Source of the DNA: [Lactobacillus] timonensis | Lineage (GTDB): Bacteria; Bacillota; Bacilli; Lactobacillales; Lactobacillaceae | Direction of reading: 5' to 3' | Assembly (NCBI RefSeq): GCF_900240275.1 | Contig: NZ_LT964761.1 | Span: 1,013,868 to 1,077,867 of the forward strand | Length of the DNA: 64,000 bases | Shown here: piece after piece, positions 1 to 64,000 of the stretch | How the letters are laid out: the number at the start of each line of letters is the position of its first letter | Position numbering within the stretch: position 1 is the stretch's first letter | Translations under genes and position numbers: made by a program | Notes under the pieces: generated by a model | What the model saw: the letters and a program-made list of their open reading frames with translations, nothing else | What the model was told of the DNA's origin: nothing | Database searches by the model: none

Positions 1-293
1 GTGACTTTGTTATTGTTATCAACGCTGCCGAAGTTAAGTTAACTGGTAAGAAGTCAAGCCAAAAGCTGTACTACCGTCACATCAGCAACAACCCAGGTGG
101 GATGCACACCCGGACTGCTGGTGACCTGAAGGCTAACGATCCTGTTAAGTTGATTGAAACTTCAGTTAAGGGTATGCTGCCGCACACCCCGCTGGGTCGC
201 AAGATGGGCATGAAGCTGCACGTATACGCTGGGGAGGACCACAGCCACGCAGCTCAAAAGCCTGAAAAGCTTGACATTACTAACTTAATCTAA
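1..293 (+). CDS. rplM: 50S ribosomal protein L13, 3' part only
   Basis: This is the C-terminal part of ribosomal protein L13, a component of the large ribosomal subunit; the 5' end lies outside the window. The open frame starts at base 3 and reads through to a TAA at 291-293. The residues 'SNNPGG' and '[12 protein letters not shown]' are characteristic of L13, as is the terminal 'VYAGEDHSH' stretch. It is followed after 14 bases by rpsI with a strong AGGAGG site between them, the usual rplM-rpsI pair. Nothing unusual is seen. Confidence 0.97.
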
Positions 294-307
294 GAGGAGG
301 GGAAAAT

Positions 308-703
308 ATGGCTCAACAAGTACAATACACCGGCACTGGTCGTCGGAAGGATTCTACTGCCCGGGTACGTCTGGTACCAGGTTCTGGTAAGATCACGATG
401 AACGGCAAGGCCATCGAAGACTACATTCCATTTGCTAGTCTGCGTGCGATCGTTAACCAACCATTCAACGTTACTCAGACTGATGGTCAATACGACGTTC
501 TGGTTAACGTTCACGGCGGCGGTTTCTCAGGCCAAGCCGGCGCAGCTCGTCACGGGATTGCCCGTGCCCTGCTAGCGGTTGACCCTGACTTCCGTGATGC
601 CCTGAAGAAGGCTGGTCTGCTTACCCGTGACCCTCGGATGAAGGAACGGAAGAAGCCAGGTCTGCGGAAGGCCCGGAAGGCTCGTCAATTCAGTAAGCGT
701 TAA
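308..703 (+). CDS. rpsI: 30S ribosomal protein S9
   Basis: Ribosomal protein S9, 131 residues, the usual length. The start ATG at 308 is preceded by AGAGGAGGGG. The N-terminus '[16 protein letters not shown]' and the basic C-terminus ending '[10 protein letters not shown]' are diagnostic; the SKR tail reaches the P-site tRNA in known ribosomes. It is co-transcribed with rplM and followed by an intrinsic terminator at 761-791. No anomalies. Confidence 0.98.
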
Positions 704-760
704 TCTGGTTGCCAGATTAAGGCGGACATTGACAACTTTGCCAATTCCATCAAATACAAA

Positions 761-791
761 AACCACTCGGCAAAATGCCGGGTGGTTTTTT
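761..791 (+). terminator. Intrinsic terminator of rplM-rpsI
   Basis: An 11-base stem (761-771 with 777-787, one G-T wobble) encloses a 5-base loop and is followed by a run of T to 791. It lies between two convergent genes (rpsI and the minus-strand galM) and can serve rpsI; the A-run just upstream of the stem could let it act on the minus strand as well. Confidence 0.85.
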
Positions 792-808
792 GCGTTCTTA
801 TAACCGTT

Positions 809-1846
809 TTAAGCGTGGTATTCGTAACGAATCTGGTAGTGGCGTGGCTGGTTTGGCCGGACGACGATATCACCGAATTCCGGATGGTTCGGGGTGTCCG
901 GTAGGGTTTGCGGTTCTAAGGCGATCGCCATCCACTGGTTTGCGGGACGATTGTAACCTTGAATATGAAGGTTGTTGGCCGTGTACATTACCAGGCCGTT
1001 ACGGTCGGAATAAATGTCAACACGGCGGTGACTCGTTCCATCTTCCAGGGTGGCAATTGGTGAGTCCATCCGGGCACGGCTAGGGGTCACTTTCCAAATG
1101 TCGTCAAAGCCACCCTCGGTTGTTTTTTCCATGGTGTGGAGGTGGTTGCCTAAACAACTTAAGCGAGTGAAGTCAAAACTGGTGGAATCAACCGGCAAGA
1201 GACGCCCCGTTGGCAACTTAGCGTCATCACATTCCAAGTGGTGGTCACCATTAATTTGCAAGAGGTGGTTTTCAATCGTGTTATCGTGATCCGAGAGGTT
1301 CCAGTAGGTATGGCAGGTAGGGTTAAAGAGGGTTGGGGCGCTGCTTTGAGCGGTGAAATCAAGGGTGACGGCATCGTTATCATCGAGGGTATAAATTGTC
1401 GTCATCGCCAGGTCACCAGGGTAGCTATCAAGGTCGTGGTTTGCCGTGTAGGTAAGGACTAACTGGCTACGGTGTTCGCCAACGAGTGGTTCCACGTGCC
1501 AAATGACACCACCAATGCCATTCGGACCACCGTGAATAGTATTGCCGTTTTCGTTGGTATCAACCTGGTATTGCCGACCATCAATTGTAAATTGCCCATT
1601 GGCAAGACGTCCCGCCGTCCGACCAATAATTCGACTAGCACATAACGAGGCCGTTTTGTCGTACGTGTGGACATCGTTGGTAGCGTACAAAAGATTTAGT
1701 GGACCGTGAGTACTGGGAACCGTGAAGGCCTGCCAAATACCACCATAGTCAAGGACGCTGATGCTGACGTCGTGTTTGTTGGTGAGGGTGTACTTGGTGA
1801 CTTTACGACCATCAAGTTTCCCAAAATTTTCTGTCGATAGTTTCAT
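809..1846 (-). CDS. galM: Aldose 1-epimerase (galactose mutarotase)
   Basis: A 345-residue cytoplasmic enzyme interconverting the alpha and beta anomers of galactose or other aldoses, at the entry of the Leloir pathway. Family hallmarks are visible: 'NENGNTIHGGPNG' with the conserved His-Gly-Gly, 'NPTCHTYWNL' with the catalytic histidine, and near the C-terminus 'IALEPQTLPDTPN' containing the catalytic glutamate. The length matches the family. The ATG at 1846 is preceded by GGAGG. It is a single gene, convergent with rpsI, and has its own promoter (1879-1907). No gal operon genes are adjacent, so the sugar it serves cannot be deduced from context. Confidence 0.95.
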   Translation of the reverse strand: MKLSTENFGKLDGRKVTKYTLTNKHDVSISVLDYGGIWQAFTVPSTHGPLNLLYATNDVHTYDKTASLCASRIIGRTAGRLANGQFTIDGRQYQVDTNENGNTIHGGPNGIGGVIWHVEPLVGEHRSQLVLTYTANHDLDSYPGDLAMTTIYTLDDNDAVTLDFTAQSSAPTLFNPTCHTYWNLSDHDNTIENHLLQINGDHHLECDDAKLPTGRLLPVDSTSFDFTRLSCLGNHLHTMEKTTEGGFDDIWKVTPSRARMDSPIATLEDGTSHRRVDIYSDRNGLVMYTANNLHIQGYNRPANQWMAIALEPQTLPDTPNHPEFGDIVVRPNQPRHYQIRYEYHA

Positions 1847-1878
1847 GGTTTTACCTCCAAGTTTCTTATCTTATTCTT

Positions 1879-1907
1879 ATTGTACAACAGAATGAAAAGG
1901 CTACCAA
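1879..1907 (-). promoter_or_regulatory. Promoter of galM
   Basis: On the minus strand a -35 TTGGTA (1907-1902) and a -10 TACAAT (1884-1879) are separated by exactly 17 bases, about 33 bases upstream of the galM start codon. No catabolite-responsive operator was recognised. Confidence 0.6.
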
Positions 1908-1937
1908 TTAGGGAAGGACAAAATCATCAAGCGTTCC

Positions 1938-1965
1938 TTGTTCATCGCGGTGAGTATGCTATAAT
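1938..1965 (+). promoter_or_regulatory. Promoter of the 4-oxalocrotonate tautomerase gene
   Basis: TTGTTC (1938-1943) lies 16 bases before TATAAT (1960-1965), and the -10 is extended by TG at 1957-1958. It sits about 40 bases upstream of the start codon at 2006. Confidence 0.65.
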
Positions 1966-2005
1966 CACTGCAACCATTGTTAACGATTTTTAAGGAGTGA
2001 TTGTG

Positions 2006-2200
2006 ATGCCATTAATCCACATTGAACTGCTGGCAGGACGGACTGAAGAACAACTAAAGAAAATTGTCGAAGACGTTACTAGAGATGTTGCGAAAGACGC
2101 CAACGTTCCTGAAGAACGGGTCAACATTGTCTTGACCGAATTAGCTCATAACCGGTTGGCAAAGGGTGGCGAACTGGTCAGCGATCTGGAAAATAAGTAG
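2006..2200 (+). CDS. 4-oxalocrotonate tautomerase family protein
   Basis: A 64-residue tautomerase-superfamily protein. The ATG at 2006 is chosen over an in-frame GTG at 1997 for two reasons: AAGGAG at 1992-1996 then has a 9-base spacing, and the protein begins Met-Pro, placing the catalytic Pro at position 1 after Met removal, as the family requires. The sequence 'MPLIHIELLAGRTEEQLKKI' is typical, and the size fits the small 4-OT hexamers. The physiological substrate of these proteins in lactobacilli is generally not known. It is monocistronic, with its own promoter and downstream hairpins. Confidence 0.92.
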   Translation: MPLIHIELLAGRTEEQLKKIVEDVTRDVAKDANVPEERVNIVLTELAHNRLAKGGELVSDLENK

Positions 2201-2234
2201 ACAGAATAATTTGAGCGTGACCAACCGTGAAACA

Positions 2235-2257
2235 GAAATCAGAATGATTTCGTTTTT
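2235..2257 (+). terminator. Weak intrinsic terminator
   Basis: A 7-base perfect stem (2235-2241 with 2245-2251), a 3-base loop and then GTTTTT, 35 bases after the tautomerase stop codon. The stem is A+T-rich, so termination may be partial. Confidence 0.5.
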
Positions 2258-2333
2258 GAACGGTGCTAACGCGGAAGTCATTTATGCCTTCGTCGTCACG
2301 ACGCGCAGCTAGGCTGTCTGCCGCCCCAGCGAG

Positions 2334-2386
2334 CAACAATAGGCCTCTAGCGTTCGGTTTTACCAGAACGTTAGAGGCCCTTGTTG
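2334..2386. other. Large imperfect inverted repeat in intergenic gap
   Basis: GCCTCTAGCGTTC (2343-2355) and GAACGTTAGAGGC (2366-2378) form a 13-base stem with one G-T wobble, extended outward by CAACAA and TTGTTG with small mismatches. There is no T-run, so it is not a normal intrinsic terminator. The gap 2201-2528 holds otherwise only the weak terminator above and the promoter of the next gene. Confidence 0.5.
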
Positions 2387-2461
2387 TACCGCTTGTTAAC
2401 TTTTAGTATAGATATGGGCGATTATGCCACGGCCTTTTTATTGTCAACAGGGTGGCGGCGC

Positions 2462-2491
2462 TTGTTTCGTCCTTAATAATTGCGGTAGAAT
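2462..2491 (+). promoter_or_regulatory. Promoter of the glucosaminidase operon
   Basis: TTGTTT (2462-2467) and TAGAAT (2486-2491) with an 18-base spacer, 38 bases before the GTG start at 2529. Confidence 0.5.
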
Positions 2492-2528
2492 ATTCTTAAT
2501 AAGCATGAATTGAAGGAGGCACTGGCGC

Positions 2529-3149
2529 GTGGCAAGAAAACGCAAACGCAGCAGTCGCAAAAAGAAAAATATGGGTAGCCGCTTGGCAGCCGTGGTGGTA
2601 GTAGTTTTGCTTGTCTTTGTGGGTGTCTACGTTGGGCATCATCTCTACCAGCGTTACCAACAGCAGCAGATTATTGAAAAGCGGAATAACGCCCGCAAGC
2701 TGTTTATCAAGCAGGTAGCACCGGAAGCGCAGGCAATGCAGAACCGTTACCATGTGTTGGCTTCGATTACCATTGCCCAGGCTATTTTGGAATCCGACTG
2801 GGGCAGTAGTCAGCTAGCTTCACAATATCACAACCTCTTCGGCATCAAGGGTACTGGCGCTAACTCCAAGGAAATGTCGACTAAGGAGTACGTCGATGGC
2901 AAGTGGATCGTGATTAAGGGCCGCTTCAAGGTATATGACTCCTGGGATGCGTCAATTAAGGATCACACCCACCTGATGATTACCGGGACAGATACTAATA
3001 AGCAGAACTATTCCCAGGTGACCCAGGCGACCAATTACAAGCAAGCCGCGAAGGGGCTCCAGCAGGCTGGTTACGCGACGGATCCCGACTACGCGAAGAA
3101 GTTAATTAGTGTTATTCAGACCTACCACCTTGACCAGTATGACAAGTAA
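2529..3149 (+). CDS. Membrane-anchored N-acetylglucosaminidase domain protein
   Basis: A 206-residue peptidoglycan hydrolase of the glucosaminidase (LytG/FlgJ-like) family, predicted to act at the outer face of the membrane. A very basic N-terminus (residues 1-17) precedes one hydrophobic segment (about 19-40, '[18 protein letters not shown]'), then the catalytic domain from about 60. The motif '[13 protein letters not shown]' carries the expected catalytic glutamate, followed by 'YHNLFGIKG', both characteristic of the family. The GTG start is supported by GGAGG with a 9-base spacing. xpt follows after 11 bases, so they are probably co-transcribed. No cell-wall binding repeats are present, so anchoring is by the single membrane segment. 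Confidence 0.9.
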
Positions 3150-3160
3150 AGGAGCAAACC

Positions 3161-3736
3161 ATGCAAGAATTAATTGACAAAATTAAGCAATACGGAATGG
3201 TACTACCGCATGACGTCTTAAAAGTAGATGCCTTTTTGAATCACCAGGTGGATCCTCAACTGATGAAACACGTTGGTGAAGAGTTTGCAAAGCGGTTTGC
3301 AGGTAATTCGATTGACCACGTTTGGACGGTCGAATCGTCAGGGATCGCGCCGGCACTAATGACGTCCTTGGCACTTGATGTTCCGATGATTTTTGCTCGT
3401 AAGCACCAGAGCCTGACTCTTAAACACGATATGTATACTGCCAAGGCTTATTCATACACTAAGCAGACGACCAATAACATTTCTATTTCCAAAAAATACG
3501 TCACTCCTGGCGAACATGTTTTGTTGATTGATGACTTTATGGCTAACGGCCAGGCGGTTAACGGGATGTTGGAAATTGCCAAACAGGCCGGAGTTCACGT
3601 TGTCGGGATTGGTATCGTGATCGAAAAGAGTTTCCAGCCTGGTGGCAAGAAACTGCGGGAACAAGGACTGCGTGTGGAATCGCTGGCAAAAATCAAGTCG
3701 CTGGCGGACGGAAAAGTTAGTTTTGTGGAGGAATGA
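3161..3736 (+). CDS. xpt: Xanthine phosphoribosyltransferase
   Basis: A 191-residue cytoplasmic purine-salvage enzyme that converts xanthine and PRPP to XMP. The PRPP-binding loop is visible as '[14 protein letters not shown]', and the length and N-terminus ('[29 protein letters not shown]' region) match Xpt. Its TGA overlaps an unused upstream ATG of the next gene. In many Firmicutes xpt is preceded by a purine riboswitch; here only 11 bases separate it from the upstream gene, so no riboswitch fits there and expression presumably follows the upstream promoter. Confidence 0.95.
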
Positions 3737-3741
3737 TAACA

Positions 3742-4974
3742 ATGGCAAACGAACCGCTTTATCCGGGAAAAACAGTTGGCCTGATTGGCTTGGGACACAA
3801 TGGCGGGGCATTGATCGCTGCTGTCAAACGCGCCGGATACCGGGTGGCTGTCTATGTTGACCACTCCATGCCAGAAACCACCCGTGCGGCGGACCTGACG
3901 ATGGTAGCCAACTACCGGGCTAAGGATACCCTCAAAGAATTTGCAATGTCTTGCGACGCTATCCTCTACCCAACGGCGACCGTCGATGCGGTTGTTTTAG
4001 AGTACCTGGTCAAGTTTACGAGCGTTCCCCAGGGTGCCAACGCCCTGGAAATTTGCCAAGACCGCTTGATGGAACGGGCATTCCTTGACCAGTTGAATGT
4101 CAACGTTGCACCATACGTAACGGTTATTAGCCTAGACGACGTTTACCAGTCAATTGATGCGATTGGTTACCCGGCCTTGCTAAAGCCAATTCAGCGGGGC
4201 TTAGGTGAGAAATCGATGCGGATCGAACGGCAGACTGATATTTCACGTGCTGCTGACTTTATTGACACCGGGACTTACCTGCTGGAATCGTGGATTGACC
4301 ACACCAACGAGTACACGATGGTGGCCGTTACTAACGGCCAGGACACCAAAATGTTTCCGCTGACGGAATTGGTCTTGGATGACCACCGGAAGCTGGTGGA
4401 AGTGAAAACACCGGCTGCTGTTCCTGACGATATGCTGGGTGAAATGAAACGCATTACGAATAACGTGGCTAAAAACCTACAGTATCATGGCGTCTTCACC
4501 GTTAATTTCTACGTGACAAGCAATGGAAACCTCTATGTCAAGGGAATTCAGCCAGCGCTGTCGGTTATTGGCAACGTCTTTGATAATACCGCCACGATCA
4601 GTCAGGAGGAGCAATTCCTCAGATCAGTTACCGGGCGGCCACTGCGTCAGCCGGTCATTACTCAGCCGGGGCTGATGATGGTGGTTCGTCAGGCACAGCG
4701 GGAGGCAGTTTACCGCCAGTGGCTGCTCAAGGATAACTGGCAATTCCAGTTCTTCTTGAACGACAAACATGACGATGATCCGTTATCCTTAGCCGGATTT
4801 GTCTGGGTTACGGGGTTGGACTCGCAAGATAAGCTCCAAAACCAGGTTGATGACACCGAAGTATGGACTAACGAGTTGCCAAGCGAAGCCGGCGGCGACA
4901 CCCTTACCGGGGACCCACTATTAGATTTGGCAACTGATCACGATGATGATCAAGCTGAACCTCAAGATAATTAA
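3742..4974 (+). CDS. PurK-like ATP-grasp protein with degenerate active site
   Basis: A 410-residue protein with the fold order of N5-carboxyaminoimidazole ribonucleotide synthase (PurK): an N-terminal Rossmann-type region ('TVGLIGLGHNGGAL'), a central ATP-grasp ('YPALLKPIQRGLGEKSM') and a C-terminal part. The PurK segment normally reading NEIAPRPHNSGH is replaced here by 'VKGIQPALSVIGNV', losing the acidic metal ligand and the arginine, so PurK activity is doubtful. The start at 3742 is chosen because GGAGG (3727-3731) then has a 10-base spacing; the ATG at 3733 would sit 1 base from it. An acidic tail (DHDDDQAEPQDN) ends the protein. It lies between xpt and pcrA and is probably co-transcribed with xpt. 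Function unknown. Confidence 0.75.
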   Translation: MANEPLYPGKTVGLIGLGHNGGALIAAVKRAGYRVAVYVDHSMPETTRAADLTMVANYRAKDTLKEFAMSCDAILYPTATVDAVVLEYLVKFTSVPQGANALEICQDRLMERAFLDQLNVNVAPYVTVISLDDVYQSIDAIGYPALLKPIQRGLGEKSMRIERQTDISRAADFIDTGTYLLESWIDHTNEYTMVAVTNGQDTKMFPLTELVLDDHRKLVEVKTPAAVPDDMLGEMKRITNNVAKNLQYHGVFTVNFYVTSNGNLYVKGIQPALSVIGNVFDNTATISQEEQFLRSVTGRPLRQPVITQPGLMMVVRQAQREAVYRQWLLKDNWQFQFFLNDKHDDDPLSLAGFVWVTGLDSQDKLQNQVDDTEVWTNELPSEAGGDTLTGDPLLDLATDHDDDQAEPQDN

Positions 4975-4983
4975 CTACCAAAC

Positions 4984-5014
4984 ACCGTGGCCACGTGTCA
5001 CGGCCTTTTTTATT
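4984..5014 (+). terminator. Intrinsic terminator
   Basis: CCGTG (4986-4990) pairs with CACGG (about 5000-5004) around a 9-base loop, followed by CCTTTTTT. It follows the purK-like gene by about 12 bases and separates it from the pcrA promoter. Confidence 0.6.
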
Positions 5015-5059
5015 GATAAAAGCAGGTCCGTCGTCCGCACTCATGGAGTTAATATTTGT

Positions 5060-5065
5060 TATAAT
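5060..5065 (+). promoter_or_regulatory. Probable -10 element of pcrA-ligA-camS operon
   Basis: A consensus TATAAT lies 36 bases before the GTG start. No good -35 hexamer was recognised at the expected distance. Confidence 0.45.
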
Positions 5066-5100
5066 TGAGATCGACTGAATTTTAAGAGGGGTTGAAGAAC

Positions 5101-9416
<4,316 letters not shown>

Positions 9417-9418
9417 TC

Positions 9419-10534
9419 GTGAAGTGGAAGAAAGCAGCAGTTGCAGTCATTACGATGGCCTGCGCGCTGTCATTATCAGCTTGTGGGTTTCACAAGAAGA
9501 GTACTAGCAATAGCAACTACACGACAACCGGGTCAGCTGGCAAAAATTATCAGGGCGTGATCGAGCATGGTCACTACAAGGTCAGCAAGTCTCGGGGAGT
9601 GAATGTGACGCAAAACTCTAACCAGTACAACTTGAAGAGTTTTGAAACCGGGCTGACGGAAGTATCCCAAAAGGTATTTTCGCCGAAGAGTTATATCTTC
9701 CAGGAAGGTCAGTACTTAGACACCACTGAAGTACAGCACTTGCTGGGCCGGAAGTCGGCGAAGAATCCGGAAGGACTGAACCCGAAAAAGGGGAAGTCGA
9801 GTGATCCGAACCCGGAATTTATCCAGCAACTGGAAGAACAGGACTTTGTTCAGCAAAGTGGTGGTTCCCTGAAATTAAAGGGGATGACTATCGGGATCGG
9901 GATCAACTCCGAATACAACTACCAGAAGAAGACCGATGGTCCCCAGTACACAAAGAAGATTAGTGATGCGGAAGTCAAACGGCAGGGTGAAATTGCCGCT
10001 GCCAAAGTGCTGAAGCAGATTCGACAGAAAAAAGGCTGTCAGAACATTCCGATTGTGATTGCTCTTTATAAGCAGGCGCCCGACGACAGCCTAGTTGGCG
10101 GTAGCTTCTTTGCCTACGAAAAGAGCAGTGGGACCTCACTTGGGGACTGGAAGGAATTGAATTACAAGACGACCGTCATGCCAAAAGCAAGCGGCGCTAA
10201 CTCGACGAATAAGGATAACGAGAGTGATGATAACAACTTCTCTAACTTCAAGAGCCAAATTCAGAGTTTCTTCCCGAACATCAGCGGGGTAACGGCCCAG
10301 GCACAGTACAAGAATGACAGTCTTGCGGGGATGCACATCACCGTGACGACGCAATTCTACAGTGAAACGGAAATTCAAAGTTTCACCGACTACATTGCTC
10401 AAGCAGCAAAGAAGTACCTGCCAAACGGGATTCCAATTGATATCCGGATCCAGTCAGACTCCGAAATGCAGGCAATTGTGTTTAGAAACGCTGGTTCCGA
10501 CAAGTTCCAGACCCACGTTTTGACATCTTACTAG
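9419..10534 (+). CDS. camS: CamS family lipoprotein
   Basis: A 371-residue predicted lipoprotein exported across the membrane. The true start is the GTG at 9419, 10 bases after GGAGG (9404-9408); it gives a short basic N-region, a hydrophobic core and the lipobox 'LSAC' with the lipidated cysteine at residue 20. Without this start no signal peptide would be present. In enterococci and staphylococci CamS-type signal peptides can be processed into pheromone-like peptides; whether that applies here cannot be judged. The body contains the conserved 'GMTIGIGINSEYNYQKKTDG' region. It is the last gene of pcrA-ligA-camS and is followed by a clear terminator. Confidence 0.92.
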   Translation: MKWKKAAVAVITMACALSLSACGFHKKSTSNSNYTTTGSAGKNYQGVIEHGHYKVSKSRGVNVTQNSNQYNLKSFETGLTEVSQKVFSPKSYIFQEGQYLDTTEVQHLLGRKSAKNPEGLNPKKGKSSDPNPEFIQQLEEQDFVQQSGGSLKLKGMTIGIGINSEYNYQKKTDGPQYTKKISDAEVKRQGEIAAAKVLKQIRQKKGCQNIPIVIALYKQAPDDSLVGGSFFAYEKSSGTSLGDWKELNYKTTVMPKASGANSTNKDNESDDNNFSNFKSQIQSFFPNISGVTAQAQYKNDSLAGMHITVTTQFYSETEIQSFTDYIAQAAKKYLPNGIPIDIRIQSDSEMQAIVFRNAGSDKFQTHVLTSY

Positions 10535-10546
10535 CATCAAAAAATC

Positions 10547-10575
10547 ATGGCTCGGCCAAATGCCGGGCCATTTTT
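10547..10575 (+). terminator. Intrinsic terminator after camS
   Basis: A 10-base stem (10547-10556 with 10562-10571, one wobble), a 5-base loop and a T-run to 10575. Confidence 0.85.
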
Positions 10576-10616
10576 CGTGAAAGCAGGCTTGTAAACCAGA
10601 CCGATACGGTGTTATG

Positions 10617-10625
10617 TGCTAAAAT
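10617..10625 (+). promoter_or_regulatory. Extended -10 promoter of gatCAB
   Basis: TG (10617-10618), one base, then TAAAAT (10620-10625), an extended -10 element, 40 bases upstream of gatC. No convincing -35 was found at 16-18 bases. Confidence 0.5.
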
Positions 10626-10664
10626 ATGAAGCGTATGAATTTTTAACGGAAGAGGGATGAATCA

Positions 10665-10982
10665 ATGGCAGACCAAATCAATGAAGAAGAGGTTAAGCAC
10701 GTTGCAGCACTTGCTAAACTTGAATTCAGCGATCAGGAATTACCAGAGTTTACCAAGAAGCTCGATGACGTTATGGACTTATTCGCCCAGTTGGCGAATG
10801 TCGATACCACTGGTGTTGAACCGATGGTTTCACCAACTGACTTGGTAAACGTAATGCGAGAGGACAAGGCTGAACACGCATCAGCTCGGCAGATTCGCCG
10901 GATGCTGGATAACGCACCGGATGCCGCAGCCGGCCTCATTAAGGTACCAGCAATTATCGATGAAAGCGGGGACGGTGAATAA
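10665..10982 (+). CDS. gatC: Aspartyl/glutamyl-tRNA amidotransferase subunit C
   Basis: A 105-residue GatC subunit that stabilises the GatA-GatB complex, which amidates Glu-tRNA(Gln) and Asp-tRNA(Asn). The N-terminal 'VKHVAALAKLEFSDQELPEF' and the central 'DTTGVEPMVSPTDLVNVMRED' are typical. Start ATG is preceded by AGAGGGA. The stop TAA overlaps the gatA ATG by one base (TAATG), indicating translational coupling. Confidence 0.97.
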   Translation: MADQINEEEVKHVAALAKLEFSDQELPEFTKKLDDVMDLFAQLANVDTTGVEPMVSPTDLVNVMREDKAEHASARQIRRMLDNAPDAAAGLIKVPAIIDESGDGE

Positions 10983-12451
10983 TGAACTTTTTTGATAAAG
11001 ACCTTCAGCAGGTTCACGAAGACCTGGTGAACAAAAAGGTGAGCGCCAAGGAAATAACCCAGGCTGTCATCGATAACATTAAGAACCACGAAGAACAGCT
11101 CCACGCTTTTCTGCGGGTTAACGAAGCAGAAGCACTTGCTGCTGCCGAAAAGGTGGATGAAGAAGGAATTAAGGACGACCAGTTGCTAGCCGGGATTCCA
11201 CTGGCAGTGAAGGATAACATCCTCACCGACGGCATCACCACGACGGCTGCTTCCAAGATGCTGGAACACTTTAAGCCGGTTTATGACGCCACCGTTATTA
11301 GCAAGCTGAAAGAACAGCGCTTCATCAACGTTGGTAAGACCAACCTGGATGAATTTGCGATGGGTTCGTCAACAGAAAACTCTGCCTTTGGGCCAACACA
11401 CAACCCGTGGAACACCGACTACGTTCCTGGTGGTTCTTCTGGTGGTTCTGGTGCCGCTGTTGGTGCCGGGGAAGTCCTCGGTGCCCTGGGGACTGATACC
11501 GGTGGTTCCGTCCGGATGCCGGGGAGCTTGAACGGGGTAGTTGGTTCCAAGCCAACTTATGGCCGGGTTTCCCGTTACGGGATTGTGGCCTTTGGCTCAA
11601 GTTTTGACCAGGTTGGCTGGTTGACCCAAAACGTCAAGGACAACGCCTACCTGACGTCAGTAATTAGTGGTCACGACGAACATGACATGACCTCTTCAGA
11701 CCGGGAAGTACCCGACTTTGCTGCTGGATTGAACGACAGCACCAGTGTCAAGGGTCTGCGGATCGGGCTACCTAAGGAATACATGACCGATGCTATTTCA
11801 CCGGCAGTCCGTAAGGGGATCGAAGATGCTGCTAAGCTCTACGAATCGCTGGGCGCAACGGTAGACGAAGTTTCCCTGCCACACACTGAAGACGGGATTC
11901 CGGTTTACTACATCCTGGCTACTGCCGAAGCATCTTCCAACCTCGGCCGTTATGACGGGATTCGCTACGGCTTCCGGGCAGCTGATGCTAAGAATATCGA
12001 CGACGTTTACGTCAAGTCGCGTTCTGAAGGTTTCGGGCCAGAAGTTAAGCGGCGGATTATGCTGGGGACGTTCGCTCTATCAGCCGGATCTTACGATGCC
12101 TACTTTATGCAGGCAGCCAAGGTTCGGCGGATGATGGCCAACGACTTTGTGGACGTCTTCCAGAATTACGACTTGATCATGGCACCGATGGGAACTGACG
12201 TGGCCTTCAAGCTGGGGTCAGAAACGCAGGACCCAACCCAGATGTACATGAACGACATCCTGTCTGTTCCGGCCAACATGGCTGGGCTGCCATCAATGTC
12301 CGTTCCGGCAGGCTTCAGCAAGGGACTGCCATTTGGGATGCAGCTGATCGGGAAGCCATTTGACGAACAGACGATGTTTAACGCCGGTTACGTCTTTGAA
12401 CAAAACACTGATTACCACAAGCAGCACCCACAGTTAGGAGGCCAGAACTAA
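10982..12451 (+). CDS. gatA: Aspartyl/glutamyl-tRNA amidotransferase subunit A
   Basis: A 489-residue amidase-signature protein that releases ammonia from glutamine for tRNA amidation. The Ser-cisSer-Lys triad is visible: lysine in 'PLAVKDNI', serines in '[17 protein letters not shown]' and '[12 protein letters not shown]'. Full family length. Starts on the overlapping TAATG after gatC, and its final base overlaps the ATG of gatB. Confidence 0.98.
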
Positions 12452-13878
12452 TGAATTTTGAAACGACCATTGGTCTGGAAGTCCACGTGGAACTTAAGAC
12501 CAACACCAAAATCTACAGTCCGTCGGCCGTTGAATATGGTGACGAACCAAACAGCAATACCAACGTCATTGACTGGGCCTACCCGGGGACGCTGCCGATT
12601 CTGAACAAGGGTGTCGTCCGCGACGGGATCATGGCCACACTGGCCCTGCACGGTCAGGTTCGCAAGCACATGCACTTCGACCGGAAGAACTACTTCTACC
12701 CGGACAACCCGAAGTCATACCAAATTACCCAGAAGGACACGCCAATCGGCCACGATGGCTGGATTGAAATCGAAGTTGACGGCAAAAAGAAGAAGGTCGG
12801 CATCGAAGAGCTCCATATCGAAGAAGATGCCGGGAAGAACACCCACAGTCCAAACGGTTTTTCCTACGTTGACTTGAACCGTCAGGGGACGCCGTTGATC
12901 GAAATTGTCTCCAAGCCCGAAATGTCATCGCCCGAAGAAGCGGTGGCCTACCTGGAAGCACTCCGTCAGCGGATCCAGTTTACCGGGATTTCTGACGTAA
13001 AGATGGAAGAAGGGTCAATGCGGTGCGACGTCAACATTTCCGTTCGCCCGTACGGCTTTGACCAGCTGGGAATTCGTTCTGAAATCAAGAACCTGAACTC
13101 CTTCAACTTCGTTAAGCGGACACTGGAATACGAAATCAAGCGTCACCAACAGGTATTGATGAGTGGTGGCCAGATTGCCCAGGAAACGCGGCGGTTCGTC
13201 GAGGCTACCGGGGAGACGGCTTCAATGCGTTCCAAGGAAGGGGCAGACGATTACCGTTACTTCCCAGAACCGGACATCCCACCGATGGACGTCAGCCAGG
13301 ACTGGATTGACGAAATTAACGGCCAGATGCCAGAAATGCCTGGTGAACGCCGCAAGCACTACGTTGATGACCTCGGCTTAACTGACTACGATGCCAAGGT
13401 ACTGACCCAGACCAAGGAAATGTCAGACTTCTTCGAAGAAACGGTCAAGGACGGGGCTGACGCTAAGCGGGTTGCTAACTACCTGATGAACGATGTTAAC
13501 TCCTACCTGAATGACAACCACGTAGACCTGCCGGACACTAAGCTGACACCAGCTAACCTGGCGGGGATGCTGAAGCTGATCGAAGACGGAACGATTTCCA
13601 CCAAGATGGCTAAGAAGGTCTTTGTCGGAATCCTCGATGGTCAGGAGCCAGCGGCTTATGCTAAGGAAAAGGGCCTGATCCAGTTGTCTGACCCAGCCCA
13701 GATTCAGCCAATTGTTGATGACGTCTTAGACAACAACCAGCAGTCCATCGAAGACTTCAAGAACGGAAAAAAGCGGGCTGTCGGCTTCCTGATGGGTCAA
13801 GTGATGAAGGCCACTCACGGTAAGGCTAACCCGGGTGTTGCCAATAAGCTGCTGATGAAGTCACTGAACGCACGCTAG
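12451..13878 (+). CDS. gatB: Aspartyl/glutamyl-tRNA amidotransferase subunit B
   Basis: A 475-residue GatB subunit that binds the misacylated tRNA and activates its side chain with ATP. The N-terminal '[20 protein letters not shown]' and '[18 protein letters not shown]' are diagnostic, and the C-terminal helical/YqeY-like domain ends '[20 protein letters not shown]'. Starts with TAATG overlap after gatA. Followed by a lipid kinase gene after 18 bases. Confidence 0.98.
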
Positions 13879-13896
13879 TCATTGGAGGGAGTTTCA

Positions 13897-14904
13897 ATGC
13901 GGAAACGAGCGCGAATTATTTATAACCCGACTGCGGGACGGGAAGCGTTACGCAGTCACCTGGTGGATATTTTAAATATCTACGAGCAGGCTGGTTATGA
14001 AACAAGTGCTTTTGCGACAACCCCGGCACCTAATTCGGCCAAGAATGAGGCGGAACGGGCAGCAAAGGACGGTTTTGACTTGGTAGTTGCCGCCGGTGGT
14101 GACGGGACGCTCAACGAAGTGGTGAACGGCCTGGCACCGCTGAAACACCGGCCAACCATGGCAATTATCCCGGCTGGGACGACCAATGATTACGCGCGGG
14201 CGCTGAAAATTCCGCGTGATGATCCGATTGCAGCGGCACGGTTGATCTTGCGCAAGAACAAGAAGTTCAAGATCGATATTGGGCAAGCCGGCCAGAAATA
14301 TTTTATGAACATTGCGGCTGGCGGAACGCTCACTGAGTTGACCTATGACGTCCCATCAGACATGAAGTCGCTCTTTGGATACCTGGCCTATCTGGTTCGT
14401 GGCGCAGAATTGTTACCGCGGATCAAACCGGTACCGATGGAGATCAAGTACGACGACCACGTCTTTAAGGGAACGGCATCGACGATCCTCTTGGCGCTGA
14501 CCAACTCGGTTGGTGGCTTTGAACAGTTAGTACCGGATGCGGCGTTAGACGATGGTAAGTTTACGATGATCATCGTTAAGGAAAGCAAGCTGGCGGGGAT
14601 TATGCAACTGATGGCCAAGGCCCTGCAGGGCAAGCACCTCGACGACCCGCGCATTCTCTACGCCAAGGCGGCTGAAGTTCAAATCACTCCCTTGGATAAC
14701 GAGGACCGCTTGATGATTAACCTCGACGGTGAATACGGCGGTGACGCGCCAATGAAGTTCCGTGACCTCAAGCAGCACCTGGAAGTGGTCGCCAACCTGG
14801 ATGAAATTCCGGACGATGCGATTACGGAATCCGCTGACTTTATGCGAGCGGAAAAGGACTTTGTTGACGGGGTCAGCAAGATTAAAGATAGTGAACAAGA
14901 TTAA
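13897..14904 (+). CDS. dagK: Diacylglycerol kinase (DagK/YerQ type)
   Basis: A 335-residue soluble lipid kinase of the DGK catalytic-domain family, which phosphorylates diacylglycerol so that it can re-enter phospholipid synthesis. The nucleotide-binding loop 'AAGGDGTLNEVVNGL' and 'IPAGTTNDYARAL' are diagnostic. The ATG at 13897 is preferred because GGAGGG (13884-13889) gives a 7-base spacing; the in-frame TTG at 13882 would lie upstream of that site. It directly follows gatB, the arrangement known from Bacillus and lactobacilli, and ends at a strong terminator. Confidence 0.93.
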   Translation: MRKRARIIYNPTAGREALRSHLVDILNIYEQAGYETSAFATTPAPNSAKNEAERAAKDGFDLVVAAGGDGTLNEVVNGLAPLKHRPTMAIIPAGTTNDYARALKIPRDDPIAAARLILRKNKKFKIDIGQAGQKYFMNIAAGGTLTELTYDVPSDMKSLFGYLAYLVRGAELLPRIKPVPMEIKYDDHVFKGTASTILLALTNSVGGFEQLVPDAALDDGKFTMIIVKESKLAGIMQLMAKALQGKHLDDPRILYAKAAEVQITPLDNEDRLMINLDGEYGGDAPMKFRDLKQHLEVVANLDEIPDDAITESADFMRAEKDFVDGVSKIKDSEQD

Positions 14905-14924
14905 ATAGCTGTTAGTGTAGAGTA

Positions 14925-14957
14925 AAAGGAGATCATCGTCGGGTGATCTCCTTTTTC
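14925..14957 (+). terminator. Strong intrinsic terminator of gatCAB-dagK
   Basis: A 12-base stem AAAAGGAGATCA / TGATCTCCTTTT with an 8-base loop, continuing into T. It can work on both strands. Confidence 0.9.
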
Positions 14958-15038
14958 TGTGGACGAATTGGTTTGCAAAGGGCGGAGCAAAACCATACAA
15001 TGAAACAAGCACTTGCATAGTTTAGAACGGAGGAAAAA

Positions 15039-16415
15039 ATGAAGGTTCAAGTACCAGTTCATAAAAATAACGACTACCAAGGGACGGTAGCTGATCTTAC
15101 TTACCAGGGCAACGGAGTGGTGAAAGTTGACGACTTCCCGATTTTCGTTCCCAATGCCCTGCCAGGTGAACAAGTGACCGTCAAAGTCACCAAGGTTACT
15201 AGTCACTTTGCTTGGGGTCGGGTGATGGAATGGCAGATCAAGAGTGCCGACCGGGTAGAAACAGCCGACCAGAAGCTTTTGCAATCAGGAATTGCGCCGC
15301 TAGCCAACCTGAAGTATGATGCTCAACTCAAGTTTAAGCAACGCCAGATTCAGGAATTGTTAGCCAAGGCCCACCTTAATGACATTGAGGTCTTACCGAC
15401 GATGGGGATGGCTGATCCTTACCATTATCGTAACAAGGCCCAGGTACCGGTAAAACTAGTCCGCGGTCAAGTCGAGACTGGTTTTTACCGTCGTGGCAGT
15501 CATAAGTTGGTACCAACGGAAGACTTTGTGATTCAAGACCCACAACTAGATAAGGCAATCGTGGTCGTCCGCGACTTGCTGCGAAAGTTCCACATTGCAC
15601 CATATAATGAGCAAACAGGTGAAGGTGTTATTCGGACGATCATGGTGCGGCGGGGATACTACTCGCATGAAATGATGGTCGTTCTCGTGACGAAGAAACG
15701 CAAGTTACCGATGAAAGAAGAGTTGGTTAAGGGCATCGTCGCGGGGGTTCCGGAGCTGAAGAGCTTGGTGCAAAACGTCAATTCACAACGCACGAACCGC
15801 CTGCTGGGCAACGAAGACCACGTCCTGTGGGGAGAATCAGCGATCCACGACACGCTGCTGGGGATCGACTTTACGATCTCGCCACGTTCGTTCTACCAGG
15901 TTAACCCGCAACAGACCGAACGGCTGTATTCGACGGCGATTAAGGCGGCTGAACTAGACGGCAGTCAGACGGTAATCGATGCTTATTGCGGTATCGGGAC
16001 GATTAGTTTGGCGGTGGCTCAGCATGCCAAGGAAGTCTACGGGGTTGAAGTGGTTGCGGAAGCGGTTAATGACGCCAAGCACAACGCCAAGGCCAATGGG
16101 ATTCGCAATGTCCACTTTGTGGCGGCCAAGGCCGAAGACCAGATGGCTAAGTGGCAAGAGCAGGGGATGCAACCAGACGTGCTGATCGTAGACCCGCCTC
16201 GTAAGGGTCTGGACGAACAGCTAATCGAAGCAACCGGCCAGATGGGGCCGAAGAAGGTTGTTTACGTTTCCTGCAACCCAGCCACCCTGGTTCGCGATAT
16301 CCAACGGTGGGGCGAGCAAGGTTACCACGTGGTCAAGCCGATCCAGCCGGTGGATATGTTCCCACAGACGACGCATGTTGAGTCTGTTACTGTCCTGGAA
16401 CGTACAGAAAAATAG
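15039..16415 (+). CDS. rlmD: 23S rRNA (uracil-5-)-methyltransferase, RlmD/RumA family
   Basis: A 458-residue SAM-dependent RNA m5U methyltransferase. An N-terminal TRAM domain (about 10-65) precedes the methyltransferase fold with 'VIDAYCGIGTISLAVAQ' (SAM binding), 'LIVDPPRKGLD' and 'VVYVSCNPATL' carrying the nucleophilic cysteine. The four-cysteine Fe-S cluster motif of E. coli RumA is absent: the corresponding region reads 'SGIAPLANLKYDAQL'. The target uridine could differ from E. coli U1939. Start ATG follows CGGAGGAAA. The 3' end of this gene is the edge of the accessory region and is partly duplicated at 54307. Confidence 0.93.
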   Translation: MKVQVPVHKNNDYQGTVADLTYQGNGVVKVDDFPIFVPNALPGEQVTVKVTKVTSHFAWGRVMEWQIKSADRVETADQKLLQSGIAPLANLKYDAQLKFKQRQIQELLAKAHLNDIEVLPTMGMADPYHYRNKAQVPVKLVRGQVETGFYRRGSHKLVPTEDFVIQDPQLDKAIVVVRDLLRKFHIAPYNEQTGEGVIRTIMVRRGYYSHEMMVVLVTKKRKLPMKEELVKGIVAGVPELKSLVQNVNSQRTNRLLGNEDHVLWGESAIHDTLLGIDFTISPRSFYQVNPQQTERLYSTAIKAAELDGSQTVIDAYCGIGTISLAVAQHAKEVYGVEVVAEAVNDAKHNAKANGIRNVHFVAAKAEDQMAKWQEQGMQPDVLIVDPPRKGLDEQLIEATGQMGPKKVVYVSCNPATLVRDIQRWGEQGYHVVKPIQPVDMFPQTTHVESVTVLERTEK

Positions 16416-16457
16416 TCGATAAACGCCGGTGTGACAGTGTTTGTGGATGATTGAAAG

Positions 16458-16501
16458 TGTACTAATTCTGATTTTAACGATTGGAATTAGTACATTTTTT
16501 C
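16458..16501 (+). terminator. Intrinsic terminator after rlmD
   Basis: An 11-base perfect stem (16458-16468 with 16484-16494) with a 15-base loop and six T. The homologous hairpin is at 54388-54438. Confidence 0.85.
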
Positions 16502-16747
16502 TATTTGAAGCTGGCGGGTCGAGTGTTCAATGTCCTATTTCGATAGTGGTGTGTACGAATGTCCATTTTGGCAGGTCGTGTTAATTAGGATAGTGGAAAG
16601 TGCTGGAATAGTTGGTATGGCGGTATTTGTCGCTGGTGCGAAAATGTGCTAATTTGGGGTTAAGGATTGAGTTAACGAGTTCAATATTAAATTTTAGCGA
16701 TTTTACTGAAAAGGTTGAAAATTTGCAGGACGGTAGTGCACTCGACG

Positions 16748-16753
16748 TATAAT
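16748..16753 (+). promoter_or_regulatory. -10 element upstream of mrr
   Basis: Consensus TATAAT 36 bases upstream of the mrr ATG; a clear -35 was not identified. Confidence 0.45.
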
Positions 16754-16788
16754 ATTAATAAAAGAAAATTTTTAAGGCGGGTAGCAAG

Positions 16789-17673
16789 ATGGCAAATCGA
16801 CAAATTGAAATAGAAAATAAAGCGATGAAAGAGATTCTTATTGCAATGCATAATCTTGGTGGGCAAGTAACCAGAAAACAAGTGTTGCAAGAACTTCATG
16901 ATAACTCAGAAGTATTCAGTGAAAAAGAGATCGATGAAACCCGAACCTCAAAAAAGAGTGGTAAAGTCTACCACCCGTTCCAATGGAAGTTTAATTTTGC
17001 AGTTAAGCATTTGATTCTTGCCAGATTTATTGATACAGAAAATGGCCGTGATTTAGAACTTTCCAAAAAGGGTCGCAATGTAGATATTGACAACTTTGAT
17101 GCTGATAGGGATGTTAGAACCATTTCAGAGGGTAAGATGCCTCATCATAAGACTCATAATAAAGCTGAGAAAGTCTCTGCAGACGATCAGGATGATTCGG
17201 AAGAGGTAGATGAACCATGGCGTCAGCAGTTGCTGGATGCGTTGATCAAAATGAACCCTAAGAAGTTTGAGCTCTTTTGTCGTGGATTACTCACCAAAAT
17301 GGGTATTGACGTTGATGATGAAATTGGTGTTCAGTATGTTGCCGACGGTGGCGTAGATGGCTTTGGCTATGTTCGTTCTGATGATTACAGGACTACACGG
17401 GTAGCTCTTCAGGCTAAGCGTTGGCAAGGTAAGGTGTCAGCACCCGAAATTGATAAGTTCCGTGGAGCAATGGACAAATTTAACGCTGAATTCGGTATTT
17501 TTATCACTAATTCAGATTTTACTAGAGAAGCAGTTAAGACTGCTCGTGAAGGTACTCGAATCATTACTTTGATTAATGGCGACCAGATCTGTGATTTAGT
17601 AGCTAAGTATAACTACTATGTTGAACCAGTGACGACTTATCGCTTGAAGGATTTTTATTTGGATAAGGATTAA
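16789..17673 (+). CDS. mrr: Mrr-type restriction endonuclease
   Basis: A 294-residue type IV (modification-dependent) restriction endonuclease candidate. An N-terminal winged-helix Mrr_N region (about 1-100, 'HPFQWKFNFAVKHLI') is followed by an acidic linker and a C-terminal Mrr_cat nuclease domain (about 145-285). The nuclease core is visible as 'ADGGVDGFG' (Asp190) and 'VALQAKRW' (Gln208-x-Lys210), the QxK variant of PD-(D/E)xK. Start ATG follows AAGGCGGG. It is the first gene after rlmD and the start of the accessory region. Known Mrr enzymes cut methylated DNA; this one's specificity is unknown. A remnant of a second mrr start is at 54725. Confidence 0.88.
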   Translation: MANRQIEIENKAMKEILIAMHNLGGQVTRKQVLQELHDNSEVFSEKEIDETRTSKKSGKVYHPFQWKFNFAVKHLILARFIDTENGRDLELSKKGRNVDIDNFDADRDVRTISEGKMPHHKTHNKAEKVSADDQDDSEEVDEPWRQQLLDALIKMNPKKFELFCRGLLTKMGIDVDDEIGVQYVADGGVDGFGYVRSDDYRTTRVALQAKRWQGKVSAPEIDKFRGAMDKFNAEFGIFITNSDFTREAVKTAREGTRIITLINGDQICDLVAKYNYYVEPVTTYRLKDFYLDKD

Positions 17674-17691
17674 AAGTAGGGGGATATTCTA

Positions 17692-18105
17692 TTGTCTATA
17701 GTATCGGATTCAATAAGCGTTGCTGAAAAAGTACAAGAAATTGCTAAAAAGTATAAGGATAAAGAGTTAAATAATGAAATCATTGCACTTCAGCAAAAAA
17801 TAATTTCACTTGGTAACGATAATCTTAAATTAAAAGAAGAACTAACTACGCTGAAGTCTGAAGTTTGTAGTAATAAAACAGTTAAGATGGATGATAACGG
17901 CTTTATTAGGAAAGAAAAAGATAATAAAAAATACTGTCCGAAGTGTTGGAATAAGGATAGAAAACTATCTATAATGCCAAATCACGGCATAAAAGAATTT
18001 GACGGAATAAATGAATATGCTTTTGAGTGTCCGGCATGTGGATATATAGTTTATAGCAAGGATAATTTTACAAATACTACCAAAAACGACACCCAGCCAA
18101 AATAG
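17692..18105 (+). CDS. Small coiled-coil and zinc-ribbon protein
   Basis: A 137-residue protein of unknown function. It starts with TTG (AGGGGG 8 bases upstream). Residues about 10-60 are charged and heptad-like, likely coiled coil; a C-terminal four-cysteine zinc ribbon is formed by 'YCPKCWN' and 'FECPACGYIVY'. It follows mrr by 18 bases and is probably in the same operon. Its last codons and stop lie inside the hairpin that terminates the convergent recombinase genes, so the natural 3' end may have been replaced when the phage-like element arrived. Such ribbons often bind nucleic acid or partner proteins; nothing more can be said. Confidence 0.6.
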   Translation: MSIVSDSISVAEKVQEIAKKYKDKELNNEIIALQQKIISLGNDNLKLKEELTTLKSEVCSNKTVKMDDNGFIRKEKDNKKYCPKCWNKDRKLSIMPNHGIKEFDGINEYAFECPACGYIVYSKDNFTNTTKNDTQPK

Positions 18106-18112
18106 CTGAGTG
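18082..18112 (-). terminator. Intrinsic terminator of the recombinase operon
   Basis: On the minus strand an 8-base stem (18112-18105 with 18097-18090, with a wobble), a 7-base loop and then TCGTTTTT-type U-run (A-run at 18082-18086). It overlaps the end of the convergent zinc-ribbon gene. Confidence 0.65.
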
Positions 18113-18129
18113 CCGCATAGATCAAATAT

Positions 18130-19707
18130 TCATTTATTAACTTTAATAACTTCACCATCTTTGAACGTGAATTCCATGTAGCGTTTGAAAATGGTGATTT
18201 TTTCTACTAAGCGACGAACTAGTTGTTCATCAAAGTCTACTAAACCATATTTGTGAAATTCGACCAGCTTATTGATTTCATCAATGCTGTGTAGTTTTGT
18301 TTGCTTGTCAGTTTCACGACTCTGTACTTTTTCTTTTTGTTTCCGCAGGTCCATAATTTGTTGGGTCAGGGCATCGCAATTTTGATGTTGGTTGGCAGCC
18401 TGGATGAGCTGTATTTGCACTTCTTCCAGTTGCTTATCGAGTTGATCAAGGGTTGGACCTTTAGAGTTTTTGATGACCTTCATGATGTTAGCCTTGATCT
18501 GCTTGTCAGCTAACTTATGTCCTTCAATGAGCTGATTAAAAGCTTGTACAGTTGCTTCTTTGAGAAGAGGCTCTTTGACATTTCTAATCATGCATCGCCG
18601 TCCAGATTTACTTCGCTTTATTCGGCTAGCACAGCGCCAGACTGCTACCTTTTCTGGCCAATACCACATATTCCGTTGAAAAATATCGCCGCATTTTCCA
18701 CAGAATACTCTTTGAGAGAAACAATATTTGCCGTTAAGTCGACGGTGCTTACCATTCTTAGTAGTGATCCCGTTTTGCCGTTGTTTGATGAGCTGCTGGA
18801 CTTGCATGAATACCGGCTTGGGAATAATCGCTGGATGGTCGTTTTCCACATAGTATTGGGGCATAATCCCATTATTCTTTACGCGTTTCTTGCTTAGAAA
18901 ATCAACAGTGTAAGTCTTTTGTAATAGAGCATCACCCATGTACTTCTCATTCTTTAGGATTCTTGAAACACCGCTGGATTGCCAGTTCTTTGTTTTACCA
19001 CCGGTTAAAATACCATCAGCTTTGAGTGAATCCGCGATTTGTTTCATACTCATCCCGTTTAGATAGCTATAGAAGATCCGTTTGATGACTTTAGCTTCTG
19101 CCGGTTCAATTACCAGATTACCCTGAGCATCCTTGGTATAACCGAGAAAGTGGTTGTGATTGACGAAGACCTTACCTTGTTGGTAGCGGTACTGAATTCC
19201 CATTTTAACGTTTTGCGATAGGGACTCACTTTCTTGCTGGGCGAGGGAAGCCATGATGGTAATCAGCACTTCACCTTTAGCGTCCATGGTGTTAATGTTC
19301 TCCTTTTCAAAGAAGATTGCCACGTTGATAGCTTTTAAGTCCCGGATATACTTCAGGCAATCGATAGTATTTCGGGCAAACCGACTAATTGATTTAGTAA
19401 CAATCAAGTCAATCTTACCGGCTTTGCAGGCTGCAATCATCTGATTAAATTGTTCCCGCTTCTTAGTGTTAGTCCCTGAAATCCCATCATCGGCGTAGAT
19501 GCCTGCAAACTCCCAGGTTGGCTCTTTTTGAATTAATTCTTTGTAATGGACCACTTGAGTTTCATAAGAACTGGCTTGTTCATCGTAATCCGTTGAAACT
19601 CGACAGTAGGCAGCCACGCGGAGTTGTTCAAATGGTTGCCTGCTTTGTTGCGGTTGAACACTATTGCCCTTTTGCTGATGAGCGGGAATGATTCTCACTT
19701 TACCCAA
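18130..19707 (-). CDS. Large serine recombinase 1
   Basis: A 525-residue large serine recombinase (resolvase/invertase catalytic domain, recombinase domain, zinc ribbon, coiled coil). The catalytic serine is in 'AAYCRVSTDYDEQ'; 'GIYADDGISGTNTKKR' and 'LIVTKSISRFARNT' are further catalytic-domain motifs. The zinc ribbon begins 'VFCGKCGDIFQRN', and a coiled coil follows near 420-480. The start TTG at 19707 has AAGGTGA 6 bases upstream and overlaps the end of recombinase 2 by 8 bases. It is expected to integrate or excise the element, acting alone or together with recombinase 2. It lies at the element's left end, as integrases usually do. Confidence 0.93.
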   Translation of the reverse strand: MGKVRIIPAHQQKGNSVQPQQSRQPFEQLRVAAYCRVSTDYDEQASSYETQVVHYKELIQKEPTWEFAGIYADDGISGTNTKKREQFNQMIAACKAGKIDLIVTKSISRFARNTIDCLKYIRDLKAINVAIFFEKENINTMDAKGEVLITIMASLAQQESESLSQNVKMGIQYRYQQGKVFVNHNHFLGYTKDAQGNLVIEPAEAKVIKRIFYSYLNGMSMKQIADSLKADGILTGGKTKNWQSSGVSRILKNEKYMGDALLQKTYTVDFLSKKRVKNNGIMPQYYVENDHPAIIPKPVFMQVQQLIKQRQNGITTKNGKHRRLNGKYCFSQRVFCGKCGDIFQRNMWYWPEKVAVWRCASRIKRSKSGRRCMIRNVKEPLLKEATVQAFNQLIEGHKLADKQIKANIMKVIKNSKGPTLDQLDKQLEEVQIQLIQAANQHQNCDALTQQIMDLRKQKEKVQSRETDKQTKLHSIDEINKLVEFHKYGLVDFDEQLVRRLVEKITIFKRYMEFTFKDGEVIKVNK

Positions 19708-21361
19708 TTAAATCACCTTCACTTTCGATAATACTGTACAAATATTCTGTTTGTTTGATTGGATCGTTGTAACGTTGTTTGATGATGTCACGATAAAAGT
19801 GTCCATCGATAGTGGCATTTTTGTTTAGCTTTTCAGGTAGCTTTAATCCACATTTCAAGATGAACGTTGCTTTGTTTGAACTGTTAACCACAATCTGTTG
19901 AACAAATTCTTGAAATACACCTTCATCAAACTCAGTAAGCTGTTTCCCTTGATGGCACCAACGTAATAAGGTACGAACATCCTCAAAGTCATTTGCTGAA
20001 TCAGTATTTTGGCCATTAAGCTGTTTAATCTTTTCCTGACATTGGTAAGTGTCTTGCTCGAGTCTAGCGGTTTGGTTGACGTAGATCGCTTTATCTAATA
20101 AACCGGCATGCATCAATTCGGTGAGCGTTTCAGCTTTGTGGTCATTTGCTTTGATTTGCTTAGTTAAAGAAATCAGTTGACCATCGCTGTTGACATTAGC
20201 TTCTTCTTTCAGGCCTTCTAACAATGGCTGAAGTAAGAACTTCTTACTGTAAACTAGCTTATTTATCATATTGCAGAAGGCAGCTTTCAGACTGGCTTCA
20301 GACACTGCCTTAGTTGGACATTGCTGAGCAGATCTTAAATGTTGCTGGCAGGCCCAGTAGATTTTATGTGGCCGCGTTTGTCGTTTGAAAATCGTCCCAC
20401 ATTGACCACAGATGATTTTGCCAGAAAATAGGTAGTGCTGTTGATACTTATGGCTGCCAGTTTTGATATGGCGTTTTTTGACGGCTTCTTTAAGCAGAAC
20501 TTGCACTCTGTTAAAGTTTTCATGGTTAATCAAACTAGGGTGATGATCTTCAATTAGATATTGAGCGAGTTCACCTTGGTTAAAATGACGATGATATTGA
20601 TCGTCACGGTAGGTTTTCTGGCAGAGCATATCACCGGTGTAATTACTGTTTCGCAAGATATTAATTACAGTGTTACTACGCCATTGGCCACCACGTTTTG
20701 TTGATACCTGCTTTTGATTTAATTCTTTAGCAATTTGACTGGCTGATGTTCCACTTAGAAATCGTTGAAAGATTTGTCGTACAGTCTTTGCTTCAGTATG
20801 GTTGATAACTAAGTTGCCATCCTCAATTGAATATCCATAGGGTGCTGAGGATACATGGAATTTGCCACTAGCAAAACGTTTCCTGATTGCCCAGCGTAGA
20901 TTTCCGGCAGTTGAGTGGGATTCATCCTGGGCAATACTGCTAAGAATCGATAGAAATAACTCACTGGCCATTGCTCCAGTATTGATATGCTCTTTCTCAA
21001 AGATAATTGGAATATTCAATTGCTGTAATTCCCGGACAATCTGCAAACAATCAGTTGTATTTCGTGACAAACGGCTAATTGATTTGGTCACCACGAGGTC
21101 AATCCGGTGATTATGACAATCAGTTAGTAATTCTTTTAAGGCGTTCCGCTTGGTCATCTTGGTGCCTGAGATTCCTTCATCATAGTAGATCTTAGCCAGC
21201 TCCCAATTAGGGTGGTTGTTAATGTACTTTTGATAATGGGCACGTTGATTTTCAAGACTTTCTAGTTGTTCAAAATTATCGGTTGAAACTCGACAGTAGG
21301 CTGCGACACGGAGTTGCTTGACATCATGTTGGTAACCTTGAATTTTGGTAATGGTTGACAT
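19700..21361 (-). CDS. Large serine recombinase 2
   Basis: A 553-residue large serine recombinase with the same architecture as its neighbour but clearly diverged. Catalytic motif 'AAYCRVSTDNFEQ' contains the serine nucleophile; 'DEGISGTKMTKRN' and 'LVVTKSISRLSRNTTD' follow; the zinc ribbon is 'IICGQCGTIFKRQ'. ATG at 21361 follows AAGGAGG. It is upstream of recombinase 1 in the same operon. Tandem large serine recombinases occur in several Firmicute elements, where both proteins can be required; which of the two acts at the attachment site here cannot be read from sequence. Confidence 0.93.
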   Translation of the reverse strand: MSTITKIQGYQHDVKQLRVAAYCRVSTDNFEQLESLENQRAHYQKYINNHPNWELAKIYYDEGISGTKMTKRNALKELLTDCHNHRIDLVVTKSISRLSRNTTDCLQIVRELQQLNIPIIFEKEHINTGAMASELFLSILSSIAQDESHSTAGNLRWAIRKRFASGKFHVSSAPYGYSIEDGNLVINHTEAKTVRQIFQRFLSGTSASQIAKELNQKQVSTKRGGQWRSNTVINILRNSNYTGDMLCQKTYRDDQYHRHFNQGELAQYLIEDHHPSLINHENFNRVQVLLKEAVKKRHIKTGSHKYQQHYLFSGKIICGQCGTIFKRQTRPHKIYWACQQHLRSAQQCPTKAVSEASLKAAFCNMINKLVYSKKFLLQPLLEGLKEEANVNSDGQLISLTKQIKANDHKAETLTELMHAGLLDKAIYVNQTARLEQDTYQCQEKIKQLNGQNTDSANDFEDVRTLLRWCHQGKQLTEFDEGVFQEFVQQIVVNSSNKATFILKCGLKLPEKLNKNATIDGHFYRDIIKQRYNDPIKQTEYLYSIIESEGDLIG

Positions 21362-21396
21362 GACAAACCTCCTTTCGTCAGTGTGGTATGTTAGCT

Positions 21397-21630
21397 CTAG
21401 AACCTTGATGTATCAACACTTCCTGGTCCTAATAAGGGCGGAAATGATTGTTTATTTAAGTCATCAATTTCCTTAAATTCAGTGGTTGAGATTAGACCCT
21501 TGTTGAGTAGAACTTGAATGATTTGTTTTGATTGTTGATAATGCAAATCATTCAATAATTGTTCTGAACTAATATTATTCTTTATTGATTGCAGTGGTTG
21601 ATGAGTTACCGCTTGAACTTTCTTTATCAT
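21397..21630 (-). CDS. Small SHOCT-like protein preceding the recombinases
   Basis: A 77-residue protein. The middle segment 'KQIIQVLLNKGLISTTEFKEI' resembles a SHOCT-type helix-turn module. The C-terminus is proline- and glycine-rich ('FPPLLGPG'). Small proteins of this kind are found just upstream of serine recombinase pairs, where they may act as accessory or directionality factors; that role is inference. ATG at 21630 follows GGAGG (21644-21640), which lies in the 3' arm of a possible hairpin (see the dispersed element at 21640-21677). Confidence 0.6.
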   Translation of the reverse strand: MIKKVQAVTHQPLQSIKNNISSEQLLNDLHYQQSKQIIQVLLNKGLISTTEFKEIDDLNKQSFPPLLGPGSVDTSRF

Positions 21631-21639
21631 TTTTAATTA

Positions 21640-21677
21640 CCTCCACTAATAAGCCAGCGGAAGTAGAAAAGTAAACC
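21640..21677 (-). repeat. Dispersed intergenic element, copy S2
   Basis: On the minus strand this reads GGTTTACTTTT, then a short variable stem arm, CTGGCTTATTAGTG, then GGAGG. It matches copies at 36961-37005 and 41237-41275. Here the distal stem arm contains the Shine-Dalgarno of the SHOCT-like gene, so folding could limit its translation. Confidence 0.6.
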
Positions 21678-21820
21678 CTCAAATCAACTTGCTAATTGAA
21701 ACAGATTCTTTAATATATAGTAAGAGGGCGAGGTCGCTACTCTGACCCTCAAGCGTGATCTGAGATACGTGTTTTATTTGAGAAGAAGTCTTGTTTGACT
21801 CCAACCACAGTTTAGGAAGA

Positions 21821-21848
21821 GCTAACCATCTTATATGGTTGGCTTTTT
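21821..21848 (+). terminator. Hairpin with T-run on plus strand
   Basis: A 9-base stem (21821-21829 with 21835-21843, one wobble) and five T. It would stop plus-strand transcription entering the lysis genes from the left. The gap 21631-21896 holds no gene; the rest is unassigned and probably includes the recombinase-operon promoter. Confidence 0.5.
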
Positions 21849-21861
21849 GTTATGGTAAAAG

Positions 21862-21891
21862 AAAAAAGCCTGCAGACCGGAGTCCACAGGC
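21862..21891 (-). terminator. Intrinsic terminator of the late operon
   Basis: Minus-strand 9-base stem (21891-21883 with 21876-21868, one mismatch) followed by six U, 6 bases after the lysin stop codon. It marks the end of the packaging/head/lysis operon. Confidence 0.8.
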
Positions 21892-21896
21892 AAAAG

Positions 21897-22775
21897 TTAC
21901 AATAATTGATTAACTCGTTTTTGAATTTGGGTGGGGTCATAGCCGGCTTGCTTCAAGCGGTTGATTCGTTCATTACCATTTCCCCAGGATCCTCGGATAA
22001 CTTCGCGTGCAATTTGGTCAACTGACTTACGGTTCAAGAGACGGTTAACCTTTTCTTGGACCACCGCATAGTCATAACCAGCAGCGGTTAAGAGCTGTTG
22101 ACGATCGGTACCATTACCCCATTGACCATTTAAGACTTCAACAGCTAGCTCATCAGGGTTCTTCCTGGTAACTGGCTGCTTTTTGTTAATGACAGCTGCG
22201 TAGTCAATGTAGGCATAATCTAGATCACAGTTGCCATTGACACCTGGAACAGAACCAGTAGAGGAATGTTGCCAGATTCCGTAATTACCACTGTAGTTAC
22301 AACACGGACCATATTCAGCCACCCAGACAGCATAGCGTTGAGCGACGGAAGGTGAAATGTAATTTTGCAGTGGTGATCGCGAAATATACAGTCCGGCATA
22401 GCAACCGTTTTGTTCCAAAACACTACAAAAGCTTTTCACTAAGCTATCACAGAAGTTACGACCATTGGCAAACTGCCACTTTTCTTCTAAGTCAAAGTAG
22501 ATTGGAAAATCAAAATGACGATTACCAAGGACGGTTAAACAGGCCCGGGCTTCATTGGCTGCATCAGCGGGAGAAACGGCATAGGAATACCAGTAGGCAC
22601 CCACTTGTAAACCAGCTGCTTTGGCTTGGGTATAATGTTCTGCAAAGTAACGGTCTTCTTGGCTTGCTGACCGACCATAACCAGCTCGGATTAGAACGAA
22701 TTTAACACCACTTGCTTTGACTGCATTGAAATCCACATGGCCTTGCCATTCAGAAACATCAATTCCAGAAATCAT
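21897..22775 (-). CDS. Endolysin, GH25 lysozyme with two CW_7 repeats
   Basis: A 292-residue phage lysin. The GH25 muramidase domain (about 1-190) begins 'GIDVSEWQGHVDFNAVK' with catalytic Asp, and 'FPIYFDLEEKWQF' carries the conserved Asp-x-Glu pair. Two C-terminal repeats of about 40 residues ('LAVEVLNGQWGNGTDRQ' and 'IAREVIRGSWGNGNER') are CW_7/Cpl-7-type cell-wall binding modules. There is no signal peptide, so release needs the upstream holin, whose stop codon overlaps the lysin ATG (ATGA). It is the last gene of the late operon. Confidence 0.95.
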   Translation of the reverse strand: MISGIDVSEWQGHVDFNAVKASGVKFVLIRAGYGRSASQEDRYFAEHYTQAKAAGLQVGAYWYSYAVSPADAANEARACLTVLGNRHFDFPIYFDLEEKWQFANGRNFCDSLVKSFCSVLEQNGCYAGLYISRSPLQNYISPSVAQRYAVWVAEYGPCCNYSGNYGIWQHSSTGSVPGVNGNCDLDYAYIDYAAVINKKQPVTRKNPDELAVEVLNGQWGNGTDRQQLLTAAGYDYAVVQEKVNRLLNRKSVDQIAREVIRGSWGNGNERINRLKQAGYDPTQIQKRVNQLL

Positions 22776-23185
22776 TGATGATCACCATCCTTATCATGTA
22801 ATTGTTGGAGGACACTCTTTAACTTATCGGGCACAGGTAGACCTAAGCGACTGGTATTTTCTAGTAATGAAATGCCCTCATTAGAGATATAGAAGAAAAT
22901 CGTAGCAGTACGGATCGCTGAACCATTCTTTAATAGGTAAATATCAAGGCAATGTGCAATACCGACCAATAATAGAATTAACACTTTGCGCGTAAGCCCA
23001 CGAAAGCCAATTTCACTGGAGAGTTTATGTTCGTTAATGGCACAAAGCACTCCGGTGATATAGTCCACTACCATGAAAATGAGTAGAACATATAGAAAAC
23101 CATCCAGTCCGCCTAAGAACCAGCCGAGGAAAGCCCCAATTGCACCAAAGCATGAATTAATTACTGTTAAACTAGTTGTCTTCAT
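22772..23185 (-). CDS. Phage holin (phage_holin_4 / Cph1 type)
   Basis: A holin of about 137 residues with hydrophobic segments 'AIGAFLGWFLGGLDGFLYVLLIFMVVDYITGVL' (in two helices) and 'VLILLLVGIAHCLDIYLL', and the conserved 'DYITG' and 'GFRGLTRK' features of the toxin-secretion/phage-lysis holin family. The start is either ATG 23185 or ATG 23194; GAGGAG at 23203-23198 is 12 or 3 bases away. Longer readings of this frame would run through the upstream gene and are not supported. It overlaps the head-closure gene by about 14 bases, which shows directly that no tail genes lie between head and lysis modules. Confidence 0.85.
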   Translation of the reverse strand: MKTTSLTVINSCFGAIGAFLGWFLGGLDGFLYVLLIFMVVDYITGVLCAINEHKLSSEIGFRGLTRKVLILLLVGIAHCLDIYLLKNGSAIRTATIFFYISNEGISLLENTSRLGLPVPDKLKSVLQQLHDKDGDHQ

Positions 23186-23555
23186 TCGGATCATCAACTC
23201 CTCTCGAATATTCAGCCTTAATTTCCAGATACTCATGGTTGTACTTAACGTCATCAATAAAGCCAATATTGTAGCCACGACCTTCAAACCAAATGTTGGT
23301 TTCTTCGTCAACATCATCACGGTATCGGATGATGAATGACAGTTGTTTTTCCAATTTCACCGTGACCGCTGTGTAGTATTCCTGACCGTGTAGGGCAGAA
23401 ACTTTTGCCCACACATCGCCTAAGCGAACATCCTTGTACATCGACATTCCGGTATTAGGATTTTCGCCGACATATTTCTTTTTCATCAGCGTAATGCGGC
23501 GATCTAGTTCACCAATATCAGCAATCTTACTGACCCGTTTATTTTGCTGTTGCAT
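23172..23555 (-). CDS. Phage head closure / head-tail adaptor protein
   Basis: A 127-residue protein of the SPP1 gp16-like head-closure family. It begins 'ADIGELDRRITLMKKKY' and contains 'TGMSMYKDVRLGDVWAKV', the usual small-barrel pattern for stoppers that plug the filled head and receive the tail. It starts on a TAATG overlap with the preceding connector gene. Its partner tail terminator and tail tube are missing from the element. Confidence 0.85.
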   Translation of the reverse strand: MQQQNKRVSKIADIGELDRRITLMKKKYVGENPNTGMSMYKDVRLGDVWAKVSALHGQEYYTAVTVKLEKQLSFIIRYRDDVDEETNIWFEGRGYNIGFIDDVKYNHEYLEIKAEYSRGVDDPNEDN

Positions 23556-23833
23556 TAAAATTCCTCCTTCCGGTAAGGGGACAAGATAGCCCGAAGAAAC
23601 TTGATCATGGCATCAAAATCAGCCGTTTCCCGATATTCGTAAAGGTAAGCTACGGTATAGAGAATCGCGGTATGAATATCATCAGGGAGAGGATCAAATG
23701 CTGATAGAGGCTGACGAAGGACATTTTCGACGGTAGCAGTCGCCGATCCAATCAACTTTGTGATGAGGTCATCTTCAACAGTGTTATCAACTCTTAGGTA
23801 GGCTTTTGCTTCGGCCAAAGTAATAGCAGCCAC
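23555..23833 (-). CDS. Head-tail connector (gp6-like adaptor)
   Basis: A 92-residue helical adaptor of the HK97 gp6 type. 'LAEAKAYLRVDNTVEDDLI' and 'GSATATVENVLRQPL' are characteristic of this family, which forms a ring under the portal. It sits between capsid and head-closure genes, the normal order, with 16 bases to the capsid gene. Confidence 0.88.
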   Translation of the reverse strand: MAAITLAEAKAYLRVDNTVEDDLITKLIGSATATVENVLRQPLSAFDPLPDDIHTAILYTVAYLYEYRETADFDAMIKFLRAILSPYRKEEF

Positions 23834-23849
23834 ATTTCATCAGTCCTTT

Positions 23850-25028
23850 CTACTTAGCAGCCATGGCAAGAGTTTTAATGGCTTCTGGGAGGATGACTTT
23901 GCCATCTACTCGTTGCGAGCCCAAGAAACCGACTTGACCAGTTACAGCATAAAGTTCATTAAGTCGTTTAAAGGTTCGACCTTGACGATCAGCAATCCAA
24001 TAGTAATTGAAATCACCAAAGAGCACTGGTTTATTAGATGCGGCCATGGATGGCATGAACGGACTAGTATAAACTGGGCAATTGAGGATTCGATCTGGTT
24101 GGCCAGCTTGAACAGAAGGCTGCCAGATATATTGACCATTGTTATCCTTCATTTTGCGAATGGCTTTCACGGTATCATCATTCATTAAGAAAACAGCATT
24201 TTGACGGTATGGTGCTCTTAAGGAATAGAAAAGTTCGATCAAATCATCAAAAGTCAATGTATCGGCCTTAGCAGCTGTGGATCCCGCAGACGCACCATTA
24301 GTGTCGGTTAAGATACCAGTTGGTTGGCCAGTGCCGGTACCCGTTAGGAAGGCTTGTTCTTCAGCATTACCAAGTCGACGACCAAATTCATCAGATAAAT
24401 AGGACATCAAGTCGAAGGCGGAGTCATTCAGTAGTTCTTCCGATACCTTGATCAGAGTCCCCAATTTGTGAGCACTGAGGGATACTTGACTAAATTGAGT
24501 ATTAGATTCTGTGTAGGCTGCTTCTTCCTCGAGCCAAGCAGCTGTTCCTTCGCTCGCGACAACCGGAATCTTATGTTCACCGCTATTGGTTTGAATGACA
24601 TGGCTGATGGTTCGCAGGACGTTGGCTTCTTGAAGCTTTTGAATCAGTTGATTTTCAAACTCATTTGGCACTAGGAAGCCACCATCTGGATCCGTACCTT
24701 CTTTTAGTGCATCAACGACCGCATGACCACGCATCATTTGCCAAAAGTTCTGCGCATAAGCATCCTGACCCTTTGGTAATTCTCCAGCAGTCGGGGTATT
24801 AGTAAGGGCTTTAGTTGTGGGCTGATTGAGTTCTGCTTCAATTTCATCTTGTTTATGGAGCCGATCGATTTCCTTACCCAAGTTGACGACGTCTTGTTCC
24901 ATCTTTTCGTAGGTAGCGTTGTCCTCAGCAGAAAGTACATCAGCTTCTTTTTGTTTAGTGTCCAGGAAATCCTTTGCTTGCTTCCAAATACGGGCACGCT
25001 TTTCTTGTAATTCAGTAATCTTGTTCAT
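23850..25028 (-). CDS. Major capsid protein, HK97 fold
   Basis: A 392-residue capsid precursor. Residues 1-95 are charged and coiled-coil-like ('LQEKRARIWKQAKDF'), the scaffolding delta domain that the protease removes. The HK97-type core starts around 105 with 'GTDPDGGFLVPNEFENQLIQ' and includes 'KLGTLIKVSEELLNDS' and 'AEEQAFLTGTGTGQPTGIL', all typical. It follows the ClpP-like protease gene by 18 bases. The element therefore encodes its own capsid. Confidence 0.95.
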   Translation of the reverse strand: MNKITELQEKRARIWKQAKDFLDTKQKEADVLSAEDNATYEKMEQDVVNLGKEIDRLHKQDEIEAELNQPTTKALTNTPTAGELPKGQDAYAQNFWQMMRGHAVVDALKEGTDPDGGFLVPNEFENQLIQKLQEANVLRTISHVIQTNSGEHKIPVVASEGTAAWLEEEAAYTESNTQFSQVSLSAHKLGTLIKVSEELLNDSAFDLMSYLSDEFGRRLGNAEEQAFLTGTGTGQPTGILTDTNGASAGSTAAKADTLTFDDLIELFYSLRAPYRQNAVFLMNDDTVKAIRKMKDNNGQYIWQPSVQAGQPDRILNCPVYTSPFMPSMAASNKPVLFGDFNYYWIADRQGRTFKRLNELYAVTGQVGFLGSQRVDGKVILPEAIKTLAMAAK

Positions 25029-25046
25029 TGATAAGTTCCTCCTAAA

Positions 25047-25718
25047 TTAGTGTGATAACAAAGAAAGCCGCTTTTGCAGCGACTTTACAGAAATAGTAGA
25101 TTTTGCTTTAGGCTTGAGTTTATTCAATAACACCAGGTCAGATTGCTTATCGGAATACGAGTAACAATCTGTGACATTCTTATTGTCACCCAGCATGGCA
25201 TCAGCAAAGCCTAATTCGATAGCTTTATTGACGTTCATCCAAGTTTCGTTATCCATCATTGTTGAAATCTTTTCACGGGGCAGGTTGGTTTTCAGCTCAT
25301 AGGCATTGATGATCGACTCCTTGGTTTCAGCTAGCATTTGCGCAGCGTGGTCGAGATCTCTTTCTTGACCGCCGACAATAGTCAGTGGATTGTGGATCAT
25401 TAGCATAGCCGCAGGAGCCATTGAAACAGTAGTTCCAGCCATCGCAATTACCGAAGCAGCAGATGCCGCAATACCTGAGATTTTGACATTGACTTCATTC
25501 GGGTAATTCATCAGCATGGTATAAATTTGACTGGCAGCGGTACAATCACCACCAGGGGAGTTCAGCCAGAGATCGATTGGATCCTGACTTTCATTAAGTT
25601 CGTCTTGGAATACCTGTGGTGAAACATCGTCATGCACCCAGCTATCAGGAGCAATTACCCCAGAGATAGCTAGTTGCCGCTGATCACCATTTTGTTTCCA
25701 GTTCCAGAAACGTTTCAT
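25047..25718 (-). CDS. ClpP-like prohead protease
   Basis: A 223-residue serine protease that matures the prohead. The nucleophile region 'GIAASAASVIAMAG', the histidine in 'AAMLMIHNPLTIVGG' and the upstream 'WLNSPGGDCTAASQIYTM' are the ClpP-fold motifs. Its start overlaps the portal gene stop (ATGA). Located between portal and capsid, the usual place. Confidence 0.94.
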   Translation of the reverse strand: MKRFWNWKQNGDQRQLAISGVIAPDSWVHDDVSPQVFQDELNESQDPIDLWLNSPGGDCTAASQIYTMLMNYPNEVNVKISGIAASAASVIAMAGTTVSMAPAAMLMIHNPLTIVGGQERDLDHAAQMLAETKESIINAYELKTNLPREKISTMMDNETWMNVNKAIELGFADAMLGDNKNVTDCYSYSDKQSDLVLLNKLKPKAKSTISVKSLQKRLSLLSH

Positions 25719-26980
25719 TCTTTTGGTTCCTCACTTTCTTTGGTTGTTTGCGTGTTATAGAAATTACCGGCTTGGTTAAGTGGCAGCATGTTACCGTTAA
25801 CCAAGTACTGATCACCACCTTCATCAGCAGGGATACGGTTGAGATCCTCTAACTCACGAATGTCATTAGCAGATAACCAGCCATTTTGTCGACCAATGGC
25901 ATACCCATTCATCCGGCTTTCGTAATCACCACGTAGTAGTCCATCAACATTGAATTTAACGAAAAACTTTCGTTGATCATCAGCGGAAAGTAGCTGTTGA
26001 TTCATAGCTTGTTCCCAGCGAATACACCAAGGGTTCAGGGTGTACTTTACAAATTCGAGTGATTGTTGCTCGATATTTGAGAAAGTCGAACGATCTAGGT
26101 CACCAACCATATGCGGTGGTACACGAAAAATTCTGGCAATTTCGTCGAGTTGGAATTTTCGAGTATCAAGAAATTGCGCTTGGTCGGGTGGAATGGAAAG
26201 CTGGTGAAAAGTCATTCCTTCTTCCAAGACAGCAATGCTGTGATTATTAGATCCCGAAAATTGTGACTGCCAACTTTTCCGAAGCCGTTCAGGGTCTTTG
26301 ACTACATTAGGGTGCTCTAGAACACCACCAGGAGTGGCATCATTTTTGAAGAAAGTGGCTCCGTATTGTTCGGCAGCCATGGATAATCCAATCGCATTCT
26401 TAGCCATAGCAATGGGACTGTAACCAATCAAACCATCAAAACCCAATCCGGCGATATGAAGGACTTCATCGGACAAGAGAATTACTTGTTTCAATTTATT
26501 TTTTGCCTGGTAATCATCGTAGTTGCGAGTATAGGTATAGTAGATTTCACCGTTGGCAGCTCTGTTAACGTCCATTCGATCAGGCATCAAAGGATAGAGT
26601 CCGGTGATCTTGCCTTGACCGTTTCGAATGATTTGTGCATAGGCATTACCCCACAGTAATAAATGGTTCATCATGGTTTCACGAAAGATAAAACTGGTCA
26701 TTTCTGGATTTGGCGCATCATGAAGCAAAAAATAAAGCGGGTGGTTAATTGCCCGCTGTTTACCACCATCGCTGGTGTATTGATAAATATGAAGTGGTAG
26801 TTCAGCTAATCCTTCAGCCAAGACTCGAACACAAGCATAAACTGCAGTATTTTGCATTGCAGTACGTTCGGTCACATTTTGGCCAGCCATCGAACTGCCG
26901 AAGAAAAATGACATGGTGCTAGACAAGGTGTTTTTAGGTGAAGCTTTATTGGTATGGAATAATTTATTAAATAAACCCAT
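25715..26980 (-). CDS. Phage portal protein, HK97 family
   Basis: A 421-residue portal protein forming the DNA channel at one capsid vertex. Typical features are 'TAMQNTAVYACVRVLAEGLAELPLHIY', split here as consecutive helices, 'LLLWGNAYAQIIRNGQGKI' and 'LDEIARIFRVPPHMVGDLDR'. An Asn/Gln-rich variable C-terminus ends 'TTKESEEPKE'. It follows the terminase gene by 28 bases and overlaps the protease gene. Confidence 0.95.
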   Translation of the reverse strand: MGLFNKLFHTNKASPKNTLSSTMSFFFGSSMAGQNVTERTAMQNTAVYACVRVLAEGLAELPLHIYQYTSDGGKQRAINHPLYFLLHDAPNPEMTSFIFRETMMNHLLLWGNAYAQIIRNGQGKITGLYPLMPDRMDVNRAANGEIYYTYTRNYDDYQAKNKLKQVILLSDEVLHIAGLGFDGLIGYSPIAMAKNAIGLSMAAEQYGATFFKNDATPGGVLEHPNVVKDPERLRKSWQSQFSGSNNHSIAVLEEGMTFHQLSIPPDQAQFLDTRKFQLDEIARIFRVPPHMVGDLDRSTFSNIEQQSLEFVKYTLNPWCIRWEQAMNQQLLSADDQRKFFVKFNVDGLLRGDYESRMNGYAIGRQNGWLSANDIRELEDLNRIPADEGGDQYLVNGNMLPLNQAGNFYNTQTTKESEEPKE

Positions 26981-27008
26981 GGCATCAACTCCTTTCAGTC
27001 CTACGCAA

Positions 27009-28607
27009 TTACAACATCAATAGGCCTCGACCATCATAAACAGAATCACCATTATCCTCATTTCGGATAGCACGATCCAGTCCCATAATGGTGGCCACTA
27101 CGCCATCAATTTTTTCGGTTGACTTAGCCTTATCCGGTTTGATATTTCCGGCTGGGTCAGTGCGGATGTAGATGTTATCCATCATCCAGCGTAAGACCGG
27201 ATGACCACCATGAGCGATCTTCTTTTCCAGAGTTAATCGCATTAGTTCTTTAGTTGGAGGCGTCATGTCCTTAAATCCCTGGCCAAATGGGACCACGGTG
27301 AATCCCATACCTTCAAGATTTTGAACCATTTCGACAGCTCCCCACCGGTCGAAAGCAATTTCACGGATGTGATATTTCTTTCCCAGATCATCAATAAAGT
27401 GTTCGATGAATCCGTAGTGAACCACATTTCCTTCTGTTGTTTGCAGATAACCTTGCTGCTTCCAAATATCGTAAGGAACATGATCACGTCGAACTCGTAA
27501 GTCAACATTATCTTCAGGAATCCAGAAATAGGGTAGAAGGGTATAACCTTCAGAATCATCCCTTGGTGGAAACACTAGAACAAAAGCAGTTATATCGGTA
27601 GTCGACGACAGGTCGAGTCCACCGTAACAATCTCGTCCCCGTAGTTCATTAGGATCAACTGGAAAAGCACAAGCATCCCATTTATCCATGGGCATCCAAC
27701 GAACGTCCTGTTTTACCCATTGATTCAAACGAAGCTGTCGGAAGGTATTTTCCTCTGCTGGATTTTCCTTGGCAGAGTTGTAGGCGTCCTTGACTTTCTC
27801 CATTTTGACTGTAATTCCTAAAGAAGGATTAGCTTTTTTCCAGACTTCGGGGCTCGACCAATCCTCATCCCGATCAGCACCATAAATTACCGGGTAAAAG
27901 CGGGGGTCATGTTTTCGACCTTTCATGATATCAATTGCTTTTTGATGGACTTGATAACAAATGGAATGCTCATCATTGCCAGCGGTTGTGATTAAGAAGT
28001 AAAGGGGCTGAGTTCTGGCATCCCCCGATCCCTTCGTCATAACGTCATAGAGTTTCCGGTTCGGTTGGGTATGCAGTTCGTCAAAGATAACTCCGGACAC
28101 ATTAAACCCATGTTTAGAATAGGCGTCAGCAGATAGAACTTGATAAAAGCTATTAGTTGGTTCGTAGATCAACCGCTTCTGTGAAGCAAGAATTTTACAA
28201 CGTTTCTTTAAGGCTGGGTTCATTCGCACCATGTCGGCAGCCACGTCAAAGACAATCGCGGCCTGTTGACGGTCAGCAGCACAACCATAAACCTCTGCTC
28301 GTTCTTCACCATCGGCACAGCAGAGTAACAAAGCGATGGCGGCAGCTAGTTCTGATTTACCTTGCTTCTTTGGGATTTCTACATAGGCAGTATTGAATTG
28401 ACGATAGCCATCTGGTTTTAGGATTCCAAAGACATCACGAATAATTTTTTCTTGCCAGTCGATGAGGTCAAAAGGTTTACCGGCCCAGGTTCCCTTGGTA
28501 TGGCATAGGCATTCGATAAATGAAACTGCAAAATCGGCAGCGTCTTTGTTGTAGGCCGAATTCTTAGCCATGAACTGAGTGGGTTTATAATCTTTTAGTT
28601 TTCGCAA
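27009..28607 (-). CDS. Phage terminase large subunit
   Basis: A 532-residue DNA-packaging motor. Walker A is 'EIPKKQGKSELAAA' (about residues 76-89), Walker B is 'GVIFDELHT', and the C-terminal nuclease includes 'CYGGLDLSSTTDITAFVLV' and 'DRWGAVEMVQNLEGMGF'. The TTG at 28607 is chosen because homologous terminases begin with the 'LKDYKPTQFMAK' segment; an AAAGGA lies 13 bases upstream, which is long. An intrinsic terminator (28636-28664) precedes it, an odd position for an essential late gene. Confidence 0.93.
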   Translation of the reverse strand: MRKLKDYKPTQFMAKNSAYNKDAADFAVSFIECLCHTKGTWAGKPFDLIDWQEKIIRDVFGILKPDGYRQFNTAYVEIPKKQGKSELAAAIALLLCCADGEERAEVYGCAADRQQAAIVFDVAADMVRMNPALKKRCKILASQKRLIYEPTNSFYQVLSADAYSKHGFNVSGVIFDELHTQPNRKLYDVMTKGSGDARTQPLYFLITTAGNDEHSICYQVHQKAIDIMKGRKHDPRFYPVIYGADRDEDWSSPEVWKKANPSLGITVKMEKVKDAYNSAKENPAEENTFRQLRLNQWVKQDVRWMPMDKWDACAFPVDPNELRGRDCYGGLDLSSTTDITAFVLVFPPRDDSEGYTLLPYFWIPEDNVDLRVRRDHVPYDIWKQQGYLQTTEGNVVHYGFIEHFIDDLGKKYHIREIAFDRWGAVEMVQNLEGMGFTVVPFGQGFKDMTPPTKELMRLTLEKKIAHGGHPVLRWMMDNIYIRTDPAGNIKPDKAKSTEKIDGVVATIMGLDRAIRNEDNGDSVYDGRGLLML

Positions 28608-28635
28608 GAGGGCATCACATCCTTTCAGTTGTACT

Positions 28636-28664
28636 AAAAAAGCACTGAGAATTAACTCAATGCT
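28636..28664 (-). terminator. Intra-operon terminator before terminase
   Basis: Minus-strand 9-base stem (28664-28656 with 28649-28641, one wobble), a 6-base loop and five to six U. It is located between DUF5049 and terminase genes in the same operon. Confidence 0.7.
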
Positions 28665-28674
28665 TGGCTGATGA

Positions 28675-28881
28675 TTAATTAAACTTGCCAGTTAATATCA
28701 AATTTACGTACCCGGCACGGTCAGTGGTCAAATAGTCGATTAGATCGTAACAATTATAGTAGTAAGCCAGACGCTTTACGTTTTCGACATCAAACATATT
28801 TATTTCACCGGTATTGCGAATTTGTAAAACCTGTTGGCGAATACGATCACGTTTGGCTAATTCTTCTTTGATTCTGTTCAT
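28675..28881 (-). CDS. DUF5049-type phage protein
   Basis: A 68-residue protein with the pattern 'QVLQIRNTGEINMFDVENV' and 'YVNLILTGKFN', as in DUF5049 proteins found near terminase genes of Firmicute phage-like elements. No function is known. It starts 3 bases after the preceding gene, so they are probably coupled. Confidence 0.7.
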   Translation of the reverse strand: MNRIKEELAKRDRIRQQVLQIRNTGEINMFDVENVKRLAYYYNCYDLIDYLTTDRAGYVNLILTGKFN

Positions 28882-28883
28882 GA

Positions 28884-29504
28884 CTAAGCCTCCTGGTTCT
28901 TAAAAGCAGCTGATCCGGTTAGATTTCGTAGCAGTACTTTTCTTTGTGCTTTGTATTCGGGACCGATAAATCCTAGGCGTAGCAAGAAGCAACGGAAGAC
29001 ATATTTCTCATTAATCTCTTCGTGTGGTTCTGATATGATTCGTTTGTGGCTGATGGCGTATTGCACTAACTTGTCGACAAATTGTTGATAAGCCAGCGCA
29101 TCACTAGCATCAACTTGATCAAACCAATTAAATGTTACTTGTTGGTCGTCAACGTCTAAGGGGAGCGTTTCCAGCTGGCAAGCATCCTTAATTAGCTGTC
29201 CCTTGGCCCAGATTAGGTGACACAGGTTATCGAGAGCTTGATCTGTAAATTTATCTCGCCGGTAGGTCAGATTCAGTTTAATTATTTCAGTAGGGTGGAA
29301 GCCTTGCTGTTCAAGGTATTCAAGTAAATTGGTTGGAATTTCATCCGAGGATGTTAGGATTCCATCTTTGTTAACAGTGTACTTGCCAATCTGATAAGCG
29401 TAGGTAGGTGTGTACTGATATTCTGCCTTTTGATGAGTATAGACAGCTAGCTTTGTCACCAGTTCTTTTCGCTGCCGACCGTGTACATTAAATTTGATTT
29501 CCAT
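28884..29504 (-). CDS. Conserved phage-element protein of unknown function
   Basis: A 206-residue protein. Its N-terminus 'MEIKFNVHGRQRKELVTKLA' and 'AYQIGKYTVNKDGILTSS' match a family often labelled 'virulence protein' in tail-less or defective phage elements next to DUF5049 genes; the label has no functional basis that I know of. No catalytic motif or membrane segment is visible. ATG at 29504 follows AAGGAG. Confidence 0.6.
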   Translation of the reverse strand: MEIKFNVHGRQRKELVTKLAVYTHQKAEYQYTPTYAYQIGKYTVNKDGILTSSDEIPTNLLEYLEQQGFHPTEIIKLNLTYRRDKFTDQALDNLCHLIWAKGQLIKDACQLETLPLDVDDQQVTFNWFDQVDASDALAYQQFVDKLVQYAISHKRIISEPHEEINEKYVFRCFLLRLGFIGPEYKAQRKVLLRNLTGSAAFKNQEA

Positions 29505-29576
29505 CTTCTGTATCTCCTTATTGGGTTACTGTATACATCACTCTAAAAGGCACAGATAGCAAGGCTTTTCAGTACT

Positions 29577-30803
29577 TTAGGCCGGCTTTTTAACCTTACT
29601 GTAAGGAATCGATTTCCCATCCCTTTCCACACTGACTTTCTGATCCGAATCGACTTGTTCAATATAGCGGTTGACGATGACATCGCAATATTTAGGATCC
29701 AGCTCCATCATGTAGCAAATCCGATTAGTCTGTTCACAAGCAATGAGAGTGGATCCAGAACCGCCAAAGGGATCAAGAACTGTACAGTTAGACATTGTCG
29801 AATTCATGATTGGATAGGCAAGTAAGGGGATAGGTTTCATTGTTGGGTGTTCCTTACTTTGCTTAGGACGGTCAAATTCCCAGATAGTGGATTCCTTTCG
29901 CCCGGTGTACCATTCGTGTTTGCCATCTTTCTTCCATCCATAGAGTACGGGTTCATGCTGCCACTGGTAGGGTGAACGACCAAGTACTAATGATTGCTTC
30001 TTCCAGATACAGCAACCGGATAAATAAAAACCAGCATCTTGGAAAGCACGGCGGAAGTTAAGGCCTTCCGTATCGGCATGGAAAACATAGATGCTGGCAT
30101 CGTTAGCCATCGCTTGATTCATATTTTGAAAAGCAGCGAGCAGAAACTGGTAGAACTTGTCATCGGCTTGATGATCATTCTTGATCTTGCCAGCCTTGCT
30201 GGAGTAATCGACATTGTATGGTGGATCAGTTAACACTAGGTTGACCTTATGATCACCCAGTAATTTCTGGTAGCTTTCTGTTTTAGTAGCGTCACCACAT
30301 AATAAAGTATGTTTACCTAAGTGCCATAAGTCGCCAGACTTCGAAAAAGTCGGTTTATCCAATTCACCATCCACGTCAAAATTATCATCATGGGTGTCAT
30401 CTTCGGTACCGAGAAGATCAGAGATCTCATTCTCGTCAAAACCAGTTAATGAAACATCCAAATCGCTGGCCTGTAAGTCGGTCATGAGCAGAGCCAACTT
30501 ATCCTTATCCCAATCACCGCTGATTTTGTTAAGTGCAATGTTCAGTGCCTTTTCTTTCTCATCATCCAGACTAACGACAACACATTCGGCTTCCTGGGTT
30601 CCTTCATCTTGGAGGATTTTTAACCGCTGGTGTCCTCCAACTATGCGACCAGTTTGTTGGTTCCAGATGATTGGATCGACATAACCGAATTCTTTCATTG
30701 AACGTTTTAACTTTTCGTAATCAGGATCGCCAGGCTTGAGATCTTTACGCGGATTGTAATCGGCAGGAATTAGATCCGCAATTTTTTTCTTGATAAATTT
30801 CAT
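29577..30803 (-). CDS. ParB-like domain fused to DNA methyltransferase
   Basis: A 408-residue fusion. Residues about 5-90 form a ParB/Srx-like N-terminal domain ('LIPADYNPRKDL' and 'GRIVGGHQRLKIL'). Residues about 155-395 form a site-specific amino-methyltransferase with catalytic 'DPPYNVDY' (193-200) and the SAM-binding 'LDPFGGSGSTLIACEQT'. In phage elements such proteins probably modify the element's DNA against host restriction; Mrr, which cuts methylated DNA, and a type I system flank this element. Coupled by overlap to the terminase small subunit. Confidence 0.92.
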   Translation of the reverse strand: MKFIKKKIADLIPADYNPRKDLKPGDPDYEKLKRSMKEFGYVDPIIWNQQTGRIVGGHQRLKILQDEGTQEAECVVVSLDDEKEKALNIALNKISGDWDKDKLALLMTDLQASDLDVSLTGFDENEISDLLGTEDDTHDDNFDVDGELDKPTFSKSGDLWHLGKHTLLCGDATKTESYQKLLGDHKVNLVLTDPPYNVDYSSKAGKIKNDHQADDKFYQFLLAAFQNMNQAMANDASIYVFHADTEGLNFRRAFQDAGFYLSGCCIWKKQSLVLGRSPYQWQHEPVLYGWKKDGKHEWYTGRKESTIWEFDRPKQSKEHPTMKPIPLLAYPIMNSTMSNCTVLDPFGGSGSTLIACEQTNRICYMMELDPKYCDVIVNRYIEQVDSDQKVSVERDGKSIPYSKVKKPA

Positions 30804-31345
30804 TAGTTCATTCCTTTCCGGCTTCTTAAGAGCCGCTCCATCACATCATCTTGTGGTGTAGATCCTTGGTAAGTAGCAGCATTATTTTCCTTAACCACCT
30901 GAAAAATTTGAAACCACAACTGACTGGACTGTTTCATATAGTCACGACTCATCGAAACGTATGGTGAGGCAATCGCATTACCAGTGGTTGGGTGACGAGC
31001 CAGAAAACCAAACTTAGAGATACATTCTTCACACTGAATCCATCGGCTGACGCTAACGGCGTATTGTTCGATTAACTGGGTATTGACTAATTTATCGCAG
31101 CCTCGTTCGACCAGCCATTCCCAGGTTTCTTTAAAAATATCAGCAGCGTCAAACTCTAAGCCATTTTTCTGCTTGGCTTTGAGGTACTTTTTGACTGGCG
31201 GCATCACGTGGCCTTCCAGATTAGCTGGCTCTGGCAAATCAATGACGGTTGCTTCTTGGCCAGCTTCGAGCTTATCGTGCAGTGATTTAGATCTTCGCCC
31301 AGCGCCGACCCGGAATCCGCCACGATTCGTACCATCTTTAGCCAA
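30803..31345 (-). CDS. Terminase small subunit, P27 family
   Basis: A 180-residue DNA-recognition subunit of the packaging machine. The start TTG at 31345 is chosen because GGAGGG lies 6 bases upstream and the resulting N-terminus 'AKDGTNRGGFRVGAGRR' is the P27 family's usual one. 'LEGHVMPPVKKYLKAKQKNG' and 'FQIFQVVKENNAATYQGS' are family features. Overlaps the methyltransferase start by one base. The HNH gene upstream fits the cos-packaging pattern of HNH-TerS-TerL. Confidence 0.88.
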   Translation of the reverse strand: MAKDGTNRGGFRVGAGRRSKSLHDKLEAGQEATVIDLPEPANLEGHVMPPVKKYLKAKQKNGLEFDAADIFKETWEWLVERGCDKLVNTQLIEQYAVSVSRWIQCEECISKFGFLARHPTTGNAIASPYVSMSRDYMKQSSQLWFQIFQVVKENNAATYQGSTPQDDVMERLLRSRKGMN

Positions 31346-31464
31346 ATCTCTCCCTCCTTCCGGCAAGGGTTAATACCCCGTTTGATTTCGATTTTTTGTA
31401 CACGAAGGCCCAGGCCCGCTCCCGCGCGAAAAATTTTTAAGGATTTGATGGCCCCCTCCGTGGT

Positions 31465-31842
31465 TTAGTAATGATATCGACGTGGCTTTTTATGCCAGCG
31501 ATCATTCATCTGGGCGGTGATGCGGGAGTGGCATGGCTTACATAATGCCATCAGGTTCTTGAACTCGTTGGTGCCGCCGTGTTCCAGAGGCAGAACGTGA
31601 TGGACCTCGGTGGCTTGGGTATACCTTCCTTGGCTCAGGCACATCTCACAGAAGGGATGGTGGAGCAAGTAGCGTTGACGGATCTTTGGCCAGCCGTGAT
31701 GATAGCGCGGACGACTACGCTTTGGTCGTTGGTAACGATTATAGTGAGAGCTGACTTGCTTGGCGTGCGCGTCACAATAAGTGTTGTGGGTCAGTCGTGG
31801 GCAGCCAGGATAACGACATGGCTTCTTAGGTGAGTAGGGCAT
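31465..31842 (-). CDS. HNH endonuclease
   Basis: A 125-residue HNH nuclease. 'HPFCEMCLSQG', 'TEVHHVLPLEHGGTNEFKNLMALCKPCH' (given here in parts: HHVLP and LCKPCHS) form the beta-beta-alpha-metal motif with its zinc-holding CxxC pairs. ATG at 31842 is chosen because GGAGGAG lies 6 bases upstream; the longer frame lacks support. HNH proteins of this position stimulate cos cleavage by terminase in several phages, which would make packaging site-specific. Confidence 0.9.
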   Translation of the reverse strand: MPYSPKKPCRYPGCPRLTHNTYCDAHAKQVSSHYNRYQRPKRSRPRYHHGWPKIRQRYLLHHPFCEMCLSQGRYTQATEVHHVLPLEHGGTNEFKNLMALCKPCHSRITAQMNDRWHKKPRRYHY

Positions 31843-31866
31843 GACACTCCTCCTTCCTGTAGGCAT

Positions 31867-31898
31867 AAGAAAAGCCCAGCAGTTTAAAGCCGCCAGGC
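31867..31898 (-). terminator. Terminator-like hairpin before HNH gene
   Basis: Minus-strand stem of nine pairs with three wobbles (31898-31890 with 31882-31874) followed by TTTTCTT. It precedes the HNH Shine-Dalgarno by about 15 bases. Confidence 0.5.
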
Positions 31899-31991
31899 TC
31901 CAATCGTTATAAAGCAAATGCCTTTGTCCTAATTTTCTACACTATCATCGTAACATGGATAAGCCTCTTATTTGTTCTCCGTTTTACCTTT

Positions 31992-32459
31992 CTAATGATG
32001 GGCACCGTAAAGCAGGAGAGTGAGATGGTCAAGTGCCTTGTTTTTCTTATTGTAGGCAGTAGTTTTAGCAATGAAGTATTTATCCATCAACAGCGCTAGT
32101 CCTTGGTTTATTGACTGGTCGGGAGTTCGGTAACAAGTATCAAGAACAAACCGCTCGTCCTCAGTCAGCTCTTGCCATGCAGGTTCAAACCATTTGAAGT
32201 AAAGACGGGCTTGCTGATAGCGCTCGTTCAGTTTAGTAACTTGATTGATTCCATGGATCAGACGATGTTCGGTGGGATTATCCTTGTTGTTGCTACTCGG
32301 GGAGAAACCATACCGCGGTGAATTGACTCCAATCATCTGTTGCTTAGCTAACTTCAAGTCGTCCTGGTAGGAATCAATGATGAATCGCATTCCATCGTAG
32401 TCTTTCAAAGCCGCGACGGTTGCTCGCCGTTTATCTAAGTAGTTCCACATGATGCTCAT
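31992..32459 (-). CDS. Sigma-70 region 4-like late regulator (DUF1492/RinA-like)
   Basis: A 155-residue protein. The C-terminal 50 residues contain 'ERFVLDTCYRTPDQSI' and 'DKYFIAKTTAYNKKNKALDHL', a helix-turn-helix arranged like sigma region 4 and like phage late-gene activators of the RinA/ArpU/DUF1492 type. The N-terminal part is helical. It stands immediately upstream of the packaging genes, which fits a late-gene activator. Its ATG overlaps the stop of the SNF2 gene (ATGA) and has GGAGGC 7 bases upstream. Confidence 0.65.
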   Translation of the reverse strand: MSIMWNYLDKRRATVAALKDYDGMRFIIDSYQDDLKLAKQQMIGVNSPRYGFSPSSNNKDNPTEHRLIHGINQVTKLNERYQQARLYFKWFEPAWQELTEDERFVLDTCYRTPDQSINQGLALLMDKYFIAKTTAYNKKNKALDHLTLLLYGAHH

Positions 32460-33808
32460 ACTGTTACGCCTCCTCGTAGGTTAGCTTTGACTGCGTTGAT
32501 CAAGGCTAACTGAGTTTTGTCCTTTCGTTTCAAGGCCGCTAGGATGTTTTCATCGATTGTTCCTTGGGTGATTAAATGATAGATCACTACTGGCTGTTGT
32601 TGACCTTGTCGCCAGAGTCGGGCGTTGGTTTGCTGGTAAAGTTCTAGGCTCCAGGTCAAGCCGTACCAAATCAAGGTAGAGCCACCAGCTTGTAAATTCA
32701 GCCCATGACCAGCGGAAGCTGGATGGATTAGTGCTAAGGGAATCTTACTGGCATTCCAATCCTGAATATCTTTAACGGTTTTAATTTCACGAGCGGTAAA
32801 ACGCTGCTTAATCTGAGCCAAGTCGTGTTTGAACCAATAGGCAACCAGGACTGGTTTACCGTTCGCTGCTTCAACTAAATCTTCTAAAGCATCGAGTTTA
32901 CGTTGGTGAATCTGTACTACCTGCTGTTGGTCATCGTAAACACAACCGTTGGCCATTTGGCAGAGCTTGTTGGATAAACTAGCAGCATTTAAAGCATCAA
33001 TTTGTTTGCCCTGGGTCGACACTACTAATTGGGCATTTAATTCGTCATAGATTGTTTGTTCACTATTACTCATCTTAACGGGCATTGTGTCCATCGTAAG
33101 TGGTGGCAGTTGCAGGTAATCTTTTGACTTCATGGAAATCGTGATGTCATCAATGGCGCGGTAGATGCTTTGGTCTGCACCTGGCTTGGGCTTGTAAGTA
33201 AAGACCCGGTACATGTTTCGCCTGTCAGGGTCAAAGTAATTAGCTCGGTAGTAAGAAATGAAGCGGCCGAGTCGTTTACCCATATCAAGAACGCGAAACT
33301 CTGCCCAGAGATCCATCAAACCATTCGAAGATGGAGTACCAGTCAAACCAACCACCCGCTTAATTAAAGGTCGAACTTTCTTCAAAGCTCGGAAGCGTTG
33401 AGAGCGGTAGGACTTAAAGCTGGATAGTTCATCAATGACTAACATGTCGTAATCAAATGGAATGGCTGATTCGATAAGCCATTTTAAGTTCTCACGATTA
33501 ATGATGTAGATATCCACATCTTTCTGGGCAGCTCTGATACGCTGATCCTTGTTACCTGTGATCACAGAGTAAGTCAAGCCCTTTAGGTGATCCCATTTGT
33601 TCAGTTCTTCTGGCCAGGTTTGTTTAGCCACCCGTAGTGGTGCAACTACTAATACTCGCTGTATTTCAACCCGATCGATGAGTCTTTTAATAGCTGTAAG
33701 GGTAATGACACTTTTACCGAGTCCCATGTCGAGTAAAATCGCTGCCACTGGATGATCGAGGATAAACTGGGTAGCGTACTGTTGGTAGTTATGAGGCTTG
33801 TATTGCAT
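32456..33808 (-). CDS. SNF2-family DNA helicase/translocase
   Basis: A 450-residue superfamily 2 ATPase. Walker A is 'LLDMGLGKSVITLTAI' and motif II is 'LVIDELSSFKSY' (DELS instead of DEAH); 'VVGLTGTPSSNGLMDLWAEF' is motif III; 'SAGHGLNLQAGGSTLIWYG' and 'QTNARLWRQGQQQPV' are motifs V and VI. Such compact SNF2 proteins are frequent in phage replication modules beside VRR-NUC nucleases. The ATG at 33808 is preferred: GGAGGG lies 7 bases upstream, and the longer frame would overlap the VRR-NUC gene more extensively. Confidence 0.9.
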   Translation of the reverse strand: MQYKPHNYQQYATQFILDHPVAAILLDMGLGKSVITLTAIKRLIDRVEIQRVLVVAPLRVAKQTWPEELNKWDHLKGLTYSVITGNKDQRIRAAQKDVDIYIINRENLKWLIESAIPFDYDMLVIDELSSFKSYRSQRFRALKKVRPLIKRVVGLTGTPSSNGLMDLWAEFRVLDMGKRLGRFISYYRANYFDPDRRNMYRVFTYKPKPGADQSIYRAIDDITISMKSKDYLQLPPLTMDTMPVKMSNSEQTIYDELNAQLVVSTQGKQIDALNAASLSNKLCQMANGCVYDDQQQVVQIHQRKLDALEDLVEAANGKPVLVAYWFKHDLAQIKQRFTAREIKTVKDIQDWNASKIPLALIHPASAGHGLNLQAGGSTLIWYGLTWSLELYQQTNARLWRQGQQQPVVIYHLITQGTIDENILAALKRKDKTQLALINAVKANLRGGVTV

Positions 33809-34070
33809 CGAGCATCCCTCCAATCTGACTAAGTTGGTCGCAAACAAAAACCTGAAAGCCTAATTCTTTGACTTGATTGATCCGTTGGATTTGCAGGGGA
33901 CGGGGATGATTACCGGGGGCTTTCATTTCAACGAAGCCCATGTGGCCATCAGGAAGAAGTACGACGCGATCAGGTACTCCGGCCATCGATGGCGAAACAA
34001 ACTTCAAGCATAATCCACCCCGTTTTTGAGTTGCTTTAACAAATGCTGACTCGATTCGTTTTTCTAACAT
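33789..34070 (-). CDS. VRR-NUC domain nuclease
   Basis: A 93-residue minimal VRR-NUC nuclease of the PD-(D/E)xK fold. The core 'GVPDRVVLLPDG' and 'GFVEMKAPGNHP' contains the Asp and the Glu-x-Lys. The ATG at 34070 has AAAGGA upstream. Overlaps the SNF2 gene by 20 bases. Single-domain VRR-NUC proteins can be structure-specific (Holliday-junction-like) nucleases; a role in resolving replication intermediates is inference. Confidence 0.88.
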   Translation of the reverse strand: MLEKRIESAFVKATQKRGGLCLKFVSPSMAGVPDRVVLLPDGHMGFVEMKAPGNHPRPLQIQRINQVKELGFQVFVCDQLSQIGGMLDAIQAS

Positions 34071-34118
34071 TCTTTTATCCTTTCTAAACATTGATGCATC
34101 AAGCTTTAACGATCATTA

Positions 34119-34283
34119 AGTGTAGGTCGTGACACTTGATTACATACTCTTCTCTATGTCTTTTTTCTTCTTATTTATTTCCTATATACAAGTAATGAAA
34201 TAGACTTACATGACCTACACTAACTAGCTTCAAATACTGGCAAATAAGGATTCTTGATGATGAATTGGTGTAAGTCGCGTGCT
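34119..34283. repeat. Iteron-like repeats beside the primase gene
   Basis: AGTGTAGGTCGTG (34119-34131) recurs as its inverted form CATGACCTACACT (34209-34221), and a weaker third copy GGTGTAAGTCGCG starts near 34268 inside the 3' end of the primase gene. The 77 bases between the first two are very AT-rich. The arrangement suggests a replication origin or a regulatory site; no gene is seen in 34071-34281. Confidence 0.45.
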
Positions 34284-36531
34284 AGTCGAGAAATTCATCA
34301 GCTTTAATGCGTAAACCGCTAACAAAGCTGCCTGAACTTTTACGAGTTCGCTTAAAGCCAGCATTCTTAAGGGCAGTGTAAAAGTCTGACGTGCTGCGGA
34401 TGTATTCGCCAATGCTTTGGCAATATTCGCGATAGTTTTGATAAAGGCTTCCTGATTTCCCTTCATAGCTTGGATCCAGTTCACACTTTTCATTGAGAAA
34501 GTGACCGAGCCAATCATTATCAGCGTGGTAGGCTTCTACCGCTTTCGCTACCGCAGGCGGAGTGCTTAACTGGTAATTTTGCTGAATGATCCGCTGGGCA
34601 CCTTCGATAATCCACTGCAAAACAGCCGGACCAGCATTTTCGGTTAGGTGCTGGGTATAGTTTTTAATGTCTTGTCGTTTATTAATCTTGGCCTTAAAGG
34701 GAATTACGATTAAGCGGCGCCAGATACCTTCATCGTTGCCACCGACATGGGGCAGATAGTTGGTATAAAGAACCATCGTGTGGCTCGGGGTAAACGAGAA
34801 CGGCTTCATGTATTTCTTTTCGGCATAGATTTCATCGGTTGAACAGAGTTGCTTAATAATCGAAGTGTTCAGGCGTTTACCTTCTTCCAATTCCGCGGAG
34901 ATGATCAGTCGCTTGCCTTTAACCTCGGCCATTTCCGGTTTGACATTGCGCCGCACACCAGTAGTCAAAGCATCAGCAGATAGGTGGCCAGTATAAGTGC
35001 CGAGCACATTGGCAATCGTATTCCAGAAGGTCGATTTTCCGTTGCGTCCATCCCCATAGGCGATAATTAAGGCTTCCAAATAAACCTGACCGATAGCGAC
35101 AAGTCCCACAATTTCTTGAACATAGTTGATTAATTCTTGGTCGTCACAAAAGAAAGTATTCAACGCCTCTTGCCAAAGATCTGTTCCTCTATTACCTGGA
35201 ATACAGGAGGTTGACTTAGTAATTAATTCACTAGCTTTGATCTCCTGTTGACCATACATTCCTTTTTTTAAGTTAAAAGGGCCGGCAGGAGTATTTAGTA
35301 AAAATGGATCAGCATCAAATTGGTTGATTTCTTTGACCAGCTTGGGTCGAGAGTTTGTTAAGATGCCACTGATGCCACGGGTGCTGCGTTCCTTGAGGAT
35401 GAAGGCTTCATAGCTTTTGGCAGCTTCGTAGTCCTTAAATGATTCTTGCTGAACTTCGCTAAAAGTACGCCGGGCTTTTGTTTTTCCCATAGCTTGAATT
35501 GCTTGAGCGACACCATTTTGCTTGATGGTTTTGTGGCAGTTCATTACCCGCAATTGGGCATCAGCCAATTGTTTGTCAGTAAAGCGCTGAACTTCTCCTA
35601 AAGCGAGCGGCTCAGATTCTTGCCAGATTTTATCGTCAAACCACATAAAGCCGGATTGGTTGGTGTAACAGACTCGCTGATGGCAATTCTTGACAAAAAC
35701 ATAGGCTTCACCAGTGTCGGAGTAATCTTGAGGTTGCAGATCATCATTTGGCTGGTCGTACTCTTCGGGTGGAACATAACCTTTTTGCCTGGCCATCCGT
35801 TGACCAAATTTCATGGCGCTGTGCCAAATATTTGCTAGTTCTTGATTTCCTAACGGCGGATCACACTTTGTTGCTTCTTCTTTAAAAACTTGTCGAGCTT
35901 CAGCGGTATTACCTAAGCGCATTACTAAACGGCCAGCAAAGTGGGAAAGGGTAGCATTGCGTTTGCCTTCGGGGATGCCACCAATTTTCTGCTGATCAAA
36001 GAAACGTTGGGCCATCATGAATTGGTCGATTGTTTGACTTCCTTCATGCCAGAAAATTTTAGTGGTGGGAACACCAAAGACGAAGCGGGCTGCATCCAAG
36101 GCATTGTCATCAAAATAAGGAAAGTAAGCTTGAATCTCGTGCTTTAATTCAGCATAGATTTTTGCTTTCTTAATTGGTTGAATGGGAAAGTAGATATGAA
36201 ACTTCGGTCGTGGCTTTTTACCATGCTTGGATTTCATATTGTTGCGAGATAAAGTGATCGCATATGACACATCATCGAAATAATTTGATAAATCAGTCGG
36301 ATGAATCCAGGCTGACGGATCTTCGGAGTGATCATTATCGCAATCCATGACTAGACAGTCCGCGCTGATAAAGTTCCCAATGTTTCTTTGGTTAGATTTG
36401 AAAATGCCACAAACGTGGTCGTGACTAACTGCTTTGGCCAGTTCATCTTGGTTGGTAATGTTAATCTGTTGAGGATAGCTGGTGTTGCTAGCCTGACCAG
36501 TCACCGTGGCAGTAGATAAGGTAAAGTGCAT
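34282..36531 (-). CDS. Primase-helicase (P4/D5-like) of the element
   Basis: A 749-residue bifunctional replication protein. The N-terminal primase-polymerase part has a DxD metal motif in 'LVMDCDNDHSEDPSAW' (Asp63, Asp65). The middle contains the D5_N-type region, and the C-terminal superfamily 3 helicase has Walker A 'GDGRNGKSTFWNTIANVLG' (about 489-507) and 'GKRLIISAELEEGKRLN'. This fits autonomous replication of the element once excised. It starts 1 base after the upstream gene's end region; the upstream gap is minimal. Confidence 0.92.
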   Translation of the reverse strand: MHFTLSTATVTGQASNTSYPQQINITNQDELAKAVSHDHVCGIFKSNQRNIGNFISADCLVMDCDNDHSEDPSAWIHPTDLSNYFDDVSYAITLSRNNMKSKHGKKPRPKFHIYFPIQPIKKAKIYAELKHEIQAYFPYFDDNALDAARFVFGVPTTKIFWHEGSQTIDQFMMAQRFFDQQKIGGIPEGKRNATLSHFAGRLVMRLGNTAEARQVFKEEATKCDPPLGNQELANIWHSAMKFGQRMARQKGYVPPEEYDQPNDDLQPQDYSDTGEAYVFVKNCHQRVCYTNQSGFMWFDDKIWQESEPLALGEVQRFTDKQLADAQLRVMNCHKTIKQNGVAQAIQAMGKTKARRTFSEVQQESFKDYEAAKSYEAFILKERSTRGISGILTNSRPKLVKEINQFDADPFLLNTPAGPFNLKKGMYGQQEIKASELITKSTSCIPGNRGTDLWQEALNTFFCDDQELINYVQEIVGLVAIGQVYLEALIIAYGDGRNGKSTFWNTIANVLGTYTGHLSADALTTGVRRNVKPEMAEVKGKRLIISAELEEGKRLNTSIIKQLCSTDEIYAEKKYMKPFSFTPSHTMVLYTNYLPHVGGNDEGIWRRLIVIPFKAKINKRQDIKNYTQHLTENAGPAVLQWIIEGAQRIIQQNYQLSTPPAVAKAVEAYHADNDWLGHFLNEKCELDPSYEGKSGSLYQNYREYCQSIGEYIRSTSDFYTALKNAGFKRTRKSSGSFVSGLRIKADEFLD

Positions 36532-36532
36532 T

Positions 36533-36928
36533 TTAGTAGACCTCCGTTTTCAAATTAAATTGACGAATATTCTTCCCTTTGCGTTTAGCTAAGCGATGGA
36601 AATACCGCATATCGTGAGTCGGTTTGCCAAATGACCAGGCTTCAGTACATTTGGTAAGCAGCACGATGTTAATAAAGGCAGCGATTTGAAATTCTTGCGA
36701 ACGGTGCATGTTAATGAATTGCGGTAGATAAAGTTGTGGACATACCGGAATACCACCGGCTTGGTAGACAAAGCGGCAGTAGCTTTGGACTGTCTGAATT
36801 GCTTTATCTTGTTCTTTCACAACCTCTGTAAATGGAGCGATGACAAAGATGAAGGGCCGGTAGTGAGAATTTGACTTATCAATCCGCAGCTTGTCGATTG
36901 CCGCTTGGGCTTGAATGACTTCTGACAT
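36533..36928 (-). CDS. DUF4406-like protein
   Basis: A 131-residue protein of the family found in phage replication modules and related in fold to nucleoside 2-deoxyribosyltransferases. 'RPFIFVIAPFTEVVKEQ', 'YCRFVYQAGGIPVCPQLYLP' and 'CTEAWSFGKPTHDMRYF' are the conserved blocks. The ATG at 36928 is chosen since AAAGGA lies 9 bases upstream. A nucleotide-metabolism role is only inferred from the fold. Confidence 0.7.
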   Translation of the reverse strand: MSEVIQAQAAIDKLRIDKSNSHYRPFIFVIAPFTEVVKEQDKAIQTVQSYCRFVYQAGGIPVCPQLYLPQFINMHRSQEFQIAAFINIVLLTKCTEAWSFGKPTHDMRYFHRLAKRKGKNIRQFNLKTEVY

Positions 36929-36960
36929 TAATTCAGATCCTTTCATAAAATTTAAGAACT

Positions 36961-37005
36961 AAAAAAGTCCTCACTGATAAGCCAGATGAGGACTGAAAGT
37001 AAACC
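36961..37005 (-). repeat. Dispersed intergenic element, copy S1, with terminator
   Basis: On the minus strand GGTTTACTTTC is followed by a perfect 8-base stem (36994-36987 with 36973-36966) whose 13-base loop contains CTGGCTTATCAG, then six U. Related copies are at 21640-21677 and 41237-41275. Here the hairpin has the form of an intrinsic terminator. Confidence 0.7.
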
Positions 37006-37012
37006 ATGAAGA

Positions 37013-38947
37013 TTAATCTTTTTTGTAAAAATCACCGACAAAACCAGCAGCATTCAAAATTAGACCATTTGCCCAATCAGGCACTTCAGTCATAATCTTG
37101 ACCATGGTAGCGAGTGAACGCCCAGTTGGGGCTTCAATTACGGCTTCGTCATGAATGTGCATTACGACTGGGTTACCGGCTGCTTCTAGACGGTGCATAG
37201 CTTCAGCTAAGAGATCACGACTAGTGGCCTGGACGATGTTTTCGACTAGCTTAGCGCCATAGGTTTCAATTCGTGACCATTTCTTGATGGTATTAATGCC
37301 CATGAAAGTAATGGATTCACTACCAAAGCGGTTAATGCCGATCTTAGGTTGGGGATAACAAAGAGACCGACCAGAACGTAATTTTAGAAACATACAACCA
37401 CTACGGTAGGTGAATTTCATATCGTGAGATTCTTGAGGAAGGCGAGTTTTAATACATACTTTAGCCGCTTTATCAATGTCCCACCAGAAGTGGACAATAT
37501 GAGGGCTAGCCTGCCGCCACATCTCAACTAATGGTGGCAGTTCATCTTCTGTCAAACCTAACTTGGTAGCGCCCATGGCCTTTAGAGCGCCGATCGAACC
37601 ACCATAGCCAAGCGCTAATTCAGCAATCTTGCCTTTTTGTCGCAAGTTGCCATTGATGCCGTGTTTAATTACCGGTACGCCGAACATCTGACTGGCAGAC
37701 GCGCAGTAAATATCCTTATTATGAGCAAAGGCTTCCTGTCGCCATTCTTCACCAGAAAGCCAAGCAATGACTCGTGCTTCCACAGCAGAGAAGTCAGCAA
37801 CATAGAAATGACAGTTTTCTTTAGGAATAAAGGCCGTGCGAATCAGTTGTGACAAGACATCAGGAACGGAATCGTAGAGCATAGCCAACGCGGAGAAGTT
37901 ACCCTGTTTAACCAGTGCGCGAGCTGCTTCCAGATCAGGCATTGAATTACGGGGAAGATTTTGTACTTGCACTAGACGACCTGCCCAACGACCGGTACGG
38001 TTAGCACCATAAAATTGCAATAAACCATGCACACGGTCATCTTTACATTTAGCTTTTTGCATGGCCTGGTATTTTTTGACACTGGATTTGGATAAAAGTT
38101 TCCTTAAAGCCAACACTTGATGAACTTTACCAGTTGTATTTTGCAGAAGCTGGGCGACAGCTGCCTTAGACAAAGAATCGACTTGAACTCCTTGTTGGGT
38201 TAACCAGTCTTTTAATTGCAGTGGTGAATTTGGATTAGCGAGACCCGTTAACTCTTTGGCTTTTTCCAAGTATTGGTCATGAAATTCGGACTGGCATTTA
38301 ATGGCATTATCAACTAGCTGTTGATCAATCTTGATGCCCCGGTCATTGATGTCTTGATCCATCCAGTAATTCTGCCATTCGCTTTGTGGGACCGGGAACC
38401 AACTGAGTTTTTGAGTGATTTCCATTTCTACTTCAACATCGCGCTGGTTGTACTGTTTGAATTGTTGCCATTTATTGGGAGCATGGTAGGGAAAGTTACG
38501 AGTGCGATTTTGATTGGCCTTCGTGGGCTTGCAAGGGGTGCAAAAGTAGCGAACAAGCTCTTTACCAGCAGTGATCTTTTGACGTGGTAGTCCTAGCACG
38601 ATTCCAACATCTCGTAGTGATAATGGCAAGCCGAGAGTGGCAGACCAAACGCGAGAACAATGCCAACCAGCCGGGTTTAAACGGTGACCGACATAACGAG
38701 ACAGACAGACTCGTTCAAATTGAGCATTAAAAGCACTCTTAATAATGTTAGGATTATCTAGGGCTTTAATAATCTGTACCGGAATCTTTTCACCCTGGGT
38801 TAAGTCCACCACCTTGACGGGACCAAAATTGGTGGCATAACCAAAGAGCAAAAGCTCAAAATCATCGCTATCAGCGTATCGATAGACGCCAGTCTGATTT
38901 AGGTTGGTGCTGGAATAAGTTTCAATATCAATTGAAATTTGCTTCAT
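37013..38947 (-). CDS. Family A DNA polymerase
   Basis: A 644-residue phage-type DNA polymerase I. The N-terminal 3'-5' exonuclease motif is 'ISIDIETYSST'. The polymerase part has motif A 'DFSAVEARVIAWLSGE' (about 384-399), motif B-like 'GKIAELALGYGGSIGALKAMG' region and motif C 'VMHIHDEAVIE' (about 595). There is no 5' nuclease domain. The size and the pairing with DUF2815/DUF2800 are typical for this class of Firmicute elements. ATG follows AAAGGA. Confidence 0.95.
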   Translation of the reverse strand: MKQISIDIETYSSTNLNQTGVYRYADSDDFELLLFGYATNFGPVKVVDLTQGEKIPVQIIKALDNPNIIKSAFNAQFERVCLSRYVGHRLNPAGWHCSRVWSATLGLPLSLRDVGIVLGLPRQKITAGKELVRYFCTPCKPTKANQNRTRNFPYHAPNKWQQFKQYNQRDVEVEMEITQKLSWFPVPQSEWQNYWMDQDINDRGIKIDQQLVDNAIKCQSEFHDQYLEKAKELTGLANPNSPLQLKDWLTQQGVQVDSLSKAAVAQLLQNTTGKVHQVLALRKLLSKSSVKKYQAMQKAKCKDDRVHGLLQFYGANRTGRWAGRLVQVQNLPRNSMPDLEAARALVKQGNFSALAMLYDSVPDVLSQLIRTAFIPKENCHFYVADFSAVEARVIAWLSGEEWRQEAFAHNKDIYCASASQMFGVPVIKHGINGNLRQKGKIAELALGYGGSIGALKAMGATKLGLTEDELPPLVEMWRQASPHIVHFWWDIDKAAKVCIKTRLPQESHDMKFTYRSGCMFLKLRSGRSLCYPQPKIGINRFGSESITFMGINTIKKWSRIETYGAKLVENIVQATSRDLLAEAMHRLEAAGNPVVMHIHDEAVIEAPTGRSLATMVKIMTEVPDWANGLILNAAGFVGDFYKKD

Positions 38948-38963
38948 CAGGAATCCTTTCTAC

Positions 38964-38993
38964 AAAAAATGGGTAGTCAAAGTCGACTGCCCA
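38964..38993 (-). terminator. Intra-operon terminator before DNA polymerase
   Basis: Minus-strand 9-base stem (38993-38985 with 38978-38970, one wobble), 6-base loop, then six U, ending 17 bases before the polymerase ATG. Confidence 0.75.
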
Positions 38994-39002
38994 TCTTTTG
39001 GT

Positions 39003-39554
39003 TTAAGCTAAGAAATCATCGTCATTGCTATCATCAATCGCTGTGAAGTCATCGCTGGCACTAGCATGTCCACCTAGTGGTTCTCCATCACGGATCTTTT
39101 GGATGTTACCCAGGCCACAGGCAATTCCACGGTTACCGTTGGTGTTAAAAGCATAGAAGTTAATCGATACTCGGGCATAGCAGCCACTGTAAACTTCATC
39201 ACGATCAAGGATTGGTTGGACATGCTTGTCCACAATCTGTGGTGCCGTGATCGAATTAGCATTGATAAAGTAACTATCTTGGTAGGCAACATCATCACGT
39301 TCCACATCCCCATCTCGAAGAGGTAGCTTGAGAGTGGCCTTATTAGGCTTCTTACCACCAAACTTTCCAATTCCTTCCTGGATGGCAGCATCGATAGCTT
39401 TTTCGATGGCAGTGACTGTCTTTTGATCGGACTTGGGGATGATTAGACTAACTGAATACTTTTCCTTACCACCATTGATAGACTTAGGTTCCCAGATGTT
39501 GGCATAAGAGAGACGAGTGTTGATACCGGTAACGACCTTAGTTTGTTGTGACAT
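39003..39554 (-). CDS. DUF2815 protein (SSB-like)
   Basis: A 183-residue protein of the DUF2815 family, which resembles phage single-stranded DNA-binding proteins. 'RLSYANIWEPKSINGGKEKYS' (conserved block, about 12-32) and 'FNTNGNRGIACGLGNIQKIRDG' mark the family; the acidic tail 'AIDDSNDDDFLA' is like that of SSBs. The ATG at 39554 is chosen because GGAGG lies 10 bases upstream; it starts 1 base after the DUF2800 stop. Confidence 0.85.
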   Translation of the reverse strand: MSQQTKVVTGINTRLSYANIWEPKSINGGKEKYSVSLIIPKSDQKTVTAIEKAIDAAIQEGIGKFGGKKPNKATLKLPLRDGDVERDDVAYQDSYFINANSITAPQIVDKHVQPILDRDEVYSGCYARVSINFYAFNTNGNRGIACGLGNIQKIRDGEPLGGHASASDDFTAIDDSNDDDFLA

Positions 39555-39555
39555 A

Positions 39556-40695
39556 TTATTTTTCCTCCTTAAATTCATCTTGTGGGTTAGATTTGCTAAT
39601 ACTCTGACGTTGATCGGAATTTGGCACCAGAGTTGGCTTACCCGCAGGTTTAACAATTTCTTGACTAAACAGTTCGGTGAATTTCTTCTTACCGACCTGT
39701 TTTTCTAGTTTTGTAATCGATAATAGCTTCTTTTGGTAAATATCATGGTAGCCATGTTCTTCAGCAATTTTTGCTACGGCAGCTTCATCCTTGTAATGGC
39801 GGACAGACCTACCTTCGACTATTTTGTAACCAGGCCACTGCTTACCATGGTTAATGGCTAGGTCAGCGGCATAGTCTTTAATTTCGTGAGCCCAACGATT
39901 CAAATCATCGATGTGTTCGAGAACCTCGGTTACCTCACTATCTGTTAGCAAGTTCGGTGACCGTAGTTGAAAGCGGGTGAGCTTGTGATGATAGTCAAAA
40001 CGAGCTCGCAGTACAGCATTACAAGCGGAGAATTGGCACCAAGGACCATAATGGACGGTACCTTTGCCAGCAAATGCGAGTTCGGCTTTCTCTTTTAATT
40101 CGGAATTGGCCCAGTGCATTAGTTCTTTAGCATTAATGGTCCAGGTACTAATATTGGCCATCCGAGGTTGAAAGATTGTCGTTTCAACTTCATCAACGTT
40201 GTACAGACTGCCGAACATTTCTAGTGCACCGACGGCATAGAGTTTCATCTGGGGATTGTTCTGCGCTTCTACCCGGACACCCTTGCCATACTTAAAGTCG
40301 ATAATATGGAGTAGGTGATCAGAAACAATTACGCAGTCGCCAGTACCAAAACCTTCAGGCACATATTTAGAAAAGTCCAGTTTCTGTTCCACACGGATGG
40401 TGGCGTCGGGTGCGTATTCTTTAGCTTTGTGATATTGTTCCAGAACATAGCTAGCGTAATCATCGGTTAGGTCTTCCATCTCATCTGATTGGTAATCAGA
40501 AGTAGGGCGTTTAAACTCATCACCGAGTAATCGATGGATCTTATATTCTCCCAGTGCGTGGGCAGCCGTTCCTTCAGCAGCTACATTAGAAGTAGTGTGG
40601 GGGAAGTATTGCTCTAGTCGTGGGAGTGGTGGAGCACTTAGCCAACGATTAGCACTGGAAGCTGATAATAATGCGTGGTGGGTTGGTGAACTCAT
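39556..40695 (-). CDS. DUF2800 exonuclease-like protein
   Basis: A 379-residue RecB/Cas4-like PD-(D/E)xK nuclease family protein. 'SASSANRWLSAPPLPRLE' and 'VAAEGTAAHALGEY' are the N-terminal hallmarks; the core is 'GTGDCVIVS' and 'HIIDFKYGKG' with Asp and Asp-x-Lys. The cysteine cluster normally following has fewer cysteines here ('GPWCQFSACNAVLRARF'), so an iron-sulphur cluster is doubtful. It pairs with DUF2815, probably as a recombination or replication module. Confidence 0.85.
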   Translation of the reverse strand: MSSPTHHALLSASSANRWLSAPPLPRLEQYFPHTTSNVAAEGTAAHALGEYKIHRLLGDEFKRPTSDYQSDEMEDLTDDYASYVLEQYHKAKEYAPDATIRVEQKLDFSKYVPEGFGTGDCVIVSDHLLHIIDFKYGKGVRVEAQNNPQMKLYAVGALEMFGSLYNVDEVETTIFQPRMANISTWTINAKELMHWANSELKEKAELAFAGKGTVHYGPWCQFSACNAVLRARFDYHHKLTRFQLRSPNLLTDSEVTEVLEHIDDLNRWAHEIKDYAADLAINHGKQWPGYKIVEGRSVRHYKDEAAVAKIAEEHGYHDIYQKKLLSITKLEKQVGKKKFTELFSQEIVKPAGKPTLVPNSDQRQSISKSNPQDEFKEEK

Positions 40696-41009
40696 TGTCC
40701 TAATCCCTCCGCACTGTAGTAAAGATCTTCGTAATCTTTGGGATCCACGTCAGAAAGCTTCTCGGCACCAAACTTATGGAGCAATTCTTTAACTTGGTCG
40801 GTATAACCTTCGGCACTCTTCCTTGCCAGCATCTTGCGAACCGTTACTTTGTCTTCAATTGAGTCACACTTTAGTTGCTCATCATCACTTGAAACTTCAT
40901 TTTCGTTGCTTGATAACAATTGACGGATGGACTGAACGGTTTCTTTGGTTTGGTCGATTTGTTTTTCAAGCTCCTTGAGTTTCAAATCAAGGTCATTCAT
41001 TACGCTCAT
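40692..41009 (-). CDS. Small coiled-coil phage protein, unknown
   Basis: A 105-residue protein with an N-terminal heptad pattern ('LDLKLKELEKQIDQTKETV') and a charged C-terminus. The ATG at 41009 has AAAGGA 8 bases upstream. Coupled by overlap to the DUF2800 gene downstream and to the small gene upstream. I do not recognise the family. Confidence 0.55.
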   Translation of the reverse strand: MSVMNDLDLKLKELEKQIDQTKETVQSIRQLLSSNENEVSSDDEQLKCDSIEDKVTVRKMLARKSAEGYTDQVKELLHKFGAEKLSDVDPKDYEDLYYSAEGLGQ

Positions 41010-41196
41010 AGGAATCATCCTTTACTTCGTTAATTTCTAGTTGTTGAACATCTTTGCCGGGTGCAATCACCATTAAGTGGTGTGGGTTGCCGAGCAACAA
41101 ACGCAGTAATTTTTCACGGACTGTGATTTGACGCATGTTGACGACACCATCTTGGTGGGGATGCTTGGCTACTGAAATTGCAATTTTATTAGCCAT
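40993..41196 (-). CDS. Small phage protein, unknown
   Basis: A 67-residue protein with 'QITVREKLLRLLLGNPHHLMV' as its most conserved-looking part. ATG at 41196 follows AAAGGAT. It is the second gene of the early operon and overlaps the next by 17 bases. No function can be assigned. Confidence 0.5.
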   Translation of the reverse strand: MANKIAISVAKHPHQDGVVNMRQITVREKLLRLLLGNPHHLMVIAPGKDVQQLEINEVKDDSYERNE

Positions 41197-41236
41197 GATG
41201 GTTATCCTTTCTTATTAAATTTAGTAAGGAATAATT

Positions 41237-41275
41237 GCCTTACACTTACAGGCCATGGGAAAGAAAAAAGTAAAC
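41237..41275 (-). repeat. Dispersed intergenic element, copy S3
   Basis: Minus-strand reading CGTTTACTTTTTTC, variable arm, TGGCCTGTAAGTG, TAAGG. It aligns with S1 and S2 over about 38 bases with several substitutions; here no T-run follows. Confidence 0.5.
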
Positions 41276-41277
41276 GA

Positions 41278-41736
41278 TTATTTTTGAAGATTTTTCTTGA
41301 GCCGTCGATAGATAGTTTGGAAACGCTTAGTGATCGCCATCTTGGTCACTCCGTCGTCTTTGGCAATGTCGATCTGTTTCATGCCATCCCAGAACTTCTT
41401 CATGATCAACTTTTGCTGTCCTGGTGTAAGTTGACTGATACTTTGTTGGAGTTGATCCATTTCTTCCTTATTAATTACCTCTTGCAACGGATCAGCATCA
41501 TCTTTTACCAGGGCGCCATATGGGTCATAGGCTTCGAGTGAAACATGACGACGGGTTTCACGGTGGTTATCGTTGTATTCAATACGATTAAGTTCGATGA
41601 TTTCTTTGCCTTTAGCTTCTGTGACCGTGATTTCTTTGATCCCAGTTGGTTGATGTAGCTTAATGTGCATACTGCCATCTTTAGTATCTGAGATCTCCAT
41701 GTTGAGCTGGTGACGGTCGTCGTAGTATTTCTTCAT
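41278..41736 (-). CDS. Sigma-70 region 4-like transcription regulator
   Basis: A 152-residue protein whose C-terminal third ('ISQLTPGQQKLIMKKFWDGM', 'QIDIAKDDGVTKMAITKRFQ') is a sigma region 4-type helix-turn-helix, as in phage-encoded sigma-like regulators. The N-terminal part is a charged domain lacking region 2. It is the first gene of the element's early operon, so it may switch on the genes downstream. ATG follows GAGGAGG. Confidence 0.7.
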   Translation of the reverse strand: MKKYYDDRHQLNMEISDTKDGSMHIKLHQPTGIKEITVTEAKGKEIIELNRIEYNDNHRETRRHVSLEAYDPYGALVKDDADPLQEVINKEEMDQLQQSISQLTPGQQKLIMKKFWDGMKQIDIAKDDGVTKMAITKRFQTIYRRLKKNLQK

Positions 41737-41759
41737 AAAAAATTCCTCCTCTTGGATCT

Positions 41760-41866
41760 CCCAAGCGAAGGAATCGAAGGCATACTAAAAGCCACTAACA
41801 AGGCAATAAGAAACAGACCTAAACGATAAATCGCTTGGGTACTGCAACTTGCCTTACTAGTGGCTT
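41760..41866 (-). promoter_or_regulatory. Interleaved inverted repeats in the leader of the sigma-like gene
   Basis: Arm A (41760-41768) pairs with A' (41831-41839) over 9 bases; arm B (41789-41806) pairs with B' (41849-41866) over 18 positions with two mismatches. The order A-B-A'-B' is the topology of a pseudoknot or of two mutually exclusive stems in the minus-strand leader, ending 24 bases before the start codon. Confidence 0.6.
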
Positions 41867-41979
41867 GTTACAGAATGTTATTCAGTTAGGTGCATGCTAG
41901 TAAAAGTTGTTGATCGAGCAACACATGCTGTTCAGCTACAATAGGGTAACGAGTACATACGGATAAATAATTAAAAACT

Positions 41980-41988
41980 TGATATAAT
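41980..41988 (+). promoter_or_regulatory. Extended -10 promoter of the defence operon
   Basis: TGATATAAT (TG, one base, TATAAT) lies about 175 bases before the first gene of the operon. The gap 41737-42164 holds the divergent control region of the phage-like element and of the defence operon, and probably the right attachment junction, which I cannot locate. Confidence 0.5.
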
Positions 41989-42044
41989 AAAAAAGCGTAA
42001 TATACGAGTTTCAATATTTTTTGATACTGCTCTATGTAACTGTA

Positions 42045-42067
42045 GTAAAGAAGTTGTATTTCTTTAC
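42045..42067. promoter_or_regulatory. Operator-like palindrome
   Basis: GTAAAGAA (42045-42052) and TTCTTTAC (42060-42067) form a perfect 8-base inverted repeat with a 7-base spacer downstream of the extended -10; CTTTAC recurs twice within the next 70 bases. It could be a repressor site. Confidence 0.4.
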
Positions 42068-42164
42068 GTCTTCTAACCTGTCGTTTCTTTAGTCGATGTC
42101 AACAGGAATATTGCTTTACTTCCTTTACTTTTGTTACTATTTTTGGAATCGAAGGTAGAGATAA

Positions 42165-43055
42165 ATGGAAAAAGTGACTTATGATCATATGTACTTGTGC
42201 GGATGCGTATTTTTCTTTTTGCTATTACAAGCTGTAAAACCAAATGAAACTGCTAGATCTCATAGGGCCGGAGGTCATGATAAACATTCGGACTCTATCG
42301 TTATGAAGGACCTAATTTACACATTTACAGGTAGAAATGACTTTGGAACTGTTAAGGACACTTCACAATATAAGGAAGGAAAAACTGAGGGGACAGTAAA
42401 TCTTCCTTTCAACGATGGGGCGATAATAAATGCTTTTAAAGCCCTTATTAGTAAAAACCACTTATTGACCTTGTCTAGAATGAAAAAATTTGTGAGCGAG
42501 CATTTAAATCGTGATGTTAGTGAGTGGCTCGTGGGAGCAATACTAGATATCATTAGCTGTGACGATACTATTGCAAATAATTGCCCATTTTATGTGAAAA
42601 GCGACGGCAACGAATTATCTAAGAGTCAGCTGCTGGAAACTAACAAATTTGAGCTAGAACCATTTTTAGTTGGAATACTTCTTTTTATTTTGACGGAAAG
42701 GCGGGGAAAAAATCAGAATGGAAAGGCGACTTTAAATCTGCTGGGTGAGAAAAAAGCAAGAAAACCGAGAAATTTTGAATCTAAGGTTGGCCAATCTAGA
42801 GCTGAGAACATTATTGTTACTGAATGGCATGGAGATGCACACTTAGTTAAAGAAAAAACTAGACAAAATAAAAAAGCCTCCACGGAGGATTCCATGGAAG
42901 CTAATGTAATAAAAATGCAAGCTCAAGATTCACAAAATGATAATTCTAAGGGCGAAAAGAAGCAGACGATGATTAATCATCAAACGAACATAGTCCAAAA
43001 TGGTGACCATAACGTCAACATAACAAATAATGGAACAATGAATCTCAATTTATAA
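42165..43055 (+). CDS. Unknown defence protein with C-terminal RHIM-like motif
   Basis: A 296-residue protein if started at ATG 42165 (moderate site AAGGTAGAG). An alternative ATG at 42303 gives 250 residues and removes a hydrophobic segment (residues 11-24) that may not be real; the conserved-looking part begins 'MKDLIYTFTGRNDFG'. The middle is helical ('LSRMKKFVSEHLNRDVSEWL'). A basic, glutamine/asparagine-rich linker leads to the C-terminal motif QNGDHNVNITNN at 278-289, shared almost exactly with the next protein. The motif resembles RHIM and bacterial amyloid signalling motifs, so self-assembly with the neighbour is proposed. Family not recognised. First gene of the anticodon nuclease/type I restriction operon. 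Confidence 0.6.
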   Translation: MEKVTYDHMYLCGCVFFFLLLQAVKPNETARSHRAGGHDKHSDSIVMKDLIYTFTGRNDFGTVKDTSQYKEGKTEGTVNLPFNDGAIINAFKALISKNHLLTLSRMKKFVSEHLNRDVSEWLVGAILDIISCDDTIANNCPFYVKSDGNELSKSQLLETNKFELEPFLVGILLFILTERRGKNQNGKATLNLLGEKKARKPRNFESKVGQSRAENIIVTEWHGDAHLVKEKTRQNKKASTEDSMEANVIKMQAQDSQNDNSKGEKKQTMINHQTNIVQNGDHNVNITNNGTMNLNL

Positions 43056-43058
43056 GGA

Positions 43059-43718
43059 ATGGAAAAATTGAATAATGATATAAATCGGAATGAAAATGTG
43101 CCATCGAACAAGATAAGCGGCCCATCGATAAAGCAGTTAGAACAAAATGGTGACCATAACGTCAACATTACAAATAATCAAGGTGGAACTGTTAACCTTA
43201 ATTTTAATAATTCTCATTCTATAGGCCATGAAGCTGAAGATTTAATGGCTATCCAAACGTTTAGTAAAGTGTACTATCAATTATTAGTGACGAATGTATT
43301 GGTTGGTGGCTCTGCAATAATTCCCGCTAATCGTTCGCTACTACTTAATATGGTCCCTATTGAAATATTTAGCTCATGTTCGGAGCTTTCAGACCGTGGA
43401 ATAGAAAAGCTAAAAACTATTCCTGCAATTATTTGTCAAAAGAATACAGAATTTTATGGCAAAACAAGTCCATCGCAATCGGCATGGTATTGCCGTATAA
43501 CGGACGTAGTGATAGAAAAAAGTATAATAAGAGTGTTCTTTCATCCATTGGGGGCATTTGAACAAAATAAACTCGGTTACCAGCAAAACGCTTCTTTCTT
43601 TGGTATTAATATAGATTGTATGTTGACAGACTTAAATTTACCTGGATGGTATGTGCACAAGATAAATATTTTTAACGCTTTCGACAAAGCTGGCATATCT
43701 GGAATGCCACAACCCTAA
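43059..43718 (+). CDS. Unknown defence protein with N-terminal RHIM-like motif
   Basis: A 219-residue protein. Residues 29-40 are QNGDHNVNITNN, followed by a short 'GGTVNLNFNN' extension; this is the same motif as at the C-terminus of the preceding protein, and the underlying 36 bases (43143-43178 versus 42996-43031) differ at one position. The rest (about 55-219) is a mixed alpha/beta domain of unknown family ('SAWYCRITDVVIEKSIIRVF'). It starts 3 bases after the preceding gene. N-terminal placement here and C-terminal placement in the neighbour is the arrangement of known amyloid-signalling gene pairs; the function remains inference. Confidence 0.6.
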   Translation: MEKLNNDINRNENVPSNKISGPSIKQLEQNGDHNVNITNNQGGTVNLNFNNSHSIGHEAEDLMAIQTFSKVYYQLLVTNVLVGGSAIIPANRSLLLNMVPIEIFSSCSELSDRGIEKLKTIPAIICQKNTEFYGKTSPSQSAWYCRITDVVIEKSIIRVFFHPLGAFEQNKLGYQQNASFFGINIDCMLTDLNLPGWYVHKINIFNAFDKAGISGMPQP

Positions 43719-43740
43719 TTAAATTATTTGGAGCTGCAAT

Positions 43741-46032
43741 ATGGAAAAACTAAAATCGGAAATCACAAGTGTAGTTATAAGTGATGCTACCTTTAAGAAA
43801 AACTCACCAATAATTCACCCAACGTTTATTAATTATTTTTTTGGCAACAATGGTACAGGGAAATCTACTATTGCTAAAACTATAAAGTCTGGCGATGGGG
43901 TAATGTTTAAGAATGGCGACAATCTAAATGATTATGAGATTTTACTATACGACCAAAATTATATAGATGAAAACATCAAAGAACATGATGGGCTGCCAGG
44001 GGTCTTCACCGTAAATAAAAAGAATGCAGAGATTGAAAAAGAAATTGCTTCATTATTAGAAAGCGAAGAACAATCTTGGGAAAAAATTAACGAAGCAACT
44101 TCGAGTATAGAAGCATTAGAAAATCGTCAAAATACTTTAGAAGAACAAATTAAATCGAAATGCTGGGAAAAGACAAAATCAATTCGTAAGCAATTTGCTA
44201 AAACACAAAACGGATACCGCAGTTCAAAGAAAAAATTTATTGATGAGGTAAGAAGACATGATGCCAAAGAACATGATATTAAGCAATTGGATACTTTGTA
44301 TTCGATCGCATATTCTAAATCTGCAAGGCAATATCCATTGTTTAACGAGATTCAGTCAATTGCCGTTTTAGATAATATTTCTGGTAGCGGAATATTGTCA
44401 AAGAAAATTGTAAATTCTGCTGACACCGATTTGGCGGTTTTTTTAAAGCAAATAGGTGCTACGGAATGGGCACGACAGGGGCATGATCAATTTCATGAAA
44501 GAACAAATGGTAGATGCCCATATTGTTCTCAATTACTAAACCCAGATTTTGAATTAGAATTTGTAAGAAGTTTTGACGACCAGTATGAAAGTAACAGACA
44601 TGAGCTAAATGAATTTTTGAAAAAATATCGGGATTCCGCAAATAAACTATTTTTGTCTTTGGCACAAAAGCCTGATCCGCTATATCCAGATATTAATATG
44701 GAAGGATATGATGATAAGCTTCGACTGATTAAGTCATTAATTACGTCGAATATTGATAAAATACAATCAAAAATCGATGAGCCCACAAGAGTTGTCGTTT
44801 TAGAAAAAATTGGGCCGTTGCTGGATGAACTTTCACATTTAATAACAAAATTCAATAAATCAATAATTGAGAATAATGAAATAGTAACTTCTCTCAATCA
44901 AAAGCGTGAAGAATGCCAGCAAAAGATTTTCGAATACTTGGCAAACATGTTAAAAATCGATATAGAAGAGTTTGATTCAGCAAATAGAGACATTAATGAA
45001 GAAATTCAAAGGAAAAATAAAGTTAAGCAAGCAGCATCTGATAATATAAATGGCTTTAAAAAGAAAATCAGACAACTTAATAAGCAAACAGTTGAAACTG
45101 AAACAGCAATGAATAATATTAATTTAATGCTTAAAAGTTCGGGATTACAGGGATTCCATCTTATTCCTAAACAGGAAATGTCAGGGACATTAATACGCAA
45201 CTATGAAATTGTAAGAAATGACTCCGGGCATGTTGCTGAAAATCTTAGTGAGGGTGAACGAAACTTTATAGCCTTTTTGTACTTTTTACAGCAGGTGTAT
45301 GGTAATAATAGTACATCTGAAGAGGTTAAAAAGAAGATAATAATCATTGATGATCCAGTAACCAGTATGGATAGTGGAACTATGTTCATTATCGGAGCCG
45401 AGATACGTAAATTAATCGAAATTTGTCGAAATAATGTTGATAATCGGGATAGCTTAGCTTCGGGCAATTTAATTAAACAAATCTTTATTTTTACACATAA
45501 TGCATTCTTTCAAAGAGATATAACTTCTCTTCGAACAAAGGAATATCAGTATGTTTCATTTTATTTGATTACAAAGCATGATAATTGCTCGGAAATTAAG
45601 TTATGTGAAAAAATCAATCCAAATTGTCCTACTCAAAAATTAAATTTTAATCCTGTCACAAATTCCTATACTGCTTTATGGCGGGAGTATAAAGAAACAA
45701 AAAGTTGTCTTTCATTAATGAATATTATTCGACGTATTTTAGAATACTATTTTCTACAAATATGTGGCTATACCGGTGATGATATACGACGAAGAGTTTT
45801 GATAGACCATAGGGATGAATTTGCAGACAAAGATGATAGTACAGGACAATATCAACTGGTATCGTCAATGTTAGCTCATATGTCGGCTGCTAGGTTTGGA
45901 ATTTCTGATGACCTGCTTTTTATTGACGATAATTTGGATGGAAATGTAGACCAGTATAGAAAAAGTTTTAAGTTGATTTTCAAGTGTATGGGGCAAGAAC
46001 AACATTTTAATATGATGGTAGATGAAGCATAG
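43741..46032 (+). CDS. RloC/PrrC-type anticodon nuclease with ABC ATPase
   Basis: A 763-residue AAA_13-family protein. The N-terminal ABC ATPase has Walker A 'FGNNGTGKSTIAK' (about 32-44); long coiled coils flank a CxxC zinc-hook (Cys259-Pro-Tyr-Cys262) as in RloC. Signature 'LSEGERNFIAF' (about 502) and Walker B 'IIIIDDPVTSMDSG' (about 533) follow, with His in 'IFTHNAFFQ'. The C-terminal part contains Arg664/Glu668 in 'IIRRILEYYF' and His713, matching the R-xxx-E...H triad of PrrC-type anticodon nucleases. Known members cut tRNA anticodon loops when a partner type I restriction enzyme is disturbed (PrrC) or on DNA damage (RloC). Here it precedes hsdM, consistent with that guard role. Triad assignment is by eye. 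Confidence 0.8.
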   Translation: MEKLKSEITSVVISDATFKKNSPIIHPTFINYFFGNNGTGKSTIAKTIKSGDGVMFKNGDNLNDYEILLYDQNYIDENIKEHDGLPGVFTVNKKNAEIEKEIASLLESEEQSWEKINEATSSIEALENRQNTLEEQIKSKCWEKTKSIRKQFAKTQNGYRSSKKKFIDEVRRHDAKEHDIKQLDTLYSIAYSKSARQYPLFNEIQSIAVLDNISGSGILSKKIVNSADTDLAVFLKQIGATEWARQGHDQFHERTNGRCPYCSQLLNPDFELEFVRSFDDQYESNRHELNEFLKKYRDSANKLFLSLAQKPDPLYPDINMEGYDDKLRLIKSLITSNIDKIQSKIDEPTRVVVLEKIGPLLDELSHLITKFNKSIIENNEIVTSLNQKREECQQKIFEYLANMLKIDIEEFDSANRDINEEIQRKNKVKQAASDNINGFKKKIRQLNKQTVETETAMNNINLMLKSSGLQGFHLIPKQEMSGTLIRNYEIVRNDSGHVAENLSEGERNFIAFLYFLQQVYGNNSTSEEVKKKIIIIDDPVTSMDSGTMFIIGAEIRKLIEICRNNVDNRDSLASGNLIKQIFIFTHNAFFQRDITSLRTKEYQYVSFYLITKHDNCSEIKLCEKINPNCPTQKLNFNPVTNSYTALWREYKETKSCLSLMNIIRRILEYYFLQICGYTGDDIRRRVLIDHRDEFADKDDSTGQYQLVSSMLAHMSAARFGISDDLLFIDDNLDGNVDQYRKSFKLIFKCMGQEQHFNMMVDEA

Positions 46033-46052
46033 TAAAGGATGGAGAATAACAA

Positions 46053-48134
46053 ATGGTAAAAATTGATACTTCTTGGGATGAACAGCCAGTAGATATTACT
46101 AGTGAGGCTAACTTTATCTGGTCTATTGCCAATAAGTTACGTGGTACCTACATGCCTGATAAATATGGGGATGTCATTATTCCGATGACTATTATTAGGA
46201 GATTTGAATGTGCCCTAGAGCCAACAAAAGATAAGGTGCTGACGCAATATGAGGCAATGCCAACATATCCAGCTAGAGCGATGTATAAGATTAGTGGATT
46301 TCAGTTCTATAATACTAGTAAATTTGATCTGCAAGAATTATGTAATGATCCTGATAATATTAATTCTAATTTCAAATCATATTTAGCTGGTTTTTCGGCA
46401 GATGTTCAAGAGATCCTCCGAAATTTAGATATTGAAAGCAACATTAATAAAATGGATAAAGGCGGATGCTTATATAGCGTTGTTAAAGCATTCTCTGAGC
46501 TTGATTTAAGTGTTGCTAAATTTGACAGCATCAAAATGGGATACATCTTTGAAAATTTAATTGCCCGTTTTTACCAGAACGTTGACGCTGGGCAATTTTA
46601 CACCGGTCGTGACATTATTCGTCTTTGTGTCTCTTTATTACTTGCAGAGGGTAGTGAAGATATTTTAGAAGATAACAAGGTTGTCACTGTCTTGGACCAA
46701 GCATGTGGGACTGGCGGTATGTTATCAACAGCATATACATATTTGAAGCACTTGAATCCTACAGCTGATGTGCACCTTTTTGGTCAAGAACTAATGGGCC
46801 AGTCATATGCTGTTGGATTAGCCGAAATGTTAATCAAAAATCAAAATATTTCTAATTTTAAGCATGCAGATACCCTAAAGGAAGACTGCTTTCCCGATCA
46901 GAAGATGCGTTTTGTGTTAGAAAATCCTCCATTTGGTACTCCATGGGGTGGTAAAGATGCAAAACAAGGTCAAGAAGAATCAGTTAAAGAAGATTATTTA
47001 AAGGGCGACAGTAGTCGATGGCCAGCGGGGTTACCTAAAACAAATGATGCACAATTACTATTTGTTCAATCTGCTTTGGATAAATTAGATGATAATGGGC
47101 GAGCCGCCATTATTGAAAATGGTTCACCACTTTTTACAGGTAATACAGCATCAGGAGAATCACAGGTTAGACGTTGGTTGTTAGAGAATGATTATCTGGA
47201 TGCAATCGTAGCAATGCCGACTGATCTGTTTTACAACACGGAGTTGGTAACGTATATTTGGATTTTATCTAAAAAGAAAGATGAAAAGCGAAAAGGTAAA
47301 GTTCAATTTATTGATGCAACGAATATCTATGAAAAACTCAGGAAACCTTTGGGAAAGAAAAAGAATGAGTTTTCAAAAGAAAATCGTGAACAAATTACTA
47401 AGTTGTATACGGACTTTGAAGAGAATAATATCTCACAAATTCATGACAATGCTGAATTCATTTATCGTGAATACACAGTTATGCAGCCACTGCAACGTAG
47501 CTATGCTATTACAGAACAACGTATTGAAAAAATGCTCCCTAATTTGAGCAGCTTTTTTGATCCGGTTAAATTTGATGAACTTCAGAATAGTAATGAAAAG
47601 TTATCAGCTCGCGATGTAAAGAAATTAACTAAATTTAATAAAAATAAGCCGGTCTATGATCAACTGCTTTCCACTCTCAGAGATAACATTTCTGAAAAGG
47701 TTTATAAATCACCAGAAGTATTTAAGCCAGTTATTGAAGATCTACTTTCAGATATTGCAGATGATAAACTGATGAAAAAAATAGTTGATGGATTATCACA
47801 AATGGATAAATCAGCTGAAGTTCAAACCGATAAAAAGGGAAATATTATTTATGATAAAGATACAGCCGATTCGGAAATAGTTAATATAAAAACACCAATT
47901 AATCAATATATGGCGGAAGAAGTATTGCCTTTTGTACCGGATGCCAAAGCTTTTTTTGAAGAAAATTTGGGTAAAAAGAAACCCGTTATTAAAACAGGTG
48001 CAGCGATCCCATTTACTAGATACTTCTATAGGTATCAGATGCCCCAGTCGGTAGAGAAACTACAAAATATGATTGATAGTTTGGAACAATCGATTTCTGT
48101 GGAAATGAATAATTTGTTTGATAAAAACAGGTGA
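46053..48134 (+). CDS. hsdM: Type I restriction-modification methyltransferase subunit
   Basis: A 693-residue HsdM. The N-terminal helical domain ('FIWSIANKLRGTYMPDKYGD') is followed by the N6-adenine methyltransferase: SAM motif 'VLDQACGTGGML' (about 215) and catalytic 'ENPPFGTPWG' (about 290). The long C-terminal region with coiled coil contacts HsdS. With HsdS it forms the methyltransferase; with HsdR, the restriction complex. Starts 20 bases after the anticodon nuclease, with GGATGGAG upstream, and overlaps hsdS (ATGA). Confidence 0.95.
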   Translation: MVKIDTSWDEQPVDITSEANFIWSIANKLRGTYMPDKYGDVIIPMTIIRRFECALEPTKDKVLTQYEAMPTYPARAMYKISGFQFYNTSKFDLQELCNDPDNINSNFKSYLAGFSADVQEILRNLDIESNINKMDKGGCLYSVVKAFSELDLSVAKFDSIKMGYIFENLIARFYQNVDAGQFYTGRDIIRLCVSLLLAEGSEDILEDNKVVTVLDQACGTGGMLSTAYTYLKHLNPTADVHLFGQELMGQSYAVGLAEMLIKNQNISNFKHADTLKEDCFPDQKMRFVLENPPFGTPWGGKDAKQGQEESVKEDYLKGDSSRWPAGLPKTNDAQLLFVQSALDKLDDNGRAAIIENGSPLFTGNTASGESQVRRWLLENDYLDAIVAMPTDLFYNTELVTYIWILSKKKDEKRKGKVQFIDATNIYEKLRKPLGKKKNEFSKENREQITKLYTDFEENNISQIHDNAEFIYREYTVMQPLQRSYAITEQRIEKMLPNLSSFFDPVKFDELQNSNEKLSARDVKKLTKFNKNKPVYDQLLSTLRDNISEKVYKSPEVFKPVIEDLLSDIADDKLMKKIVDGLSQMDKSAEVQTDKKGNIIYDKDTADSEIVNIKTPINQYMAEEVLPFVPDAKAFFEENLGKKKPVIKTGAAIPFTRYFYRYQMPQSVEKLQNMIDSLEQSISVEMNNLFDKNR

Positions 48135-49411
48135 TGCAAATGCAAGTAAATAAAGATAGTGGGATAAAATGGGTTGGTGAAATCCCAGATAATTGGGATT
48201 CTGTCCCTATTTATTATGTATCCCAGGAAGTAAGAAAGAAAAATAACAATATTTTTCAAAAAGCAGCACTGAAGTTTACGTATGGGACTATCGTTAGGAA
48301 AAAAAACTTTAGTATTGACGAAGATCCATCTTTAAGAAAAACTATTGAAAATTATAAGGTTGTAAAACCTAAAGATATAGTTATCAATGGATTAAATTTA
48401 AATTTTGACTTTGTTACTCAGCGAGTAGGCTTTGTAACTTCCCCAGGTGCTATTACTTCAGCATATATTGTTATTAGAGCGAAGAATAATATTAATGAGA
48501 AGTATTTATTATATTTGCTAAAAAGTTATGATTCAGTAAAAGCGTTCAACAATATGGGAGGAGGGGTAAGAAGAATACTAAATTTTAATATACTATCAAA
48601 GATAAAGATTCCTTTCCCACCAATGAAGGAGCAAAAGAGAATTGCTGATTTCCTTGATAAGAAATGTGGTCAAATTGACAAACTCTTAGTTCGAATCAAT
48701 GATGAAATTGAACGATTGAAAGTTTATCAAAATAGCTTAATTATAAGGACTGTAACTAAGGGATTAGATCTAAATATTTCCATGAAAGATAGCGGTATAG
48801 AGTGGGTTGGAAGCATTCCTGAATCGTGGGGAGTTGTACCTCTATATAAACTATTTAATGAAAGAAAAAGCAAAAATATTGCTGGACGAGAACAGAATCT
48901 GTTATCTCTAAGTTATGGGAAAATAAAACGAAGGGACATTAATGCTAAGGGAGGTTTGTTACCAGCAAACTTCAATACTTACAATATTGTAGAAGATGGT
49001 GATATTATCATTCGACCGACTGATTTACAAAACGATCAGCATAGCTTAAGAACTGGGATTGTTAAAGAGCATGGAATAATTACTTCTGCTTATATTGATT
49101 TGGCTCCATTGCCAAACACGAATTCAGCTTATTATCACTACCTATTGCATTCTTATGATATTGAAAAAGTGTTTTATAATATGGGGAATGGAGTACGCCA
49201 GGGGCTTAATTACAATGAGTTTTCAAAACTTAAAGTTCTGGTTCCTAGCGATAGAGAAATGTGTAATATTGTTGATTATTTGAATCGAAAAAATAGAATT
49301 TTAGATAGCTTGGTTGAAAAAAAACAACAGCAACTAAATCTCTTAAAGGAATACAAAAATTCACTTATTTATGAATATGTAACGGGCAAGAAGCAAGTAC
49401 CAAAGATGTAG
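48131..49411 (+). CDS. hsdS: Type I restriction specificity subunit
   Basis: A 426-residue HsdS with two target-recognition domains in tandem. Each half begins with the same pattern: 'KDSGIKWVGEIPDNWDSVPI' and 'KDSGIEWVGSIPESWGVVPL', and each recognition domain is followed by a conserved helix ('ADFLDKKCGQIDKLL' and 'VDYLNRKNRILDSLV'), so the bipartite target is probably asymmetric. Complete length. Overlaps the end of hsdM. An intact HsdM-HsdS pair should still methylate even though hsdR is broken. Confidence 0.95.
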   Translation: MMQMQVNKDSGIKWVGEIPDNWDSVPIYYVSQEVRKKNNNIFQKAALKFTYGTIVRKKNFSIDEDPSLRKTIENYKVVKPKDIVINGLNLNFDFVTQRVGFVTSPGAITSAYIVIRAKNNINEKYLLYLLKSYDSVKAFNNMGGGVRRILNFNILSKIKIPFPPMKEQKRIADFLDKKCGQIDKLLVRINDEIERLKVYQNSLIIRTVTKGLDLNISMKDSGIEWVGSIPESWGVVPLYKLFNERKSKNIAGREQNLLSLSYGKIKRRDINAKGGLLPANFNTYNIVEDGDIIIRPTDLQNDQHSLRTGIVKEHGIITSAYIDLAPLPNTNSAYYHYLLHSYDIEKVFYNMGNGVRQGLNYNEFSKLKVLVPSDREMCNIVDYLNRKNRILDSLVEKKQQQLNLLKEYKNSLIYEYVTGKKQVPKM

Positions 49412-49565
49412 GATGAATATATAAATGCGTGGACAGATAAATGAACGATATGATTACCAACAAGAAATAATTCAACACTTAGTTGAAGAAGATGGATATG
49501 TCGAAAGAGATCATAGTAGCTTTGATAAAAAGTTTGCTATGGATCCAGAATTACTTTTTCAGTTT

Positions 49566-50619
49566 GGCAAATTGTAAAATTTAAGTTGAACATTTAAGTG
49601 GACAGAAAAACCCATCAAGGTCTTTAATGGTGTTACCACACAATCCATTAGAAAGAAGGACCTTGATGAGCACCACTATTTTATCATTCCAGAACCGTGT
49701 TGTCATTGAAACGCTTCATAGTGAAGGACGTTCCTTGCGATACATCGCTAACTACTTAGGCTTTAGTAAGACCACCATCTTTAACGAACTTCACCGGCTA
49801 AATAGTGAGTACCAGGCTGAACTAGCGCAAACTGACTTTGAACAAAAGGTTAGTCAACGGGGGCGGAAGTCTTCGCTCACTAAAAACCTTAAACACTTGG
49901 TCGAGGAAAAGATTCAAGTCCAGAAGTGGTCCCCTGAACAAGTTGCCCATGTGGTTGGGATTGCCTACAAGACGGTCTATAACTGGATTGATCAAGGATG
50001 GCTTGATGTGCAGTTATCTGATTTGCCTGATCATGGAATACGTCGCCATCGCGCTAAAGAAAAGCGTGGTACGTTCAGTCACGGCCGCTCCATTGAGGAG
50101 CGTTCTCATAAAGTCGAAACTCGCCAGGAATTCGGCCACTTTGAAGCTGATACCGTACTTTATGGCAAACGTAAAGGTCAAGCTGTGGCTACTTTTGTGG
50201 AGCGTAAGAGTCGCCTGACAATTGTTAAACGGCTCCATGGCCGCGACAGTCAGTCCATGACTCAAGCCGTACTTGAACTAGCTAGTCAACTTCAAGACAA
50301 GCTCAAGACGCTGACCGTGGATCATGGGAAAGAGTTCGCTAACTATCAGACAATTGAGCAGCAAACTGGTACTCCGGTTTATTTTGCCCATGCTTATTCA
50401 CCACATGAACGCGGTAGTAATGAGAACCGTAACCGAGTTTTGCGACGGTTTATTCCCAAGGGACAAGCCATTGAAGAACTAAGTGATTACCAACTGGTTC
50501 AAATCAATTGGTATCTGAATTCACGGCCACTTAAATGTCTTAATTGGCATACACCAATCGAGATCTTCTTGCTTAATCTACGTCACTAAATTCGTTCAAG
50601 TTATTTCTTGCAATCTGCC
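49566..50619 (+). mobile_element. IS30-family insertion sequence, copy 1 (inside hsdR)
   Basis: A 1054-base element with 26-base imperfect terminal repeats (left GGCAAATTGTAAAATTT..., right inverse GGCAGATTGCAAGAAAT...). The target duplication is GTTT (49562-49565 and 50620-50623), and excision restores the hsdR frame, so this is a simple and probably recent insertion. Confidence 0.93.
49666..50589 (+). CDS. IS30-family transposase
   Basis: A 307-residue DDE transposase. An N-terminal helix-turn-helix ('LRYIANYLGFSKTTIFNEL') and the catalytic core with 'FGHFEADTVLYGKRKG' (first Asp), 'TLTVDHGKEFANYQ' (second Asp) and 'NRVLRRFIPKG' region (Glu in 'ERGSNENRN') are visible. The ATG at 49666 follows AGAAGGA by 6 bases; a longer frame from 49627 is possible but the second copy of the element supports 307 residues. 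Confidence 0.93.
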   Translation: MSTTILSFQNRVVIETLHSEGRSLRYIANYLGFSKTTIFNELHRLNSEYQAELAQTDFEQKVSQRGRKSSLTKNLKHLVEEKIQVQKWSPEQVAHVVGIAYKTVYNWIDQGWLDVQLSDLPDHGIRRHRAKEKRGTFSHGRSIEERSHKVETRQEFGHFEADTVLYGKRKGQAVATFVERKSRLTIVKRLHGRDSQSMTQAVLELASQLQDKLKTLTVDHGKEFANYQTIEQQTGTPVYFAHAYSPHERGSNENRNRVLRRFIPKGQAIEELSDYQLVQINWYLNSRPLKCLNWHTPIEIFLLNLRH

Positions 50620-53496
50620 GTTTTTAAAGGATACTCAACCAAAAAAATTAGAAGAATTAACTAAACAATTTAAGGAAGATACTGAAGAGACAATCATTAA
50701 CACCATTAATAAATTTATCATTAGTAAGAAAGGAAGCCTACTTTCTGCGTTAAAACACGGTGTTGATGTTAACAATCAACATTTAACCTTGCTATATGGG
50801 AAACCAGCTACTGACTTTAATCCTGAACTCTCAAAGTTGTATTCAGAAAATATTTTTTCTGTAATGCAAGAGGTATATGCGGATAAAGAGAATAAAGAGC
50901 GAATTGATCTCGTAATCTTTATAAATGGATTTGCTGTAATTAGCTTCGAGCTTAAAAGCAATAGCCAAGGACAAAATTACGAGAATGCAATCAAACAATA
51001 TCGGACATCGCGTAATCCTAAAGATCGTTTATTTCTTTTTAAAGCAGGATGTTTAGTAAACTTTGCTATGGATACTGAAGAAGTTTATATGACTACCAAG
51101 TTAGCAAAAGAGAAGACGTTCTTTATGCCTTTCAACATGGGAAAAGGGGAAGGTATAAATTCTGGTGCAGGGAATCCACACTTTCCTGATAAATATAGTG
51201 TTTCTTATATGTGGGAGGATATTCTAAGAAAAGAAACTTTAGTTGAATTGATTACCAAATTTATCTTTATTGAGGCTAAGGAAAGTAAAGATCCGCTGAC
51301 TGGGAAGAGAAGGGTAAAGCAACAATTAATTTTCCCAAGATATCATCAGTTAGATGTGATTCGTAAAACTTTAGCTGATTTGAAGATCAATAAGACATCA
51401 CAAAATTATTTAATTCAGCACTCTGCTGGATCAGGAAAAACTAACTCTATTGCATGGCTTGCACATAGACTAGCTAGTCTTCATGACGATGATAATCAAA
51501 TTATTTTTAATAATGTCATCATTATGACGGACAGGGTGGTCGTGGATCGACAGCTACAAAAAGCAATAATGGGTATTGAACATAAAGCTGGCCTTATTCG
51601 TGTTATGGATGATAAATGTACGTCTGAGGATCTTAAGCTGGCATTAGAAAGCAACACTAAAATTGTGGTTACTACGATCCAAAAATTTCCATACGTTGTT
51701 GATTTGATTAAGGATGATAGTAATTCGTCTGATGTTTCACTTAAAAATAAGAAATTTGCCGTGATTATTGATGAAGCACACTCGTCAACTGCTGGTAAAG
51801 ATATGATGGCTGTGACTGAAGCTTTATCATCATCGGATAAATTCTATGAACAGGACATTCAAGATCAATTAGTACAAGAAATTGAAAGCTCTGGAAAGCA
51901 AAAGAATGTAAGTATGTTTGCTTTTACAGCAACACCTAAGCCAACTACCTTACGCCTCTTTGGACGCTTAGATAAACATGGTAATTATCGAGCATTCCAT
52001 TTGTATAGTATGAAACAGGCTATTGAAGAAGGATTTATTCTTGATGTTTTAGCTAATTACACGACCTATCAAACATACTATGAACTTAATAAAGAGATTG
52101 CTGATGATCCAGAATTAAAGACGGCTGATGCAAAACGACAAATAGCTCAGCAAATAGATTTAGATGATCAGAATATTTCTCAACGAACAAAAATTATTAT
52201 TGACCATTTCAGAGAACATGTGATGTCAGAATTAGGTAATCAAGCAAAAGCAATGGTTATTATGTCATCTCGTAAGGCAGCGGTTAAGTATCGACAAGCA
52301 TTTGAAAATTATATTAACGAACATCATTATGATGATATGGGGATGCTTGTTGCCTTTTCTGGCAACGTTAACTCAGATGATGATAACAAGGAATATACTG
52401 AGGCTTCAATGAATGGTTTACCAGAAGACCGTACAGCTAAAGAGTTTAATAAACCTGGATATCGTTTCTTACTAGTAGCTAATAAATATCAAGTTGGATT
52501 TGACCAACCTAAGTTATCTGCTATGTACGTCATGAAAAAATTACGTGGAGTCAATGCAGTACAAACACTTTCTCGCTTAAATCGTATCTGCCCACCATAT
52601 GAAAAGACTCCATTTGTATTGGATTTTGTTAATGACTATAAGGATATTGAGGCCGCCTTTGCTCCTTATTACACGACCACTTTATTAGCAGATACGGTTA
52701 ATCCACAATTGGTTTATAACCTAGTAGAAAAAATTGATGGGTTCTATATAATTGATCCGCAAAATGTGGAGGGTGCAAACAACATTATTCATAAAGCAAA
52801 AATTCAAAGTCGAGATAAGAAGAATCTTAATTTCTACTTTGGCGCTACAGAAAAGAAAATAAAAGAATTAGACGAAAATACCCAACGAGAAGTTTTGACT
52901 ACGTTAAAGCATTTTGTGCGCTGCTATGAGTTTCTTTTGCAAGTATCTAGCCTTAAAGACGAAGAACTGCAGAAACTATATAATTATGTATCTTATTTGA
53001 TGAAGTACGTAAATATTAGCCGTCCAGGACAGGGTTATGATCTGACTGGAAAAATAAAAGCCAGCAAGTTTACCCAGAAACAGACGGGCCAACATATATC
53101 AGGTACGAAACGGTCAAATCCAGTAGTAAAGTTACCAATGGCTGATGATGTTGAACTTAGTGAAGCAAAGAAGGAAAAATTATCCAAAATTATCGAAGAA
53201 ATTAACCAAACAACTGGGTCTAATTTTGACAAGGATGTAGCTGTTAAATCGATGCTTCAAATTAGGGACCTAATGATGAAGTCAAATAACTTAAGGAGCA
53301 GTGCAAAAAATAACAATGAGCATGACTTTGAACTATCATACTTTGATCATATTGACGATATGTTGATTGAGGGTCTTGAACATAATAAAGACTTTTTCAC
53401 TTTGCTACTCAACAACGATGATATTAAGAAAGAGGTTTTGGGAACTTTTGCAGGGGAAATTTATAAATCATTGCGTGAAAGTGAAGTGAAACAGTA

Positions 53497-54099
53497 GTGA
53501 AGAAAGATGTGCTTTCAATTAAGAATAGGGAAGATTTAGTTGAAGTAATTGCTCCCGACATAAAAGCTATAGATGAAGCAATTAAGTCTAGCGATGAAGA
53601 AAAAATGAAAAATATACATTTAAAGATTGATGGCAAGTACTCAACATATATACCAGGATTTGGGAAAAGTATGTATGGGTACAGTAGTGCTGACGGCTTC
53701 GCCTATAACTATATGGGAAAGGAATCATATCTTCACAACTTACGTATCATGAAAGGAAGACTAGAAGGGTACCTTTGCGGTTTTCCAACTCCTCAAAATT
53801 CAAAGATATCACAGGATATTAGTGTGAGTGTACCTGTTTCAAATTCCAATGACATTAATATAAATCTTTCATTTAAGGATGCTAGGAAGCAAATAGAGGA
53901 AATGCCAGGGTTGAATGAGGCCGAGACCGAAGAACTGAAGACAAAAATTAATGAGCTAGAACAAATAAATAATGAGAAAATATCAAAAAAGAAAAAATGG
54001 GAAAAGGTAAAACCTATCATTTCTTTTGTATTGGATAAAGGGGCAGATGTTGCAATTACAATTATGGGGTTAATACTTCAAATGAAACTTGGCATTTAA
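53497..54099 (+). CDS. Unknown protein at the end of the type I restriction operon
   Basis: A 200-residue protein starting with GTG overlapping the hsdR stop (TAGTG). The N-terminal half is charged. The middle contains 'SNSNDININLSFKDARKQI', and the C-terminal 70 residues are helical with a terminal amphipathic helix ('KGADVAITIMGLILQMKL'). I recall similar C-terminal helical modules in other small proteins of bacterial defence loci, without a defined function. No catalytic motif is visible. Position suggests a helper or effector of the restriction/anticodon-nuclease locus. Confidence 0.55.
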   Translation: MKKDVLSIKNREDLVEVIAPDIKAIDEAIKSSDEEKMKNIHLKIDGKYSTYIPGFGKSMYGYSSADGFAYNYMGKESYLHNLRIMKGRLEGYLCGFPTPQNSKISQDISVSVPVSNSNDININLSFKDARKQIEEMPGLNEAETEELKTKINELEQINNEKISKKKKWEKVKPIISFVLDKGADVAITIMGLILQMKLGI

Positions 54100-54387
54100 T
54101 TTTCCGCAAACACCTTAAACTATTTTTTAGAATTTATGTGTTCCCGCAAACCGGTAATAATTTGAGCGTTGATGTTTATCTCAAAAGCATGGCAATATTT
54201 GGTATTATGAAAGCGAGTTAACAAACACAATGTTTTTGATTAATCAAAGCTAATTGGTTAACATAGCCGTTAATCCAGAATGTGTAATTGACAACATCAG
54301 CTCGTGGCATGTTGAGAGTGTTACGGTCCTGGAACGTACAGATAAATAGCCTGCAAACGCCGGTATGCCGGCATTCTTGATCGATAA

Positions 54388-54438
54388 AAAGTGTACTAAT
54401 TCCTCTATTGGTAATTGGAATTAGTACACTTTTTGCTT
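54388..54438 (+). terminator. Terminator inside the right repeat
   Basis: A 16-base perfect stem (54388-54403 with 54418-54433), a 14-base loop and a T-run; the counterpart of the terminator after rlmD. Confidence 0.85.
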
Positions 54439-54724
54439 ATTGAGCTAGAGGGTCGAGTGGATAGTGTGCTGGATTTTCGGGTTGTGTAGACCAGTGTCCA
54501 TTTTGGAGAGTTGAGTTGGTTAAGGTGATGAGAAAAGCTGTAATGGTTAATATGACGGGGATAAGAGCGTGCGTAAAAATGGCTGATTTTGGGGTCTTTA
54601 AGTTGAGTTGATTAAGGTAATGTAACAGTGTTGGCTTTCTTTAATTTAGTTATCATTATCGAGCAGAGTAGGACACTCAACTGTAATTTAAGAAAAGATA
54701 GTTATAAGGGTAGAAAATTATAAA

Positions 54725-54763
54725 ATGGCCAATCGTCAAATTGAGATTGAAAATAAAGAGATG
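54725..54763 (+). pseudogene. Remnant of a second mrr gene
   Basis: ATG at 54725 opens MANRQIEIENKEM, matching the intact Mrr N-terminus at 11 of 13 positions or better, and then homology ends abruptly; the frame continues to a stop at 54830-54832 through unrelated sequence. The rest of the gene has been lost. Confidence 0.75.
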
Positions 54764-54797
54764 TTTTTTAGTGGTGGTATTGCATCTCATCTAATAA

Positions 54798-54841
54798 ACG
54801 CCGTTTGTAAAATTAAGTTACGCCGTTTGTAAAATTAAGTT
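54798..54841 (+). repeat. Tandem 22-base repeat
   Basis: ACGCCGTTTGTAAAATTAAG plus TT occurs twice head to tail. The unit resembles the IS30 terminus (TTGTAAAATTTAAGTTG), so it may be a scar of insertion sequence ends at the junction where the mrr remnant stops. Confidence 0.6.
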
Positions 54842-54948
54842 AGAAAGATGAAAAAGCCATTTGTGATAGACTTTTGAATATCCCTAATCAAAAAAAAAGG
54901 CAATCATAAATGACCTATAAACATCTCGGGTCATAATATTTACATTAG

Positions 54949-54957
54949 TGCTATAAT
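54949..54957 (+). promoter_or_regulatory. Extended -10 promoter of the surface protein gene
   Basis: TG, one base, TATAAT (54952-54957), 37 bases before the ATG at 54994, with GGAGGGGGAAGG between them. Confidence 0.55.
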
Positions 54958-54993
54958 AAAAGGGAAATTAATTTTTGGAGGGGGAAGGAAACG

Positions 54994-56544
54994 ATGTTTT
55001 CAAAAAATAATCATTTGCTAACTGATCGTCAATGTACGCACCAAAAGCCTAAATTTGCTTTACGGAAGCTGAGTATTGGGGTAGCTTCTGTCCTGTTGGG
55101 AACTATTTTCTTGATGGGTGAAGCTAATGTCCAGGCGGACACGGTTACTGATGCTAATCAAGAGAACCCAGTTATCGCTACGACGACTGCTGATACTAAT
55201 CAAGAGAACCCAGTTATCGCTACGACGACTGCTGATACTCAAAATAAAAGTACAAGCAAAAGCAATATTGATCAGGCTAAACAACTGATTAATAATCAGA
55301 CTACTGTGGTAGAAAATGAGAAGCCTGCTAATCCATTGCCAGACTATAAGCCGATAACGTATGTTAACTATGATGCCGTAAGTATCTATCCTGCGAATGA
55401 TGCTCAGGGGAACCCATCAGTCTATGTGAAGGATCATATATTTGATAATGTTCATAAGCCAGGCGATCGGGTTTATGACTTCATTAAGGGTGCTAATGGT
55501 TGGTCTTCCGGTGTTTATTACTATCACCAAAACAAACAACATACGGCTGGTTACCATGCTTTGACACCGGTGGATGCCAATGATCGTTCCAAGGGTTATC
55601 AAGTTCCGGATTTTGAAGCCGACATTTTAGGTGGCGAAAGGATTGCCTTAGATAAAGATGGCCATTTAATTGGTGCCTATCCGGGTGAAAGTCATTATAG
55701 TAGTATGGCACCAGGAGCGGCTGTAAATACTTATATAACGCTTCATCCTGATCGGCAACGAGTAGAGATTAACTTTTTGGATCAAACCACTAATAGCTCC
55801 TTAGGAAAAGTTGTTTTGTGGGGATACAGTGGGGTCCAAAGTCAATTTAAGGTTGATGATTTATTAGCTAAATTGAAATCTTTAGGATTTGAAGTTACTT
55901 CGTCTGATTTTCAAAATGGCTTCCATTACGATAGTACTAACAACGATTACTATAGCAGCTCCGATCCTAATCAGTGGCAAGATAATCAGTTACAGTCCTT
56001 TACAATTGTCCTCAGCCATCAACAATCAACTGAGAATGGTCAAAAGACCATTACGAGAACCATCCATTATAAGTACAGTGATGGTAGTCAAGCCCAACCA
56101 GATAAGGTACAAACGATTACCTTAACCCGGACGGGTTCTAAGGATGCAGTTACAGGCGAAATTACCTGGGGTGCTTGGTCGACGGGTAGTTTTGATGCTG
56201 TTACTAGCCCAACGATTGCTGGCTACACTCCAGACTATGCCCAGATTGATGCTGAAACCGTTGATGGTAATAGTACGGACATCGAACAGACCGTTACTTA
56301 CATCAAGGACCAAGTTGCTACTCCTGATGATAGTCAGGGAACTAAGGGAAACCAGCATACAAAAACTAATACTACTAGCCAAGAGACCGATAATTTGACT
56401 AAGAATAGCCTAACTAGTAATAAACAGCAGGCTAATCGATTGCCTAAGACAGGTAACCAAAGTGAAACTGGTGCTGTGGCATTAGGTTTAGCAACGATGC
56501 TGGGTATGTTAGGCTTAGCCGGGTTAAAGCGTAAGCATCAATAG
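54994..56544 (+). CDS. LPXTG cell-wall anchored surface protein (MucBP/Mub-like)
   Basis: A 516-residue surface protein. The YSIRK-type signal ('KFALRKLSIGVASVLLGT', about 22-40) is followed by cleavage near 'VQADT'. Residues about 53-80 carry a 14-residue direct repeat (NQENPVIATTTADT-type, encoded by a 42-base tandem repeat). The unique region (about 110-340) is followed by a Mub/MucBP-like module ('RTIHYKYSDGSQAQPDKVQ' to 'IEQTVTYIKD'). The C-terminus has 'RLPKTGNQS', a hydrophobic helix and 'KRKHQ', the sortase signal. It probably binds mucus or matrix at the cell surface. Good ribosome binding site. Cargo of the accessory region. Confidence 0.9.
   Translation: MFSKNNHLLTDRQCTHQKPKFALRKLSIGVASVLLGTIFLMGEANVQADTVTDANQENPVIATTTADTNQENPVIATTTADTQNKSTSKSNIDQAKQLINNQTTVVENEKPANPLPDYKPITYVNYDAVSIYPANDAQGNPSVYVKDHIFDNVHKPGDRVYDFIKGANGWSSGVYYYHQNKQHTAGYHALTPVDANDRSKGYQVPDFEADILGGERIALDKDGHLIGAYPGESHYSSMAPGAAVNTYITLHPDRQRVEINFLDQTTNSSLGKVVLWGYSGVQSQFKVDDLLAKLKSLGFEVTSSDFQNGFHYDSTNNDYYSSSDPNQWQDNQLQSFTIVLSHQQSTENGQKTITRTIHYKYSDGSQAQPDKVQTITLTRTGSKDAVTGEITWGAWSTGSFDAVTSPTIAGYTPDYAQIDAETVDGNSTDIEQTVTYIKDQVATPDDSQGTKGNQHTKTNTTSQETDNLTKNSLTSNKQQANRLPKTGNQSETGAVALGLATMLGMLGLAGLKRKHQ
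55150..55233 (+). repeat. 42-base tandem repeat in surface protein gene
   Basis: Two in-frame copies of a 42-base unit (55150-55191 and 55192-55233), differing at one or two positions, encode a 14-residue repeat; copy number could vary by slippage. Confidence 0.85.
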
Positions 56545-56565
56545 GCTGAATAACTAGAAAGCGAC

Positions 56566-56597
56566 ACTCAGCTAAAATGGCTGAGTACATCTTTTCT
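56566..56597 (+). terminator. Intrinsic terminator of the surface protein gene
   Basis: A 7-base perfect stem (56566-56572 with 56580-56586) and a following T-rich stretch. Confidence 0.6.
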
Positions 56598-56702
56598 ACT
56601 CAAAGTCAAGTTATATCAGTGCTTAATTACTGTTTTGGCCTGACTTTTTGAGTTTATTATTACCAATAACAGTTTTGGACACTGATTTTGTGTGGCGAAT
56701 TG

Positions 56703-56822
56703 TCAAACTAAGTGCAACGGTTTATCAAAAAATACTTCATATGGGGTTTCATAATTTAACACTTTGCGCGGACGTTGATTTAACTGCTTTTGGTAGTGTT
56801 CAACGTCCTGTTCTGTATAATT
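56703..56822 (-). pseudogene. IS30-family transposase C-terminal relic
   Basis: The minus strand encodes about 39 residues ending in a TGA at 56705-56703 and including 'QLNQRPRKVLNYETPYEVFF', the typical end of IS30-family transposases from another subgroup than the intact copies. The 5' part is cut off where the ISL3 element begins (56825). The remaining bases of the gap 56598-56702 show no gene. Confidence 0.8.
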
Positions 56823-56824
56823 AT

Positions 56825-58325
56825 GGTTCTACACTATTCGGTACTGATGGAATTTTCCATCGGTACCGTTTTTCGTTTATGATGACAATAAAAAAAACGG
56901 ACAATCACCCCAAAGCCTAAATCGTGGTGATTGTCCTCCAGAAAGGAAATTAATCCTCATGACTAATGATATCAACTTTTTAACCGGAATCCAAGACCCA
57001 GGGCTTCAGCTGGATAAAGAAGGGGCTGAGACTATTGATGACCAAACCAAAATCATTCATTTGGTCAAGACTGGTGAATGTCGTTGTCCTGTTTGTGGAC
57101 GCCCGATGTTGAAGAATGGTTTTCGTCATCGCCCAGTAGTCATTACCGCCCTGTCGGTCGCTGGTGTAAAGACCATTCTCATGATTAAAAAACAGCAGTA
57201 TATCTGTAAGCCGTCCACTAAATGTCCGCAAACCGTGACGAAAATCGCCACGATTAAAGGCATTAGCCGCGGCTGTCGGATTGCTAATAACGTGAAGCAA
57301 TTCATTATCAAAGACCTTCACCGTAATATTTCACAGAAAGAGTTAGCCCATAACTATTACGTGTCTGCTAGTACCGTTGCCAGAACCATCGATACGCTAG
57401 AAAACACCTTTGTTCCTGAGAAAGATTGGCTGCCGGCAACGATTGCTTTTGATGACTTCAAGTCAGGCCAATTCGCTGATAGTGGGATGAGCATGCTCTT
57501 AATGAATCCGACTAATCATCGCACCATCGATATTATTAAATCCCGGAACTCGCGTTATTTAAAGCAATACTTTTATCGTCACTTTACCCGGCGGGCCCGA
57601 TGTGCTGTCCGTTTGATTGTCGTCGACCTTTATCAACCTTACCGGAGCTTAATCAAGGAACTCTTTCCTCATGCCCGAATTATTGCCGATCATTTTCATA
57701 TCGTTGCCCAGGCGTATCGGGCACTTCAAGCGGTGCGGATTAAAGTAATGAATCGTTATGGTCATGGCACCCACGAGTATCGCGTTTTAAAGCGTTTCTG
57801 GAAGTTACTTTTACAAAAAATCGCTCATTTAGATAATATTCACCACTATCCACGGCGCAACTTTCGTGGCGCCTGGTTGTCTGATAGTGAGGTCATTGAT
57901 CGGCTTTTGTCCATGTCACCCGAATTGCAAATAGCTTATGACTACTACCAAACTTTGATAGAGGCAGTGGATCAAGGTCAAGCAGCAGAGTTAACGGCAC
58001 TCTTACAACGCAAACTCACTAATCTGCCTAAACAATTACAAAAAGTCCAGCGGACTTTACGGCAACACCAGGAAGAAATCATCAGGAGCTTTCAATACCA
58101 GTTAACTAATGGTCCCATTGAGGGTACTAATAACAAAATCAAAGTAATCAAACGGACGGCTTATGGTTTTCGCAACTTTTTCCGGTTCCGGATTCGCATA
58201 CTAATAGCATTAAAAAATTCGCACATCATGGTTCAGGCACCCATAATCACAAGAAAAACCAGCCCAAGCAAACTAGTTGCTTGAACTGGTCAAAATTAGC
58301 TATCAGTACCGATTGACAAAGAGCC
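56825..58325 (+). mobile_element. ISL3-family insertion sequence
   Basis: Left end GGTTCTACACTATTCGGTAC at 56825 pairs with an inverted right end at 58300-58325 (sharing CGGTACTGAT). A second, similar right-end sequence follows at 58334-58359, so the outer border could be either. It interrupts the IS30 relic. Confidence 0.75.
56959..58284 (+). CDS. ISL3-family transposase
   Basis: A 441-residue transposase. The N-terminal zinc-binding region has 'CRCPVCGRP' and further cysteines ('YICKPSTKCPQT'); a helix-turn-helix and the DDE core follow with 'IAFDDFKSGQFADS', 'LIVVDLYQPYRSLIKELFP' and 'GPIEGTNNKIKVIKRTAYG' (final Glu). Full length for ISL3. Start ATG follows AAAGGAAATT. It appears intact. 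Confidence 0.93.
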   Translation: MTNDINFLTGIQDPGLQLDKEGAETIDDQTKIIHLVKTGECRCPVCGRPMLKNGFRHRPVVITALSVAGVKTILMIKKQQYICKPSTKCPQTVTKIATIKGISRGCRIANNVKQFIIKDLHRNISQKELAHNYYVSASTVARTIDTLENTFVPEKDWLPATIAFDDFKSGQFADSGMSMLLMNPTNHRTIDIIKSRNSRYLKQYFYRHFTRRARCAVRLIVVDLYQPYRSLIKELFPHARIIADHFHIVAQAYRALQAVRIKVMNRYGHGTHEYRVLKRFWKLLLQKIAHLDNIHHYPRRNFRGAWLSDSEVIDRLLSMSPELQIAYDYYQTLIEAVDQGQAAELTALLQRKLTNLPKQLQKVQRTLRQHQEEIIRSFQYQLTNGPIEGTNNKIKVIKRTAYGFRNFFRFRIRILIALKNSHIMVQAPIITRKTSPSKLVA

Positions 58326-58361
58326 AAATTTTTCTATCAGTACTTTTTGACGAAGAGCCAT

Positions 58362-58393
58362 AAAAAAGAACTGCTCCATCAAAAGCAGTTCTT
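58362..58393 (-). terminator. Intrinsic terminator of the csp gene
   Basis: Minus-strand 9-base perfect stem (58393-58385 with 58375-58367) with a 9-base loop and five U. Confidence 0.85.
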
Positions 58394-58409
58394 CATAATA
58401 TTAGACAAA

Positions 58410-58610
58410 TTATTGTGGAACAACATTAGTCGCTTGAGGTCCTCGATCGGCTTGTTCAACATCGTAACTAACTTTTTGCCCTTCCTCAAGACTCTTAAAA
58501 CCGTTAGTTTTAATTGATGAAAAGTGTACGAATACATCTTTACCATCTGAACCAGAGATAAACCCATAGCCCTTATCAGCATTAAACCATTTTACAGTAC
58601 CATTTTGCAT
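58410..58610 (-). CDS. csp: Cold-shock protein (CspA family)
   Basis: A 66-residue single cold-shock domain that binds RNA and single-stranded DNA. '[15 protein letters not shown]' contains RNP1-type residues and 'DVFVHFSSI' is RNP2. AGGAGG is 9 bases upstream of the ATG. The approximately 150 bases upstream (58611-58760) hold no gene; they probably contain promoter and 5' leader, although I could not define a cold-shock box. It is isolated between insertion sequences, so it may be cargo rather than the core cold-shock gene. Confidence 0.95.
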
Positions 58611-58760
58611 ATATATATCCTCCTAGGAATCAAACCAAAGTAACCAAATTGAATTAACATCTAAGAAAATAATAGATAGCAAAAATGAATGATACTTATA
58701 ACTTCCTGATGTGTTAATCTGGATAATTTTAACACTTTAATTCGCTGTATGCAACCCTAA

Positions 58761-59215
58761 ATAATTCAAGCGCACAGTTTTTCATATGACTATAATGATG
58801 TCCAATCGAAGTTGCTCAGTGTGATAAATAATTGGGTAAGTTCCTCAAAAGAGTTACAGTTACTGGTGGATGACTATTTGTTAACGGTTAACTACAGGTC
58901 GGTAATTGAAAATGATCTTGTCAATTATACACAAGGCATTGAATCGTATTTTAGAAATGAACGTCTTACTTTGAGGGATAAAATAAACAAATTTATTGAG
59001 GAATTGCCTGAATCTTATAGAGAACTATTATCTGAACACGTTGGAAATACAGATGATTGGATTGGAAAGCTTGTAAGCACAAGGGTATTCCTAACACACG
59101 GAGATAGAGAAAATATGGCGGTATCTAATCCTTATAAGTTAGTGCAGATGACAAAAATATTCGGCTTTATGGTTAGAATCTTTATTTTACAAAAATTAGG
59201 GATAACCATTCGTAC
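58761..59215 (+). pseudogene. ApeA-like HEPN domain gene, truncated and interrupted by IS3
   Basis: The frame is open from 58761, and coding similarity begins by about 58773, before the first usable start (TTG 58812), so the 5' end is missing. The product resembles the C-terminal HEPN domain of ApeA-type abortive-infection proteins: 'RDKINKFIEELPESYRELL' and the HEPN ribonuclease motif Arg-Val-Phe-Leu-Thr-His (RX4H, residues 91-96 from the TTG). At 59215 an IS3 element intervenes. Removing it with one GTAC duplication continues the frame as 'TIDKPKILNKFKNVLTT' to the IS30 at 60914. Probably non-functional. Confidence 0.7.
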
Positions 59216-59275
59216 AATACCCCTTAGGGTTGACACTTTAAATAATAAAAGTGTCATCTCTAGGGGGTGTTTTGA

Positions 59276-59983
59276 ATAGGAACATATTCAACGACGGAAA
59301 AATTAAGGTTACTCAGTAATTACCAAGATTCAGACTACTCACTCGGGGTATACGCGGATTATCACCAGGTGCGGACCTCTAGCCTTAACAGATGGATTAA
59401 ACAATTTTTAACGGCTGGTTTGGCTGGATTGATTCGCCCTGAACACAATCACAGGTACACACTTCAAACCAAGCGATTAGCCGTTAAAGCTTACCTTTCA
59501 GGTACCCTGTCAGGCCAAGCAATTCTCAATAGATATCAAATTCGTAGTCTTTCCCAACTACATCAATGGATTGTCCGGTACAATAGTGGACAATTAAGTG
59601 TTGCTTACGCAACAAGAAAGCGAGCTAGGAAAGTGGGCCGAAAAGTTACTTTTGAGGAGAAACGGCAAATTACTCAATGGACAATTGATCACGAGTATAA
59701 CTATCAAGCCGCGGCAGAAAAATTTAATGTCAGCTATCAACGGGTCTATTCATGGGTACGAAAGTACCAAAGAACTCACGATTGGGAATCCCTTCAGGAT
59801 AACCGGGGTCGCCATAAAGGCAAAACACCAACCAATGAAGTGGAAAGATTACGACAAGAAGTAAGGCAGCTGAAAGCTAAAGCGAAGGAACGGGAGGTAC
59901 AGATTGCCTTCGCAAAAAAATTGGTCGAAATACACAATCGGGAGGTGGAACGGCCGGACGATATCAAGCGATTCAGGAAATGA
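59276..59983 (+). CDS. IS3-family transposase OrfA
   Basis: The helix-turn-helix protein of the IS. Homology in this family starts at 'TYSTTEKLRLLSNYQDSDYS', encoded from 59282, upstream of the first standard start (GTG 59369, 204 residues). The only codon placed correctly after the AGGGGGTG site is the ATA at 59276, so a non-AUG start is likely (235 residues). A second helix-turn-helix ('NYQAAAEKFNVSYQRVYSWV') and a C-terminal leucine-zipper-like segment ('EVERLRQEVRQLKAKAKERE') follow. A7 at 59914-59920 is a slippery site for -1 frameshifting into OrfB. Confidence 0.8.
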   Translation: MGTYSTTEKLRLLSNYQDSDYSLGVYADYHQVRTSSLNRWIKQFLTAGLAGLIRPEHNHRYTLQTKRLAVKAYLSGTLSGQAILNRYQIRSLSQLHQWIVRYNSGQLSVAYATRKRARKVGRKVTFEEKRQITQWTIDHEYNYQAAAEKFNVSYQRVYSWVRKYQRTHDWESLQDNRGRHKGKTPTNEVERLRQEVRQLKAKAKEREVQIAFAKKLVEIHNREVERPDDIKRFRK

Positions 59984-60825
59984 GCCAAAGTGGGTATAAG
60001 GTATCTGATCTAGTTAAAGCAGCCGGGGTAAGTCGGCAGGCTTACTACAAGTGGCTTACCCATGAACCGACGGTTCATGATATTCAAGATCAAGAAATTC
60101 TAAAGCTCGTTAAACAGTTAGAAGCACAACATAAACACTGCGTTGGTTATGACAAGATGACCCGTTTAATAAAGCGGGAAAGATTATCATACACAGTTAA
60201 CAAGAAGCGCGTCATGCGCATTATGAAGGAACACAGTATTAAAGCGGACTATCGTCAGCCTAAGAGAAAACGTGTGCAGGAGCAGGAAAATTATGAAGCA
60301 CAGAATACCCTGAACCGCCAGTTTGAACAAGCTGCCGCAAATCAGGTGTGGGTGACGGACACGACGGAAATTGCCTACAACATTCGTAAGTACAAAGTCC
60401 GTCTACACGTTGTCCTGGATCTATACGGTCAATACCCACTTAGCTGGATCATTACGCCTACAGAAACGAGTACTGGGGCTATTAAAGTATTTCAAATGGC
60501 CAAGCAGAAAGCCGGAGGTCTGGCACCGCTAATCCACACTGATCGCGGAGCAGCATATACTTCCAAAGCATTCAACCACTACTTGGCTAGTAATAACAGC
60601 CAACATAGTTACTCAGCCCCAGGAACACCAGCTGATAATGCGGTGATGGAGCACTGGTGGGCTGATTTTAAATCTATCTGGTTAGCACACTCACCACAAC
60701 CACAAACGTTTGAAGACTTAGAACAGCTGGTGACAGAAGGTATCGATTACTTTACGCATTCCTTTATTTCAGGCAAAAGAAATGACCTTACCGCAGCAGA
60801 ATATCGATTCGGCAAGGCCAACTAG
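59980..60825 (+). CDS. IS3-family transposase OrfB (rve integrase core)
   Basis: A 281-residue catalytic subunit. 'VKAAGVSRQAYYKWL' opens the protein, 'CVGYDKMTRLIKRE' is the HTH_21 region, and the DDE core includes 'VWVTDTTEIAYNI', 'LIHTDRGAAYTS' and 'NAVMEHWWADFKSIW' (final Glu). Its ATG overlaps the OrfA stop (ATGA). The -1 frame is open back past the A7 tract at 59914, so a fused OrfAB is possible. Confidence 0.92.
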   Translation: MSQSGYKVSDLVKAAGVSRQAYYKWLTHEPTVHDIQDQEILKLVKQLEAQHKHCVGYDKMTRLIKRERLSYTVNKKRVMRIMKEHSIKADYRQPKRKRVQEQENYEAQNTLNRQFEQAAANQVWVTDTTEIAYNIRKYKVRLHVVLDLYGQYPLSWIITPTETSTGAIKVFQMAKQKAGGLAPLIHTDRGAAYTSKAFNHYLASNNSQHSYSAPGTPADNAVMEHWWADFKSIWLAHSPQPQTFEDLEQLVTEGIDYFTHSFISGKRNDLTAAEYRFGKAN

Positions 60826-60913
60826 TTTTTATTATTTAATGTGTCAACTTGACAGGGTACAGTACCATTGATAAACCAAAGATACTTAATAAATTTAAGA
60901 ATGTTTTAACTAC

Positions 60914-61968
60914 GGCAGATTGTAAAATTTAAGTTGAACATTTAAGTGGACAGAAAAACCCATCAAGGTCTTTAATGGTGTTACCACAACATTCCATTAG
61001 AAAGAAGGGCCTTAATGGGCACCACTATTTTATCATTCCAGAACCGCGTTGTCATTGAAACGCTTCATAATGAAGGACGTTCCTTACGATACATCGCTAA
61101 TTACTTAGGCTTTAGTAAGACTACCATCTTTAACGAACTTCACCGGCTAAATAGTGGGTATCAAGCTGAACTAGCGCAAACTGACTTTGAACGAAAGGTT
61201 AGTCAACGGGGGCGAAAGTCTTCGCTTACTAAAAGCCTTAAACACTTGATCGAGGAAAAGATTCAAGTCCAGAAGTGGTCCCCTGAACAAGTTGCCCATG
61301 TAGTTGGGATTGCCTACAAGACGGTCTATAACTGGATTGATCAAGGATGGCTTGATGTACAGTTACCCGATTTGCCTGATCATGGAATTCGTCGTCATCG
61401 TGCTAAAGAAAAGCGTGGTACGTTCAGTCACGGCCGCTCCATTGAGGAGCGTTCTCATAAAGTCGAAACTCGCCAGGAATTCGGCCACTTTGAAGCTGAT
61501 ACCGTACTTTCTGGCAAGCGTAAAGGTCAAGCTGTGGCTACTTTTGTGGAGCGTAAGAGTCGCCTGACAATTGTTAAACGGCTCCATGGTCGCGACAGTC
61601 AGTCCATGACTCAAGCCGTACTTGAACTAGCTAGTCAACTTCAAGACAAGCTCAAGACGCTTACCGTAGATCATGGGAAAGAGTTCGCTAACTACCAGGC
61701 AATTGAACGGCAAACTGGTACTCCGGTTTATTTTGCCCATGCTTATTCACCACATGAACGCGGTAGTAATGAGAACCGTAACCGAGTTTTGCGACGGTTT
61801 ATTCCCAAGGGACAAGCCATTGAAGAACTAAGTGATTACCAACTGGTTCAAATCAATTGGTATCTGAATTCACGGCCACTTAAATGTCTTAATTGGCATA
61901 CACCAATCGAGATCTTCTTGCTTAATCTACGTCACTAAATTCGTTCAAGTTATTTCTTGCAATCTGCC
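60914..61968 (+). mobile_element. IS30-family insertion sequence, copy 2
   Basis: A 1055-base near-identical sibling of the element in hsdR, in the same orientation, with both 26-base termini intact (GGCAGATTG... and ...CAATCTGCC). The flanks CTAC and ATAT do not form a target duplication, unlike copy 1. Confidence 0.93.
61015..61938 (+). CDS. IS30-family transposase, copy 2
   Basis: 307 residues, with only scattered differences from the transposase at 49666 (for example 'FGHFEADTVLSGKRKG' here). The DDE residues and helix-turn-helix are intact. ATG at 61015 follows AGAAGG. Confidence 0.93.
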   Translation: MGTTILSFQNRVVIETLHNEGRSLRYIANYLGFSKTTIFNELHRLNSGYQAELAQTDFERKVSQRGRKSSLTKSLKHLIEEKIQVQKWSPEQVAHVVGIAYKTVYNWIDQGWLDVQLPDLPDHGIRRHRAKEKRGTFSHGRSIEERSHKVETRQEFGHFEADTVLSGKRKGQAVATFVERKSRLTIVKRLHGRDSQSMTQAVLELASQLQDKLKTLTVDHGKEFANYQAIERQTGTPVYFAHAYSPHERGSNENRNRVLRRFIPKGQAIEELSDYQLVQINWYLNSRPLKCLNWHTPIEIFLLNLRH

Positions 61969-61994
61969 ATATTCTTTCTTTTATTAAACGAAAT

Positions 61995-62022
61995 TTACAC
62001 GATAAAATTGTGATTTTTTGCT
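61995..62022 (+). terminator. Short hairpin with T-run
   Basis: CACGAT/ATTGTG with a 3-base loop, then ATTTTTT. It lies between IS30 and the metal ATPase gene; the remaining part of this gap shows no gene. Confidence 0.45.
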
Positions 62023-62125
62023 TAAAAGATGAATATAAAAAGACACTAGTATTTTGATAACAGTCAAGTCACCTAAATTGTTTTTTACCTATGATATGTA
62101 GTGTCAAGAAAGGGAGAGGTGAAAA

Positions 62126-63979
62126 ATGATTAAGTTACAACAATTTTTTATGAGGTACAAAAAGCAGCTTTTGCTTGTTATTACTATTCTGCTGTTGCTT
62201 GCTGAAGGATCTAAATGGCTATTGCACGTGAATTTGCCATACCAGGCCTTAATGCTTATCGTGGGGATTGTCGGAGTGCTTCCAATTGCTTTGACGGCTA
62301 TTTCATCTTTAAAGGTTAAATTAATTTCTATTGATGTTTTAGTATCGCTGGCGGTGATCGGTGCCTTCATTATTGGTGAATTTAATGAAGCAGCCATTGT
62401 TACTTGGCTATTCATGTTAGGAGATGTGTTGGAAGAATTAACTTTAAGAAAAACTCGGTCAGCCGTCGCTGATTTGACTCAAATGGCACCACAAACTGCG
62501 TTAGTTATTCAAGATGATGGCTCAACTGAGAAAGAAGACATCGATTTCATTGATCCTGGTGAAAAGATTTTAGTTAAAACTGGTGATCAGGTTCCAGTCG
62601 ATGGCAAGGTTATTTCAGGTTCTGGTTATCTTAATGAAGCCAGTGTTAACGGTGAATCTAAATTAGTTAATAAAAAAGCCGGTAATGAAGTATATGCAGG
62701 AACTATCCTTGAAAACGGTACATTGACTGTCGAAACTACCGCAGTCGGTGAAGATACGACTTTCGGTAAAATTATCGAAATGGTTGAAGAAGCACAAGAT
62801 ACAAAGTCACATACAGAAAAGTTAATTAACCGGTTTTCCAAATATTACACTCCCGCCGTACTTATAATTGCAATTGTTGTAGGTTTAATTACTAAAGACC
62901 TTAGGCTGGCTATTACAGTTATGGTGCTGGGTTGCCCAGGTGCTTTAGTTATTGGTGTGCCAGTATCTACAGTTGCTGGTATCGGTAATGGTGCTAAAAA
63001 TGGCATTATGTTTAAAGGGTCGCAAGTGATGGACCAAACTCATCGGATTGATGAAATTGCTTTTGATAAAACCGGCACTTTGACTGTTGGACATCCAGAA
63101 GTTAGTGCAATTGAGGTATTAAATGGGCCCAAAGATGAAATTATTAAATTAGCTGCTCAAATTGAGCGTCAAAGTAACCACCCCTTAGCTCAGGCAATTG
63201 CAAAATTAAATAAACAAAAGCCAGCTTCAATTAAAGTGGAAACTGTTAAGGGTAAGGGAATCATCGCCACTTTAAATAATCAAAAATATTATTTAGGTAA
63301 CCAAGACTTAATCATCGAAAATACCCGTACCAATGCAAAATTGGATAAGACAATTAATCATTTAAGTCAATTAGGTAATTCAATTGTCGCTTTTGCTAAT
63401 GAAGACCAAAGTCAATTAGCTGTTTTTGGCATTAAAGATCAATTGCGCCCAGAAGCTAATGATGCTTTAACCCACTTAAAAGAATTAGGGGTTAAGAAGC
63501 TAGTGATGCTTTCTGGAGACAATCAAGAAACTGCTGAACGAATTGCGGCGAAGTTGCCAATCGATGAAGTTCATGGTCAAATGTTGCCACAAGACAAGGC
63601 TACTTTTGTTAAAAAAGAAAGAGCTAAGGGACACCATATTGCTTTTATTGGTGATGGGATCAATGATAGTCCGGCCTTAGCTAATGCTAATGTTGCAATT
63701 GCCGTTGGTAGTGGAACGGATGTTGCCATTGAAGTTTCAGACATAGTTTTAGTTAAAAATGACTTGCGGAAGATCGCTTATGCTCTTGGCTTATCCAAGA
63801 AGACAATTTTAAACATGAATGAAAATATCGTGATGGCTTTACTGACAGTCTTACTGTTGTTCATCGGTTTGTTTGCGGGTTATGTTGAAATGGCAAGTGG
63901 GATGTTTATTCATGAATTTAGTATCTTAATTGTTATCTTGAACGGGATGAGATTAATCAAATTTCAACAAAAAAATTGA
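62126..63979 (+). CDS. P1B-type heavy-metal ATPase with CPG motif
   Basis: A 617-residue membrane pump. There is no N-terminal metal-binding (HMA) domain; hydrophobic helices start at about 14. The actuator motif is 'ASVNGESKLVNK' (TGES-like, here NGES), the membrane metal site reads 'GCPGALVIG' (Cys270-Pro-Gly272) instead of the usual CPC, the phosphorylated Asp314 is in 'AFDKTGTLTVG', followed by 'QSNHPLAQAI' and 'IGDGINDSPALA'. Cadmium/zinc/cobalt-type pumps are closest by eye, but the altered site makes the substrate uncertain. RBS GGGAGAGG. AT-richer than the core genes and adjacent to IS30, so probably acquired. Confidence 0.9.
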   Translation: MIKLQQFFMRYKKQLLLVITILLLLAEGSKWLLHVNLPYQALMLIVGIVGVLPIALTAISSLKVKLISIDVLVSLAVIGAFIIGEFNEAAIVTWLFMLGDVLEELTLRKTRSAVADLTQMAPQTALVIQDDGSTEKEDIDFIDPGEKILVKTGDQVPVDGKVISGSGYLNEASVNGESKLVNKKAGNEVYAGTILENGTLTVETTAVGEDTTFGKIIEMVEEAQDTKSHTEKLINRFSKYYTPAVLIIAIVVGLITKDLRLAITVMVLGCPGALVIGVPVSTVAGIGNGAKNGIMFKGSQVMDQTHRIDEIAFDKTGTLTVGHPEVSAIEVLNGPKDEIIKLAAQIERQSNHPLAQAIAKLNKQKPASIKVETVKGKGIIATLNNQKYYLGNQDLIIENTRTNAKLDKTINHLSQLGNSIVAFANEDQSQLAVFGIKDQLRPEANDALTHLKELGVKKLVMLSGDNQETAERIAAKLPIDEVHGQMLPQDKATFVKKERAKGHHIAFIGDGINDSPALANANVAIAVGSGTDVAIEVSDIVLVKNDLRKIAYALGLSKKTILNMNENIVMALLTVLLLFIGLFAGYVEMASGMFIHEFSILIVILNGMRLIKFQQKN

Positions 63980-64000
63980 CGATCATCAAGTTTATAATCA

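Follow-up and report, generated by a model that had tools for sequence, protein, structure and literature searches.

Bacterial amyloid signalling sequences (BASS) were reportedly found in NLR/Bell gene pairs by Dyrka et al. in 2020, and the tetrad of the RHIM is [IV]-Q-[IVL]-G. In the available portions of two sources, BASS are described from NLR/Bell gene pairs in which neighbouring or overlapping genes place the motif C-terminally in one protein and N-terminally in the other, the motifs fall into many families, the helical, effector-like partner is of the Bell type and has a hydrophobic transmembrane helix, and the hosts are filamentous actinobacteria and cyanobacteria (PMC7889193, PMC8086366). 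The available text on HET-S/NWD2 gives the same layout, with a C-terminal effector motif and an N-terminal receptor motif encoded by adjacent genes. The tail of the HET-S effector contains two pseudo-repeats, r1 and r2. A 2021 review on amyloid signalling, as far as its available text goes, asks whether such motifs also act in NLR-independent bacterial pathways (PMC7889193). The gene pair analysed here (P1 and P2) lies in a stretch of 64,000 nucleotides, called the window. Its family shared with BASS the neighbouring or overlapping genes, the C-/N-terminal placement of the motif, the many motif families, a partner with a helical model (P1), and a NACHT receptor in relatives (L040, L087). It differed from BASS in that the window P2 was small and had no NTPase domain, an NLR-type partner being found only in relatives (L040, L063, and L087); in its hosts, which were mostly Bacillota and phages; in its restriction-island setting; and possibly in P1, whose hydropathy was borderline for a Bell-type effector. 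The lack of an NLR in the window was also the difference from HET-S/NWD2. The motif resembled RHIM, fungal PP, and BASS3 in being short, rich in N/Q/G, and starting with Q-x-G. The original prediction had likened it to the RHIM, which was not borne out: none of the 42 pairs had the tetrad, tested as [IVLT]Q[IVLT]G, in both partners, 9 had it in one partner, and the window pair had it in neither; RHIM membership was rejected on this count. The pair works like BASS, yet its member in the window has neither the NLR that defines BASS pairs nor the RHIM tetrad. Among the matches listed, judged by titles and abstract beginnings and with subscription journals mostly uncovered, no publication describing this pair was apparent. 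We interpret P1 and P2 as a homotypic, probably cross-β, receptor-effector pair in a prophage-borne restriction island, with a probability of roughly 0.55.

Table 1. Features of the P1-P2 pair and the adjoining genes in the window
Feature	Position	Strand	Description
P1	42165..43055	+	ORF, 296 aa; helical domain, unstructured linker, C-terminal motif
Motif copy 1	42996..43031	+	QNGDHNVNITNN; P1 residues 278-289, then GTMNLNL up to the stop
P2	43059..43718	+	ORF, 219 aa; N-terminal motif and mixed α/β domain of ~150 residues
Motif copy 2	43143..43178	+	QNGDHNVNITNN; P2 residues 29-40, then QGGTVNLNFNN
RloC/PrrC-like ABC ATPase (gene 3)	43741..46032	+	Pfam AAA_13, PADLOC PDC-S06; zinc-hook CPYC; candidate tRNase
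Type I restriction methyltransferase (HsdM)	46053..48134	+	Family profile match
Type I specificity subunit (HsdS)	48131..49411	+	Family profile match
IS30-type transposase ORF	49627-50589	+	Between HsdS and the HsdR-like ORF; by inspection
HsdR-like ORF	50789..53497	+	902 aa; start looks truncated; identity by inspection

The two ORFs of the pair were separated by 3 nt (Table 1). Analysis of the ORFs and the DNA confirmed that the same motif closes P1 and opens P2, with 35 of the 36 motif nucleotides identical and 38 of 41 (93%) alike between 42991-43031 and 43138-43178. The local score of the P1 tail against the P2 head was 84, compared with 59 for the best of 500 shuffles of the P2 head, which excluded a chance or compositional repeat as the source of the similarity. 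The main domains had been called unrecognised, and this held at the level of sequence families, since window P1 and P2 gave nothing significant in Pfam, NCBIfam, PADLOC, or PHROGs; it did not hold fully for the P2 fold. The AF2 model of P2 (mean pLDDT 83.8) suggested for the core a weak resemblance to YTH/EVE/PUA-like readers and the N-terminal domain of DrmA, without a sequence match, and no NTPase family was found in it by family profile searches. Window P2 was only 14-26% identical to most P2 proteins of the relatives, yet it could be aligned along its length, and the protein of L064 bridged it to the distant ones (34% identity). The helical domain of P1 spanned residues ~1-240 and was helical in its AF2 model (mean pLDDT 79.2), for which the model search gave no match. 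Its hydropathy was borderline for a transmembrane helix. A transmembrane pore was rejected as a demonstrated function of P1.

Upstream of the pair, by inspection, the minus strand carried phage genes for replication, packaging, and lysis as well as a couple of ORFs resembling serine recombinases, and because of these phage genes the locus was regarded as a prophage. The recombinase-like ORFs (525 and 553 aa) were adjacent, at 18130-21361 at one prophage end. An IMG/VR viral contig (L003) carried P2 at 100%. A second IS30-type ORF, at 61015-61938, was closely similar to the one between HsdS and the HsdR-like ORF.

Homologues of P1 were sought with the P1 sequence alone, P2 being unused, and the patterns for the contig scan lay within the P1 core. 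With the window genome counted, they were present in 7 of the 395 genomes from its order, 2 of the 398 from its class, and 13 of the 398 from its phylum, where many matches were weak and partial. Further loci came from one Lactococcus plasmid, 8 phage records, genome contigs (52), and viral contigs (24). Most titled records were Bacillota, many from gut and rumen, together with phages; a few genome-contig loci were labelled as Prevotella, Desulfobulbaceae, or Nanoarchaeia metagenome assemblies and may be misbinned contigs. Sixty-four P1-P2 pairs were usable. Of the 76 loci L021-L096, 19 had been left out beforehand, owing to a fused or long P1 (L030, L062, L064, L065 with 861 aa, L066, L068, L069, and L070), contig ends or fragments (L061, L067, L072, L083, L092, and L093), an interrupted P1 frame (L063, L095, and L096), or a P2 start beyond the distance limit (L043 and L084). 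From L001-L020 only L002, L006, L008, L009, L016, and L019 were used; the others were copies of used loci (L001, L003, L005, L007, L012, L014, L015, and L018), had an interrupted P1 (L004, L010, and L011) or a cut P2 (L017), or were unusable (L013 and L020). Because the 64 pairs still held copies (L009 = L059 = L090; L044 = L088), a non-redundant set of 42 was formed by removing P1 cores more than 90% identical. Outside the statistics, L043, L084, L004, L010, and L063 appeared matched by eye, as did, outside the main set, L097, L098 (both close to L052/L054), and L099, for which 6, 8, and 6 of 42 other heads, respectively, outscored the cognate head. In L004 (4169-5060), the nearest relative by P2 (75%), P1 was split into frames of 198 and 85 aa, the second of which retained the motif.

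Across the 64 pairs the motif differed between groups of pairs and matched inside each pair. The P1 tails and P2 heads were, for example, QYANNIYNIEHVENLN and QNADRIYNIEQANNVN in L002, NQYGEKNIHIDRVDTLN and NQYGEKNVHVDHADNIH in L049, NFNAPIHTFNNQVGTVVNNY and NFNAPIDTFVAHTDAVQNNY in L057, VHYGTGDIYSDIETLTIN and VHTGSGDIYSNIGSVTVN in L038, and EQSGNGTQIGYVEHF and EQSGEGEQIGYVEHY in L050. With classes drawn by eye after the sequences had been seen, tail and head classes agreed in all 64 pairs and in 42 of 42 non-redundant ones, 2 of which were "other" on both sides. The prediction of a BASS-like C-/N-terminal motif pair was thereby supported, as the pairing was kept in relatives, and the opposite outcome, an unconserved motif present in one partner only, was not observed. 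Class-free scoring of the 42 pairs gave a mean of 59.6 for cognate and 31.6 for non-cognate combinations, a difference reached in 0 of 20,000 permutations. Clustering by core identity left this at 0 of 20,000 both for the 25 clusters at 70% and for the 10 at 50%, and gave 826 of 20,000 at 40%, where only 4 clusters were left. No other head scored higher than the cognate one in 21/42, 15/25, 9/10, and 3/4 cases for all pairs and the 70%, 50%, and 40% clusters, respectively. Cognate pairing scored better than swapped pairing in 830 of 861 locus pairs, with 11 ties and 20 worse, and the partial Mantel r given P1 core identity was 0.80 (0/5000). Shuffled sequences never reached the cognate score in 32 of the 42 pairs, and 39 were significant at 1% or better; L045, L054, and L071 were weak. 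On a quick tree of the 42 P1 cores, in which several branches were long, the window included, and two long branches were joined, the motif classes needed at least 15 changes.

The motif also changed together with its partner. L029 and L034 shared 87% of the P1 core, but their tails fell into different classes, as did their heads, and the similarity of their P2 cores was 54%. At the DNA level, L037 and L035 were 81% identical across the P1 core and 78.5% identical from around residue 144 of P2 onward through the ATPase gene, and nothing was alignable between these blocks, that is, over the P1 tail, the P2 head, and most of P2. The same gap pattern was seen in L029/L034, L031/L035, and L037/L034, and thus in four of the five locus pairs compared; in the fifth, L033/L037, the alignment consisted of scattered pieces only and the block pattern was not seen. 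The P1 tail and its partner appear to have been exchanged as one block between related operons.

Variant architectures linked P1 to other partners. In L039-L041, L047, L085, and L087, the second protein resembled the motif-bearing NACHT protein of L040, and in L040 and L087 it combined the N-terminal motif with Pfam NACHT and SNaCT14. The second protein of L063 consisted of the motif, the P2 domain, and NB-ARC. P1 was fused directly to NACHT in L030 and L062, and L069 and L070 resembled these fusions by inspection; by eye, no motif was seen in the linkers of these four. P1 and P2 were fused in L064, L066, and L068, with an N/Y/G-rich linker kept in the last two. A third small gene with the same motif (scores 51-61) was found in L085 (8189-8713; DUF6650) and L087 (8689-9210), which suggested a three-protein hub. 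The architectures therefore indicated that P1 is linked to its partner by motif or by fusion, and that the partner is P2 or an NLR. A 518-aa ORF in L100 (1501-3057) combined the P1 domain with an unrelated C-terminal region in which no motif was recognisable.

Gene 3 was a PrrC-type ABC ATPase (AAA_13, E 3.1e-106; PDC-S06, E 9.2e-195), and the predicted position of the pair before an anticodon-nuclease-like gene and a type I restriction system was upheld, with gene 3 as a candidate nuclease. The likeness to PrrC/RloC lay in the ABC ATPase, the zinc-hook CX2C, present in all 7 gene 3 proteins compared, and the adjoining type I restriction genes. The differences were P1 and P2 as extra genes ahead and the catalytic pattern, given in the available part of the RloC literature as Arg-X3-Glu-X36-52-His (PMC2610378), which was found within the last 160 residues of only 2 of the 7 proteins (window and L016). 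A firm nuclease assignment was rejected on this ground, and nuclease activity of gene 3 is not assured by its sequence. Downstream genes were sought within 4 kb at the 51 loci with a separate P2 and at least 3.2 kb of downstream sequence. A gene of ~65 residues with an HTH was found in 44 of them (27 of 33 non-redundant) and was absent downstream of the pair in the window; that of L019 matched Pfam HTH_17 and also PADLOC mad1 (E 2.9e-10). Genes similar to the window Hsd genes were present in 17 of 51. One later gene was scanned in each of nine loci without such Hsd genes: SNF2/ResIII helicases were found in L052, L085, and L036, an HsdR-like protein in L088, a C5 methylase in L094, PvuII in L015, a sub-threshold MmeI-methylase match in L025, and an HhH-GPD protein of base excision, which is no restriction gene, in L049. 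In the ninth locus, L038, an EVE-domain protein (6222-7841; Pfam E 1.5e-5) followed the P1-P2-ATPase operon; EVE is a family of modified-base readers. Methyltransferase genes lay on the opposite strand ~5 kb onward in Javan105.

Homotypic assembly best accounts for segments that match in pairs, change together, recur in a third protein, and can give way to a covalent fusion. By analogy with the described systems, the assembly would probably be cross-β. The C-/N-terminal placement of the motif, together with the NLR encoded in sister operons, reproduces the arrangement described for BASS and HET-S, and from it we infer that P2, with its N-terminal motif and YTH/EVE-like domain, would be the receptor and P1, with its helical domain and C-terminal motif, the effector. 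The proposed sensor-effector relation was strengthened by the NACHT receptors that replace P2 in relatives; the two roles are those that the layout suggests. Triggered P2 would cluster, and its motif would nucleate a β-rich polymer onto which the matching P1 motif would be recruited, activating P1 as modelled on the NLR and effector of BASS pairs and on NWD2 and HET-S. Judging by the reader-like fold of P2 and the restriction genes nearby, the trigger is probably nucleic acid that is foreign or carries abnormal modifications, or else the condition of the neighbouring restriction enzyme. The infected cell would then probably stop growing or die, with the RloC/PrrC-like protein acting in parallel. 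A more specific version, held tentatively and at less than even odds, describes a non-NLR amyloid-type signalosome of Bacillota and prophages, in which a modified-nucleic-acid reader (P2) seeds P1 via a rapidly diversifying, operon-matched cross-β motif, the tail-plus-receptor cassette is exchanged between operons, a restriction-modification island is guarded, and NACHT and reader modules are interchangeable inputs to P1.

It is very improbable that the repeat reflects only a recent DNA duplication or a functionless low-complexity linker. The window itself would fit a duplication, as its DNA copies were nearly identical and 13 of 17 identical residues shared a codon (8.3 expected). This excess, along with a stretch of 26 identical nt, suggests that sequence was recently copied from one gene of the pair to the other there, and local copying may have refreshed the window motif. 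Over all 42 pairs, however, identical residues had the same codon in 209 of 501 cases against 219.6 expected from the genes' own usage, and in the 41 pairs without the window in 196 of 484 against 211.2. Codon matches at chance level mean that selection on the protein keeps the motif copies alike; DNA duplication was rejected as the general cause, and the shuffle results and the at least 15 class changes also argued against it. A constitutive P1-P2 heteromer held by specific β-strand pairing without polymerization, for example one that keeps P1 silent in an antitoxin-like manner or forms a fixed complex with the restriction enzyme, is unlikely but deserves more weight. The pair tests demand specific recognition, not amyloid, the covalent fusions in L030, L062, L064, L066, and L068 fit a simple tether, and close or overlapping gene ends suit stoichiometric partners. 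The two motifs, however, were alike rather than complementary, as is typical of homotypic stacking, and both the motif-bearing NACHT receptor in the place of P2 and the third motif gene in L085 and L087 suit a polymer hub better than a dimer.

Similarly doubtful is the explanation that P1-P2 regulates the restriction system or the RloC-like ATPase and has no separate effector arm, with P2 as the sensor of DNA methylation or of the restriction enzyme and with assembly of P1-P2 turning on the ATPase/tRNase. The RloC-like gene was within 4 kb downstream of the pair in 46 of 51 loci (29 of 33 non-redundant), in pieces in some, P2 is weakly like modified-base readers in its model, and PrrC is kept silent by its linked type I enzyme according to the available part of the source (PMC2610378). 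However, the gene was not found within 4 kb in the other 5 loci (L002, L045, L050, L052, and L091), nor in the available stretch of the NACHT/NB-ARC variants L030, L040, L041, L063, L085, and L087, and, to judge from the P1-NACHT fusions, P1 may be able to function in its absence. In L060 it was also not found ahead of a restriction helicase, with 2.4 kb downstream covered, and a constant partnership of P1-P2 with the RloC-like gene was rejected.

Under the preferred receptor-effector reading, the motif behaves as if it were a key that joins a sensor to a responder beside DNA-restriction genes. The family provides concrete, testable pairs that lack an NLR, together with sisters of the same P1 protein that do come with one, and many naturally matched, possibly orthogonal, interaction motifs. 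It would connect restriction systems with a layer of signalling described, in the available text of the review, from filamentous bacteria and fungi (PMC7889193).

Downstream of the HsdR-like gene in the window, at 53497-54099, a 200-aa ORF contained a stretch rich in N (SVSVPVSNSNDININLSF) with a charged region behind it and a hydrophobic end, and it is possibly a further protein of the defence island.
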